NCBI GenBank assembly: GCA_017525915.1
Contig: JAFXSC010000019.1
Coordinates: 1-41,335 of the forward strand
Reading direction: 5' to 3'
Source of the DNA: Ruminococcus sp.
GTDB taxonomy: Bacteria; Bacillota; Clostridia; Oscillospirales; Ruminococcaceae
Length of the DNA: 41,335 bases
Of the stretch, positions 1 through 41,335 are shown in pieces. The position numbers and the translations under genes were made by a program. Below the pieces are notes generated by a model. That model saw only the letters and a list, made by a program, of their open reading frames with translations. It made no database searches and had not been told where the DNA came from. Positions within the stretch are counted from its first letter, which is position 1. Each line of letters starts with the position of its first letter.

Positions 1-3000
1 ATAAGCATAAGCAAGGAAGCTTTCGGTTCAGCGGTTCTCGCACCTGAGAACAAGGCGGAGTTCACACTCAAAGCGACCGATACAGACCTCGAAGGCGTAA
101 CAATTGACGGCGGTACGGCACTCGGCAAGACCGACAAGGTATCGTTCACCGGCAACAATGCCGAAATAAAGGGACTGAAAGACGGCAAGTATGAGCTTAC
201 AGAAATCGCAGCTCCGGACGGCTTCACAAAGGTCACTACATCATTCAAGTTCGAGATAGAGAACGGCGTTATCAAGTCCAGCACAACAGTAACGGACGGC
301 AATTCTTCTATCTCGGCAGCGGACAATAAGACTATCGTTGCGACTGACGATATATCAAGGATAACTGTTAAGAAGTTCAGGGAGGACGGCACAACGCCTC
401 TCGACGGCGCGACCTTCCAGATAAGGACCATGGCTGACGATGCTTCAACGGCTGTAAAGGTCCTCACAGGCGGCTCGGTATTCACAGTCGAGGGACTCGG
501 CGACGGTACCTACTACCTCGTTGAAACAGTAGCTCCCAAGGGCTATGCGGCGGCTGAAACTTTTGAGTTCAAGGTCGAGAACGGCATCATCACAACTCCT
601 TCCGTCAAGGACAATACTATCAGCATAACCGACACTCTCCTCGGCACAGTAATGATAGCCAAGAAGGACGACAGCGGAAATGCTCTCGGAAAGGCTAAGC
701 TCAGTCTTGCAGGTCAGGACAAGAGCGGCACGGTAGTATTCGGCGAAGGTTCACTCATCACAGCAGATGCGGCAAGCATCGTAAGCGGCACAGGCGAGAG
801 CCTTGTATGGTTCTCGGAGGCTTCACCGGTGCAGATAAAGAATATCCCGGACGGCAGCTACACTCTCACAGAGCTGAGCGCACCCGAAGGCTATCTCCCG
901 GCTGAACCGGTAACATTCACGGTGAGCGGCGGCGTTATCACCGAGATAAACGGCGCTCCCAACAGCACAGGCAAGACGATCATCGAAATGACTGATGCTG
1001 CGACCAGGGTAACAGTAGTAAAGTACAATTCTGACAAGAGCCGGAAGCTTGACGGCGCTGAGCTCGAAATACGCGGCGAGGACGGCAAGGTCGTTACCAT
1101 CGGCGGCAAGGAACTCAGGTGGACTTCTTCCTCAGCTGAGGACTGGGTCATCAGGGGACTTCCCGCAGGAAAGACCTACAAGCTCGTTGAAACGGCTTCC
1201 CCGGACGGCTATAAGCTTCCCGATGAGCCGGTAATAGCGGAATTCAAGCTCGACAAGAACGGCGTTCTCACAGGCTTCACAGACAATACCATTACTGCTG
1301 TAAATACTGAAAGCAAGTTCAGGATAAGCAAGTTCGGCGACGACGGCGTGACACTTCTCCCGAAGGGCAGCGCGGCAGAGCTTACTCTCACAATGAAGAA
1401 GGCGACGAAGTCCGCTTCAAAGCCGGCAAAGCTCAGCGGCGACGCGATATGGGCAGGCGATGCGATAGTCTGGAGCACGGATGACGCAAATCCGAAGGAG
1501 CTCACGGGACTTCTCGACGGCGAATATGTACTCAGCGAGACAAAGGTGCCGGTCGGCTATGAAAAGGCTGACGATATGGTATTTGTGGTATCCGGCGGAA
1601 AGATAGTTTCTGTCGAGAGCGTGGATACCGATAATGACGAGGTCGGAATGATCGACAGACTTACGACCTCCACAACATCGACCACAACGACTACAACTAC
1701 CACAACGACTTCGACATCTTCAACATCGTCCACATCTTCGACATCGTCAAGCTCAACAAGCTCGACATCGACTACATCGTCAACTACGACAACGACTTCC
1801 ACCACTTCCACCACATCGACTACGACAACGACTTCCACCACATCGACCACAACAACGACCTCCACCACCACAACGACAACAACGACTACCACTACCACAA
1901 CTACCACAACGACTACAACCACCACAACCACTACAACGACCACAACAACTACCACTACGACTACAACTACTACAACAACTACCACAACGACCACAACTAC
2001 AACTACAACTACAACCACCACAACGACCACAACGACTACTACCACCACAACAACGTCAACTACGACAACGTCGACCACTTCGACATCAACGTCAACAACA
2101 TCAACAACGTCAGCGTCCACCACGACAACGACGTCAACTACGACCACAACCACGACCACTGCTTCGTCTTCGACAACTTCGACGACCACCACATCAACGT
2201 CAACGACTTCGACCACCAGCACAACTGCCGTAACCGTGACTGCAAAGATCAGGATCGACAAGCAGGATATCTTCGGCGGCGAGGTCGAGGGCGCAGAGCT
2301 TACGCTCAGGGGCGTTGACGCGGAAGGCAAGGAGATAATCTTCACAGAGGGCTGCATAGAGGTCGGCACGGGCGCAGAGCTCGAAACGGGTTCCGGCAGC
2401 GAGCTGAAGTGGATCTCGGGTACATCTCCTACAACTGTTATCCTCACGGACGGTACTTATACTCTCAGCGAGATAGCAGCTCCGAACGGCTACGAGAAGG
2501 CTACCGATATCGTGTTCACGATAGAGGGCGGCAAGCTAATAAGCGTTGACGAGGTGACACCCACTTCCGATGATGTAGTAATGATAGACGAAACAAGTCC
2601 TGCAACAACTACAACTACCACCACTACAACATCAACAACATCTACAACTTCCGATACGACAACGACTTCCACTACTACATCTACTACATCTACAACTTCC
2701 GATACCACTACGACTTCCACTACTACTACATCAACAACATCTACAACTTCCGATACGACAACGACTTCCACTACTACATCTACTACATCGACCACTTCCG
2801 ATACCACCACGACTTCCACTACCACATCAACTACATCGACCACTTCCACAACTACGACAACAACCACGACTACCACAACAACGACAACAACCACCACGAC
2901 TACTACAACGACCACCACTACTACCACATCAACTACATCGACCACAACCACATCAACAACCACAACATCGACAACATCGACAACAACTACATCAACAACA

Positions 3001-3444
3001 TCGACAACCACAACATCGACTACATCTACAACAACCACATCGACCACATCAACAACCACAACATCGACTACATCTACAACAACCACATCGACCACATCGA
3101 CTACAACTACATCGACTACAACTACAACCACCACCACCACATCGACCACGACCACGACCGCTATCGTATCCGGCGCTCACGTTGAAGTAACGACAGGTAC
3201 AGGAGTTGTCGGCGGCGATTCCGACTCAGCAACCACCACGACCACAACTACAACAGGCGACACAGGCAGCGTTACGACAACAGTTTCCGGACCGCTTTCC
3301 GGCGATCAGGACTCGGCAACTTCCACACCCGGCGATACGGATTCACCCAAGACCGGTTCGGAAGGCGTCGGAGCATTTGCAGCATCGCTTGCACTTGCAG
3401 TTGCGGCAGCATTCCTCTTACGTTCGAGGAAGAACGAAGAATGA
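1..3444 (+). CDS. SpaA/Cna-B-repeat cell-wall protein with poly-Thr linkers, 5' truncated
   Basis: The reading frame is open from the first base, so the 1147 residues seen are only the C-terminal part. Five tandem prealbumin-like (SpaA/Cna_B) modules occupy about residues 1-553 and a sixth lies at about 745-865. Each has the E-box form YxLxExxAPxGY (for example GSYTLTELSAPEGY), the family site of the catalytic Glu for Lys-Asn isopeptide bonds. Two Thr/Ser linkers follow module 5 and module 6. The C-terminus is a sorting signal: SPKTG at 1115-1119, a hydrophobic stretch, then RSRKNEE. The protein is therefore exported, probably linked to peptidoglycan or polymerised by a sortase, and held far from the wall by the linkers. 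An adhesin or pilin-like role is inference. A terminator follows 30 bp downstream. The family call is secure; the ligand is unknown. Confidence 0.88.
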   Translation: MSISKEAFGSAVLAPENKAEFTLKATDTDLEGVTIDGGTALGKTDKVSFTGNNAEIKGLKDGKYELTEIAAPDGFTKVTTSFKFEIENGVIKSSTTVTDGNSSISAADNKTIVATDDISRITVKKFREDGTTPLDGATFQIRTMADDASTAVKVLTGGSVFTVEGLGDGTYYLVETVAPKGYAAAETFEFKVENGIITTPSVKDNTISITDTLLGTVMIAKKDDSGNALGKAKLSLAGQDKSGTVVFGEGSLITADAASIVSGTGESLVWFSEASPVQIKNIPDGSYTLTELSAPEGYLPAEPVTFTVSGGVITEINGAPNSTGKTIIEMTDAATRVTVVKYNSDKSRKLDGAELEIRGEDGKVVTIGGKELRWTSSSAEDWVIRGLPAGKTYKLVETASPDGYKLPDEPVIAEFKLDKNGVLTGFTDNTITAVNTESKFRISKFGDDGVTLLPKGSAAELTLTMKKATKSASKPAKLSGDAIWAGDAIVWSTDDANPKELTGLLDGEYVLSETKVPVGYEKADDMVFVVSGGKIVSVESVDTDNDEVGMIDRLTTSTTSTTTTTTTTTTSTSSTSSTSSTSSSSTSSTSTTSSTTTTTSTTSTTSTTTTTSTTSTTTTTSTTTTTTTTTTTTTTTTTTTTTTTTTTTTTTTTTTTTTTTTTTTTTTTTTTTTTTTTTTTTTTTTSTTTTSTTSTSTSTTSTTSASTTTTTSTTTTTTTTASSSTTSTTTTSTSTTSTTSTTAVTVTAKIRIDKQDIFGGEVEGAELTLRGVDAEGKEIIFTEGCIEVGTGAELETGSGSELKWISGTSPTTVILTDGTYTLSEIAAPNGYEKATDIVFTIEGGKLISVDEVTPTSDDVVMIDETSPATTTTTTTTTSTTSTTSDTTTTSTTTSTTSTTSDTTTTSTTTTSTTSTTSDTTTTSTTTSTTSTTSDTTTTSTTTSTTSTTSTTTTTTTTTTTTTTTTTTTTTTTTTTTSTTSTTTTSTTTTSTTSTTTTSTTSTTTTSTTSTTTTSTTSTTTTSTTSTTTTSTTSTTTTSTTTTTTTTTSTTTTTAIVSGAHVEVTTGTGVVGGDSDSATTTTTTTTGDTGSVTTTVSGPLSGDQDSATSTPGDTDSPKTGSEGVGAFAASLALAVAAAFLLRSRKNEE
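1663..2229 (+). repeat. Thr/Ser-rich linker 1, including 64 consecutive Thr codons
   Basis: About 188 codons of almost only Thr and Ser. Bases 1864-2055 are 64 Thr codons with no interruption, which I counted as 22 ACA, 17 ACC, 16 ACT and 9 ACG. The mixture of synonyms means the protein repeat is not a simple DNA repeat. The opposite strand reads as poly-Val, which is a shadow and not a gene. Confidence 0.95.
2602..3162 (+). repeat. Thr/Ser-rich linker 2 with a Ser-Asp-punctuated tandem repeat
   Basis: About 187 codons of Thr and Ser. The first part (about 2630-2830) contains four copies of a unit of roughly 16-17 residues built on TTSTTSDTTTTSTT, similar at DNA level. The middle is a pure Thr run. 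The last part is a TTSTTTTS-type repeat. Confidence 0.92.
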
Positions 3445-3475
3445 ACTGAAAAGCGGCACTGACCGCACATGAACT

Positions 3476-3518
3476 GAGCCATAGGGCAGCGAAATGCAGC
3501 TCTATGGCTCTCTTTTTT
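3476..3518 (+). terminator. Rho-independent terminator of the cell-wall protein gene
   Basis: A 9-bp perfect stem (GAGCCATAG with CTATGGCTC, 3476-3484 and 3502-3510) is followed by TCTTTTTT. It touches the stop codon of the converging minus-strand gene. Confidence 0.85.
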
Positions 3519-4057
3519 CATCCGTTGATAATAATGCTGCCGGTGACGCCGTTTTCACCAAGCTCTGCGACCTCTGCACTGCCCTTATTGAGAAGGCTGC
3601 CGAGGACGGTCACAATGTCGCAGTCCGGCACGATACCCTGCCCTGACGCTTCTTCGACCGAGCCGTGAAGGCGTTCCGCAGAGTCAGCGGTGAGCAGTCC
3701 GGAAGCGTTGCTGCCTGCCGCGACAAGGCAGGAGGGCGAGACCTTCCACTCCTCGAAAACGTATTCAAGAGTACCGGCAGGAGAACTGCCGCTGACGATG
3801 ACGAGCTCGGTGAAGCCCGTGAATATCTTCCTTCCGGTGCAGAGTTCCGCGGCGTCAATGGCTGACGCGATATCCTTGCCGTGCGCGGTCACGGTCCCGC
3901 TGTCCTCCTGAAAAAAAGCAAGTGTGAGCGACACCTCATCGCCGCAGCTTATAACGGCAGCGCGAAGGTAGGACTTGTTGTGGACGAGCCCCGTTTCGCA
4001 GCCCGGAGTGCATACCAGCATCAGGAGGGCAGATACTATAACAGCCGCCCTTTTCAC
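3518..4057 (-). CDS. Short Ger(x)C-like lipoprotein
   Basis: A 179-residue predicted lipoprotein: an N-terminal hydrophobic signal ending in TPGC with Cys20 as the acylated residue. The middle (RKIFTGFTELVIVSG followed by a charged helix and SCLVAAG) resembles the N-terminal domain of Ger(x)C spore-germination proteins, in which a similar segment leads into a conserved strand. Usual Ger(x)C proteins are about 370-400 residues, so the C-terminal domain is missing. The start is GTG at 4057, overlapping the TGA of the DUF4363 gene by 4 bases, so translation is probably coupled. The neighbours DUF421 and DUF4363 suggest a membrane or spore-envelope complex. The Ger(x)C link rests on pattern recognition only. 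Confidence 0.6.
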   Translation of the reverse strand: MKRAAVIVSALLMLVCTPGCETGLVHNKSYLRAAVISCGDEVSLTLAFFQEDSGTVTAHGKDIASAIDAAELCTGRKIFTGFTELVIVSGSSPAGTLEYVFEEWKVSPSCLVAAGSNASGLLTADSAERLHGSVEEASGQGIVPDCDIVTVLGSLLNKGSAEVAELGENGVTGSIIING

Positions 4058-4425
4058 AGTATCCTCGTGAGCCGCGGCATACCGCTGTCCCTCATGGCTT
4101 CGATGAGCTTTTTCAGCTCTGTAAGCTCAGCGCACGGACTTTCGCTGCCGGCAGTACCCGAAAATCTTGCCGCGAGCCTGTCCACCTCGAGGAGACGGTC
4201 GTTCCTTATCACAAGCATCGCCTTGCTGCGGAAGCTCTGCCACTCCTCCGCAAGCTCTGCGGCAGCCTCCGAAGCGCCTTCCGTATCTCCTCCGGCGCAC
4301 ATTTCTTCGATATCTTCAAGTTCGCCGAGCATATCACCGCACCGCCTTTCGACCCAAAGACCGGAGAACACTCCCGTTCCGACGAGCGCAAGGAGTATAC
4401 AAATGCTAATTGCCGCTCTTGTCAT
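4054..4425 (-). CDS. DUF4363 family protein
   Basis: 123 residues. One N-terminal membrane segment (ISICILLALVGTGVFSGLWV) is followed by an alpha-helical, Glu-rich extracytoplasmic domain. This matches DUF4363, a family often encoded next to DUF421 proteins in spore-forming Firmicutes. The ATG at 4425 was chosen because GGAGG lies 6 bases upstream; a longer upstream reading is possible but lacks a ribosome site. It overlaps the end of the DUF421 gene by 20 bp and the Ger(x)C-like gene by 4 bp, so the three are one translationally coupled operon. Function is unknown; it may work with the DUF421 membrane protein. Confidence 0.7.
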   Translation of the reverse strand: MTRAAISICILLALVGTGVFSGLWVERRCGDMLGELEDIEEMCAGGDTEGASEAAAELAEEWQSFRSKAMLVIRNDRLLEVDRLAARFSGTAGSESPCAELTELKKLIEAMRDSGMPRLTRIL

Positions 4426-5122
4426 GCTTTTCCTCCATAGTAATGATATCGCCGCCGTTCCTGAGAGCGGCAAGGTATTTACCGCTGCCGTCGCCGGTCA
4501 TTATGAACACGTCACCGGGAGCGATGCCCCTTCTGCGGAGCATTTCAGCTATGCGCTCCGGGGAAGCCCCGGCTTTTTCCGCAGCAGAACGGATAGTCCT
4601 GCCCTCCGCCATTATCACCTGCGGCGGGTCGCTGTCGGGCTGGGTTATACCGAGGTCGCAGCGCTGAGGAACATCGGCGGAGGGCTTTTTCATAACGGAA
4701 ATGCTGCCGGTCGTCTCGACTATTGCGAACTGCACCTCGCTGATGTCGAAAACGTCCTGACCGCGCAGGGCGGTCATGAGGTCGTCCGCGGAGAAGCGGA
4801 GCTCCCTCAGTACGCGGGTATCGAGCCTGCCGCTGCTTATGACTATCTTTGGACTGCCGGAGATAAGGCGGCGCAGGCGCGGACATTTCAGGCTTATCCA
4901 CGAGACGATGACCTCGAAGCAGACGAGGGTGAGGATAGGCGTGATGCCGACGATGAGGGGGATATCCGTGTCCTCGACCGGAAGGGTGGCGATGTTCGAG
5001 ACGAGTATCGTAACAACGAGCTCGGAGGGCTGGAGTTCGCCGAGCTGGCGCTTGCCCATGAGCCTGACGGAGAATATAACGAGGATATAGAGCATGACTG
5101 CCCTTATTATCACGACTGTCAA
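4406..5122 (-). CDS. DUF421 (YetF-like) membrane protein
   Basis: 238 residues. N-terminal transmembrane helices contain the family signature MGKRQLGELQPSEL, followed by a cytoplasmic domain (RLISGSPKIVISSGRLD...) typical of the YetF/DUF421 family. The C-terminus carries a tail with GDVFIMTGDGSG. The start is the TTG at 5122, placed 8 bases after AAGGAG; an in-frame GTG at 5113 is the alternative. The longer frame reaching 5350 has no ribosome site and runs through the upstream terminator, so it is not used. First gene of a DUF421-DUF4363-Ger(x)C-like operon. YetF-type proteins are linked to spore properties in Bacillus; the role here is not shown. Confidence 0.82.
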   Translation of the reverse strand: MTVVIIRAVMLYILVIFSVRLMGKRQLGELQPSELVVTILVSNIATLPVEDTDIPLIVGITPILTLVCFEVIVSWISLKCPRLRRLISGSPKIVISSGRLDTRVLRELRFSADDLMTALRGQDVFDISEVQFAIVETTGSISVMKKPSADVPQRCDLGITQPDSDPPQVIMAEGRTIRSAAEKAGASPERIAEMLRRRGIAPGDVFIMTGDGSGKYLAALRNGGDIITMEEKHDKSGN

Positions 5123-5180
5123 ACGATCAACTCCTTCAATGGGTATTGTTTCCCGGAAAGCCGCGGTTATGCACCGGAAA

Positions 5181-5210
5181 ACGCAAAAGCCCCCGCATTC
5201 CTGCGGGGGC
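5181..5210 (-). terminator. Terminator of the cytidylate-kinase-like gene
   Basis: Perfect 9-bp GC-rich stem (GCCCCCGCA with TGCGGGGGC). Read on the minus strand it is followed by TTTTGCGTTTT. Confidence 0.8.
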
Positions 5211-5285
5211 TTTGTTGAAAGAGAGATAGTAGGTATCCGGAAGCACTGGTTACAGGGAAGTCCGGATACACGAATATGGCATTTA

Positions 5286-5906
5286 TCAGTCGAAACGTGC
5301 GTTGTACTCGTTGTAAGCCTTGACGATAAGCTCGGCGCAGAGCTCGTCACCGAGCGCGGAGCTGTTGAGACAGAGGTGGTACTGGTCCTTGTCCTGCCAC
5401 TGTCTGCCGGTGTTGACGTTGTAGAAGGTCTCGCGGCGCTTGTCGGCCTTCTTCATGATATTCTCAGCCTTGCCGGACGCGATGCCGTATTCGTTCACGG
5501 CACGCTTCACGCGCTCCTCGGGGTCTGCGTAGATATAAACGCTGAAACAGCCCTTGTCCTCGAGGATATAGTTTCCGCATCTGCCGACGAGCACGAAGCT
5601 CTCCTCCTTCTCGGATATCTCGTTGATAATGCGGCTTTCCATCAGGAACACCTTATCTGAAAGGGGAAGGTCGTCCTCCATGGACCTTGAAGGGTTGGCT
5701 GAGAGCAGCAGGGAATACAGGAAGCTTGTGGGAACGTTTTCTTCGGCGCTTTCGAGGTATTCCGGAGATATGCCGCATTTATCCGCAGTCATTTCGAGAA
5801 TCTGTCTGTTGTAGCAGTTGATGCCGAGCTTTTCCGCAGCGAGCTTGCCGATAAGACTTCCGCCGCTGCCGTACTGGCGTTCGATAGTGATTATCTTCTT
5901 TTTCAT
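5286..5906 (-). CDS. Cytidylate kinase-like family protein
   Basis: 206 residues of the Cytidylate_kin_2 type. An N-terminal P-loop (RQYGSGGSLIGKLAAEKLG, residues 10-28) is followed by an LVGRCGNYIL segment and a DPEERVKRA helix with Arg residues typical of the nucleoside monophosphate kinase lid. Likely a phosphotransferase acting on a nucleotide. These stand-alone homologues are common in Clostridia in addition to the genuine Cmk, and their substrate is not established. The ATG has AGGAGGG upstream. A single gene with its own 17-bp-spaced promoter and terminator. Confidence 0.85.
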   Translation of the reverse strand: MKKKIITIERQYGSGGSLIGKLAAEKLGINCYNRQILEMTADKCGISPEYLESAEENVPTSFLYSLLLSANPSRSMEDDLPLSDKVFLMESRIINEISEKEESFVLVGRCGNYILEDKGCFSVYIYADPEERVKRAVNEYGIASGKAENIMKKADKRRETFYNVNTGRQWQDKDQYHLCLNSSALGDELCAELIVKAYNEYNARFD

Positions 5907-5955
5907 TATTCACCCTCCTGAATCAGTATTTGGGCGCAAGGCTCCAATCAATAAT

Positions 5956-5984
5956 ATTATACCCGCATTTTGCACATAATTCAA
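5956..5984 (-). promoter_or_regulatory. Promoter of the cytidylate-kinase-like gene
   Basis: On the minus strand, TTGAAT, a 17-bp spacer and TATAAT, about 50 bp upstream of the start codon. Confidence 0.7.
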
Positions 5985-6072
5985 GCAATAATGTAAAAGA
6001 AAATGTGATAAAAGTAAATTTCTGCGTTTTTGACAATTAAACCGGAGCTGACTTGTGCAGATTTCATAACAA

Positions 6073-7338
6073 TTATTCCTCGCCGGAAACTTCCTCGCCC
6101 GGCGGCTCCATGACCTCGACTATCACCTTGTCAACGGTCTGCTCGCTGACTTCCTTCGCGGTGAGCCGGAATATCCCGGTCTCAACAGTCTCGCCGGCAT
6201 CGGGGATATGCTCCATGACGTCCGTCACCCAGCCGCCGACCGAGGTATAGTCCGTGTCAACGAGGTTTTCGTCCAGCCCCAGCCTTTCGAGCATATCGCT
6301 TATGCTTACGTCACCGGCGACCTCGTAGATATTGTCGCCTGTCATGACGATGTTGTCGATTATTTCATCGTCCTCGTCGTATATCTCACCGACAAGCTCC
6401 TCTATGATGTCCTCGAGGGTGATTATTCCCTTCGTGCCGCCGTACTGGTCAACGACAACGGCAAGATGCACCTTCTGGCGCTGCATATCCTTCATTGCCT
6501 CGCTTATGAGCTTGCTGTCGGCGATGTGCGGAACGGGCTGGATTATGCTGCGGATATCGCTGCGCCCCTCCGAGAGCATCTTGAAGAACGCCTTGTTCGT
6601 GATGATGCCGAGGATATCATCAAGGCTCTTGTCATAGACCGGAAGGCGCGAGTACATCTCGCTCATGAAGATATTCCGTATCTCGTCTATCGAGCTGCCG
6701 GCCTCCGCACCGATGACCTTGACACGGGGGATAAGTATCTCGTTCACGGTGATATCGTCAAATTCGAGGGCGCTCTTGACGAGCTCGCTTTCCTGTTCCT
6801 CAATAACGCCCTGTTCCTCGATCTCGTCGATCATGTATTTGAGCTCGTCCTCGGTAACGCTCGGCTCGTCGCCGCCCTTGTCGAAAAGCGATGAGAGCTT
6901 GTTGAGGAGAAACACAAGGGGCTTGAACAGTGAGACGAGGAAGGAGAGCGGCACCGCGAACGCGAGCGCGAGTTTCTCGGCGTTTTTCTTGGCGTAGGAC
7001 TTCGGCAGGACTTCGCAGAAAACGAGCACGAGAAGGGTGATGACAACGGTGGAGATGAGAGCGCCGTTGCTGCCGAAAATGCTGATGAAGAGCAGGGTGC
7101 TGACCGATGACGCGGCGATGTTCACGATGTTGTTGCCGATGAGAACGGCGGTGAGCACCTCATCGAAGCGGTTGGCGAGTTTCAGAGCCTTGGCGGCTTT
7201 TTTGCTTCCCTGAGCCTCATAGTTTTTGAGGCGGAGCTTGTTGACGCTCGAATAGGCGGTCTCGGTGCCGGAAAAAAGCGCCGAGAAGAGCATCATTGCG
7301 ATTATAAGGGGAATTTTCCATATGTCAGAGTTGTCCAT
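6073..7338 (-). CDS. CNNM/CorC-type membrane protein with paired CBS domains (HlyC/CorC family)
   Basis: 421 residues. An N-terminal DUF21/CNNM membrane domain (about 1-190, with SALFSGTETAYSSVNKLRL and several helices) is followed by two CBS domains (about 205-325, ending in VVDQYGGTKGIITLEDIIEE) and a C-terminal CorC_HlyC domain (about 340-415, including DYTSVGGWVTD). The family is implicated in magnesium or cobalt efflux or resistance, with the CBS pair sensing adenine nucleotides. The old name haemolysin is misleading. The ATG at 7338 is chosen over an upstream one because AAAGGAAAGG precedes it and the upstream frame runs through the promoter. It faces away from a CorA-family gene, so this may be a small divalent-cation locus. 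Confidence 0.9.
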   Translation of the reverse strand: MDNSDIWKIPLIIAMMLFSALFSGTETAYSSVNKLRLKNYEAQGSKKAAKALKLANRFDEVLTAVLIGNNIVNIAASSVSTLLFISIFGSNGALISTVVITLLVLVFCEVLPKSYAKKNAEKLALAFAVPLSFLVSLFKPLVFLLNKLSSLFDKGGDEPSVTEDELKYMIDEIEEQGVIEEQESELVKSALEFDDITVNEILIPRVKVIGAEAGSSIDEIRNIFMSEMYSRLPVYDKSLDDILGIITNKAFFKMLSEGRSDIRSIIQPVPHIADSKLISEAMKDMQRQKVHLAVVVDQYGGTKGIITLEDIIEELVGEIYDEDDEIIDNIVMTGDNIYEVAGDVSISDMLERLGLDENLVDTDYTSVGGWVTDVMEHIPDAGETVETGIFRLTAKEVSEQTVDKVIVEVMEPPGEEVSGEE

Positions 7339-7410
7339 AAACAGCCTTTCCTTTGCCGGAAATGCGGAAGCGGAGGGCTTCCGGCAGTCCGGATAATTGT
7401 ATAATATTAT

Positions 7411-7439
7411 ATTATAGCACATATTCTGAGTTTTTGCAA
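7411..7439 (-). promoter_or_regulatory. Promoter of the CNNM/CorC-type gene
   Basis: Minus strand: TTGCAA, 17 bp, TATAAT. It lies about 70 bp upstream of the chosen ATG and inside the longer, rejected frame. Confidence 0.72.
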
Positions 7440-7440
7440 G

Positions 7441-7553
7441 AGCAGTGAGCAGTGCATAGTGCAGGGGACGATGCCTGCATCGACCCACAGTCATTAGCAG
7501 GACGCGCAATGTGCGCCCTGCTTACTGAAAAAATCTTCCGGAGGAAATTTTTT
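7441..7553. repeat. Cluster of small palindromes between two divergent promoters
   Basis: Contains GCAGGGGACGATGCCTGC-like and GCAGGACGCGCA / TGTGCGCCCTGC hairpins, then an AAAATCTTCCGGAGGAAATTTT-like stem. The GCAGGG...CCCTGC pieces resemble the hairpin at 8771-8797, suggesting a dispersed intergenic repeat family. Confidence 0.5.
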
Positions 7554-7566
7554 TTCATAAGGGGTC

Positions 7567-7595
7567 TTGTAAAATCAGCCGGGATTTGTTATAAT
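7567..7595 (+). promoter_or_regulatory. Promoter of the CorA-family gene and its leader
   Basis: TTGTAA, a 17-bp spacer and TATAAT. It leaves a leader of about 200 nt before the transporter gene. Confidence 0.72.
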
Positions 7596-7656
7596 AATAT
7601 GTGAAGCGCTGCGCCAGAGCTGTGCGCTGCGGAAACTGTTTACACGGAGGTGCGTT

Positions 7657-7794
7657 ATGAGTTCTGACCCTTATGGGAATTGCAATATGATATCCCTTTA
7701 TCCGGCGGAAGCTCGCAATGCTCTCCGACTTCCGCCGGAAATACCGGCGAAAGGAGCAAGGTCTGCGGGAGGAGTGTGTGTTCCGCAGGTCTGA
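7657..7794 (+). CDS. Possible 45-residue leader peptide upstream of the CorA-family gene
   Basis: A short frame with a good ribosome site (CGGAGG, 6 bases before the ATG) ends 7 bases before the transporter start. It encodes MSSDPYGNCNMISLYPAEAR..., Pro-rich in the middle (LPPEIPAKG). The DNA under it forms a perfect 10-bp inverted repeat (CCGGCGGAAG with CTTCCGCCGG, about 7695-7731) and a second stem (CTGCGG with CCGCAG). Leader peptides control magnesium transporter genes in enteric bacteria (mgtL), so a regulatory leader is possible here, but there is no homology that I can claim. It may instead be only a structured untranslated leader. Confidence 0.4.
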   Translation: MSSDPYGNCNMISLYPAEARNALRLPPEIPAKGARSAGGVCVPQV

Positions 7795-7801
7795 GTAAAC
7801 A

Positions 7802-8728
7802 ATGATAAAGTATTATTCAACAGAAAACGGCTCGCTCGCAGAGTGCGAGGAGTTGTCTGCCGGCTGCTGGATCTCTGTCGTTGACCCGACACCCGAGGAG
7901 GTCGTGCAGCTTATCGAAGACTACGGCCTTGACAGCGGCTTCGTAAAGTCCTCCCTCGATGAGGAGGAGTCATCGCGTATCGAACGCGAGGACGAGCAGA
8001 CCCTCGTTATCATAGATACCCCTGTATCTGCGACCGACGAGGACAATACCCGTAACTTCTACACCCTGCCTATGGGCATAATAATCACCGAGGAATACGT
8101 TTTCACTATCTGCATCAAGGAGACCCAGCTCATATCCGAGGCGCGGAAGGGCATGATAAGGAACCTCCGCCCCGATTTCAAGACCCGGTTCGTTCTCCAG
8201 CTTCTCCTCAGGATAGCGGCACTCTTCCTCATGCACCTGAAACAGATAGACAAGATATCATCGGCGGCTGAGCAGCAGCTCCACGACGCGATGAAGAACG
8301 AGCTCCTCATGCAGCTCCTCGCTCTTGAGAAGTCCCTCGTATACTTTTCCACCTCGCTGAAAGCCAACGAGGCGACGATAGAGAAGATATTCCGCGGACG
8401 TGTCATCAAGCTTTACGACGAGGATCAGGACCTTCTCGAGGACGTTCTCATCGAGATGAAGCAGGCGATCGAGATGTCGAGCATATACACGGGGATCCTT
8501 TCCAGTATGATGGACGGTTTCTCGTCCGTTATCTCCAATAACCTTAACCTTGTGATGTGGCGCTTGACCATCATGACCGTTATTCTGGAGATACCGAACA
8601 TCGTCTTTGCGTTTTACGGAATAAATACGGTCGATCTTCCGATACCGTACACATGGTTCCCGATAGCGCTGACGGCTTTCCTGACGACGGTCACGACGGT
8701 GATACTGATGAAGTGGAAAAAGCGTTAA
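7802..8728 (+). CDS. CorA-family divalent-cation transporter with GIN motif
   Basis: 308 residues with CorA architecture: an N-terminal alpha/beta cytoplasmic domain, long helices (about 120-240) and two C-terminal membrane helices. The signature between the helices is YGIN at 272-275 instead of the usual YGMN. In this family GIN is the form found in ZntB-type zinc transporters, so the cation cannot be assigned as Mg2+ by family alone. The short basic tail KWKKR fits the CorA topology. It is preceded by a possible leader peptide and by a consensus promoter, and is divergent from a CNNM/CorC-type gene. The family is certain, the substrate is not. Confidence 0.9.
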   Translation: MIKYYSTENGSLAECEELSAGCWISVVDPTPEEVVQLIEDYGLDSGFVKSSLDEEESSRIEREDEQTLVIIDTPVSATDEDNTRNFYTLPMGIIITEEYVFTICIKETQLISEARKGMIRNLRPDFKTRFVLQLLLRIAALFLMHLKQIDKISSAAEQQLHDAMKNELLMQLLALEKSLVYFSTSLKANEATIEKIFRGRVIKLYDEDQDLLEDVLIEMKQAIEMSSIYTGILSSMMDGFSSVISNNLNLVMWRLTIMTVILEIPNIVFAFYGINTVDLPIPYTWFPIALTAFLTTVTTVILMKWKKR

Positions 8729-8770
8729 AAATGACACCGTTGAGGCGTACTTTTTAGTGAGTAGAGAGTA

Positions 8771-8797
8771 GCAGGGGCGCATTCCGTGTGCCCCTGC
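8771..8797. repeat. Intergenic hairpin and degenerate ATTACGCATT repeats downstream of the CorA-family gene
   Basis: GCAGGGGCGCA and TGTGCCCCTGC pair almost perfectly. Next to it lie ATTACGCATTACGCATT and AATTCCGAATTA, words that recur at about 13160-13270. There is no strong T tract on the plus strand, so it is a poor terminator. The 361-base gap between the transporter and rplJ holds only this, the promoter and the L10 leader. Confidence 0.5.
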
Positions 8798-8880
8798 ATA
8801 ATTACGCATTACGCATTTAAAACAATTCCGAATTAAAAACGGTGTGCGGCAAAATAATTTCAAAAATCTCAAAAAACCCC

Positions 8881-8909
8881 TTGACAAACAGAAAATAGTG
8901 TGATATAAT
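8881..8909 (+). promoter_or_regulatory. rplJ-rplL promoter
   Basis: TTGACA, exactly 17 bp, TATAAT: a full consensus promoter, as expected for ribosomal protein genes. Confidence 0.88.
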
Positions 8910-8915
8910 AATCAA

Positions 8916-9060
8916 GCTGTGAATTACACAGTATCGTATTCTAAAGACAGCTGGCAGGTGAAAACCGTAAGCCCCGCCGAGGAATAGCAATTGATCGAAA
9001 TGTCATTGTCCTTTCCCGTGCTGTCGGAAAAGGACATTTTTATTGCTCTCTGAATACGAT
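8916..9060 (+). ncRNA. Ribosomal protein L10 leader with attenuator
   Basis: The AAAGACAGCTGGCAGGTG and CCCCGCCGAGGAA elements, in that order after the promoter, match the L10 leader that binds the L10-L12 complex for feedback control of rplJ-rplL. A terminator-like hairpin follows (TGTCCTTTCC with GGAAAAGGACA, 9007-9036, then TTTTTATT), so control is probably by premature termination. Confidence 0.85.
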
Positions 9061-9089
9061 CATAAATCATTCGGAGGTGAATACAAACT

Positions 9090-9602
9090 ATGCCAAGCAA
9101 TGCTGTACTCGAAGCGAAGAAGGCAAAGGTCGATAAGCTCACTGACATCATCAAGAACTCCGTTTCAGGCGTTCTCGTTGACTACAAGGGTATCACCGTT
9201 GAGGAGGATACCAAGCTCAGAAAGGAGCTCCGTGAGGCTGGCGTCAACTACTTCGTAGAGAAGAACACACTTCTCCTTCGTGCTTTCAAGAACTGCGGTA
9301 TCGAGGGCTTTGAAGAGGCTCTCAACGGAACAACTGCTATCGCCGTTTCCAACGACGACCAGACTGCTCCTGCAAGAATACTCGGTAAGTTCGCTGAGAA
9401 GGCAGGCGACGAGAAGTTCAACCTCAAGGCTGGTTACGTTGAGGGTGAGGTATACGATCAGGCAGGAGTTATCGCTCTTTCCAAGATCCCGTCAAAGGAT
9501 ACCCTCCTTGCACAGCTCGTTGGTTCCCTTCAGGGTCCCATGCAGAAGCTCGCAGCCGCTATCAAGGCTGTTGCAGACAAGAAGTCAGAAGAAGCTGCCT
9601 GA
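9090..9602 (+). CDS. rplJ: 50S ribosomal protein L10
   Basis: 170 residues, the normal length. The N-terminus MPSNAVLEAKKAKVDKL and the segment VLVDYKGITVEEDTKLR are typical of bacterial L10, as is AGVNYFVEKNTLLLRA. The Ala-rich C-terminal helix binds L7/L12 dimers to form the ribosomal stalk that recruits translation GTPases. GGAGG precedes the ATG. It lies under the L10 leader and is followed by rplL after 84 bp. Confidence 0.97.
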   Translation: MPSNAVLEAKKAKVDKLTDIIKNSVSGVLVDYKGITVEEDTKLRKELREAGVNYFVEKNTLLLRAFKNCGIEGFEEALNGTTAIAVSNDDQTAPARILGKFAEKAGDEKFNLKAGYVEGEVYDQAGVIALSKIPSKDTLLAQLVGSLQGPMQKLAAAIKAVADKKSEEAA

Positions 9603-9686
9603 CCGTCTGCTTTACCACATGGACATTGAGTCCGCAGCTTAGATCAAGCCGTATACCGGCAAATAATTATAAAGGAGATTATTATC

Positions 9687-10061
9687 ATGGCTTCAGAGAA
9701 GATCACAAAATTTGTTGAAGATATCAAGACTCTTTCCGTTCTCGAGCTTTCCGAGCTCGTTGACGCTATCCAGGAGGAATTCGGCGTAACTGCAATGGTT
9801 GCTGCTGCTCCTGCTGCAGGCGGCGCTGCTGGCGGTGCTGAGGCTGCTAAGACAGAGTTCGACGTAATCCTTGCTTCCTTCGGTGATGCTAAGATGGCTG
9901 TTATCAAGGTTGCTAAGGAAGTTCTCGGTCTTGGCCTTAAGGAGGCTAAGGAAGTAGTTGAGGCTGCTCCTAAGGCTATCAAGGAAGGCGTTTCCGAGGC
10001 TGAGGCTAACGAGCTCAAGGCTAAGTTTGAAGAGGCTGGCGCTACAATCGAGATCAAGTAA
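9687..10061 (+). CDS. rplL: 50S ribosomal protein L7/L12
   Basis: 124 residues. An N-terminal dimerisation domain ([21 protein letters not shown]), an Ala/Gly-rich hinge (about 36-53), and the C-terminal domain with [20 protein letters not shown] and [15 protein letters not shown]. Forms the flexible stalk dimers on L10. AAGGAGA lies upstream, and a strong terminator follows. Confidence 0.98.
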
Positions 10062-10093
10062 TTGTCTGACATTACTTATTTCAATGTTTTTAG

Positions 10094-10124
10094 AAGGACT
10101 GTACTGCGGTGCAGTCCTTTTTAT
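10094..10124 (+). terminator. Terminator of rplJ-rplL
   Basis: AAGGACTG pairs with CAGTCCTT (10094-10101, 10112-10119), followed by a T-rich tract. It overlaps the end of the converging DUF6291 gene. Confidence 0.85.
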
Positions 10125-10684
10125 TCTGCTCCGGACTTCATGCTTTCACGAAAGCGTTCGCTGCGTTCGATAAACTTCCTGACGACTTCCTGCATTTCAG
10201 AGCTCATATCAGATGTGTCGAGCTTTTTTGTCCTTTCCAAGAGGAGATCAGAAGCGGCAGAACAAGGCGCTTCCGCGCCGTTCTGCACATCTTCATCAAC
10301 ATCTTCATTAACATTGACATAAGCAGTATCATTTACATTATCATTAACAGCAACATTATCAGTTAAATCAGCATTTACAGTTACAGCATCGTTTGCATTG
10401 CAAATTATGCTTTTGCATTCATTTGTATCCTTTTGCATTGACCAGCGTTTGCTTGCAGCTTCTGAACGCTTGCGGCGGACTTCCTCCCATTTCTCGTTAT
10501 CGCGGTCGAGCTGTGAGCGGATAAAGGAGAACGCCATAGCGGTGCAGCCTTCGAGTGCAGGGGTATCCTTACCCGATTCATAGAGCATTATGGCTTTGAA
10601 CAGGCGTCCTGCCTCGGCGTCGGAGAGGGAATTGATATGCTCGAAGTAGTCCGTGTAGAGGACAAAGCTTTTTTTGTTGTTCAT
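10121..10684 (-). CDS. DUF6291 family protein
   Basis: 187 residues. The N-terminus NNKKSFVLYTDYFEHINSL, followed by AEAGRLFKAIMLYESG and AFSFIRSQLDRDNEKWEE, matches DUF6291, a small family seen in Clostridia and often near phage or replication genes. The centre (about 95-135) is an unusual Asn/Asp/Val-rich stretch in which Asn, Asp and Val alternate, encoded by a degenerate short repeat, and the C-terminus is charged and helical. The ATG at 10684 lies 8 bases after AGGAGG; a GTG nine bases further out overlaps that site and is less likely. Function is unknown; it could be a relic of a prophage or a regulator. Confidence 0.75.
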   Translation of the reverse strand: MNNKKSFVLYTDYFEHINSLSDAEAGRLFKAIMLYESGKDTPALEGCTAMAFSFIRSQLDRDNEKWEEVRRKRSEAASKRWSMQKDTNECKSIICNANDAVTVNADLTDNVAVNDNVNDTAYVNVNEDVDEDVQNGAEAPCSAASDLLLERTKKLDTSDMSSEMQEVVRKFIERSERFRESMKSGAE

Positions 10685-10827
10685 GCAGAACACCTCCTAT
10701 AACAGGGAGATTTTTCAGCATCTTTCAATGGAAAACCGTTGAATAACAGAAAAATTTTTCGGAATGCGCCTCTACACTTAGTTCTTAGCTCTGAACTATG
10801 CACTAAGCACTAATTACACTGACAGAT

Positions 10828-10856
10828 TTGCCTTTTCCGAAATTATGTGGTATAAT
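10828..10856 (+). promoter_or_regulatory. tsaD promoter
   Basis: TTGCCT, 17 bp, TATAAT, ending 35 bp before the tsaD ATG. Confidence 0.72.
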
Positions 10857-10891
10857 AAAATACATACAAAAAGTAAAAGAAGGTATTACTT

Positions 10892-11902
10892 ATGCTTATA
10901 CTCGGTATTGAAAGCTCCTGCGACGAGACCGCCGCAAGCGTTGTCCGTGACTGCCGCACGATATGCTCCTCCGTCATTTCCACCCAGATAGAGGAACACA
11001 GGAAATACGGCGGCGTTGTTCCGGAAATAGCTTCGCGCCGCCACTGCGAGAACATTCTCGGCGTTGTGAGGAAGGCTCTCGACGATGCACATATCACCCT
11101 CAGCGACCTTGACGGCATCGCTGTTACCTTTGCCCCCGGACTTATCGGTGCGCTCCTCGTCGGTGTGAGCTTCGCAAAGGCACTGGCTATGTCCTGCGGA
11201 AAACCGCTCATTCCCGTTCATCACCTCGCAGGTCACATCGCCGCGGACTATCTCACACACCCTCAGCTCGAACCGCCCTACCTCTGCCTTGTTGCAAGCG
11301 GCGGTCACAGCCATATCGTTGAGGTGCAGAGCTACACCAAGTTCCGCGTTATCGGACGTACCCGCGATGACGCTGCCGGCGAATGCTTCGACAAGTGCGC
11401 GAGGGCAATGGGCTTTCCCTATCCCGGCGGTGTGCATATCGACAATGCGGCGCAGTCCGGCGACCCGAAGGCTTTCAAGCTGCCGCACCCTGCCGTTGCC
11501 GGGAATGAGTTCGATTTCAGCTTCTCGGGACTGAAAACTGCGGTCATAAATATGCTCCACAACGCTGAACAGAAGGGCACTGAGCTGAATCGGAACGACC
11601 TTGCGGCAAGCCTGCAATATACCGTTGCCGGTATCCTCACCGACAAGACTATGGCGGCAGCGGAAGCCCTCGGCTACACAAAAATAGCGCTTGCAGGCGG
11701 TGTTGCGGCAAATACCGGCGTAAGGGCGGCGCTTTCGGCTGCCTGTGCAAAGCGCGGCTTCGAGTTCTTCATGCCGGAAAAGTCCCTCTGCGGCGACAAC
11801 GGCGCGATGATTGCCTGTCAGGGCAGCTACAATTTCCTCGCCGGCATCACTGCTGATGAGTCTCTGAACGCCGCGGCTACTATGTCGATGGAGGATATCT
11901 GA
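10892..11902 (+). CDS. tsaD: tRNA N6-adenosine threonylcarbamoyltransferase TsaD
   Basis: 336 residues, normal length. It starts LILGIESSCDETAASVV (Kae1/TsaD ASKHA ATPase fold), has the metal site HHLAGH with His111 and His115, LVASGGHSHIV, and the C-terminal GGVAANTGVR and GDNGAMIA motifs. With TsaB and TsaE it transfers the threonylcarbamoyl group from TC-AMP to A37 of ANN-decoding tRNAs in the cytoplasm. Those partner genes are not in the window. A DUF6472 gene follows after 3 bp and is probably co-transcribed. Confidence 0.97.
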   Translation: MLILGIESSCDETAASVVRDCRTICSSVISTQIEEHRKYGGVVPEIASRRHCENILGVVRKALDDAHITLSDLDGIAVTFAPGLIGALLVGVSFAKALAMSCGKPLIPVHHLAGHIAADYLTHPQLEPPYLCLVASGGHSHIVEVQSYTKFRVIGRTRDDAAGECFDKCARAMGFPYPGGVHIDNAAQSGDPKAFKLPHPAVAGNEFDFSFSGLKTAVINMLHNAEQKGTELNRNDLAASLQYTVAGILTDKTMAAAEALGYTKIALAGGVAANTGVRAALSAACAKRGFEFFMPEKSLCGDNGAMIACQGSYNFLAGITADESLNAAATMSMEDI

Positions 11903-11905
11903 GAT

Positions 11906-12091
11906 ATGGGAAATAAAGCCACCACCTGCGAGACCTGCACCAATTACGTCTACGACGACGAGTGCGACTGCTACGTCTGTCTCGTCGATCTCGACGAGGA
12001 CGAGATGTACCGGTTCATCAGCGGCACGAACTACTCCTGCCCGTATTACCGCCTCGACGACGAATACGGTGTCGTCAGACATCAGAACTGA
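11906..12091 (+). CDS. DUF6472 family small Cys-rich protein
   Basis: 61 residues with ETCTNYVYDDECDCYVC near the N-terminus and CPYYRLDDEYGVVR at the C-terminus. The Cys pattern (CxxC, CxC, C and a distal CP) suggests a small metal-binding fold. This is the DUF6472 form, which is common in Clostridia; its function is unknown. It begins 3 bp after tsaD and has a GGAG-like site (GAGATATG) in the tsaD stop region, so it is likely to be translated with tsaD. Confidence 0.82.
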   Translation: MGNKATTCETCTNYVYDDECDCYVCLVDLDEDEMYRFISGTNYSCPYYRLDDEYGVVRHQN

Positions 12092-12101
12092 GCGCTAAAA
12101 C

Positions 12102-12474
12102 CCCTCCCTTATGTGTTATACTTATGTGGCAGTTTATATGTAACCTATTGAGGGAACCCCTTTTGAGAAAGGGGCACCCTAATCGGGTCCGTCCCCTCTG
12201 TCAGCTTCGCTGACATCTCCCCACCCCGTGGGGAGTCACCCTCAAACTCCCTCCCGAAAACTTTATTCTGGTTTTTTCCGCAATGGTATACTTCTTTGAA
12301 TAGAAAAAACAAACCGGAAGTCCTCATGACTTCCGGCTATTTTTATACCATTGCGGAAAAAACTAAATATAAAAGTCTTTGGAAAGGGGCACGGGGGGAA
12401 ACCTTTCCTCAGAAAGGTTTCCCCCGATAAGCTACGGATAAAGCTGCAATATGAGTATAACGCATAAGGGAGGG
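12102..12474. repeat. 373-bp nested palindromic intergenic element
   Basis: The ends are 31-base inverted repeats (12102-12132 and 12444-12474) that match at 27 of 31 positions; three of the four differences keep G-U pairing if read as plus-strand RNA. Inside are: CCCCTTT/AAAGGGG (about 12157-12174), TGTCAGC/GCTGACA (about 12199-12216), a CTCCCC/GGGGAG stem, a perfect 19-bp inverted repeat (12272-12290 with 12344-12362) enclosing a CCGGAAGTC/GACTTCCGG hairpin (12314-12336), and a 14-bp stem (12394-12407 with 12412-12425). It fills the gap between the DUF6472 and DUF3592 genes. A MITE-like element or a structured RNA are the two readings. Confidence 0.75.
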
Positions 12475-12483
12475 ATTTTTTGC

Positions 12484-13143
12484 TCACAGAATGATGTAGA
12501 AAACGAGGTCGAAAACTGCATCGAACAGGAATTTTCCGAGGATAGGCACAGCCATAAGGAGTGTTGCCTTTGCGGACTTCGGGTCTTTTTCCTTTTCCCG
12601 GCGGTAGTAGTCGCTCCGCACCATAGCTATCATTCCGGCGATGATACCGGCTGAGACGGCAAAGCTGAACACTACCCCGTATATTTTCTCGCCGCGGAAG
12701 GAAAGATCAAGCACGTCCTTCAGCGAATATACCATGATGAGCAGGAACACTCCCGCAAAGCACAGCAGCACTATCGGGAATACCTTCCAGTAGTCCTTTG
12801 CGCCGTCGAAGTCCTTCGGCACGGCGCGTGAGGGCTTCTCCGGGTCGTATATGACAGTGACCTCCTGCCCCTCCTGATAGCTTGCGGCGGAGACTTTCCG
12901 GTGCATATATGTCTTGTAGGTCTTGCCGTCAACGGTATACTCTATCCACATCCGGTACATCAGCTCAGCGTTGGGATTTTTCGGATTTGGCTTAGGCTCG
13001 ATGAGCCTCGTGATGATGCCGGAGGTCTCGGTGCCTGTTTCAAACAGCCGCATACGTTTTTTGTACCATATATAGGCAAAAAGTGCCAGCAGAAGGCACA
13101 GTACGATTATTCCCGGATATATCAGGGCTGCAAACCAGAACAT
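12484..13143 (-). CDS. DUF3592-type membrane protein
   Basis: 219 residues. An N-terminal membrane helix (ALIYPGIIVLCLLLALFAYI), then a soluble beta-rich segment (about 38-105: GIITRLIEP..., YTVDGKTYKTYMH, EGQEVTVIYDPEKPSRAV), which is the DUF3592 pattern, then at least three further membrane helices. The motif VIYDPEKPS is typical of the family. Function unknown. The ATG is preceded by AGGTGGTGAG. It is monocistronic, with no neighbour that informs its role. Confidence 0.75.
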   Translation of the reverse strand: MFWFAALIYPGIIVLCLLLALFAYIWYKKRMRLFETGTETSGIITRLIEPKPNPKNPNAELMYRMWIEYTVDGKTYKTYMHRKVSAASYQEGQEVTVIYDPEKPSRAVPKDFDGAKDYWKVFPIVLLCFAGVFLLIMVYSLKDVLDLSFRGEKIYGVVFSFAVSAGIIAGMIAMVRSDYYRREKEKDPKSAKATLLMAVPILGKFLFDAVFDLVFYIIL

Positions 13144-13154
13144 ATACTCACCAC

Positions 13155-13270
13155 CTATTTATCAATGCGTAATTCGTAATGCGTAATTATGGTGTCCGGC
13201 GTTCGCCGGAATGATTTTAAATCATATCGCCGACAGGCGATACAAGTAATTCCGAGTTCCGAATTACTGA
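13155..13270. repeat. Multi-hairpin intergenic repeat
   Basis: Between two minus-strand genes lie GCGTAATTCGTAATGCGTAATT, TCCGGCG/CGCCGGA, ATGATTTTAAATCAT, ATCGCC/GGCGAT and AATTCCGAGTTCCGAATTAC: at least four adjacent palindromes. The words GTAATTCG and ATTACGCATT are shared with 8796-8840. Probably a dispersed non-coding repeat family of this genome. Confidence 0.6.
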
Positions 13271-13301
13271 AAAAGGGCTGCCGGAAGACAGCCCCTTTTT
13301 T
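13269..13301 (-). terminator. Terminator of pckG
   Basis: Minus strand: GGGGCTG, loop, CAGCCC followed by TTTTT; on the plus strand it reads AAAAAGGGCTG...CAGCCCCTTTTTT, so it could act in both directions. Confidence 0.8.
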
Positions 13302-13307
13302 GCAGAA

Positions 13308-15125
13308 TTACTTGTTGAGGTTAGCCTCGATCATGTCGAGCTCATCGTAGAGAGCCTGCGGGATATTGCCGCCCTTAGCCTTGATGTCCTCGTCATAGTA
13401 TCTTCTCATCTCAGCGATCTCCTTCTTCCACTCGTCCTTATTTACTGTAAGGAGCATTTCGAGTGCGGAAGGTGTTACCTCGTCCTCGATACCTTTGATA
13501 TTGATATCCTCGGGCTTCGGGAGGTAGCCGATAGGTGTCTCAACAGCGTCAACTTCGCCGTCAACACGCTTGATGATCCAGTCGAGAACACGCATATTCT
13601 CGCCGTAGCCCGGCCAGAGGAAGTTGCCCTCGTCGTCGGTTCTGAACCAGTTTACGTTGAAGATCTTAGGAGCCTTGCTGCCGAGTCTTGCGCCCATTTC
13701 GAGCCAGTGAGCCCAGTAGTCACCAACGTTGTAGCCGATGAAGGGCTTCATAGCCATAGGATCGTGACGGAGTACGCCTACTGCGCCTGTTGCAGCAGCA
13801 GTTGTCTCAGAGGAAACAGCAGAGCCGATATATGTACCGTGTGTCCAGTCGAAGGACTGATATACAAGGGGAGCAGTTGTAGCTCTTCTTCCGCCGAAGA
13901 TGATAGCGGAAACCGGTACGCCCTCAGGATTGTTGAACTCAGGAGAGATGCAGGGGCAGTTCTGAGCCGGAGCTGTAAATCTTGAGTTGGGGTGAGCAAG
14001 CTTCTTGCCTTCCTTTACCCACTCCTCACCGTCGCACTTGATGCCGGTCCACTCAGTAGCGTCCTTAGGCGGATTCTCGTTGAGCTTCTCCCACCATACA
14101 GTGTTGTCGGAGTTGTCGAGAGCAACGTTTGTGAAGATAGCGCCGTTCTTTGTGCAGGCGAGAGCGTTGTAGTTGGACTTTGCGTTTGTTCCGGGAGCAA
14201 CGCCGAAGAAGCCGTTCTCGGGGTTGATAGCGTAGAGTCTGCCGTCCTTGCCGGGCTTCATCCAAGCGATATCGTCGCCGACTGTGAATATCTCATAGCC
14301 GTCCTTCTTGTATCCCTCCGGAGGAATGAGCATAGCGAGGTTGGTCTTTCCGCAGGCAGACGGGAAAGCAGCAGTGATGTACTTAACTTCGCCGTTGGGC
14401 TTCTTGAGACCGAGGATAAGCATATGCTCAGCCATCCAAGCCTCGTTCTTGCCCTGGAAGGAAGCGATACGGAGAGCGAAGCACTTCTTGCCGAGGAGAA
14501 CGTTTCCGCCGTAAGCAGAGTTGATAGACCAGATAGTATTCTCCTCAGGGAACTGAACGATGTATCTGTTCTCGGGGTCAACGTTAGCCTTTGAGTGGAG
14601 ACCTCTTACGAAATCATCGGAGGTATCGCCGAGGTTCTCGAAAGCCTGAGCGCCCATACGGGTCATGATGTTCATGTTGAGAACAACGTAGATAGAGTCA
14701 GTGACCTCAACGCCTACCTTAGCGAGAGGAGAACCGATCGGTCCCATAGAATAGGGGATAACGTACATTGTTCTGCCCTTCATAACGCCGTCATACATAG
14801 GAGTGAGCTTAGCCTTCATCTCCTCGGGAGCCATCCAGTTGTTTGTAGGACCTGCGCCCTTCTTTTCCTTGGAGCAGATGAAAGTTCTGTCCTCAACACG
14901 GGCAACGTCGTTAGCGCGTGTTCTGTGGTAGAGACAGTTGGGGTACTTCTCGGGGTTGAGCTTGTACATTTTGTCCCAGCTGTCATCGGGGAGAGAAGTT
15001 ACCTCCTCGATAAGGGAATCGAGCTGCTCCTTTGAGCCGTCGATCCATACTACCTTGTCAGGCTTGCAGAGAGCGACCATTTCGTCTACCCATTTTAATA
15101 CATTGGGGTTCTTTGTCAGTGACAT
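13308..15125 (-). CDS. pckG: Phosphoenolpyruvate carboxykinase (GTP)
   Basis: 605 residues, the normal length of the GTP-dependent class. The kinase-1 loop is FPSACGKTN (about 254-262) with the reactive Cys258 typical of GTP enzymes. Other conserved pieces are MGPIGSPLAKVGVE, NSAYGGNVLLGKKC, GDDIAWM and FGGRR. It interconverts oxaloacetate plus GTP with PEP plus CO2 plus GDP. In rumen cellulolytics producing succinate it usually works in the CO2-fixing direction, which is an inference for this strain. GGAGG precedes the ATG, and the 5' leader has a GGGAC...GTCCC hairpin. Own promoter and terminator. Confidence 0.97.
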   Translation of the reverse strand: MSLTKNPNVLKWVDEMVALCKPDKVVWIDGSKEQLDSLIEEVTSLPDDSWDKMYKLNPEKYPNCLYHRTRANDVARVEDRTFICSKEKKGAGPTNNWMAPEEMKAKLTPMYDGVMKGRTMYVIPYSMGPIGSPLAKVGVEVTDSIYVVLNMNIMTRMGAQAFENLGDTSDDFVRGLHSKANVDPENRYIVQFPEENTIWSINSAYGGNVLLGKKCFALRIASFQGKNEAWMAEHMLILGLKKPNGEVKYITAAFPSACGKTNLAMLIPPEGYKKDGYEIFTVGDDIAWMKPGKDGRLYAINPENGFFGVAPGTNAKSNYNALACTKNGAIFTNVALDNSDNTVWWEKLNENPPKDATEWTGIKCDGEEWVKEGKKLAHPNSRFTAPAQNCPCISPEFNNPEGVPVSAIIFGGRRATTAPLVYQSFDWTHGTYIGSAVSSETTAAATGAVGVLRHDPMAMKPFIGYNVGDYWAHWLEMGARLGSKAPKIFNVNWFRTDDEGNFLWPGYGENMRVLDWIIKRVDGEVDAVETPIGYLPKPEDINIKGIEDEVTPSALEMLLTVNKDEWKKEIAEMRRYYDEDIKAKGGNIPQALYDELDMIEANLNK

Positions 15126-15195
15126 TGTATAATACCTCCTAAAAAATTATCATTCAAAAGGGGGACTATCGAAAAACCATTGTCCCTCTGATACT

Positions 15196-15224
15196 ATTAT
15201 ATTATATTTTTGTCAACCTGTCAA
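15196..15224 (-). promoter_or_regulatory. pckG promoter
   Basis: Minus strand: TTGACA, 17 bp, TATAAT, a full consensus match. A second overlapping TTGACA lies 8 bp inside the spacer. The start codon is about 70 bp downstream. Confidence 0.8.
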
Positions 15225-15310
15225 TAGTCCCGGACCGCTTTTTTAATTCATAATGCGTTGGCAGTGATCACGCTCTGAAATGAATTTGACAGAAAATTCT
15301 CCGGAAATGC

Positions 15311-15339
15311 TTGCAATACAGGCGCAGAAGTGATATGAT
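15311..15339 (+). promoter_or_regulatory. Promoter of the gtrA-dusB pair
   Basis: TTGCAA, 17 bp, TATGAT (overlapped by GATATAAAT), 38 bp before the GtrA-type ATG. Confidence 0.65.
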
Positions 15340-15377
15340 ATAAATGTATGTGCAAATTTATCTGAAAGGACGATGTT

Positions 15378-15881
15378 ATGCAGAAGCTTATCAGGGCGAT
15401 AGTAAATATTTTCCCGAAGCCTATCCGCGACCTCTACTACAAATATGAGGAGAAGTGGCTCTACCTGTTCTTCGGCGTGCTCACGACCGCGGTCAGCTTC
15501 ATAACCGCCGGTATCTCAAAGAACCGCCTCGAAAGCGCAGGCATGGGCACGGATGCGGTCAGCCTGCTGAGTACAGCTATATCGTGGATATGCGCCGTGA
15601 CCTTTGCCTATGTCACGAACAGGCTGTGGGTATTTGAGTCCAAGGCTCACGGTGCAAAGGAGCTTGCGGCGGAGGCAGCCTCCTTCTACGGCGGCCGTGT
15701 CTTTACCTTCTTCACTGAGATGGCAATGATGTGGCTCGGCTACTCGCTCATCGGCATCAACTACTGGGTCACGAAGGTGGCAGCAAACGTTGTTGTGCTG
15801 ATACTCAACTACGTCATCAGCAAGCTGTTCGTTTTCAGGAACAAGGACGGCGAAAAGCCTGCGGAGCAGACAAATGAGTGA
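15378..15881 (+). CDS. GtrA family membrane protein
   Basis: 167 residues with four predicted membrane helices, including YLFFGVLTTAVSFITAGIS near residue 30 and the family ending NYVISKLFVFR. AFVTNRLWVF-like NRLWVF follows the second helix. GtrA proteins are thought to move lipid-linked sugars across the membrane for cell-surface glycosylation. Its stop overlaps the dusB start by 8 bp, so the two are co-transcribed although no functional link is obvious. AAAGGA lies ahead of the ATG. Confidence 0.88.
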   Translation: MQKLIRAIVNIFPKPIRDLYYKYEEKWLYLFFGVLTTAVSFITAGISKNRLESAGMGTDAVSLLSTAISWICAVTFAYVTNRLWVFESKAHGAKELAAEAASFYGGRVFTFFTEMAMMWLGYSLIGINYWVTKVAANVVVLILNYVISKLFVFRNKDGEKPAEQTNE

Positions 15882-16869
15882 TACTATTTTAATAGGAAGG
15901 GTCCCCGTAAAACGCACTGCGGCACTCGCTCCCATGGCAGGGGTCGCGGACAGAGCGTACCGTCTCATGTGCAAGAGGTTCGGCGCGGCTTATGTCGTGA
16001 GCGAAATGGTCTCCGCGAAGGGCATCTGTTACAGCGACCGCAAGACCGCGGAGCTGTGTACCGTTACCGATGAGGAGCGTCCAATGGGCGTGCAGCTTTT
16101 CGGGAACGAGCCGGAGTTCATGGCGAAGGCTGTGGAGATAGTTAAGCGCTATGAGCCGGATATCATCGACATCAACATGGGCTGTCCGGTGCCGAAGGTA
16201 GTGGGTACCGGCGCAGGCTCGGCGCTTATGAAGGACGCTGACCTCGCCGCGGCTGTGTGTGAGGCTGCCGTGAAGGCGGCAGGGGATATACCGGTAACGG
16301 CAAAGATACGGAGCGGCTGGTCGGCTGATACCGTCAATGCCGTTGATATGGCGAAGAAGCTTGAAGCGGCAGGCGCGGCGGCGATAGCTGTTCACGGACG
16401 GACACGCGACCAGTTTTACAGCGGAGCGGCTGATCTGAACGTTATCCGGGATGTGAAGCAGGCGGTGAGCGTGCCGGTGATAGGGAACGGCGATGTTACA
16501 GACCTTCCTTCCTATTTAAATATGTACCGGCAGACCGGCTGTGACCTTGTGATGATAGGCAGGGGCAGCTACGGAAACCCCTTCATATTCCGCGAGATAG
16601 CCGCTTACGAGAACGGGGAGGAGTACGTTCCGCCGACTGTCGGGGAGAAGATGCAGACCATGCTCGAACATATCCGGCTGATGCTCAGCCTCAGCGAGAA
16701 GTCCGAGGAGCTTGCGATGCACGAAGCCCGGAAGCACGCCGCATGGTACATGAACGGCTGCTACGGCTCTGCAAAGTTCAGGGGGATGTGCTATCAGCTC
16801 TCGTCCTATGCGGAGGCGGTGGAGCTCGCAGCAAGATTTGAGGAATTGCAGCTTTCAAGAGCGCAATAA
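15874..16869 (+). CDS. dusB: tRNA-dihydrouridine synthase (DusB type)
   Basis: 331 residues, a TIM-barrel FMN enzyme. The N-terminus LAPMAGVADRAYR, the MGVQLFGNEP strand, and the catalytic segment DINMGCPVPKVV with Cys104 mark the Dus family. KIRSGW, AVHGRTRDQFYSG, VIGNGDV and MIGRGSYGNPF are the FMN and tRNA-binding motifs of the DusB branch. It reduces uridine in the D loop of tRNA using NADPH. It overlaps the gtrA-like gene by 8 bp. Confidence 0.95.
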   Translation: MSDTILIGRVPVKRTAALAPMAGVADRAYRLMCKRFGAAYVVSEMVSAKGICYSDRKTAELCTVTDEERPMGVQLFGNEPEFMAKAVEIVKRYEPDIIDINMGCPVPKVVGTGAGSALMKDADLAAAVCEAAVKAAGDIPVTAKIRSGWSADTVNAVDMAKKLEAAGAAAIAVHGRTRDQFYSGAADLNVIRDVKQAVSVPVIGNGDVTDLPSYLNMYRQTGCDLVMIGRGSYGNPFIFREIAAYENGEEYVPPTVGEKMQTMLEHIRLMLSLSEKSEELAMHEARKHAAWYMNGCYGSAKFRGMCYQLSSYAEAVELAARFEELQLSRAQ

Positions 16870-17050
16870 TTGACCATTTGTAGGAACTGCACAAAATTAG
16901 TCCAAAAACTTTGTAGAAACTTACAAATGCGCTGTACAGCATAATATATCAATCCAGAAAATGCCTTTATACCGTCGTTTGCGGAGTTTTCAACAGCGTA
17001 AAAACCGTAAAACAGTCGGTAATTTACTTGTAGATTGATACAATTGGTAA

Positions 17051-17079
17051 TTGAAAACGCTGAAATTATATGTTATAAT
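17051..17079 (+). promoter_or_regulatory. Promoter of the CapA-family gene
   Basis: TTGAAA, 17 bp, TATAAT. Its position shows that the longer reading frame starting at 17051 is not real. The rest of the 262-base gap after dusB has no gene that I can see. Confidence 0.8.
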
Positions 17080-17131
17080 GTATGTGTGGCAGGGGAGAAG
17101 TGTCCGCTGCCCGCAGGAACAGGAGATAATG

Positions 17132-18409
17132 ATGAAACAAAGAAACAGATCAATAGCACTGTTTGCAGCCGTCGCACTGATGGCTATGCCGTTCACCGGC
17201 TGTACAAAGATCAGCGGCAGCGTTGAGTCTGAGGGCGGTCAGCCCGCGACAGGCAATGATCCGGCTGCCGTAACTCAGGATATCACCGATGAGACAACAG
17301 AGGCTCCTACTCAGCCGGTACAGGCGGACAAGCGCGTTCATGTCGTGGCTGCCGGCGATAACCTGATACACTACTCGGTCTACAAGAATGCGGAGGCGCT
17401 CGCCGGAGGCTATGGCTACGACTTCAAGCCCATGTACGAGAACGTCCGCTATATAATAGAAGGCGCTGACGTTGCGATACTTGAACAGGAGACTATCATC
17501 TCCCAGAGCAACGAGGTGCGCGGCGCTAACGGAGGAGCGCTTCTGTTCAATTCCCCTCCGGAGGTCGCAGATGCCGTCATTGACCTCGGCTTCGACGTCT
17601 TCACAATGGCGAACAACCACCTCCTCGACTGCGGCACTGCCGGTCTCGAGGAATCAATAAATTTCTGGAACGCAAAGGCGAGAGAGCATGATATCACCGT
17701 TCTCGGCGCTTATCTCAGCGAGGAGGACGCAAACAATATCCGCGTCCGCGAGGTCAACGGCGTGAAGATCGCCTTCCTTGCATACTGCGAGAATATCAAC
17801 GGTTTTGACGATCTGCTCATCGGCTCGCACCTCAGAGTTATCAAGAACTGCGAGGAAGACGTTATCGAGCGTCAGATCAAAGAGGCAAGACAGATCGCTG
17901 ATGTGGTGATCGTTTCAGCACACTGGGGCAATGAGGACACGTTTGAGGTCAGACCCGACGTCAAGGTGCTCGCGCAGAAAATGATCGACTGGGGTGCTGA
18001 TGTCATACTTGGCGACCATACTCATGTCGGTCAGACTATGGAATGGCTGACACGCCCTGACGGCTCGAAGGGCTTTGTGTTCTACTCGATGGGCAACTTC
18101 ATCTGTGCCCAGACCGACAACTTCAACGTTATCGGCGAGCTGCCGGATTTCGATATCGTCGTTGACGGCGTTACCAACGAGGTAAGGCTCGAGGATATCG
18201 GCGTTATCCCGACCATCGTACACTACAATTCGCCGGACTTTGCGAATATGAAGATATATCCGTACAGTATGTACACTCCGGAACTCGCCAATTCGCACGG
18301 TCTTCCCTATGCGATACCGCAGGGAACGTACACCAACTTCGGCTGGGACGTGGTGAATGAGATAATAGATACGGCTATTCCAAAGGAATTTCAGAAGCTT
18401 GATAAATAA
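17132..18409 (+). CDS. CapA family lipoprotein (poly-gamma-glutamate capsule type metallophosphoesterase fold)
   Basis: 425 residues. A lipoprotein signal ends in PFTGC, followed by an acidic/Thr-rich spacer (about 25-68), then the CapA/PgsA domain: VHVVAAGDNLIHYSVY, EQETIISQS, FTMANNHLLDCGTAGL, VIVSAHWGNE, GADVILGDHTHV and FYSMGNFI. These are the metal-binding motifs of the calcineurin-like CapA family, which is linked to poly-gamma-glutamate synthesis; in many anaerobes its true substrate is unknown. The second of two adjacent ATGs (17132) was chosen because AGGAG is 6 bases upstream of it. The other capsule genes capBC are not in view. Its role here as a surface enzyme is inference. Confidence 0.88.
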   Translation: MKQRNRSIALFAAVALMAMPFTGCTKISGSVESEGGQPATGNDPAAVTQDITDETTEAPTQPVQADKRVHVVAAGDNLIHYSVYKNAEALAGGYGYDFKPMYENVRYIIEGADVAILEQETIISQSNEVRGANGGALLFNSPPEVADAVIDLGFDVFTMANNHLLDCGTAGLEESINFWNAKAREHDITVLGAYLSEEDANNIRVREVNGVKIAFLAYCENINGFDDLLIGSHLRVIKNCEEDVIERQIKEARQIADVVIVSAHWGNEDTFEVRPDVKVLAQKMIDWGADVILGDHTHVGQTMEWLTRPDGSKGFVFYSMGNFICAQTDNFNVIGELPDFDIVVDGVTNEVRLEDIGVIPTIVHYNSPDFANMKIYPYSMYTPELANSHGLPYAIPQGTYTNFGWDVVNEIIDTAIPKEFQKLDK

Positions 18410-18537
18410 TGCAACTAATTTATAATTTAGTCAAAAAGCCCTTCGGTATTGCTTTTTTATGAAAATTGGCAATTGTGCAATCCGTGCAAAAAATGGTTTG
18501 GCTGTTTAGATAAAATACCAAAAACGGAATAAACCTA

Positions 18538-18566
18538 TTTACTTTTTTTTATGGCTGATATATAAT
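18538..18566 (+). promoter_or_regulatory. Likely promoter of the sca cluster
   Basis: TTTACT, 17 bp, TATAAT. It would give a 5' leader of about 310 nt before scaC. A second TATAAT at 18821-18826 has only a weak -35 (TTTTTG) and may be an alternative start. Confidence 0.55.
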
Positions 18567-18572
18567 GAATTC

Positions 18573-18882
18573 AAGAATAAATATAGATTTGGGATCATGT
18601 ATCTCATCACGGCAGTGTGATGCGTCTATCGCTCATAAACTGCGTGCAGAGCGCTTTTTCGGGCTGAAAATGCCTGCTTATGGCGTGTACATACGCCGCC
18701 GCCGGCTTCGTCCGCTCAGCTGCTTTTGCGCTGAGTTTCCCGGGAAATCGCTGTGCATACGGCTATCGCCGTTACGGCAGCCTTGAGCACTCCCGGCTTT
18801 TTGCCGGTATTCAGACAGGGTATAATCAAAGGGGCTCGCGTTCCTTTGTTATATAACATTATTGAAGAAGGAGGAAAATTCA
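18573..18882 (+). other. Long, hairpin-rich 5' leader of scaC
   Basis: About 310 bases without a credible gene: a 73-codon frame at 18565-18786 has no ribosome site. GC rises sharply compared with the promoter zone, and several stems are visible: CATCACGGCAGTGTGATG, GGCGTGTACATACGCC, and CCGGCTTTTTGCCGG. I do not recognise any named riboswitch. AAGGAGG lies 8 bases before the scaC ATG. Confidence 0.5.
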
Positions 18883-19707
18883 ATGAAGACAAAAAAGATA
18901 GTCGTCGGAGCTATCGCCGCCTCAATGCTTTCACTTTCAGTATGCTCAATTGCACCGGCTGTATTTGCCGCAGGCGAAACAGTGCAGATATCCGCCAGCG
19001 AGGAGTCAGCCAAGGCAGGTGGTGAGTTTACAGTGAAGGTATCACTGGCAGACATTCCGTCAACACGCATTGCAGGTATTGATTTCGCTGTAAAGTTTGA
19101 CAATACCATTATCACGATCGATTCTGTAAAGGCAGGTGCTATTACAGAAACGGGTGCTGGTTCAAGTGACCCTTCAGCATCTACTTCTGCACCTCTCTTT
19201 GACTATACGATCAACAACGATGAGGGTACAGTAGGCTTACTGTGGAACACAATGCTTGACGATTCAGCTTACTGGATCAAGGATGACGGTGTGTTCTGTA
19301 CGCTCACAGGCAAGGTTGCTGCAAACGCAGCAGACGGTGCTTCCACTAAGATCGAGTTTATCCCGTTCAAGCGTGAAACACGTCCCGGTTCCGGATCTGC
19401 CAACGACGCTATCAGCATCGGTTATCTTGACGGAGAAGCTCAGGTAGAGTATACCGTAACTGCCAAGGATGGTAAGGTTACTGTCGGCGAAGGCGCAACA
19501 GTTACTATGCGCGGTGACGCAAACTGTGACGAACAGGTCAATATGGCTGACGCTGTACTCATCATGCAGAGCATCTCCAACCCTGACAAGTATTCATTGT
19601 CGGCAAAGGGTGAGGCTAACGGTGACGTTGATGGTGAAAAGGGTATCACTAATAAGGACGCCCTCAAGATCCAGCAGTACAAACTTAACCTCATCAAAGA
19701 ACTCTGA
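18883..19707 (+). CDS. scaC: Scaffoldin ScaC (adaptor: one cohesin plus dockerin)
   Basis: 274 residues. Signal peptide about 1-32, cohesin about 33-205 (ETVQISASEESAKAGGEF, then RIAGIDFAVKFDNTIITI), and a C-terminal dockerin (about 209-274) with two calcium-loop repeats, GDANCDEQVNMADAVLIM and NGDVDGEKGITNKDALKI. In R. flavefaciens ScaC is an adaptor: its dockerin docks on a ScaA cohesin and its own cohesin takes a different set of enzymes. The size, the absence of Thr-rich linkers and its place as first gene before scaA fit. The ATG at 18883 has AAGGAGG 8 bases upstream; the in-frame start 21 bases earlier does not. Confidence 0.92.
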   Translation: MKTKKIVVGAIAASMLSLSVCSIAPAVFAAGETVQISASEESAKAGGEFTVKVSLADIPSTRIAGIDFAVKFDNTIITIDSVKAGAITETGAGSSDPSASTSAPLFDYTINNDEGTVGLLWNTMLDDSAYWIKDDGVFCTLTGKVAANAADGASTKIEFIPFKRETRPGSGSANDAISIGYLDGEAQVEYTVTAKDGKVTVGEGATVTMRGDANCDEQVNMADAVLIMQSISNPDKYSLSAKGEANGDVDGEKGITNKDALKIQQYKLNLIKEL

Positions 19708-19808
19708 TCTCCGTGATTATCTGATTTGTCCCCCTTACAAAGGAATACAAACCCATAAAATTTAGTTCAGTAATAGGCTTTAAAACCTAAAGAAAGGAAT
19801 TATTACAG

Positions 19809-21398
19809 ATGAAAAAGTTTATCTCTGCAGTCACCTCTCTTGCTCTGGCTGCATCAATGGCAAGTGTAGCTGCTCCTGTTTCATATGCTGCAGACGCTAC
19901 TAAGACCCTTACAATCGGGGCTTACAAAGAGTCTGGTTCTGAATATGCAACTCAGGGCAGCAATGTAACTATTTCTAAGGATGCGATCGCTGCCGGCTCA
20001 GTTAAGGTTCCTTGTGCAGTTTACCTTAATGAGGATACAGCTGACACACAGACAATGGCTATCCCGATCACGATCAATTCCACAAACGCTGATGTCAAGA
20101 ACGTAAAGTTTGAGCTCTCTGATCCTGCAAAGCCTTACTTCGACACAGCAAAGACTATCACAACAGCAAAGGGCGAGACCATCACAACCAAGAATGCTGT
20201 AGTATTCGCAGCTGGTCTCGATGAGATGGATGATTATGCTGTAACCGGTATCCTTAACCTCACAGTTGATTCCAAGCAGGAAAAGGCTGGTGCAGACAAC
20301 TACTACATCGGCTGGGGCCAGAACTTCCCGAGAGGCTACTCCTGGACAGGTTCCAAGTCTGACGATTATCCTGTATTCGTATTCGATGTAATCTTCCCGC
20401 AGGGAACAGCAGCTGGCGACTACAAGATCCAGTTCTGCAACTACATCAAGGATACTCAGGGCAATGCAGCTCTTATGCTTGAGACCGAGAACGCAAGATA
20501 TGCTAACATCGGTACTCTCTCAAACCTCACTCTCAACGAGATGACAATCACAGTTGGTGAGGGCAGCGCTCCCGGTTCTTCCACAACAACAACTTCTACA
20601 ACAACTTCCACAGTTACAACATCTACAACATCTTCCCAGAATGTAGGCGATGCTGATATCGTTCTCGACTTCGGTACATACGAGGGTCAGAAGGGCGGTA
20701 AGGTAACAGTTGAGGCTAAGCTCGCTAAGGGCGGAGATAAGCCCTGCGGATCTTACGACGTTAAGTTCAAGATCGACAGCCCGCTTTCAATCACAGCTTA
20801 CGGTTCTACCAGCCCTGCTTACGGCAGCGCTTCCATTGAGAACAACAAGGAAACAATGCAGGCAAGCTTCATCTGTATGGATACAAACAGCGACCCGCTC
20901 GCTGGTACAGAGGGCGAAACTGTATTCAAGTTCAGCGTATCTATCCCTGATACCTGCCCCGATGGCATCTACAATGTAGGTCTTGCTTCTGCTGAGATCT
21001 TCAAGGGCGGTAAGAACTCCGATACATGGACATGGACGACTGTCAACGGTACAATCAAGGTTGGCGAGCCCGGCACAACTTCCACTACAACAACTACTAC
21101 TACAACAACAAAAACTACATCCACAACTTCCACAACATCCACAACTCAGCCTCCTACGAACCCTGGCGATCCGCTTTACGGTGATGCTAACTGCGATAAC
21201 GTTGTAAATATCGCTGACGTTGTTGTTCTCAACAAGTGGATCAACGACAACAGTTCTTACGACCTCACAGAGCAGGGCAAGAAGAACGCTGACTGCTACA
21301 ACCCGCAGGGCGGCGCTGATATCACAGCTGCTGACTCAACAGCTATTATCAAGAGCATCGTTCACCAGGACGGCTGGACACTTCCTGTTCAGGGCTAA
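19809..21398 (+). CDS. scaA: Primary scaffoldin ScaA, with a single cohesin
   Basis: 529 residues. Signal peptide 1-28; an N-terminal module (about 30-250) of unknown function, beta-rich by pattern; a Thr/Ser linker; one cohesin (about 279-419, DADIVLDFGTYEGQKGGKV...); a Thr linker; and a C-terminal dockerin (about 455-529) with GDANCDNVVNIADVVVL and GADITAADSTAIIK loops. ScaA carries enzymes and ScaC through its cohesins and attaches by its dockerin to the second class of ScaB cohesins. Published strains have two or three ScaA cohesins; this one has one. The cohesin is nearly identical to ScaB cohesin 2, including 84 identical bases. 101 bp after scaC and 48 bp before scaB, same operon. Confidence 0.93.
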   Translation: MKKFISAVTSLALAASMASVAAPVSYAADATKTLTIGAYKESGSEYATQGSNVTISKDAIAAGSVKVPCAVYLNEDTADTQTMAIPITINSTNADVKNVKFELSDPAKPYFDTAKTITTAKGETITTKNAVVFAAGLDEMDDYAVTGILNLTVDSKQEKAGADNYYIGWGQNFPRGYSWTGSKSDDYPVFVFDVIFPQGTAAGDYKIQFCNYIKDTQGNAALMLETENARYANIGTLSNLTLNEMTITVGEGSAPGSSTTTTSTTTSTVTTSTTSSQNVGDADIVLDFGTYEGQKGGKVTVEAKLAKGGDKPCGSYDVKFKIDSPLSITAYGSTSPAYGSASIENNKETMQASFICMDTNSDPLAGTEGETVFKFSVSIPDTCPDGIYNVGLASAEIFKGGKNSDTWTWTTVNGTIKVGEPGTTSTTTTTTTTTKTTSTTSTTSTTQPPTNPGDPLYGDANCDNVVNIADVVVLNKWINDNSSYDLTEQGKKNADCYNPQGGADITAADSTAIIKSIVHQDGWTLPVQG

Positions 21399-21446
21399 GC
21401 TAAATCAAATTGAATAAGAGCGTAAGCTCGGAAAGGAAATGCACTG

Positions 21447-24400
21447 ATGAAGAAACTGCTTTCAGCGGTAACATCAATTGTCATGGGCGCTTCGCTCATG
21501 ACAAGTGCATTTGCTTCGTCTGTTAGTGCTGCCGGCAGTATTTCTGCTGTGCAGCCTAACGTTAGTATAGGCGAAGCGGATAATGTTTCCGCTAACAGAG
21601 GTGCGGCTGTCTCCAACGGTGATATCGTCTTCGACTTCGGTAACTACGAAGCAAACGCTGGCGATAAGGTCGTAGTAAATGTCGTTCTCGATGCCGGCAA
21701 CAACCACGGTGTCGGTACTATGGACGTCAAGTTCAAGATTGACAGCCCGCTCACGATAACTGCTTACGGCAGTACCAGTGAGGCTTACGGCAACGCTTCC
21801 ATAGAGTCCAACAAGGAAACTATGCAGGCAAGCTTCATCTCGCTTACATCTCAGAGTGATCCGTATGTAGGTGAGGACGGAAAGAACGTTTTTAAATTCA
21901 GCGTTCAGATCCCGGACACCTGTCCCGACGGTATCTACAACGTCGGATTTGACAGCGCAGAGATCTACAAGGGAGGTCAGAATTCCTCCATGTGGACCTA
22001 TTCTGTCAAGGGCGGTACTATTAAAGTAGGAAATGCCCCTGGCACAACAACAACCACAACAACAATTACAACTGTTACGACTTCCTCCACAACTTCAGCT
22101 CCCGCTGATGCCGATATCGTTCTTGACTTCGGTACATACACAGGAGAGAAGGGCGGAAAGGTAACTGTTGAAGCCAAGCTCGCAAAGGGCGGCGATAAGG
22201 CCTGCGGATCTTACGACGTCAAGTTCAAGATCGACAGTCCTCTTTCCATTACAGCATACGGCTCAACCAGCCCGGCTTACGGCAGCGCTTCCATTGAGAA
22301 CAACAAGGAAACAATGCAGGCAAGCTTCATCTGTATGGATACAAACAGCGACCCGCTCTGCGGTACAGTGGGCGAAACAGTATTCAAGTTCAGCGTTTCG
22401 ATCCCTGATACCTGCCCGGATGGTGTTTACAGTGTAGGTCTTGCTTCCGCTGATATCTTCAAGGGCGGCAAGAACTCCGATACCTGGAAGTGGGCTGTAA
22501 CAAACGGTACTATCAAGGTAGGCGATGCCCCCGGTACTACTTCAACTACTTCCACAACATCTACTACTGCTCCTGACACCAACGGTGAGATCGTATTCGA
22601 TTTCGGCACATATGAAGCAATTCCCGGCGAGAAGTTAACTGTAAACGTTCTTCTCGATGACGGCGCAGACAATGCTGTTGCTTCTATGGACGTCAAGTTC
22701 AAGCTCGACAGTCCGCTCGCTATCACAGCTTTCGGTTCGACAAGTGCTGCTTACGGCAACGCTGCTATCGAGTCGAACAGTGAGACTCTCCAGGCAAGCT
22801 TCATGTCACTCGAGAATTCTGAGCCTGTCAAGGGTCAGAAGGGCGCTGCTGTATTCAAGTTCAGCGTTCAGGTTCCCGACAGCTGCCCGGACGGTATCTA
22901 CAAAGTAGGCATCGATTCAGCAGAGATCTTCAAGCAGGGTATCAACTCTGACAAGTGGAGCTTCTCTGTAAAGAACGGTACTATCAAGGTAGGCAATACT
23001 ACCACAACAACTACCACCACAACTACAACAACTACTACAACAGTAACCACAAGCACAACTACTGTTCCTCCTGCTGCCGGCGAGGTAGGCTGGGTCATCC
23101 CGACCGTAACCGCTAAGCCCGGTGACACTGTAAAGATGGACGTTCTCGTAAAGAGCTCCGATCTTGAGGTTGCAGGTGCTCAGTTCATCATCAAGGCAAA
23201 GGCTCCTATCGAGTATACTTCTGCTTCCGGTTCGACAGCTTATGCTTCAGAGCTTGAAGTAAACAACAAGACTCAGGAGATCGCTTTCGGTGAAGGCAAG
23301 GGTGCAGGAATTAAGGCTGCTAATGACAGCGTTGTTCTCACACTCAACTACAAGGTTCCCGCTAACTGCGCTGACGGTACATACCCCGTAACATGGAGCG
23401 ATGTATTCGTAAGCGATACAAACGGTCTCGATGTTACAGCTAAGGTCAAGCTCACAGACGGTGCTATCATTGTCAAGGGCGAAGACGTTGTTGACGGTCA
23501 GATCAAGTGGGTACTTGACAAGGTAACAGCTAAGCCCGGCGATACTGTTACACTCAATGCGATCGTTTCAGATCCTAACGGTTCTGCAGTTCCCGTTGCA
23601 GGTGCTCAGTTCATTATCAAGGCTGATTCACCCATCGGCTTCAGCTCAATAGCAGGTTCAACTGCTTACGGCGCTGAGATCGAGGCTAACAATGCAACTC
23701 AGGAATTCGCTTTTGCTGAAGGCAAGGGCGCTGGCACCGCAGCTCTCAACGGAGCTAAGGTCCTCACACTTACTTATACTGTTCCGGCTACCTGCGCACC
23801 TGGTGATTACGAGGTCAAGTGGTCCGACGCATTCGTAAGTGATACAAACGGCAAGTCCATCACAGACAACGTTGTTCTCGTAGACGGTCTCATCACTGTT
23901 CTTCCTGCTGCTAACCCGAGTTACGGCAAGGTTGAGTGGATCATCCCTGAGGTTGATGCAGAGCCCGGCGAAGAGGTTACAATGAACGTTACTGTAAAGA
24001 ACGGCACAGAGGCTCTCACAGTTGCCGGTGCTCAGTTCATCATCAAGGCTCTTGCTCCTGTCGAATTCGCTTCAGCTACCGGCTCTGAAGGCTACAAGGC
24101 TGAGATCGAACTCAACAGCTCTACTCAGGAATTCGCATTCGCTGAGGCTAAGGGCGCAAATGTTACTGCTGCTGACGGAAGCACAGTCGTTGTACTCAAG
24201 TACAAGGTACCTGCTGACTGTCCCGGCGGTGATTACCCCGTAACATGGTCCGCTCAGTTCGTAAGTGCTGAGAACGGCGTTGATGTAACTTCTAACGTTA
24301 CATTCACAAACGGTGTTATCCACGTTAAGGCTCCTACAACGACCTCAACTGATACCACCACAACTACAACAGATACAACAACAACTACAACAGATACAAC

Positions 24401-26942
24401 TACTACAACAACCGATACAACTACAACAAGCACAGACACAACCACAACTACTACTGACACGACCTCTACAACTTCAACAACTACTATCACTATCCCCGCC
24501 GGCGCTATCGGCTGGGTTATCGATACTGTTGAGGCAGAGCCCGGTCAGAGAGTTACCCTTAATGTAAAGGTTTACGATCCTCAGGACGTAAAGCTTCCTA
24601 TCGGCGGCGCTCAGTACAAGATCAAGGAGACTGCTCCTATCCAGTATGTAAGTGCTTCTGAGAACTCTCTTGCTTACCTCAGCGCTATCGAGGCAAACAG
24701 CACAACCAAGGAGTTTGCATTTGCAAGTGCTGACGGTTCCGCAAGAACTGCTGTAAACGATGCAGTTATCATGACACTCACTTACGATGTGCCTCTTGAC
24801 TGTGCAGCAGGCACATATCCTGTAACATTTGCTGACAAGGACTTCTTCTTTGTATCTTCAGCAGACGGCAAGGATATGACAAGCAATGTTATCACTGTTG
24901 ACGGTGCTATTATAATTAAGCCCAAGACAACTTCATCGACAACAGATACAACCACAACTACAACCGACACAACAACAACTTCAACCGACTCTACTACTAC
25001 AACAACCGACACAACCACAACTACAACCGACACAACAACTACTACAACCGACACAACAACTACATCAACTGATACAACCACAACTACGACCGATACTACT
25101 TCAACAACTTCAACGACCACCGTTACAGTTCCGGCAGGAGCTATCGGCTGGATCATTGATACAGTTGAGGCAGACCCCGGCGAAGACGTAACCCTTAATG
25201 TAAAGGTTTACGATCCCAGCGGCGTGAAGCTTCCTATCGGCGGTGCTCAGTATGTTATCAAGGAGACTGCTCCTATCGAGTATCTGAACGCTTCCGAGAA
25301 TTCACTCGCTTACCTCAGCGCTATCGAAGCAAACAAGACTACAAGAGAGTACGCATTTGCAAGTGCTGACGGTTCAGCAAGAATCGGTGCTGACGGTGCT
25401 ATCGTTATGAAACTTAACTACAAGGTTCCCGCTGATTGTGCAGCAGGCATCTATCCTGTAACATTTGCTGACAAGAGCTTCTTCTTTGTATCTTCAGCAG
25501 ACGGTGCAGATATCACAAGCCACGTTTACACATTTGACGGTGCTATCATAGTTAGGTCCAAGACAACTACATCGACAACCGATACAACAACTACAACAAC
25601 CGACACAACTACAACTTCAACAGACTCAACAACTACAACAACAGATACAACAACAACAACCGATACAACAACTACAACAACAGATACAACAACTACATCT
25701 ACTGACACAACTACAACAACAACCTCAACAGACACAACAACAACCACAACTTCTACAACAACAACATCTACTACATCTACAACATCCACAACTACACTTC
25801 CTCCGCTTCCGGACGGTGCAGTAATCTGGATGGGTGAGACAGTAGAAGGAAAGCCCGGCGATACAGTTGAGCTCAACTTCAATGTTGTTGATCCTAACGC
25901 TTCCAAGCTTCCTATCTCGGGCGCTCAGTTCATCGTTACAATCGACGGACAGGGCTTCGTGATCACAGGTGCAACAGGTTCAGATGCTTACTCAGCAGCT
26001 ATTGAGGCTCACGATACAACAGGCGAGTACGCATTCGCTAACGGTATCGGAAATGCAGTTCCTTCTGAGAATGGCAAGTCTGTTATCAAGCTCTCCATCA
26101 CAATTCCTGAGACAGCAGAAGAAGGCGAGTACACAGTTGATATGCACGACCACTTCGTAACAGACGAGAACGGTCAGGCAATCACTGACAAGGTTCTTGT
26201 TCTTGACGGTAAGATCATCGTTAAGCCCAAGAATACCGAGAAGAAGATAGTTAAGACCTACGCAGTATTCGAGCAGTTCACAGGCTTCTACTTCAGTCAC
26301 GATGACGGAACAGGCAGAGGCAGAGGATTTGCTAAGGATATGGTAAAGATCTCCGCTATCTACGATGTTTACGATGATGGCACAGAGGTTGCAAGAGAGA
26401 ACGTTGATTCTTCACTCATCAACTTCAACGGTGCTACACCTGCAAGCACATACGACATCAGCAATACTACATTCAAGTATGAGATCCCTGTTTACTACGG
26501 CGATGAGGAACTCAAGGACAAGGAAGGCAATGCTGTAAAGGCAACTGTTTATATCGGTGTCAAGGGTGATATCAACCTTGATAACAAGGTATCCGCAGTA
26601 GATGCTTCCTATGCTCTTATCTACGTTGCTGATATAGCAGGCGATGCAGATCCTAACACAGTTCTCCTTTCACGCAGCCCGCTCGTAAGCGGTCCTGACG
26701 ACATTCTCGACCAGTTCGCTGCATTCCTCGGCGACGTTGATGAGGATGAGTATTCAGAGACAAACTGGAAGAAGACAAAGGGCGAGAGAATGTACTCCGC
26801 TAAGGATTGCTCATTCATACTCGTATATGCAGCTGACCTTACAAAGCTTGTTGGCGAATACGATCCTGAGCCTGTACCGGTATCGGCACAGCAGGAGTGC
26901 TGGGATAGAATCTGTCCCAACAGAAACGCAAGCAAGGCATAA
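21447..26942 (+). CDS. scaB: Scaffoldin ScaB with nine cohesins and X-dockerin
   Basis: 1831 residues. Signal peptide 1-28. Cohesins 1-3 (about 57-197, 221-361, 379-517) are of the ScaA type (xIVxDFGxYxAxxG...SMDVKFKLDSPL). Cohesins 4-9 (about 545-678, 684-819, 826-963, 1019-1161, 1230-1372, 1455-1595) are a second type (WVIxxVxAxPGDTV...VAGAQFIIKA). Thr linkers, many with regular TTTTTD units, separate most of them, but 4-5 and 5-6 are joined by only a few residues. The C-terminus is an X module (about 1598-1700) and a large dockerin (about 1705-1831) with GDINLDNKVSAVDASYAL and YSAKDCSFILVYAADL. By the R. flavefaciens model the X-dockerin binds ScaE on the wall and the second-type cohesins bind ScaA. 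Ends in a terminator. Confidence 0.95.
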   Translation: MKKLLSAVTSIVMGASLMTSAFASSVSAAGSISAVQPNVSIGEADNVSANRGAAVSNGDIVFDFGNYEANAGDKVVVNVVLDAGNNHGVGTMDVKFKIDSPLTITAYGSTSEAYGNASIESNKETMQASFISLTSQSDPYVGEDGKNVFKFSVQIPDTCPDGIYNVGFDSAEIYKGGQNSSMWTYSVKGGTIKVGNAPGTTTTTTTITTVTTSSTTSAPADADIVLDFGTYTGEKGGKVTVEAKLAKGGDKACGSYDVKFKIDSPLSITAYGSTSPAYGSASIENNKETMQASFICMDTNSDPLCGTVGETVFKFSVSIPDTCPDGVYSVGLASADIFKGGKNSDTWKWAVTNGTIKVGDAPGTTSTTSTTSTTAPDTNGEIVFDFGTYEAIPGEKLTVNVLLDDGADNAVASMDVKFKLDSPLAITAFGSTSAAYGNAAIESNSETLQASFMSLENSEPVKGQKGAAVFKFSVQVPDSCPDGIYKVGIDSAEIFKQGINSDKWSFSVKNGTIKVGNTTTTTTTTTTTTTTTVTTSTTTVPPAAGEVGWVIPTVTAKPGDTVKMDVLVKSSDLEVAGAQFIIKAKAPIEYTSASGSTAYASELEVNNKTQEIAFGEGKGAGIKAANDSVVLTLNYKVPANCADGTYPVTWSDVFVSDTNGLDVTAKVKLTDGAIIVKGEDVVDGQIKWVLDKVTAKPGDTVTLNAIVSDPNGSAVPVAGAQFIIKADSPIGFSSIAGSTAYGAEIEANNATQEFAFAEGKGAGTAALNGAKVLTLTYTVPATCAPGDYEVKWSDAFVSDTNGKSITDNVVLVDGLITVLPAANPSYGKVEWIIPEVDAEPGEEVTMNVTVKNGTEALTVAGAQFIIKALAPVEFASATGSEGYKAEIELNSSTQEFAFAEAKGANVTAADGSTVVVLKYKVPADCPGGDYPVTWSAQFVSAENGVDVTSNVTFTNGVIHVKAPTTTSTDTTTTTTDTTTTTTDTTTTTTDTTTTSTDTTTTTTDTTSTTSTTTITIPAGAIGWVIDTVEAEPGQRVTLNVKVYDPQDVKLPIGGAQYKIKETAPIQYVSASENSLAYLSAIEANSTTKEFAFASADGSARTAVNDAVIMTLTYDVPLDCAAGTYPVTFADKDFFFVSSADGKDMTSNVITVDGAIIIKPKTTSSTTDTTTTTTDTTTTSTDSTTTTTDTTTTTTDTTTTTTDTTTTSTDTTTTTTDTTSTTSTTTVTVPAGAIGWIIDTVEADPGEDVTLNVKVYDPSGVKLPIGGAQYVIKETAPIEYLNASENSLAYLSAIEANKTTREYAFASADGSARIGADGAIVMKLNYKVPADCAAGIYPVTFADKSFFFVSSADGADITSHVYTFDGAIIVRSKTTTSTTDTTTTTTDTTTTSTDSTTTTTDTTTTTDTTTTTTDTTTTSTDTTTTTTSTDTTTTTTSTTTTSTTSTTSTTTLPPLPDGAVIWMGETVEGKPGDTVELNFNVVDPNASKLPISGAQFIVTIDGQGFVITGATGSDAYSAAIEAHDTTGEYAFANGIGNAVPSENGKSVIKLSITIPETAEEGEYTVDMHDHFVTDENGQAITDKVLVLDGKIIVKPKNTEKKIVKTYAVFEQFTGFYFSHDDGTGRGRGFAKDMVKISAIYDVYDDGTEVARENVDSSLINFNGATPASTYDISNTTFKYEIPVYYGDEELKDKEGNAVKATVYIGVKGDINLDNKVSAVDASYALIYVADIAGDADPNTVLLSRSPLVSGPDDILDQFAAFLGDVDEDEYSETNWKKTKGERMYSAKDCSFILVYAADLTKLVGEYDPEPVPVSAQQECWDRICPNRNASKA

Positions 26943-26961
26943 GGCTTACGCAAGCAACAAT

Positions 26962-26994
26962 AAAAGCTGACCTTCGGGTCAGCTTTTTTGTTTT
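26962..26994 (+). terminator. Terminator after scaB
   Basis: AAAAGCTGACC, TTCG loop, GGTCAGCTTTTTTG: a perfect stem with a T tract 20 bp after the stop. It separates scaC-scaA-scaB from cttA-scaE. Confidence 0.92.
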
Positions 26995-27066
26995 GGCAGG
27001 GCGGTCATGTGCAGGCACCTGTCCACAGATTAGTTTTTCCGCGCCGGTAATACCAGATATTGTGCG

Positions 27067-27095
27067 TTGACAGCTCCGGAGCGCCCTGGTATAAT
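27067..27095 (+). promoter_or_regulatory. Upstream consensus promoter before cttA
   Basis: TTGACA, exactly 17 bp, TATAAT, about 300 bp before the cttA ATG. No gene lies between, so it would make a long cttA leader or a small RNA. Confidence 0.75.
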
Positions 27096-27234
27096 ATATA
27101 TAGTATCCCGAAAGATCGCCGTTTTACCAAAACATCGTATATTAATAGGTGAAAATGCCGCGTGGTTGTGAAATAAGCACAAAAATAGACTTGATTAATC
27201 GTCAATAATTTTTGAAAAAATTGCGAGCTTATGC

Positions 27235-27263
27235 TTGACTTATCAGAAGTAATGTGCTAAAAT
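27235..27263 (+). promoter_or_regulatory. Proximal cttA promoter
   Basis: TTGACT, 17 bp, TAAAAT. Its start site would fall at about 27270, exactly where a nine-codon frame (MNFWDSYML) begins. The remaining leader up to 27394 is C/G-patchy (several CCCCGG words) and I recognise no riboswitch in it. Confidence 0.65.
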
Positions 27264-27394
27264 GTAGTTATGAATTTCTGGGATAGCTATATGCTTTAGC
27301 AGGTCTTTCCCCGAAATTAAGCCCTGAGATATTCCCCGGACAACCCCGGAGAAACCAGTAGGGGCAAAAAAATATGATAGAGAGGTATAGAACA

Positions 27395-29566
27395 ATGAAG
27401 AATTCATTATTCAAGAGAGCTATCGCAACAGCTGCAGCTGTACCGCTCGCTCTCACTCAGAGTCTCACTTATTCGTTTGCTGCTGATACTGATGCTTCAG
27501 TTCCCGCAGCTACAACAACTGCTGAGACGACAAGCGCTTCCAATTCCTTCGATCTGAACAGCCTGCTTTACATAGCTCCTGCTAAGACAAGCACTGAGTC
27601 AGAGTGGAATCTCAAGCTCGACGGCGTTATCGACCAGCTCATCCAGGACGGTAAGACAACCGGCGACATCGAGATCGCTGATCTCGCAAAGACCGCAGTT
27701 GCTAATGCTGGTGACGTTAAGGAGATCGCTTCTGCTCTCCTCGGCACAATTTCTGATGCCAAGTACACCATCAACAAGGATGGCGACGTTGTTGTTTCCG
27801 CTAAGGTTGGCGACGTTTCCGCTGCTCTTTCCAAGAACTTCAAGTATTCACTCGGCAAGTTCGCTGCTGATCTTGCTAACAAGTACAATGCTCCCGCTTT
27901 CAATGCTATCGACTTCAGCAAGGTAGTTGTTGGCGGTACAATCGAGATCAAGATCGGTACTTCACAGCTCGGCCTCGAGACAAAGCTCCCGGTTGAATTC
28001 ACATTCACACCTGTTGACGGTTCTGCTCTCGGCCCGCAGGCTACACTTGACTACACAAAGGAAAAGATCGCTGCTTATAAGGCTCTCTTCGATGCTGCTG
28101 CTGATGCTTCAGACGGAATCGACAAGGCTGCCTGCAAGGCTGAGATCGCTAAGAACATCGGCAAGTACGATGATCTTTACGGTATTGCTCAGAGAATGCT
28201 GGACAGAGTGATGAAGTTCACAAAGACAGCTGACTACTCAAAGAGCGGCAACTTTGCTGGTCTCCTTGCTGAGGCTAACAACTGGGCTCAGAGACGCAAC
28301 AGAACAGTTCCTGCTTCCGGCAAGGCTCTCGCTAATAATGCAACTGTTGCTAAGGTATATGACAACCTCAAGACACAGCTCAACAATGCTGCTGCTCCTG
28401 CTTCATTCGACATCAGCGCTGCCGACCTCGGTGCTTTCGCTGATACTCTCCAGAATGTAAAGCTCGATGCTGCTGAGGGCAAGACAACTCTCACAGGCAG
28501 CTTTGAAGATGCTGAGGCAGATCTCGTAAAGGCTCTCTTCGAGTCTGATCCTGCTCTCGACTACGACGGTTCATACAAGATCTTCACAGCTACTCTCGAT
28601 GCTTCCAGCCTTGATGAAAAGGGTGTAACAGTAGAGTTCACTGTTAAGAGAATCGTTAACACAAAGGCTAAGGAGTCAACTACTACTTCCTCCACAACTA
28701 CAACAACTACTACAACAACAACTTCTACAACATCTTCTTCCACAACTTCTTCCTCAACAACTTCAAGCACCTCATCTTCAACAACATCCACAACTTCAAC
28801 TACAACAACAACTTACCTCACAACAACTGCTGTTGCAACAGCTTACGCTGAGCTCAATGCAACATACGGTTTCTACACCAACCTCGACGAGGCATTTGCT
28901 GCTAAGCAGGTAAACGGTCTTGAGATCGTTGTTATCTACAACACAGGCTACACTGACGAAAATGGTACATCACACGTTACAAGCCAGGAGTCACAGGTAG
29001 TTGACGCTAAGATGAACTTCAGCTTCGGCGATAAGACACCTGCAAACACATACTCTTCAACAAGCACAGATTTCAAGTATGAGATCCCTGTTGTTTACAC
29101 AGGTGAGGACATCAAGGACTATGCAGGCAATACAATAATTGCTTCCGGTTCTGTTCTCTCACTTGCTAACGGCCAGACAGCTACTGTTACAGCTTACATC
29201 GGCCTCAAGGGCGACGCTAACCTCGACGGCAAGGTATCCGCTATCGACGCTACCTACGTTCTCAGCTACGCTGCTGACCTCTCAGGTATGGACGGCGAAG
29301 TTAAGGATCCTCAGACACTCAGACTTTCCAAGCAGTATGCAGGCGCAGAAGATCCTTCCGGTATCTACGATAACTTCGCTGCATTCCTCGCTGACGTAAA
29401 GAACGATGTAAGTCCTCTCCACGCTTGGAGCCTTGGCAAGGGCAGCATCACAGATGGTACTTCCCGTGCATTCACAGCTCAGGATGCTTCTGCAATCCTC
29501 AAGTTCTGTGCACTCGTACAGGACGGCGGTACACCCGCTGAGGCTTGGGCTCAGATCATCAAGTAA
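27395..29566 (+). CDS. cttA: CttA-type cell-surface fibre-binding protein with X-dockerin
   Basis: 723 residues. Signal peptide about 1-29. One long helix-rich and beta-containing region (about 40-425) with no internal linker and no carbohydrate-binding module that I can name. A Thr/Ser linker (about 428-473). A C-terminal X module and dockerin (about 480-723) clearly related to that of ScaB: shared FKYEIPV, YIGLKGDANLDGKVSAIDATYVL, FAAFLADV and AQDASAILKF. In FD-1 the gene at this place is cttA, with two cellulose-binding modules and an X-dockerin that binds ScaE, giving the cell a grip on cellulose. The name is based on synteny and on the X-dockerin; the binding region may differ. Start 27395 chosen over an ATG 21 bases earlier because it has AGAGG upstream. 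Confidence 0.85.
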   Translation: MKNSLFKRAIATAAAVPLALTQSLTYSFAADTDASVPAATTTAETTSASNSFDLNSLLYIAPAKTSTESEWNLKLDGVIDQLIQDGKTTGDIEIADLAKTAVANAGDVKEIASALLGTISDAKYTINKDGDVVVSAKVGDVSAALSKNFKYSLGKFAADLANKYNAPAFNAIDFSKVVVGGTIEIKIGTSQLGLETKLPVEFTFTPVDGSALGPQATLDYTKEKIAAYKALFDAAADASDGIDKAACKAEIAKNIGKYDDLYGIAQRMLDRVMKFTKTADYSKSGNFAGLLAEANNWAQRRNRTVPASGKALANNATVAKVYDNLKTQLNNAAAPASFDISAADLGAFADTLQNVKLDAAEGKTTLTGSFEDAEADLVKALFESDPALDYDGSYKIFTATLDASSLDEKGVTVEFTVKRIVNTKAKESTTTSSTTTTTTTTTTSTTSSSTTSSSTTSSTSSSTTSTTSTTTTTYLTTTAVATAYAELNATYGFYTNLDEAFAAKQVNGLEIVVIYNTGYTDENGTSHVTSQESQVVDAKMNFSFGDKTPANTYSSTSTDFKYEIPVVYTGEDIKDYAGNTIIASGSVLSLANGQTATVTAYIGLKGDANLDGKVSAIDATYVLSYAADLSGMDGEVKDPQTLRLSKQYAGAEDPSGIYDNFAAFLADVKNDVSPLHAWSLGKGSITDGTSRAFTAQDASAILKFCALVQDGGTPAEAWAQIIK

Positions 29567-29579
29567 TCCAATGTCAATT

Positions 29580-29604
29580 ACCTGCCGTCTTAATGGCGGC
29601 AGGT
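29580..29604 (+). other. Hairpin between cttA and scaE
   Basis: Perfect 8-bp stem ACCTGCCG/CGGCAGGT without a T tract. It is more likely to be an RNA processing or stability element than a terminator; it could set the ratio of CttA to ScaE. Confidence 0.6.
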
Positions 29605-29639
29605 ATCAATAAAACAATATCTGAAAGGAAAGAATTACA

Positions 29640-30569
29640 ATGAAGAAGAATACTCTTAAGAGTGTATTTGCAGCTCTCGCAGTTTCTGCTATCGCAGTTT
29701 CTGCTACATCAGTAGCTGCTTCTGCATCCGATTACGCAGACCAGATCAAGACAGGTAAGGGCAATAAGGAAGTTGCTTACGACGGAAGCGCTTACACAAC
29801 AACTCTTGATACAACAAATGCTACACAGGCTCAGATCATCATCGAGAAGAAGGAGCTTGAGTACAGCGCAAGTCTTGCTGGCTCACAGCAGGATGTTAAG
29901 ATCGCTGTTTCCGGCGCTAACAAGAAGTACGCTTCTGTACAGCTCCACTTCCTCTATGATACACGTCTCACAGCTGTTCAGGACGAGGATGAAGCTTGGG
30001 TAACATATGACGGCAAGCTCGGTTCTGAGAACAGAAAGCTTGGCGACGGCGAGCTCTTCATCGCTCACGACGGTTCTTCCGATAAGGGTACAGACGGCGA
30101 TGCTGTTTGGACACTCCACTTCACACTTCCTTCTGACGTTAAGGCTGGCGATCTCTATCCGATCGGTATCGAGTACAGATCAAGCGCTGTAACTGAGGAC
30201 TGCTTCACAAACGCTGATGATGATAACGATGGTAAGCTCATGCAGGCTTATGTATTCACAAAGGGTATCACAAACGGCTACATCAAGATCGGTTCTGGCA
30301 CAACAACATCTACAACAACAACTACTACAACAACTACTACACCTACAACAACTACAACAACATCAACATCTTCTACTACATCCACAACATCAACATCTGG
30401 TGCAGATACAACAACAACCACAACAGGCACAGGTTCTACAACTGCTGCTTCATCCACAACTACACAGAATGATGCACCTCCGACAGGTGTTGCTGGCGTA
30501 GGCGTAGCTGCTGCTGGTCTTGCTGTTGCAATCGGTACTGCATTCGTACTCAGAAAGAAGGAAGACTAA
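29640..30569 (+). CDS. scaE: Anchoring scaffoldin ScaE, single cohesin with sortase signal
   Basis: 309 residues. Signal peptide about 1-30; cohesin about 60-218 (QAQIIIEKKELEYSAS to GITNGYIKIG); Thr linker about 219-276; C-terminal sorting signal APPTG at 279-283, a hydrophobic Gly/Ala-rich helix and the positive tail RKKED. ScaE is fixed to peptidoglycan by a sortase and its cohesin holds the X-dockerins of ScaB and CttA, so it is the base of the whole complex. The first position of the motif is Ala instead of Leu. It follows cttA by 73 bp and ends in a strong terminator. Confidence 0.94.
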   Translation: MKKNTLKSVFAALAVSAIAVSATSVAASASDYADQIKTGKGNKEVAYDGSAYTTTLDTTNATQAQIIIEKKELEYSASLAGSQQDVKIAVSGANKKYASVQLHFLYDTRLTAVQDEDEAWVTYDGKLGSENRKLGDGELFIAHDGSSDKGTDGDAVWTLHFTLPSDVKAGDLYPIGIEYRSSAVTEDCFTNADDDNDGKLMQAYVFTKGITNGYIKIGSGTTTSTTTTTTTTTTPTTTTTTSTSSTTSTTSTSGADTTTTTTGTGSTTAASSTTTQNDAPPTGVAGVGVAAAGLAVAIGTAFVLRKKED

Positions 30570-30596
30570 TTAAGTCTTGATTCCAACTGAATAATC

Positions 30597-30625
30597 AAAG
30601 GCTCTCCTTCGGGAGAGCCTTTTTT
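30597..30625 (+). terminator. Terminator of the cttA-scaE unit
   Basis: AAAGGCTCTCC, TTCG tetraloop, GGAGAGCCTTTTTT. Confidence 0.93.
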
Positions 30626-30698
30626 GTGCGGCAATGCAGGTGTATGGGTACAAAAACGTCCGGCGCCTGTCATGGGTGCCGGACGTGCTGCCGTTAAC

Positions 30699-31451
30699 TC
30701 AGTATACGTCTTTCCTGACCGGCGGAACGTAGTTGACGCCGCCCATGCCGTCGATGTCGCCGCGCCGCATCGCACCGAAGATGCGCTCACGGAAGCCGTG
30801 GTCACGGTGCTCCATATCGCGGACGAACTCCTTCATGCGCTGGCGGTTGGTGTTGCCGTCTGCCGGACACTTTGATTTCACAATAGGGAGACCGGCACGG
30901 TTCGCAGCACGCCTGATCTCCTTTTCCTCCGCGAAGATAAGCGGTCTGATCATGTAAAGGTCACGCTTTTCAAGGTGAGTTAACGGCGAGAAGCAGCCTA
31001 TCCTGCCCTCATTGAAAAGGTTCATGAAGAACGTCTCCACGGCATCGTCAAGGCTGTGTCCGAGGGCTATCTTCGTACAGCCGAGGTCAACGGCTGCATT
31101 GTGCAGAGCGCCGCGCCTCAGGTGAGCGCAAAGGCTGCAAGGGTGCTTCTCCTTGCGGATGTTGAAAACGATGTCGCCTATCTCAGATACAACGACGGTA
31201 TGGCGTATGCCAAGCTGACCGCAGAGGTCGGTGACGGCTGAATAGTCGCACCGCTCACCGCCGAATACCGGGTCTATCGTTACGGCTTCGATATCGAAGC
31301 TAATGCCTATGAACTGTCTCAGCCTGGCAAGTCCGCAGAGCAGTACGAGACTGTCTTTGCCGCCCGAAACGCCGACGCAGATGCGGTCGCCGTCCTGTAT
31401 CATGTCATACTCTGCGACTGCACGCCGCATATGTCCGAGAATCCGTTGCAT
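30699..31451 (-). CDS. TtcA-family tRNA 2-thiolation protein
   Basis: 250 residues. A PP-loop ATPase with SGGKDS at 29-34, and the family cysteines CSLC (105, 108) and Cys195, which hold an iron-sulphur cluster in TtcA. GHSLDDAVETFFMNL and IRPLIFAEEKEI are further family motifs. TtcA converts C32 to 2-thiocytidine in some tRNAs. This shorter Clostridial branch may act on another tRNA position, so I give no symbol. AGGAGG precedes the ATG. It converges with scaE and is divergent from the DUF2500 gene with paired promoters. Confidence 0.85.
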   Translation of the reverse strand: MQRILGHMRRAVAEYDMIQDGDRICVGVSGGKDSLVLLCGLARLRQFIGISFDIEAVTIDPVFGGERCDYSAVTDLCGQLGIRHTVVVSEIGDIVFNIRKEKHPCSLCAHLRRGALHNAAVDLGCTKIALGHSLDDAVETFFMNLFNEGRIGCFSPLTHLEKRDLYMIRPLIFAEEKEIRRAANRAGLPIVKSKCPADGNTNRQRMKEFVRDMEHRDHGFRERIFGAMRRGDIDGMGGVNYVPPVRKDVY

Positions 31452-31483
31452 ATCTGCCTCCTGAACTGGTATTTATCATTAAA

Positions 31484-31512
31484 ATTATAGCACGGTTTCG
31501 GGAAATTTGCAA
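31484..31512 (-). promoter_or_regulatory. Promoter of the TtcA-family gene
   Basis: Minus strand: TTGCAA, 17 bp, TATAAT. Confidence 0.72.
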
Positions 31513-31519
31513 ATATATC

Positions 31520-31548
31520 TTGAAAATTCAAAGAAAATATTGTATAAT
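31520..31548 (+). promoter_or_regulatory. Promoter of the DUF2500-ung-metF group
   Basis: TTGAAA, 17 bp, TATAAT, divergent from the TtcA-family promoter with only 7 bp between the two -35 boxes. Confidence 0.75.
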
Positions 31549-31597
31549 AGTAAAAAAGGCATGGAAAAATGACATTTGATGCGGAAAGGAGCCCCTT

Positions 31598-32068
31598 ATG
31601 ACGCCACAGCTGAAGAATCTGCTTATACTTCTCGGAGCGATAGCTTTCGTTCTTCTGTTCATAGTTATGTTCTTCGGCAGCAACAGCAGTCTGCGGCTTG
31701 CGATAAAGCGCCTTCTTGACGGTCAGCAGAGTGTGCCGGTGCAGAACGGCAGGGTTTCTGCCGCTGAGCGAAGGGCTTCCGCTTATCAGGACGATGAGCA
31801 GAAAAGCTCAAACGAGCCCATTGTCGTAATGGCAACACTTGTCCGCAAGTGCGACGAGCACCGCCGCGTTATCGAGAGCTCCGGTCAGGAACACTATGAG
31901 GACGAATACTACGAGCTCAGCTTTGTCACGCGGAAGGGCAAGAAGCTCCGCATTGAGTGCTCCGCGGAGGCTTATGCGAAGGTACCGTTCAACCAGCAGG
32001 GGTCGCTGACGTACAAAAGGAACACCCTTGTTAAATTCAAATACTATGAGGACACTGTATTGAACTGA
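31598..32068 (+). CDS. DUF2500-like membrane-anchored protein
   Basis: 156 residues. One N-terminal membrane helix (NLLILLGAIAFVLLFIVMFF), a polar spacer, and a beta-rich domain (about 75-156: VVMATLVRKCDEHRRV..., YYELSFVTRKGKKLRIECS, GSLTYKRNTLVKF) of the DUF2500 kind. Function unknown. AAAGGAGC precedes the ATG. First gene before ung and metF; a common transcript is likely because the gap to ung is only 37 bp. Confidence 0.65.
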   Translation: MTPQLKNLLILLGAIAFVLLFIVMFFGSNSSLRLAIKRLLDGQQSVPVQNGRVSAAERRASAYQDDEQKSSNEPIVVMATLVRKCDEHRRVIESSGQEHYEDEYYELSFVTRKGKKLRIECSAEAYAKVPFNQQGSLTYKRNTLVKFKYYEDTVLN

Positions 32069-32105
32069 CGGGCGGCTATGACCGCCCATGATTTTTGGAG
32101 GGAGC

Positions 32106-32777
32106 ATGGTCAATTTCAATAACGACTGGGACGCTCTGCTCGCCGGCGAGTTTGCGAAGGAGTATTACCTGAAGCTCCGGCAGACGCTCATAAATGAGTA
32201 CCGCACGCAGCGCATCTACCCCGGTATGTACGATATATTCAACGCAATGAAGCTCACTGCATATGATGATGTAAGGTGCGTTATAATCGGGCAGGACCCC
32301 TACCATGGCGCCGGTCAGGCGCACGGACTGAGCTTTTCCGTCCGGAAGGGGATAACTCCGCCGCCTTCTCTCGTCAATATCTTCAAGGAGATAAAGGACG
32401 ATCTCGGTATCGACAACCTCGGCAGGCACGGCGAGCTCACGAAGTGGGCGGAGAGCGGCGTGCTCCTGCTCAATTCCGTCCTGACCGTCCGCGCGGACCA
32501 GGCAAGAAGTCACCGCGGCATCGGCTGGGAAAACTTCACAACGGACGTAATCAAGCTGCTGAACGAGCGCGAAAAGCCGATGGTGTTCATGCTCTGGGGC
32601 GGCGATGCAAAGGCTAAAAAGCAGTTCATAACCAATCCGGCACACCTTGTGCTGACGGCGGCGCACCCGAGTCCGCTCTCGGCTTACAACGGATTTTTCG
32701 GCTGCCGGCATTTTTCAAAGGCAAATGAATTCCTTCGGGCGCACGGTCTCGGGGAGATAGACTGGTCGATCGACTGA
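32106..32777 (+). CDS. ung: Uracil-DNA glycosylase, family 1
   Basis: 223 residues, normal length. The water-activating motif is GQDPYHG (62-68, Asp64), followed by AHGLSFSV, GVLLLNSVLTV and HRGIGWE. The catalytic HPSPLSAYNGFFGC loop carries His187. It removes uracil from DNA as the first step of base excision repair. The ATG at 32106 lies just after TTGGAGGGAGC; a frame start 18 bases earlier is upstream of that site and is not used. Followed by metF after 13 bp. Confidence 0.97.
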   Translation: MVNFNNDWDALLAGEFAKEYYLKLRQTLINEYRTQRIYPGMYDIFNAMKLTAYDDVRCVIIGQDPYHGAGQAHGLSFSVRKGITPPPSLVNIFKEIKDDLGIDNLGRHGELTKWAESGVLLLNSVLTVRADQARSHRGIGWENFTTDVIKLLNEREKPMVFMLWGGDAKAKKQFITNPAHLVLTAAHPSPLSAYNGFFGCRHFSKANEFLRAHGLGEIDWSID

Positions 32778-32790
32778 TAAGGAGATAACT

Positions 32791-33669
32791 ATGCGTATAA
32801 AAGATATTTTCAAAAATAAGACTGTATTCTCGTTCGAGGTTTTCCCTCCCAAGAAAACGAGTTCCATCGAAACTATTTACACGACCCTTGACGAGCTCCA
32901 CGACCTCTGTCCGGACTTCATCAGCGTGACCTTCAGTGCCGGCGGAAGCAGCAACAATGCGCTTGCCTGCGAGATAGCTTCGCGCATCGGCGAGACCGGT
33001 GTAGTGCCAATGGTACACCTTCCCTGCATCAATTATTCGCGTGATGAGATAGCGGCTACACTCGGGGAGTTCAAGAGCCGCGGGATCGAGAATATCCTTG
33101 CTCTGCGAGGCGACAGAAATCCCGATATACAGCCAAAAGATGACTTCCACTATGCAAGTGACCTCATCAGTTTCATCAACGAGAACGGTGATTTTGACAT
33201 TGCCGGTGCGTGCTATCCGGAGTGCCACCCGGACTGTTCAACTCTCGAGGAGGACATTGCCAACCTTAAACGCAAGGTCGATGCCGGTGCTGACCACCTC
33301 ATAAGCCAGCTTTTCTTCGATAATTCGTCGTTCTACGAGTTCCTGTGGAAGGCTAAGGCGGCAGGCATAAATGTTCCGATCGAAGCAGGAATCATGCCGG
33401 TCGTGAACAAAAGGCAGATAGAGCGAATGGTCACCACCTGCGGCGCAAGTCTTCCCAAGAAATTCGTCAAGATAATGCAGCGCTTCGAGCACAGTCCCGA
33501 GGCTCTGCGCGATGCCGGAATAGCTTATGCGGTCAATCAGATAGTCGATCTTGTGGCGAGCGGCGTTGACGGAATACACCTTTACACGATGAATAATGCC
33601 TATGTTGCAAGGAAAATCAGCGAGGCGGTTTCGGGCTTGATCGGAGAAAAAAGCGGCATTTGTGAATAA
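32791..33669 (+). CDS. metF: 5,10-methylenetetrahydrofolate reductase
   Basis: 292 residues of the FAD-binding MetF barrel. The N-terminus has FSFEVFPPKKTSS (catalytic Glu), then PDFISVTFSAGGSS, VPMVHLPCINYSRDEI, NILALRGDRNP and GADHLISQLFFDN; the family signatures are all in the right order. It makes 5-methyl-THF for methionine synthesis. AAGGAG is 7 bases upstream of the ATG. Same direction as ung, with 13 bp between them. Confidence 0.97.
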   Translation: MRIKDIFKNKTVFSFEVFPPKKTSSIETIYTTLDELHDLCPDFISVTFSAGGSSNNALACEIASRIGETGVVPMVHLPCINYSRDEIAATLGEFKSRGIENILALRGDRNPDIQPKDDFHYASDLISFINENGDFDIAGACYPECHPDCSTLEEDIANLKRKVDAGADHLISQLFFDNSSFYEFLWKAKAAGINVPIEAGIMPVVNKRQIERMVTTCGASLPKKFVKIMQRFEHSPEALRDAGIAYAVNQIVDLVASGVDGIHLYTMNNAYVARKISEAVSGLIGEKSGICE

Positions 33670-33768
33670 GTTAAAATATACTGTGCAATTTACACACCGT
33701 TAATTTATACTTAGCGGAAATTTGGTAAAGTGACTATAAAATCTACATATTTCTATGAAAAATGAATA

Positions 33769-33798
33769 TTGACAGGGCCAATATAAAAATGGTATAAT
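33769..33798 (+). promoter_or_regulatory. Promoter of the solute-binding lipoprotein gene
   Basis: TTGACA, 18 bp, TATAAT, about 70 bp upstream of the ATG. Confidence 0.72.
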
Positions 33799-33866
33799 AT
33801 AAAAAACTGTGTAAAAAAATTCATAACCTATTAATCTGCCCTGTTAGTACAAAAGGAGTTAGGCAT

Positions 33867-35252
33867 ATGAAAAAAATAAAAGCATTTCTTTCTGCAATGC
33901 TTATGGTATCTGCAATGTTCGCTGTTACCGGCTGCGGCGGATCCGACTCGTCCTACGATAATCCCATGGACGAGGACAAAAAGAATAGCCTGACCAAAAC
34001 CGCCGAAGCCTCCGGACTTCTCGGCGGTGAGCTTGAAAACAAGAATATCAAGTGGCTCTCTAACTGGGATATAAACCCCGACGCTACTGGAAAGAAAACA
34101 CCTGCCGATCTCGTTCTCTTTCAGGAGATATACGGCGGTAATATCGAGTATTACAGCTGCGACGACAACAACCGTTACAGCAAGCTCGCGGAGTATGTGA
34201 GCTCCGGCAAGGGCATAGACTTCTTCTACGCCGGCGATTTCGATGTTTTTCCGAAGTTTACGCTAAAGGGTTCTGATTATTTTGCACCTATCGACGACTA
34301 CATCGACTTTGACTCCGAGCTGTGGAAGGACGCTGCTCCCGCCAACGACCAGCTTGTCTGGGGCGGCAAGCATTACCTTGCCGTTATCCAAGCCACAGGT
34401 GACAATGTTGCGTGTATATACAACAGGAAAACGGTTCAGGAGGCAGGTCTCTCTGACCCTGCCGATCTCTACGCCAACGGCGAATGGACCTGGGACGCTT
34501 TCGAGGAAATGCTCGAAAAATTCGTCGATACAGGCAATGACCGCTACGGTATCGACAGCTGGTTCTTTGAGTTCGGTCTCATGAATACGATCGGCGTTCC
34601 GCCGGTCGGCATCGAGGACGGCAAGCTCAGAAGCTATATAGATACGCCTCAGATGGAACGCGTCCAGAACTGGATCTATGACCTCTATCAGAAGGGCTAT
34701 ATCGCTATCGGCGTCGGTGACTACGGCTGGGAATCAAGGCCGCAGTATATCGGCGAGGGTAAGCTCCTGTTCTATCCTGCCGGTCTGTATGAACTATATA
34801 TGACCAGGGACAAATGGACCCAGAAGTTCGGCGAGGACGCTGCCTTTGTGCCTATGCCGAAGGATCCGAAGGCTGATGCTCACTATATCCCTGTCGGAAT
34901 GGAGGCTTATGCTTTCGTAAAGGGTGGTCAGAATCCCGAGGGCGTTGCAAAATACCTCGATTGCAAGCGCTTCTGCATGATAAACAGCGAGGCTAAGAGC
35001 ATTGCAGACTCAATATTTGTAGATGACTATGGCTGGTCTCAGGAAATGGTGGATATGCGCGAGGAGATGAACCGCCTCGGCAACGAGCACCCGACCTTCG
35101 ACCTTTCCAAGGGCGTTTCCGCAGACTGCGGCGAGCTCCTCAACAATGCGCTCAGAAATACTGCAAGAGGCAAGCCCTGGAATGAGACCTTCGCTGAGAT
35201 AGAGGGACCTGTCAAGAATTATATCGACGAGGTCAATGACAGCGTTTCGTGA
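33867..35252 (+). CDS. ABC-type extracellular solute-binding lipoprotein, family 1 (orphan)
   Basis: 461 residues. Lipoprotein signal with AVTGC (Cys23). The mature part follows the family 1 (sugar-type) binding-protein pattern: an N-terminal lobe with SSGKGIDFFYAGDFDVFPKF, AGLSDPADLYANGEWTWDAF in the hinge region, and an EGKLLFYPAGLYEL segment followed by PMPKDPKADAHYIPVGMEAY. Such proteins deliver oligosaccharides to an ABC permease. No permease or ATPase gene adjoins it, so it must share a transporter encoded elsewhere or act as a sensor. AAAAGGAG precedes the ATG, and the promoter is its own. Confidence 0.88.
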   Translation: MKKIKAFLSAMLMVSAMFAVTGCGGSDSSYDNPMDEDKKNSLTKTAEASGLLGGELENKNIKWLSNWDINPDATGKKTPADLVLFQEIYGGNIEYYSCDDNNRYSKLAEYVSSGKGIDFFYAGDFDVFPKFTLKGSDYFAPIDDYIDFDSELWKDAAPANDQLVWGGKHYLAVIQATGDNVACIYNRKTVQEAGLSDPADLYANGEWTWDAFEEMLEKFVDTGNDRYGIDSWFFEFGLMNTIGVPPVGIEDGKLRSYIDTPQMERVQNWIYDLYQKGYIAIGVGDYGWESRPQYIGEGKLLFYPAGLYELYMTRDKWTQKFGEDAAFVPMPKDPKADAHYIPVGMEAYAFVKGGQNPEGVAKYLDCKRFCMINSEAKSIADSIFVDDYGWSQEMVDMREEMNRLGNEHPTFDLSKGVSADCGELLNNALRNTARGKPWNETFAEIEGPVKNYIDEVNDSVS

Positions 35253-35409
35253 CTTTAAATCTAATGCCCTGAGCTCTCGGGGCGACCTTCATATCGTGCA
35301 TTAATTTTGCCCGGAATGTGGTATAATAACTATATAATGTCCCGCGGCAACTCCGCAGGACGACAATTCAGTACACATCTTGCACTTTCTTATAAAGGAG
35401 GTAATATAT

Positions 35410-36384
35410 ATGGAGACTGTTCTGGTAACAGGTGGTTGTGGGCTTATCGGTCAGCATATATGCTCCGGACTTCTTAAAAAAGGTTATTCAGTTATTGCGG
35501 TCGATAAAGAACCCGGTATATATAATGAGGGGAAGCTGAATTATTCATTCATACAGGCTGCCCCGGACGACAAAAACGCTTATGCAGAGATTTTTGAAAA
35601 TAATAAGATAGATATGATGATACACGGCGCGTGTACGGTCGATAACGACTTCGGACCCATTGTCACTGACGCGGAGGTCAATGTCTCCAAGCGCTGTGAC
35701 AAGTTCATATACCGCTATGCTATGATGTGCGACAGCCTTAAAAAGTTCGTCCTCCTCAGCACAGACCAGGTGTATGAATTCCCTAAGACCCGTGAGCCTA
35801 TCCGTGAGGACGGCGAACTGAAGCCCCGTACAAACTACGCAGACCTCAAATTTGCTTCGGAAAAAGCACTCATCTCCGAGATGTCCCACCATAAGGACGA
35901 GGAGGGCGAGTACAGGGTAATGTGCTGCATTATCCGCTTCTCACCGGTCTATACCAAGACCTTCACCGAAAACCTCATCGCTAAGATAACAGACCCCAAG
36001 GACGGCGTGAAATTCGTCTCCGGCAAGGGACAGTACGGCTTCCAGCTCTGCTGCGTCCACAACCTCGTGGACTTTATCCTCTGCTTTGTCAAGAACGCTG
36101 ACAATATGACCTACGCAGGCGTATATAACGTGAGCGACAAGCTCCTCACTACCGCCGCGGATATCATTACCTTCATGCGCGAGAACTATACACTCGGCGC
36201 TGTTATCCAGCGTTCCCCCGGCGGCGCAATGTCTAAGCTCCGCGGCCTGTTCTCAAGCAATAAGGACGAGAGAACCAATTACCGCTTCCTTGATGTCACC
36301 AAGCTCGAGAATAATAACCTCCTTGATAATACCAAGGCTGCTAAACTCACCAACCCGCGCTGGGATATCCACAATACTAAATAA
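35410..36384 (+). CDS. NAD-dependent epimerase/dehydratase (extended SDR)
   Basis: 324 residues. N-terminal Rossmann motif TGGCGLIG (7-14), an acidic end of strand 2 (VDKE), LLSTDQVYEF carrying the catalytic Ser/Thr, and NYADLKFASEK with the YxxxK pair. This is the extended SDR family that modifies nucleotide sugars, but the substrate cannot be read from sequence. AAGGAGG is 9 bases before the ATG at 35410, so the 10-codon upstream extension is not used. TATAAT boxes at 35322 and 35333 suggest a promoter, but no good -35 is present. It is the last host-like gene before the AT-rich region. Confidence 0.82.
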   Translation: METVLVTGGCGLIGQHICSGLLKKGYSVIAVDKEPGIYNEGKLNYSFIQAAPDDKNAYAEIFENNKIDMMIHGACTVDNDFGPIVTDAEVNVSKRCDKFIYRYAMMCDSLKKFVLLSTDQVYEFPKTREPIREDGELKPRTNYADLKFASEKALISEMSHHKDEEGEYRVMCCIIRFSPVYTKTFTENLIAKITDPKDGVKFVSGKGQYGFQLCCVHNLVDFILCFVKNADNMTYAGVYNVSDKLLTTAADIITFMRENYTLGAVIQRSPGGAMSKLRGLFSSNKDERTNYRFLDVTKLENNNLLDNTKAAKLTNPRWDIHNTK

Positions 36385-36427
36385 TTACGGCACTCTGTAT
36401 GCCGCGTCAAGTTATAAGTAATACGTT

Positions 36428-36455
36428 AGCTATCGGGGGAAAACCTTTCTGATGT
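36428..36455. repeat. Fragment related to the 12102-12474 palindromic element
   Basis: TTAGCTATCGGGGGAAAACC, continuing CTTTCTGA, matches the minus strand of about 12409-12434 apart from small gaps. Only one half of the hairpin is present; the pairing partner has been lost. Confidence 0.5.
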
Positions 36456-36500
36456 AAGATATTCTTAACGCAGAAAACTAAAAATCGAATAGGATGGTAA

Positions 36501-36530
36501 AATCCCGATGCTGTGCATCGGGATTCTTGC
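36501..36530 (+). terminator. Probable terminator after the epimerase gene
   Basis: Perfect 10-bp stem AATCCCGATG/CATCGGGATT with a 5-base loop, followed by CTTGCTTTATT. The T tract is imperfect. Confidence 0.6.
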
Positions 36531-36546
36531 TTTATTGTAATTTGAG

Positions 36547-36577
36547 ATCGCCCGTTCGAACCGGGTCACTAGCTCCA
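36547..36577 (+). other. tRNA 3'-end fragment, candidate attachment site
   Basis: GCCCG, the canonical T loop TTCGAAC, and CGGGT form a T arm (36550-36566), followed by a 7-base acceptor strand CACTAGC, discriminator T and CCA (36567-36577). No D arm, anticodon arm or matching 5' strand (expected GCTAGTG) lies upstream, so this is not a tRNA gene. Tyrosine integrases typically leave exactly such duplicated tRNA ends. The isotype is not certain; Thr or Gly would fit the discriminator. Confidence 0.75.
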
Positions 36578-36618
36578 AAGAACCGCTTAGGATTGTTCCT
36601 AAGCGGTTCTTTGTTTTG
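36577..36618 (+). terminator. Terminator directly after the tRNA fragment
   Basis: Perfect 15-bp stem (36577-36591 with 36598-36612), then GTTTTG. It is placed as the terminator of a tRNA gene would be. Confidence 0.8.
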
Positions 36619-36682
36619 ATAATAACATTATTAATAAACGATGCATTCTCCTCATAATAGCAATAATAATTTAGAGATACTG

Positions 36683-36711
36683 TTGAAATATGTCTGTGAT
36701 AATGATATAAT
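36683..36711 (+). promoter_or_regulatory. Promoter of the 1201-residue island gene
   Basis: TTGAAA, 17 bp, TATAAT, about 70 bp upstream of the ATG. Confidence 0.75.
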
Positions 36712-36780
36712 ATTCGTAATAATTAAGAGCTGATGATTAATTCTATTTAATCTAATACAATCTATTTATAGGAGGTCAAT

Positions 36781-39700
36781 ATGAATAAAGATTCAACATA
36801 TGTATTATTTCCAGGATTGGAAGAAAAAGAGAAATATTTGATAGATGTAATTAAAAACTATGATATTGACTCCATAATAAAGGCGGCTTTTACTATCAAT
36901 AGTTGGAGGAACAATAGAGGTGCTCAAGAAAGCTGTCTCTCTTTAAATGCAGCTATTCTTCACTGTGATGGTTATGGAAAAAAGAAGATTGATACACATT
37001 TAGATTTCGTAGCATTTTTCAACAAGATATATGAAGCGTTAAAAATAGAGTATTACGATGATCCGGTATTGAAGGATTTTGGTGAAATAAAGCTATTTTT
37101 TAATAATAAATTCTATCCTATTATTACAGGAACCGGTCATTCCTTTCCTGTTTTTTCGGCATTGCAATGCTTAGAGCCTGTCACAAGATTAAACAATACT
37201 TTTAAAGATACATTATCCGTTTTGTCATATGTTGAAAAAATGATAGATATGTTATTTAACAATAATGGAAGTACTAAGGATGCTGAAGATTTATCTCCTG
37301 TATTTGAATGTCCATCAGAAGATTATTATAAAGATGTATGTAATTTTATTGATAAAAAGTTCTTTTTATCACTGCCTAAAAGAATAATAACATTGTTTTC
37401 AAATGAAAATTCAATTGAAACTGCACATTTTTATAATTATAATAACACAATATTACCTTTATTTAATCCTTCAATCTTGATAGATTATTATACTGTAGAA
37501 ATAAAAAAGCTTTCGGCTGAAAATAAGGCTTCCATAGTTATAAATCAGTTTAAATCAAAAATCAAAAGATATCATCTTAACAAAGACATACCAAATTGTA
37601 TTTTGTTTGAGAATTTTAAGCTTGCTTTCGACAAAAAAGTTGTAAATACTGCTGAAGCTTGTACTTTGGTTTATTATGACAGAGATGATCTAATGCTCTT
37701 TATTGACGTATCTCAAATTGACAATAGTAAGTATGATCTAATTAATGATATTATGTCTGCACATAGTGAGAGTAAACTAAGTATCATCAATTTTGAAGAA
37801 ACGAGTGGCAATTATTGCAGAGCATATGGTTTTGATGCCTCTGTTAGATTAACTATTATTCCTTATTGCAATTATATTGGAGAAAAAGATAATTTCCCTG
37901 TATTACCTACTAATATTGATGCTAAAGTTATGGAACTTACATTTACGGCAATTGATTTGATTTTTGTATTGATGTTTTCCCCAAAAATTGAAGATATAGC
38001 CGATTATATTAGACTAAGAAATGATTACGAGCATAATATCATTTCTTTTGGTGGAAAATCAGATGATTATTCTATTTTTTTATCAACAGGAGATGTGTCA
38101 AAAGGTGCGATTGAATACTATAGTCTCGCCATTGAATGTGATTCCGCAGCACAATATATATATGAACAATATTTGGTTTATAGTGAATTCTTTCCGTTCA
38201 ATTATAGAAATGTATTTTTGGAACCAGAATGCTGGGCATTTGAGAAAGAAGAGGAAGCGGTAAGTTTTGCATCAAAAACAGATTTTTCTCATATGGGAAC
38301 ATTAATAAAAACAGGAAAAAATGTTTTGATTGTTAATCAGTATAATATGAAGAAAATAATGCTGGAAATGACTAACCAGCAATTTAAAATACAATTTGAT
38401 CTTTATCGTTCTATTGTTGAATACTATTTTATGGAATATAATTCATTGTTTAGCTCCACTGGTTTTATGAAAAATAAAATTCTGCTTTTAAACTGCTCGT
38501 CGTTAATTGACAAGGTAGAAAATAATAAATATATTAATATTATAGCATTTTACGAACAAAACGGAGTTTTTATAATGGATTATGACCTTAACTGTGCAAA
38601 ATTAATGATTGATCTTAAAAAATGTAAAGATAGGTCAATTGAGCACTCCATTATACTTGAATTACTGTTCCCATTAGCAGCATACTATCCAACGGAATAT
38701 AATCTTATTCAAAAGAAGATCGTTCAAGATAAGTCGAATAATAAAAACTTCAATGCTGATGCAGTGCAATTAAAGCATTACTATAATCCAAATAGTTTTG
38801 GTGTATCCTACTCAGCAAAATCTAATCAGGCAGTAAGAAAAGTAATCGCTAAGATATGTCATAAAGCCAGCATTGTTCCAGGTGAGTATCAGAACAAAGA
38901 AGCAACGTCTGTCATTAGATCGATTCAAAAGGAAATATTTGGCTACTTAGAGAAATTGCTTATTACGTATAACAAGCATAAGACACACATTATTCTATTA
39001 TCATTTTTGTCACATTCACAGTTTAGGCTTTACACAAATGACTATTGTTACCATTTGAATGATAACATAAATCAGGATGTCAAAGAAAAAAATCATAACA
39101 AAATACAGAAGGAGTACGAAAAAATAAGAGAAGAAATATATCATTTAAGGTATCTGATTGAAACTAATCTCAGCATTGAAAGCAGAACAGAAAATGTTAT
39201 TACAGATAGAGAGCTTTCAATGGCCTATTCGTTATCTGAGTGGTTAGTTGCATTTCAGAATAATTCTGACCTTTGTTTTCATACTGACTCGCAAGCTACA
39301 GTTACTGTTTTAGATGACTTCAGAATTGATGTACATCTGAGTGATCACTACCAAAATACATATAAAGATGTTAGAAAAAGATATATGGAGAATAGTGTTT
39401 TATCGTTCGGAGATGAAAATGATAACCGGTCTTATATGTCAGGAGTGATTTCTGGTTTCTATGATGATACAGGTGTCAAATTTGAAGTGCTTGAAGTTGT
39501 AATGCGTTATTTGTATGAAGCAGCTTTTCCAGAAGGCAACCAAAACTTTGAAGAGTTAAAAGCAAATGTTTTCTCAATTGAAAAATCAGAAGCTATACTT
39601 GATTGTAAAGATTATATCGTAGATAGCATTATGATTGAAGATATAAAAAAGGCATTTGATTTTTTAATACTTGATTGTAGCAAAATAAAAATGCTTAAAG

Positions 39701-40386
39701 GGAAAATTAATGATATACTTCCTATTTGGGACAGAGAAAATCGGGATAATCGTTTTGAAGTCAAGCCAATAATTCAATTAGAAAACAAGCTGATTTATTC
39801 GCCGATATGCATATATGAACTACATAGACGCTGGATAAGCGGCATTCACCAATTCTACATTCCATATGAATATGGGCTTACCAACACTTGTAAAGCTCTT
39901 GCAGAATGGAAGGGATATTATGAAAAAATTTTTTCTAATCAGATTAAAAACTATTTTATCGAAAAAAAATTTGATTTTGCAGATGCAGATATCGATATCA
40001 GAAGAAAAGATCGCAAAGGAAATCATCCTGAAATACATGAATTAGGTGATTATGACGTTATAGGCTTGGACTCGAAAAACAAAAGAATATTCATTATTGA
40101 ATGTAAATTTTTACAACCAGTAGGTTCAGTTTTTGAACATAGTAAAGAACAAGAACGTTTTTTCCAAAAAGAGAAATTTGATGAGAAGTTTCAAAAGCGA
40201 ATAGATTATTTATCGTCTGTTTACCGCTCGTTTTTCAACAATCTTGGCTACAGTATCAATGAAAACGATGAATATGATATTCTTTCATATATGGTAGTTA
40301 ATAAAGTATTTGCTTCATATTACAAAGAAATCAAATTTCCGATTATTACATTTGATGAATTAAAGAAAATCATTGAAGGAGATTAA
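36781..40386 (+). CDS. Large unknown protein with C-terminal PD-(D/E)XK nuclease signature
   Basis: 1201 residues of no family I recognise. The C-terminal 130 residues have GDYDVIGLDSKNKRIF followed by IIECKF: Asp1092, 15 residues, then Glu1107-x-Lys1109, with hydrophobic strands on both sides, the pattern of the PD-(D/E)XK nuclease core. The remaining 1050 residues are mixed alpha/beta, with a probable coiled coil at about 768-800 (KEKNHNKIQKEYEKIREEIY) and no visible Walker motif, helicase motif, signal peptide or clear membrane helix. AGGAGG lies 5 bases before the ATG. Strongly AT-rich, unlike the host genes. The second island gene begins 81 bp downstream from its own promoter. A cytoplasmic nuclease in a defence system is the likeliest role, but it is inference. 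Confidence 0.85.
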   Translation: MNKDSTYVLFPGLEEKEKYLIDVIKNYDIDSIIKAAFTINSWRNNRGAQESCLSLNAAILHCDGYGKKKIDTHLDFVAFFNKIYEALKIEYYDDPVLKDFGEIKLFFNNKFYPIITGTGHSFPVFSALQCLEPVTRLNNTFKDTLSVLSYVEKMIDMLFNNNGSTKDAEDLSPVFECPSEDYYKDVCNFIDKKFFLSLPKRIITLFSNENSIETAHFYNYNNTILPLFNPSILIDYYTVEIKKLSAENKASIVINQFKSKIKRYHLNKDIPNCILFENFKLAFDKKVVNTAEACTLVYYDRDDLMLFIDVSQIDNSKYDLINDIMSAHSESKLSIINFEETSGNYCRAYGFDASVRLTIIPYCNYIGEKDNFPVLPTNIDAKVMELTFTAIDLIFVLMFSPKIEDIADYIRLRNDYEHNIISFGGKSDDYSIFLSTGDVSKGAIEYYSLAIECDSAAQYIYEQYLVYSEFFPFNYRNVFLEPECWAFEKEEEAVSFASKTDFSHMGTLIKTGKNVLIVNQYNMKKIMLEMTNQQFKIQFDLYRSIVEYYFMEYNSLFSSTGFMKNKILLLNCSSLIDKVENNKYINIIAFYEQNGVFIMDYDLNCAKLMIDLKKCKDRSIEHSIILELLFPLAAYYPTEYNLIQKKIVQDKSNNKNFNADAVQLKHYYNPNSFGVSYSAKSNQAVRKVIAKICHKASIVPGEYQNKEATSVIRSIQKEIFGYLEKLLITYNKHKTHIILLSFLSHSQFRLYTNDYCYHLNDNINQDVKEKNHNKIQKEYEKIREEIYHLRYLIETNLSIESRTENVITDRELSMAYSLSEWLVAFQNNSDLCFHTDSQATVTVLDDFRIDVHLSDHYQNTYKDVRKRYMENSVLSFGDENDNRSYMSGVISGFYDDTGVKFEVLEVVMRYLYEAAFPEGNQNFEELKANVFSIEKSEAILDCKDYIVDSIMIEDIKKAFDFLILDCSKIKMLKGKINDILPIWDRENRDNRFEVKPIIQLENKLIYSPICIYELHRRWISGIHQFYIPYEYGLTNTCKALAEWKGYYEKIFSNQIKNYFIEKKFDFADADIDIRRKDRKGNHPEIHELGDYDVIGLDSKNKRIFIIECKFLQPVGSVFEHSKEQERFFQKEKFDEKFQKRIDYLSSVYRSFFNNLGYSINENDEYDILSYMVVNKVFASYYKEIKFPIITFDELKKIIEGD

Positions 40387-40410
40387 TTTTAAGTACTTTA
40401 TAAGTATATA

Positions 40411-40439
40411 TTGAGAAATTGTAAGAAATATGCTACAAT
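40411..40439 (+). promoter_or_regulatory. Promoter of the zinc-ribbon island gene
   Basis: TTGAGA, 17 bp, TACAAT, in the 81-base gap, 28 bp before the ATG. Confidence 0.65.
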
Positions 40440-40467
40440 TATTATAAGTGATATGGAGGTGCGGTTC

Positions 40468-41335
40468 ATGTGTGCATTATATTTCTGTAAATGCGGCTCA
40501 CAACAGTTTGAACGTGCAGACGATAAAATTATATGCAGTAGGTGCAAAAATCCGGTTGATTCAAAAGGAACTACAGGATTCTTTGATCCATCAGATAGTA
40601 AGTCAAAGGAGTTCATTACCAAACTTGGCATTGATATTGGAACTGAGGCGGCAACTTTAGGGGCTGGTGCATTGATAGGAATTGCTATGCCATGGACGCT
40701 TCCTTTTACTTTTACTGCATTAGGAATTATTCTCAAAAATGGTGGAGAAACGTTATCTAGCAGAATATCTGAAAAATTCTTTAATAGCGATTCATATGGT
40801 AAACATATATCGGATATTTTTGAAAAAGAACTAAAAAAAATAATAAAAAAAGCCAAGAATCCTTCCTTTGGATATGAATCATTTTACAATTATCACTTAT
40901 ATTGTTCAAACCATTATTCTGAGGTTATCTCTTTTTTAATTGACAATAATTGCAATACTGATATCTTTTCAGAAGAAGCCATTAAAGCGATAGTATCAGA
41001 GAAATTTGGTTATCCAGGTCGTGAAGATAAGCATATCTTGGACAGTATTCTTTCAGCTACTAATGAACTTCGGCATAGTTTTGAAGAAAATGTAATTAAA
41101 GATAAAGATATTCGTTTAAGGTGGACCATCGAAAAGAATAAAGCTGAACAAGATAAAAACTTTTCAAGAATTATTGAACTACTAACATCAAGTCCCAAAG
41201 ACAGTTATGTTGATGATGATACCTATGAGTATATCAAAAATTATAATCGTCCCTTGTTTCTTGATAAAAATTCTAATATTACACTTGGAAATATGTATCT
41301 TGAACCTCAGGTCGAAAATATGAATATTTCTGCAA
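40468..41335 (+). CDS. Zinc-ribbon protein, 3' truncated by the window; possible STAND-type ATPase
   Basis: 289 residues are visible with no stop, so the gene continues beyond the window. The N-terminus is a zinc ribbon: CKC (Cys7, Cys9) and CSRC (Cys23, Cys26). Next is a Gly/Ala-rich hydrophobic segment (about 61-89, AATLGAGALIGIAMPWTLP) that could cross a membrane, then a charged helical part. The last residues read ITLGNMYLEPQVEN (271-284). In many NACHT/STAND proteins a similar phrase, a strand then aY(I/V)xP, comes just before the Walker A loop; that loop would lie beyond the window edge. GGAGG is 8 bases before the ATG. Same AT-rich composition as the nuclease-like gene. The ATPase idea is inference from one short segment. 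Confidence 0.8.
   Translation, partial: MCALYFCKCGSQQFERADDKIICSRCKNPVDSKGTTGFFDPSDSKSKEFITKLGIDIGTEAATLGAGALIGIAMPWTLPFTFTALGIILKNGGETLSSRISEKFFNSDSYGKHISDIFEKELKKIIKKAKNPSFGYESFYNYHLYCSNHYSEVISFLIDNNCNTDIFSEEAIKAIVSEKFGYPGREDKHILDSILSATNELRHSFEENVIKDKDIRLRWTIEKNKAEQDKNFSRIIELLTSSPKDSYVDDDTYEYIKNYNRPLFLDKNSNITLGNMYLEPQVENMNISA

Follow-up and report, generated by a model that had tools for sequence, protein, structure and literature searches.

A large protein resembling a distant cousin of the anti-phage protein Upx on an AT-rich island of a Ruminococcus contig

The locus and its setting

The window, that is the whole stretch of 41,335 nucleotides analysed here, comes from a contig of Ruminococcus sp. 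(JAFXSC010000019.1). Close to its end lies an open reading frame on the plus strand, 36781–40386, which starts with ATG, has AGGAGG just upstream and encodes a protein of 1201 residues (P0001). A homologue of the same length and 87% identity is found in an uncultured Ruminococcus MAG (locus L002), and the reading frame given in the preliminary description of this DNA is real. The features of the region are as follows.

36545–36577 (+): 33-bp 3' remnant of a tRNA-Thr, a putative attachment-site scar at the island start (31 of 33 positions identical to the intact tRNA-Thr in L002)
36576–36613 (+): terminator-like hairpin of 17 pairs directly 3' of the remnant, present in L002 too
36683–36711 (+): promoter-like TTGAAA-17-TATAAT with extended -10 TG, 5' of the Upx-like gene (consensus match only)
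36781–40386 (+): Upx-like protein P0001, 1201 residues (open reading frame, homologues, profile–profile match)
36781–38586 (+): P0001 residues 1–602, N-terminal half, candidate sensing half (conserved in the window clade)
38587–40377 (+): P0001 residues 603–1199, homologous to the Upx C-terminal half (hhalign)
39751–40377 (+): P0001 residues 991–1199, Mrr/NERD-like nuclease domain (conservation, profile matches)
40054–40056 (+): codon of Asp1092, in the GDYD motif (invariant, 13 of 13)
40099–40107 (+): codons of Glu1107-Cys-Lys1109, ExK (Glu and Lys each unchanged in all 13)
40198–40200 (+): codon of Arg1140, 3' of ExK (invariant, 13 of 13)
40411–40439 (+): promoter-like TTGAGA-17-TACAAT with extended -10 TG, 5' of the second gene (consensus match only)
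40468–41335 (+): start of a NACHT/pentapeptide-repeat protein, 289 residues, running off the contig end (zinc ribbon by reading)

Promoter-like sites numbered 35 in the region, with 31.5 expected. The full-length homologue of the NACHT protein in L002 (8729–11626) has 965 residues; the other relatives of this protein comprised pentapeptide matches in 149 plasmid records and otherwise weak ones. It may be a partner of the Upx-like protein.

The GC content per kilobase was 44–59% up to 36 kb, 40% at 36–37 kb and 28–31% at 37–41 kb, in agreement with the AT-rich island described earlier, and the stretch carrying the P0001 gene is probably mobile. The gene is rare, with matches in 2 of 297 genomes of the family, its own genome counted and with the proviso that the loose first-pass search may miss some; on this rarity a housekeeping gene was rejected, and the gene is supported as accessory. 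Members of the window clade were found in the source genome and the uncultured Ruminococcus, in further genomes from their family, class and phylum, on a Lactococcus plasmid and in a viral contig.

The match to the intact tRNA-Thr of L002 upheld the tRNA scar noted in the preliminary description. The epimerase upstream of the island has a close match (E below 1e-100) in 57 of 60 genomes of the genus, its own included, and weak matches only in the other three. Eleven relatives returned the epimerase locus, and in none of them was a tRNA present within the 2.5–4 kb examined; their DNA similarity to the window ended at 36384–36386 in ten cases and at 36344, plus a 21-base match at 36438, in the remaining one (L116). 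Because the similarity ends at about 36385 with no tRNA nearby, the island junction was placed between about 36385 and 36545. No second copy of the 25-base core of the remnant was found in the assembly when up to one mismatch was allowed, and an assembly join may account for the lone 3' fragment. The island would spread by integration beside tRNA-Thr, although its portion within the window showed no recognisable integrase gene.

The nuclease-like domain and its kinship with Upx

The preliminary description took the pattern D-x14-E-x-K as the hallmark of a restriction-like nuclease. Asp1092, Glu1107 and Lys1109 do sit where they were placed; the bare pattern was rejected as evidence, since it occurs twice in P0001 (at 978 and 1092) and at least once in 395 of 1000 shuffled versions of its sequence. 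What stood was the conservation: Gly1089, Asp1092, Glu1107, Lys1109 and Arg1140 are invariant in all 13 aligned homologues, five of them members of the window clade, so we took the signature as real. The alignment shows a nuclease-like domain at the C-terminal end of P0001, whose signature G-x-x-D...E-x-K...R does not vary; its D...E-x-K, set in a conserved block, is of the kind seen in PD-(D/E)XK nucleases. When the 13 domain members were compared with Pfam, four matched Mrr_cat (PF04471) at E up to 1 (best 3e-4) and the other nine did not; four matched NERD (PF08378) at E up to 1 (best 9e-4) and four matched DUF234 (best 0.0023). The domain of the window protein gave no Mrr_cat or NERD match, only ASCH (E 0.023) and DUF234 (E 0.033), both below cut-off. 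AlphaFold models of the two halves of P0001, built from 4 and 3 sequences, had a mean pLDDT of 32.5 (residues 590–1201) and 29.9, too low for a fold to be read from them.

It had been claimed that the 1050 residues before the motif match no known family. In a profile–profile comparison by hhalign, the window clade matched the Upx-like profile with a probability of 99.2% and E 5.6e-20 over 553 columns, and the nuclease domain alone, with the two clades kept separate, gave E 1.7e-18. Each whole-protein profile was also compared with an unrelated alignment as a control (E 0.7 and 0.38); with so few sequences behind the profiles (Neff about 2), all these E-values are rough. A window profile without any Upx row (A2) found two proteins, G1052 (E 1.2e-10) and G935 (E 1.8e-4), that match Upx in PADLOC (1.6e-47 and 7e-86) and reach 197 and 314 bits against the NCBIfam 'anti-phage protein Upx', far below its cut-off of 1900 bits. 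P0001 itself matched neither this NCBIfam model (NF042954, an equivalog cut-off) nor the PADLOC Upx model PDLC02221 at E up to 1; no match to the PADLOC model was seen for P0002, L002 and L004 either, and the fragment L003 was alone among the clade members tested in matching it (E 7e-4). In a tree, the window protein stands on a separate long branch (support 100/100, stem of 3 changes per site).

These comparisons show that the last ~600 residues of P0001 (603–1199), nuclease domain included, are homologous to Upx, and P0001 as a whole looks like a distant cousin of this known anti-phage protein. An orphan status is thereby ruled out, and the labels 'no family' and 'undescribed defence protein' are not supported, since this half is homologous to a described anti-phage protein.

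The N-terminal half presents a different picture. For residues 1–600, searches of Pfam, NCBIfam, PADLOC, PHROGs and the PDB yielded nothing significant, and compared with the N-terminal half of Upx the ~600 residues reached only E 0.94 in hhalign, from too few sequences to speak against a distant homology. Within the window clade this half is conserved. A SEC-C zinc motif occurs at three of the five clade loci outside the window for which the N-terminus was available (L005, L020 and partly L010) and is absent from L002, L004 and the window protein itself. As had been stated earlier, P0001 contains no ATPase by Pfam. We also considered a decayed second nuclease domain in this half, but comparison of its profiles with that of the nuclease (E 0.36 and 0.11) did not support it. 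The absence of matches fits a new sensor domain and is no proof of one; because the N-terminal halves of P0001 and Upx differ beyond detection, the cue sensed by P0001 probably differs from that of Upx.

As for the homologues used, 80 of 144 viral loci were kept; only L020 matches beyond residue 124 of P0002, so it was taken, and for the remaining 79 the match falls largely within the SEC-C motif. Among the 20 matches listed of 386 plasmid records, 19 were confined to residues 3–131, and only pFI430 was taken. Because the gene appeared fragmented in pieces from a Sinorhizobium plasmid (L019), these were excluded from the alignments, and a match at L006 (G531) was spurious, a cysteine-rich protein aligned over 69 residues. 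Searches with P0001, A2, P0002 stripped of its SEC-C motif or the NACHT protein found no relatives in viral contigs, and phage records held no match to P0001 or the G1052 protein.

Neighbourhoods and proposed function

We examined the neighbourhoods of six window-clade loci outside the window and ran PADLOC on three of them. All three gave matches, for neighbours chosen by eye and without a random-locus control: a type IIG-like protein at L002 (2.1e-13), PDC-S14 at L009 (9.2e-110) and TmtA at L020 (9.8e-102), the last together with a TIR-like protein. Pfam placed HsdM_N at L014 and RepA_N and ParA at L007, and L004 is plasmid-borne; housekeeping contexts were not seen at any of the six loci. 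Three Upx-like relatives lie near other defence-type genes, namely Avs2 (L016), McrBC (L101) and a caspase–helicase (L018).

We propose, with a probability of roughly 0.7, that P0001 is a single-protein anti-phage effector whose branch is clearly distant from the Upx proteins described so far. The anti-phage role suggested in the preliminary description gains from the conserved restriction-type nuclease signature, from the rarity of the accessory gene beside a tRNA remnant and from the defence neighbours at all three scanned loci. The best reading of the sequence is an N-terminal sensing half, diverged or replaced, joined to an Mrr/NERD-like nuclease. Before infection, the nuclease would be kept inactive or off its substrate by the N-terminal and middle regions; once a phage enters, the N-terminal half would recognise a cue derived from it. 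Asp1092, Glu1107 and Lys1109 would then bind metal and activate water, and the C-terminal domain would cut DNA, either by restriction, limited to that of the invading phage, or indiscriminately, as in abortive infection.

P0001 could also be a restriction enzyme proper, whose N-terminal half reads modified or foreign DNA in the manner of type IV enzymes, and not an abortive effector triggered by infection. Some members of the domain family resemble Mrr_cat and NERD, a table in PMC10855318 places Upx under nucleic acid degradation, and the PDB entry 9wuf (see below) is called 'Restriction endonuclease'. However, this name is the depositor's label, and no known modified-base-binding domain was found in the N-terminal half; we regard the restriction enzyme as possible, with the odds somewhat against it. 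A nuclease working outside defence, in the maintenance of mobile elements or in plasmid competition, would suit the homologues on a plasmid and next to RepA_N/ParA genes, but Upx is described as anti-phage (in its NCBIfam name) and a listed defence gene adjoins each PADLOC-scanned locus, which makes such a role quite improbable.

The neighbouring gene raises the question of a two-gene system, in which the NACHT protein would be an NTP-dependent sensor and its nuclease effector would be the Upx-like protein. The window and L002 have the gene pair, its order, strand and a gap of ~80 bp in common (87% and 89% identity), and both genes are rare. Yet these are just two, closely related examples, and the window copy of the NACHT gene is incomplete at the contig end. 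Other genes follow at three further loci (RepA_N at L007, a 212-residue hypothetical protein at L004 and a DUF4357 protein at L009), while L020 and L010/L014 end at contig ends and are uninformative. The second gene is also preceded by a separate promoter-like site, by consensus match only, and Upx is a single-gene system. We consider the pairing rather unlikely. A wider scheme is improbable too, in which the N-terminal ~600 residues form a sensor that shares no ancestry with the one in Upx, the nuclease belongs to a modular family that swaps sensors, and the protein is wired to its NACHT/pentapeptide neighbour as an NTP-gated two-gene system.

P0001 and its relatives extend Upx by a branch not picked up by current Upx models, which suggests that defence surveys relying on these models under-count. 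With a shared nuclease half and undetectably different N-terminal halves, comparing or swapping the halves offers a direct approach to the question of which part of Upx senses infection.

Comparison with known systems

The Mrr_cat and NERD families have a D...E-x-K arrangement, and the domain of P0001 has it in common with them. It differs in that those matches for which a bit score was given fall short of the curated cut-offs, and that the architecture around the domain is unlike theirs.

Among known structures, 9wuf_A (1272 residues) is a member of the Upx family as judged from its sequence: the Upx-like profile matches it nearly full length, from residue 55 to 1252, with E 8.2e-115. Its C-terminal GDiD...viEcK is a motif in common with the window clade, and the nuclease profile of that clade has it as its top PDB match, a weak one across the motif region (E 0.009), whereas the whole-protein profile of the clade reaches it at only E 0.19 and P0001 alone did not find it in the PDB, giving only a chance match (E 0.22). 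No paper describing this structure was found in the literature searched for Upx and 9WUF.

The closest comparison is with Upx itself. The window proteins form a branch of their own that is mostly invisible to the Upx models, and the N-terminal half of P0001 has no relation to Upx detectable from the few sequences available; nevertheless, both are single proteins of about 1200 residues, and they carry the same invariant C-terminal signature.

Relation of P0001 to Upx and its nuclease motif

P0001, the 1201-residue product of the gene at 36781-40386 (+), had been described as an orphan of no known family. This view was abandoned, as Upx-like proteins, a separate group matching Upx models, align through their C-terminal half with residues 603-1199 in profile-profile comparison (E 5.6e-20). 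When only the nuclease domains were compared and the clades were kept apart, the E-value was 1.7e-18; unrelated control profiles gave 0.7 and 0.38. The window profile also retrieved proteins in two other genomes, G1052 and G935; both match Upx in PADLOC and NCBIfam, and both fall far below the strict NCBIfam cut-off for Upx. In a tree of 12 rows, without a known root and with program warnings of long branches and uneven composition, a long branch with support of 100/100 set the four rows of the window clade (P0001 and its nearest relatives) apart from the others.

A nearly full-length relative of Upx is present in the PDB (9wuf, 'Restriction endonuclease', 1272 residues). It was the best match of the window-clade nuclease profile at E 0.009, followed by Rab GTPases from 0.033 upward, which were taken as noise. 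The whole-protein window profile matched 9wuf at E 0.19, and a PDB search with P0001 alone did not find it. The N-terminal half of P0001 had no significant database match, and no relation was detectable between it and the N-terminal half of Upx (E 0.94) or the nuclease domain (E 0.36). That this half is a new sensor is a possibility.

The preliminary description had recognised a nuclease by the signature D-x14-E-x-K. As a bare pattern it is no more than chance: it occurs twice in P0001 and at least once in 395 of 1000 shuffles of the protein. The residues proposed (D1092, E1107 and K1109), however, withstood comparison: together with G1089 and R1140 they are invariant across 13 aligned homologues (P0001, four others of the window clade, including the near-duplicate L002 and the fragment L003, and eight Upx-like relatives), and by this conservation the motif is beyond chance. 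The window-clade loci L010 and L020 were left out of the alignment because the C-terminal ends are missing from both sequences. Mrr_cat, NERD and DUF234, families of the PD-(D/E)XK clan, each weakly matched 4 of the 13 domain members, and a PD-(D/E)XK fold is predicted from sequence for the C-terminal domain.

Genomic position and the NACHT neighbour

The genome (3.09 Mb, 67 contigs) contains the window as an entire contig, G000:C36. The GC content per kilobase is 44-59% in the first 36 kb and falls to 28-31% past the 37-kb mark, and with the tRNA remnant listed below this bears out the proposed AT-rich island near a tRNA scar.

Features at the end of the window
36545-36577: 3'-end remnant of a tRNA-Thr gene, matching the intact tRNA-Thr of L002 at 31 of 33 bases; a strong terminator-like hairpin and then a promoter-like site follow
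36781-40386 (+): Upx-like gene, after the hairpin and promoter-like site
40468-41335 (incomplete): NACHT/pentapeptide-repeat gene, starting 81 bp past the Upx-like gene and running off the contig

At 36386-36577, DNA similarity to 10 of 11 inspected relatives stops just past an epimerase, where the tRNA 3' end lies. No second copy of this 3' end was found elsewhere in the assembly.

L002 (CAMKMD010000085.1, an uncultured Ruminococcus MAG) carries an intact tRNA-Thr followed by the same two genes; the product of the first is 87% identical to P0001 across all 1201 residues. The second (8729-11626 in L002) encodes 965 aa with NACHT and pentapeptide-repeat matches, and its start contains a putative C-x-C...C-x-x-C zinc ribbon, as read from the sequence. 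Few genomes of the class have a match to this protein (4 of 245, own counted, the remaining three weak). It could be a partner of the Upx-like protein, given that the two genes adjoin in the window and L002 alike, but the link rests on just these two closely related loci, a different gene lies downstream at the three other loci where that side could be read, and the NACHT gene has its own promoter-like site.

Homologues and their surroundings

Window-clade loci beyond the window
L002: described above
L005/L007: G511, a genome of the same class; 29% across residues 17-1200; SEC-C motif at the N-terminus
L004: Lactococcus plasmid pFI430; 28% over 553 residues; 218-aa N-terminal piece upstream of inserted IS981
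L003/L009: G056; last 138 residues, contig edge
L010/L014: G816; N-terminal piece, contig edge
L020: 39% to P0002 (window clade, with SEC-C); first 501 residues, at the edge of a viral contig

A match at L006 was discarded as spurious. Counting the own genome each time, relatives of P0001 were found in 2 of 297 genomes of the family and in 3 of 391 of the class, where one match was spurious, and profile searches gave 4 of 398 in the phylum (two Upx-like) and 3 of 391 in the class (one Upx-like, PADLOC 1.6e-21); the genome draws overlap, and the first look of the search tool may miss divergent members.

A PADLOC scan gave a neighbour match at each of L002, L009 and L020, the neighbours being picked by eye without a random-locus control. 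L007 lies near RepA_N and ParA. On pFI430 the stretch examined includes a RelE/ParE-type toxin gene, and the Upx-like gene appears to be interrupted, with IS981 (L004, 5583-6694) lying between the 218-aa piece and an 892-aa rest. In L014 (111-1487), at the contig edge, an HsdM_N domain is in frame with SEC-C and the window-clade N-terminal region, which may reflect a fusion, a deletion or an assembly join. L020 (3993-9506) has an ORF that, as read from the sequence, begins like a phage tail protein and becomes TmtA-like, followed by an AlbA-TIR protein and then the window-clade protein with SEC-C; its contig also has an apparent tail tape-measure gene, and this is possibly a defence cluster carried by a prophage.

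Defence-type genes were seen near 3 of 8 Upx-like loci, neighbours having been tested at these three, again without a random-locus control. McrBC is near L101, and at L016 (564-8510), on a plasmid of Deinococcus sp. QL22, the Upx-like gene has an Avs2-like gene immediately upstream. A Bosea plasmid (L018, 7613-10684) encodes a caspase-like domain and a DEAD-box helicase in one protein, with the Upx-like gene upstream and two annotated genes between. Ku-like and DNA-ligase-like genes, judged from their translations only, lie near the Upx-like gene of G1052 (L013, 10219-11969).

Proposed function and comparison with Upx

Upx reportedly goes back to Gao et al. in Science in 2020 and to later surveys. 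Among the papers listed by a library search on Upx and 9WUF, no title dealt with Upx mechanism or structure. Upx is tabulated under nucleic acid degradation (PMC10855318) and is included in Pseudomonas island hotspots (PMC12629846). UpxY/UpxZ, treated in PMC12118408, are unrelated.

P0001, with its demonstrated homology to Upx and its conserved residues, is most likely a single-protein anti-phage nuclease. Its N-terminal half would sense, and the C-terminal nuclease, once activated, would cleave DNA; the middle region is of the Upx type, shared with that known anti-phage protein.
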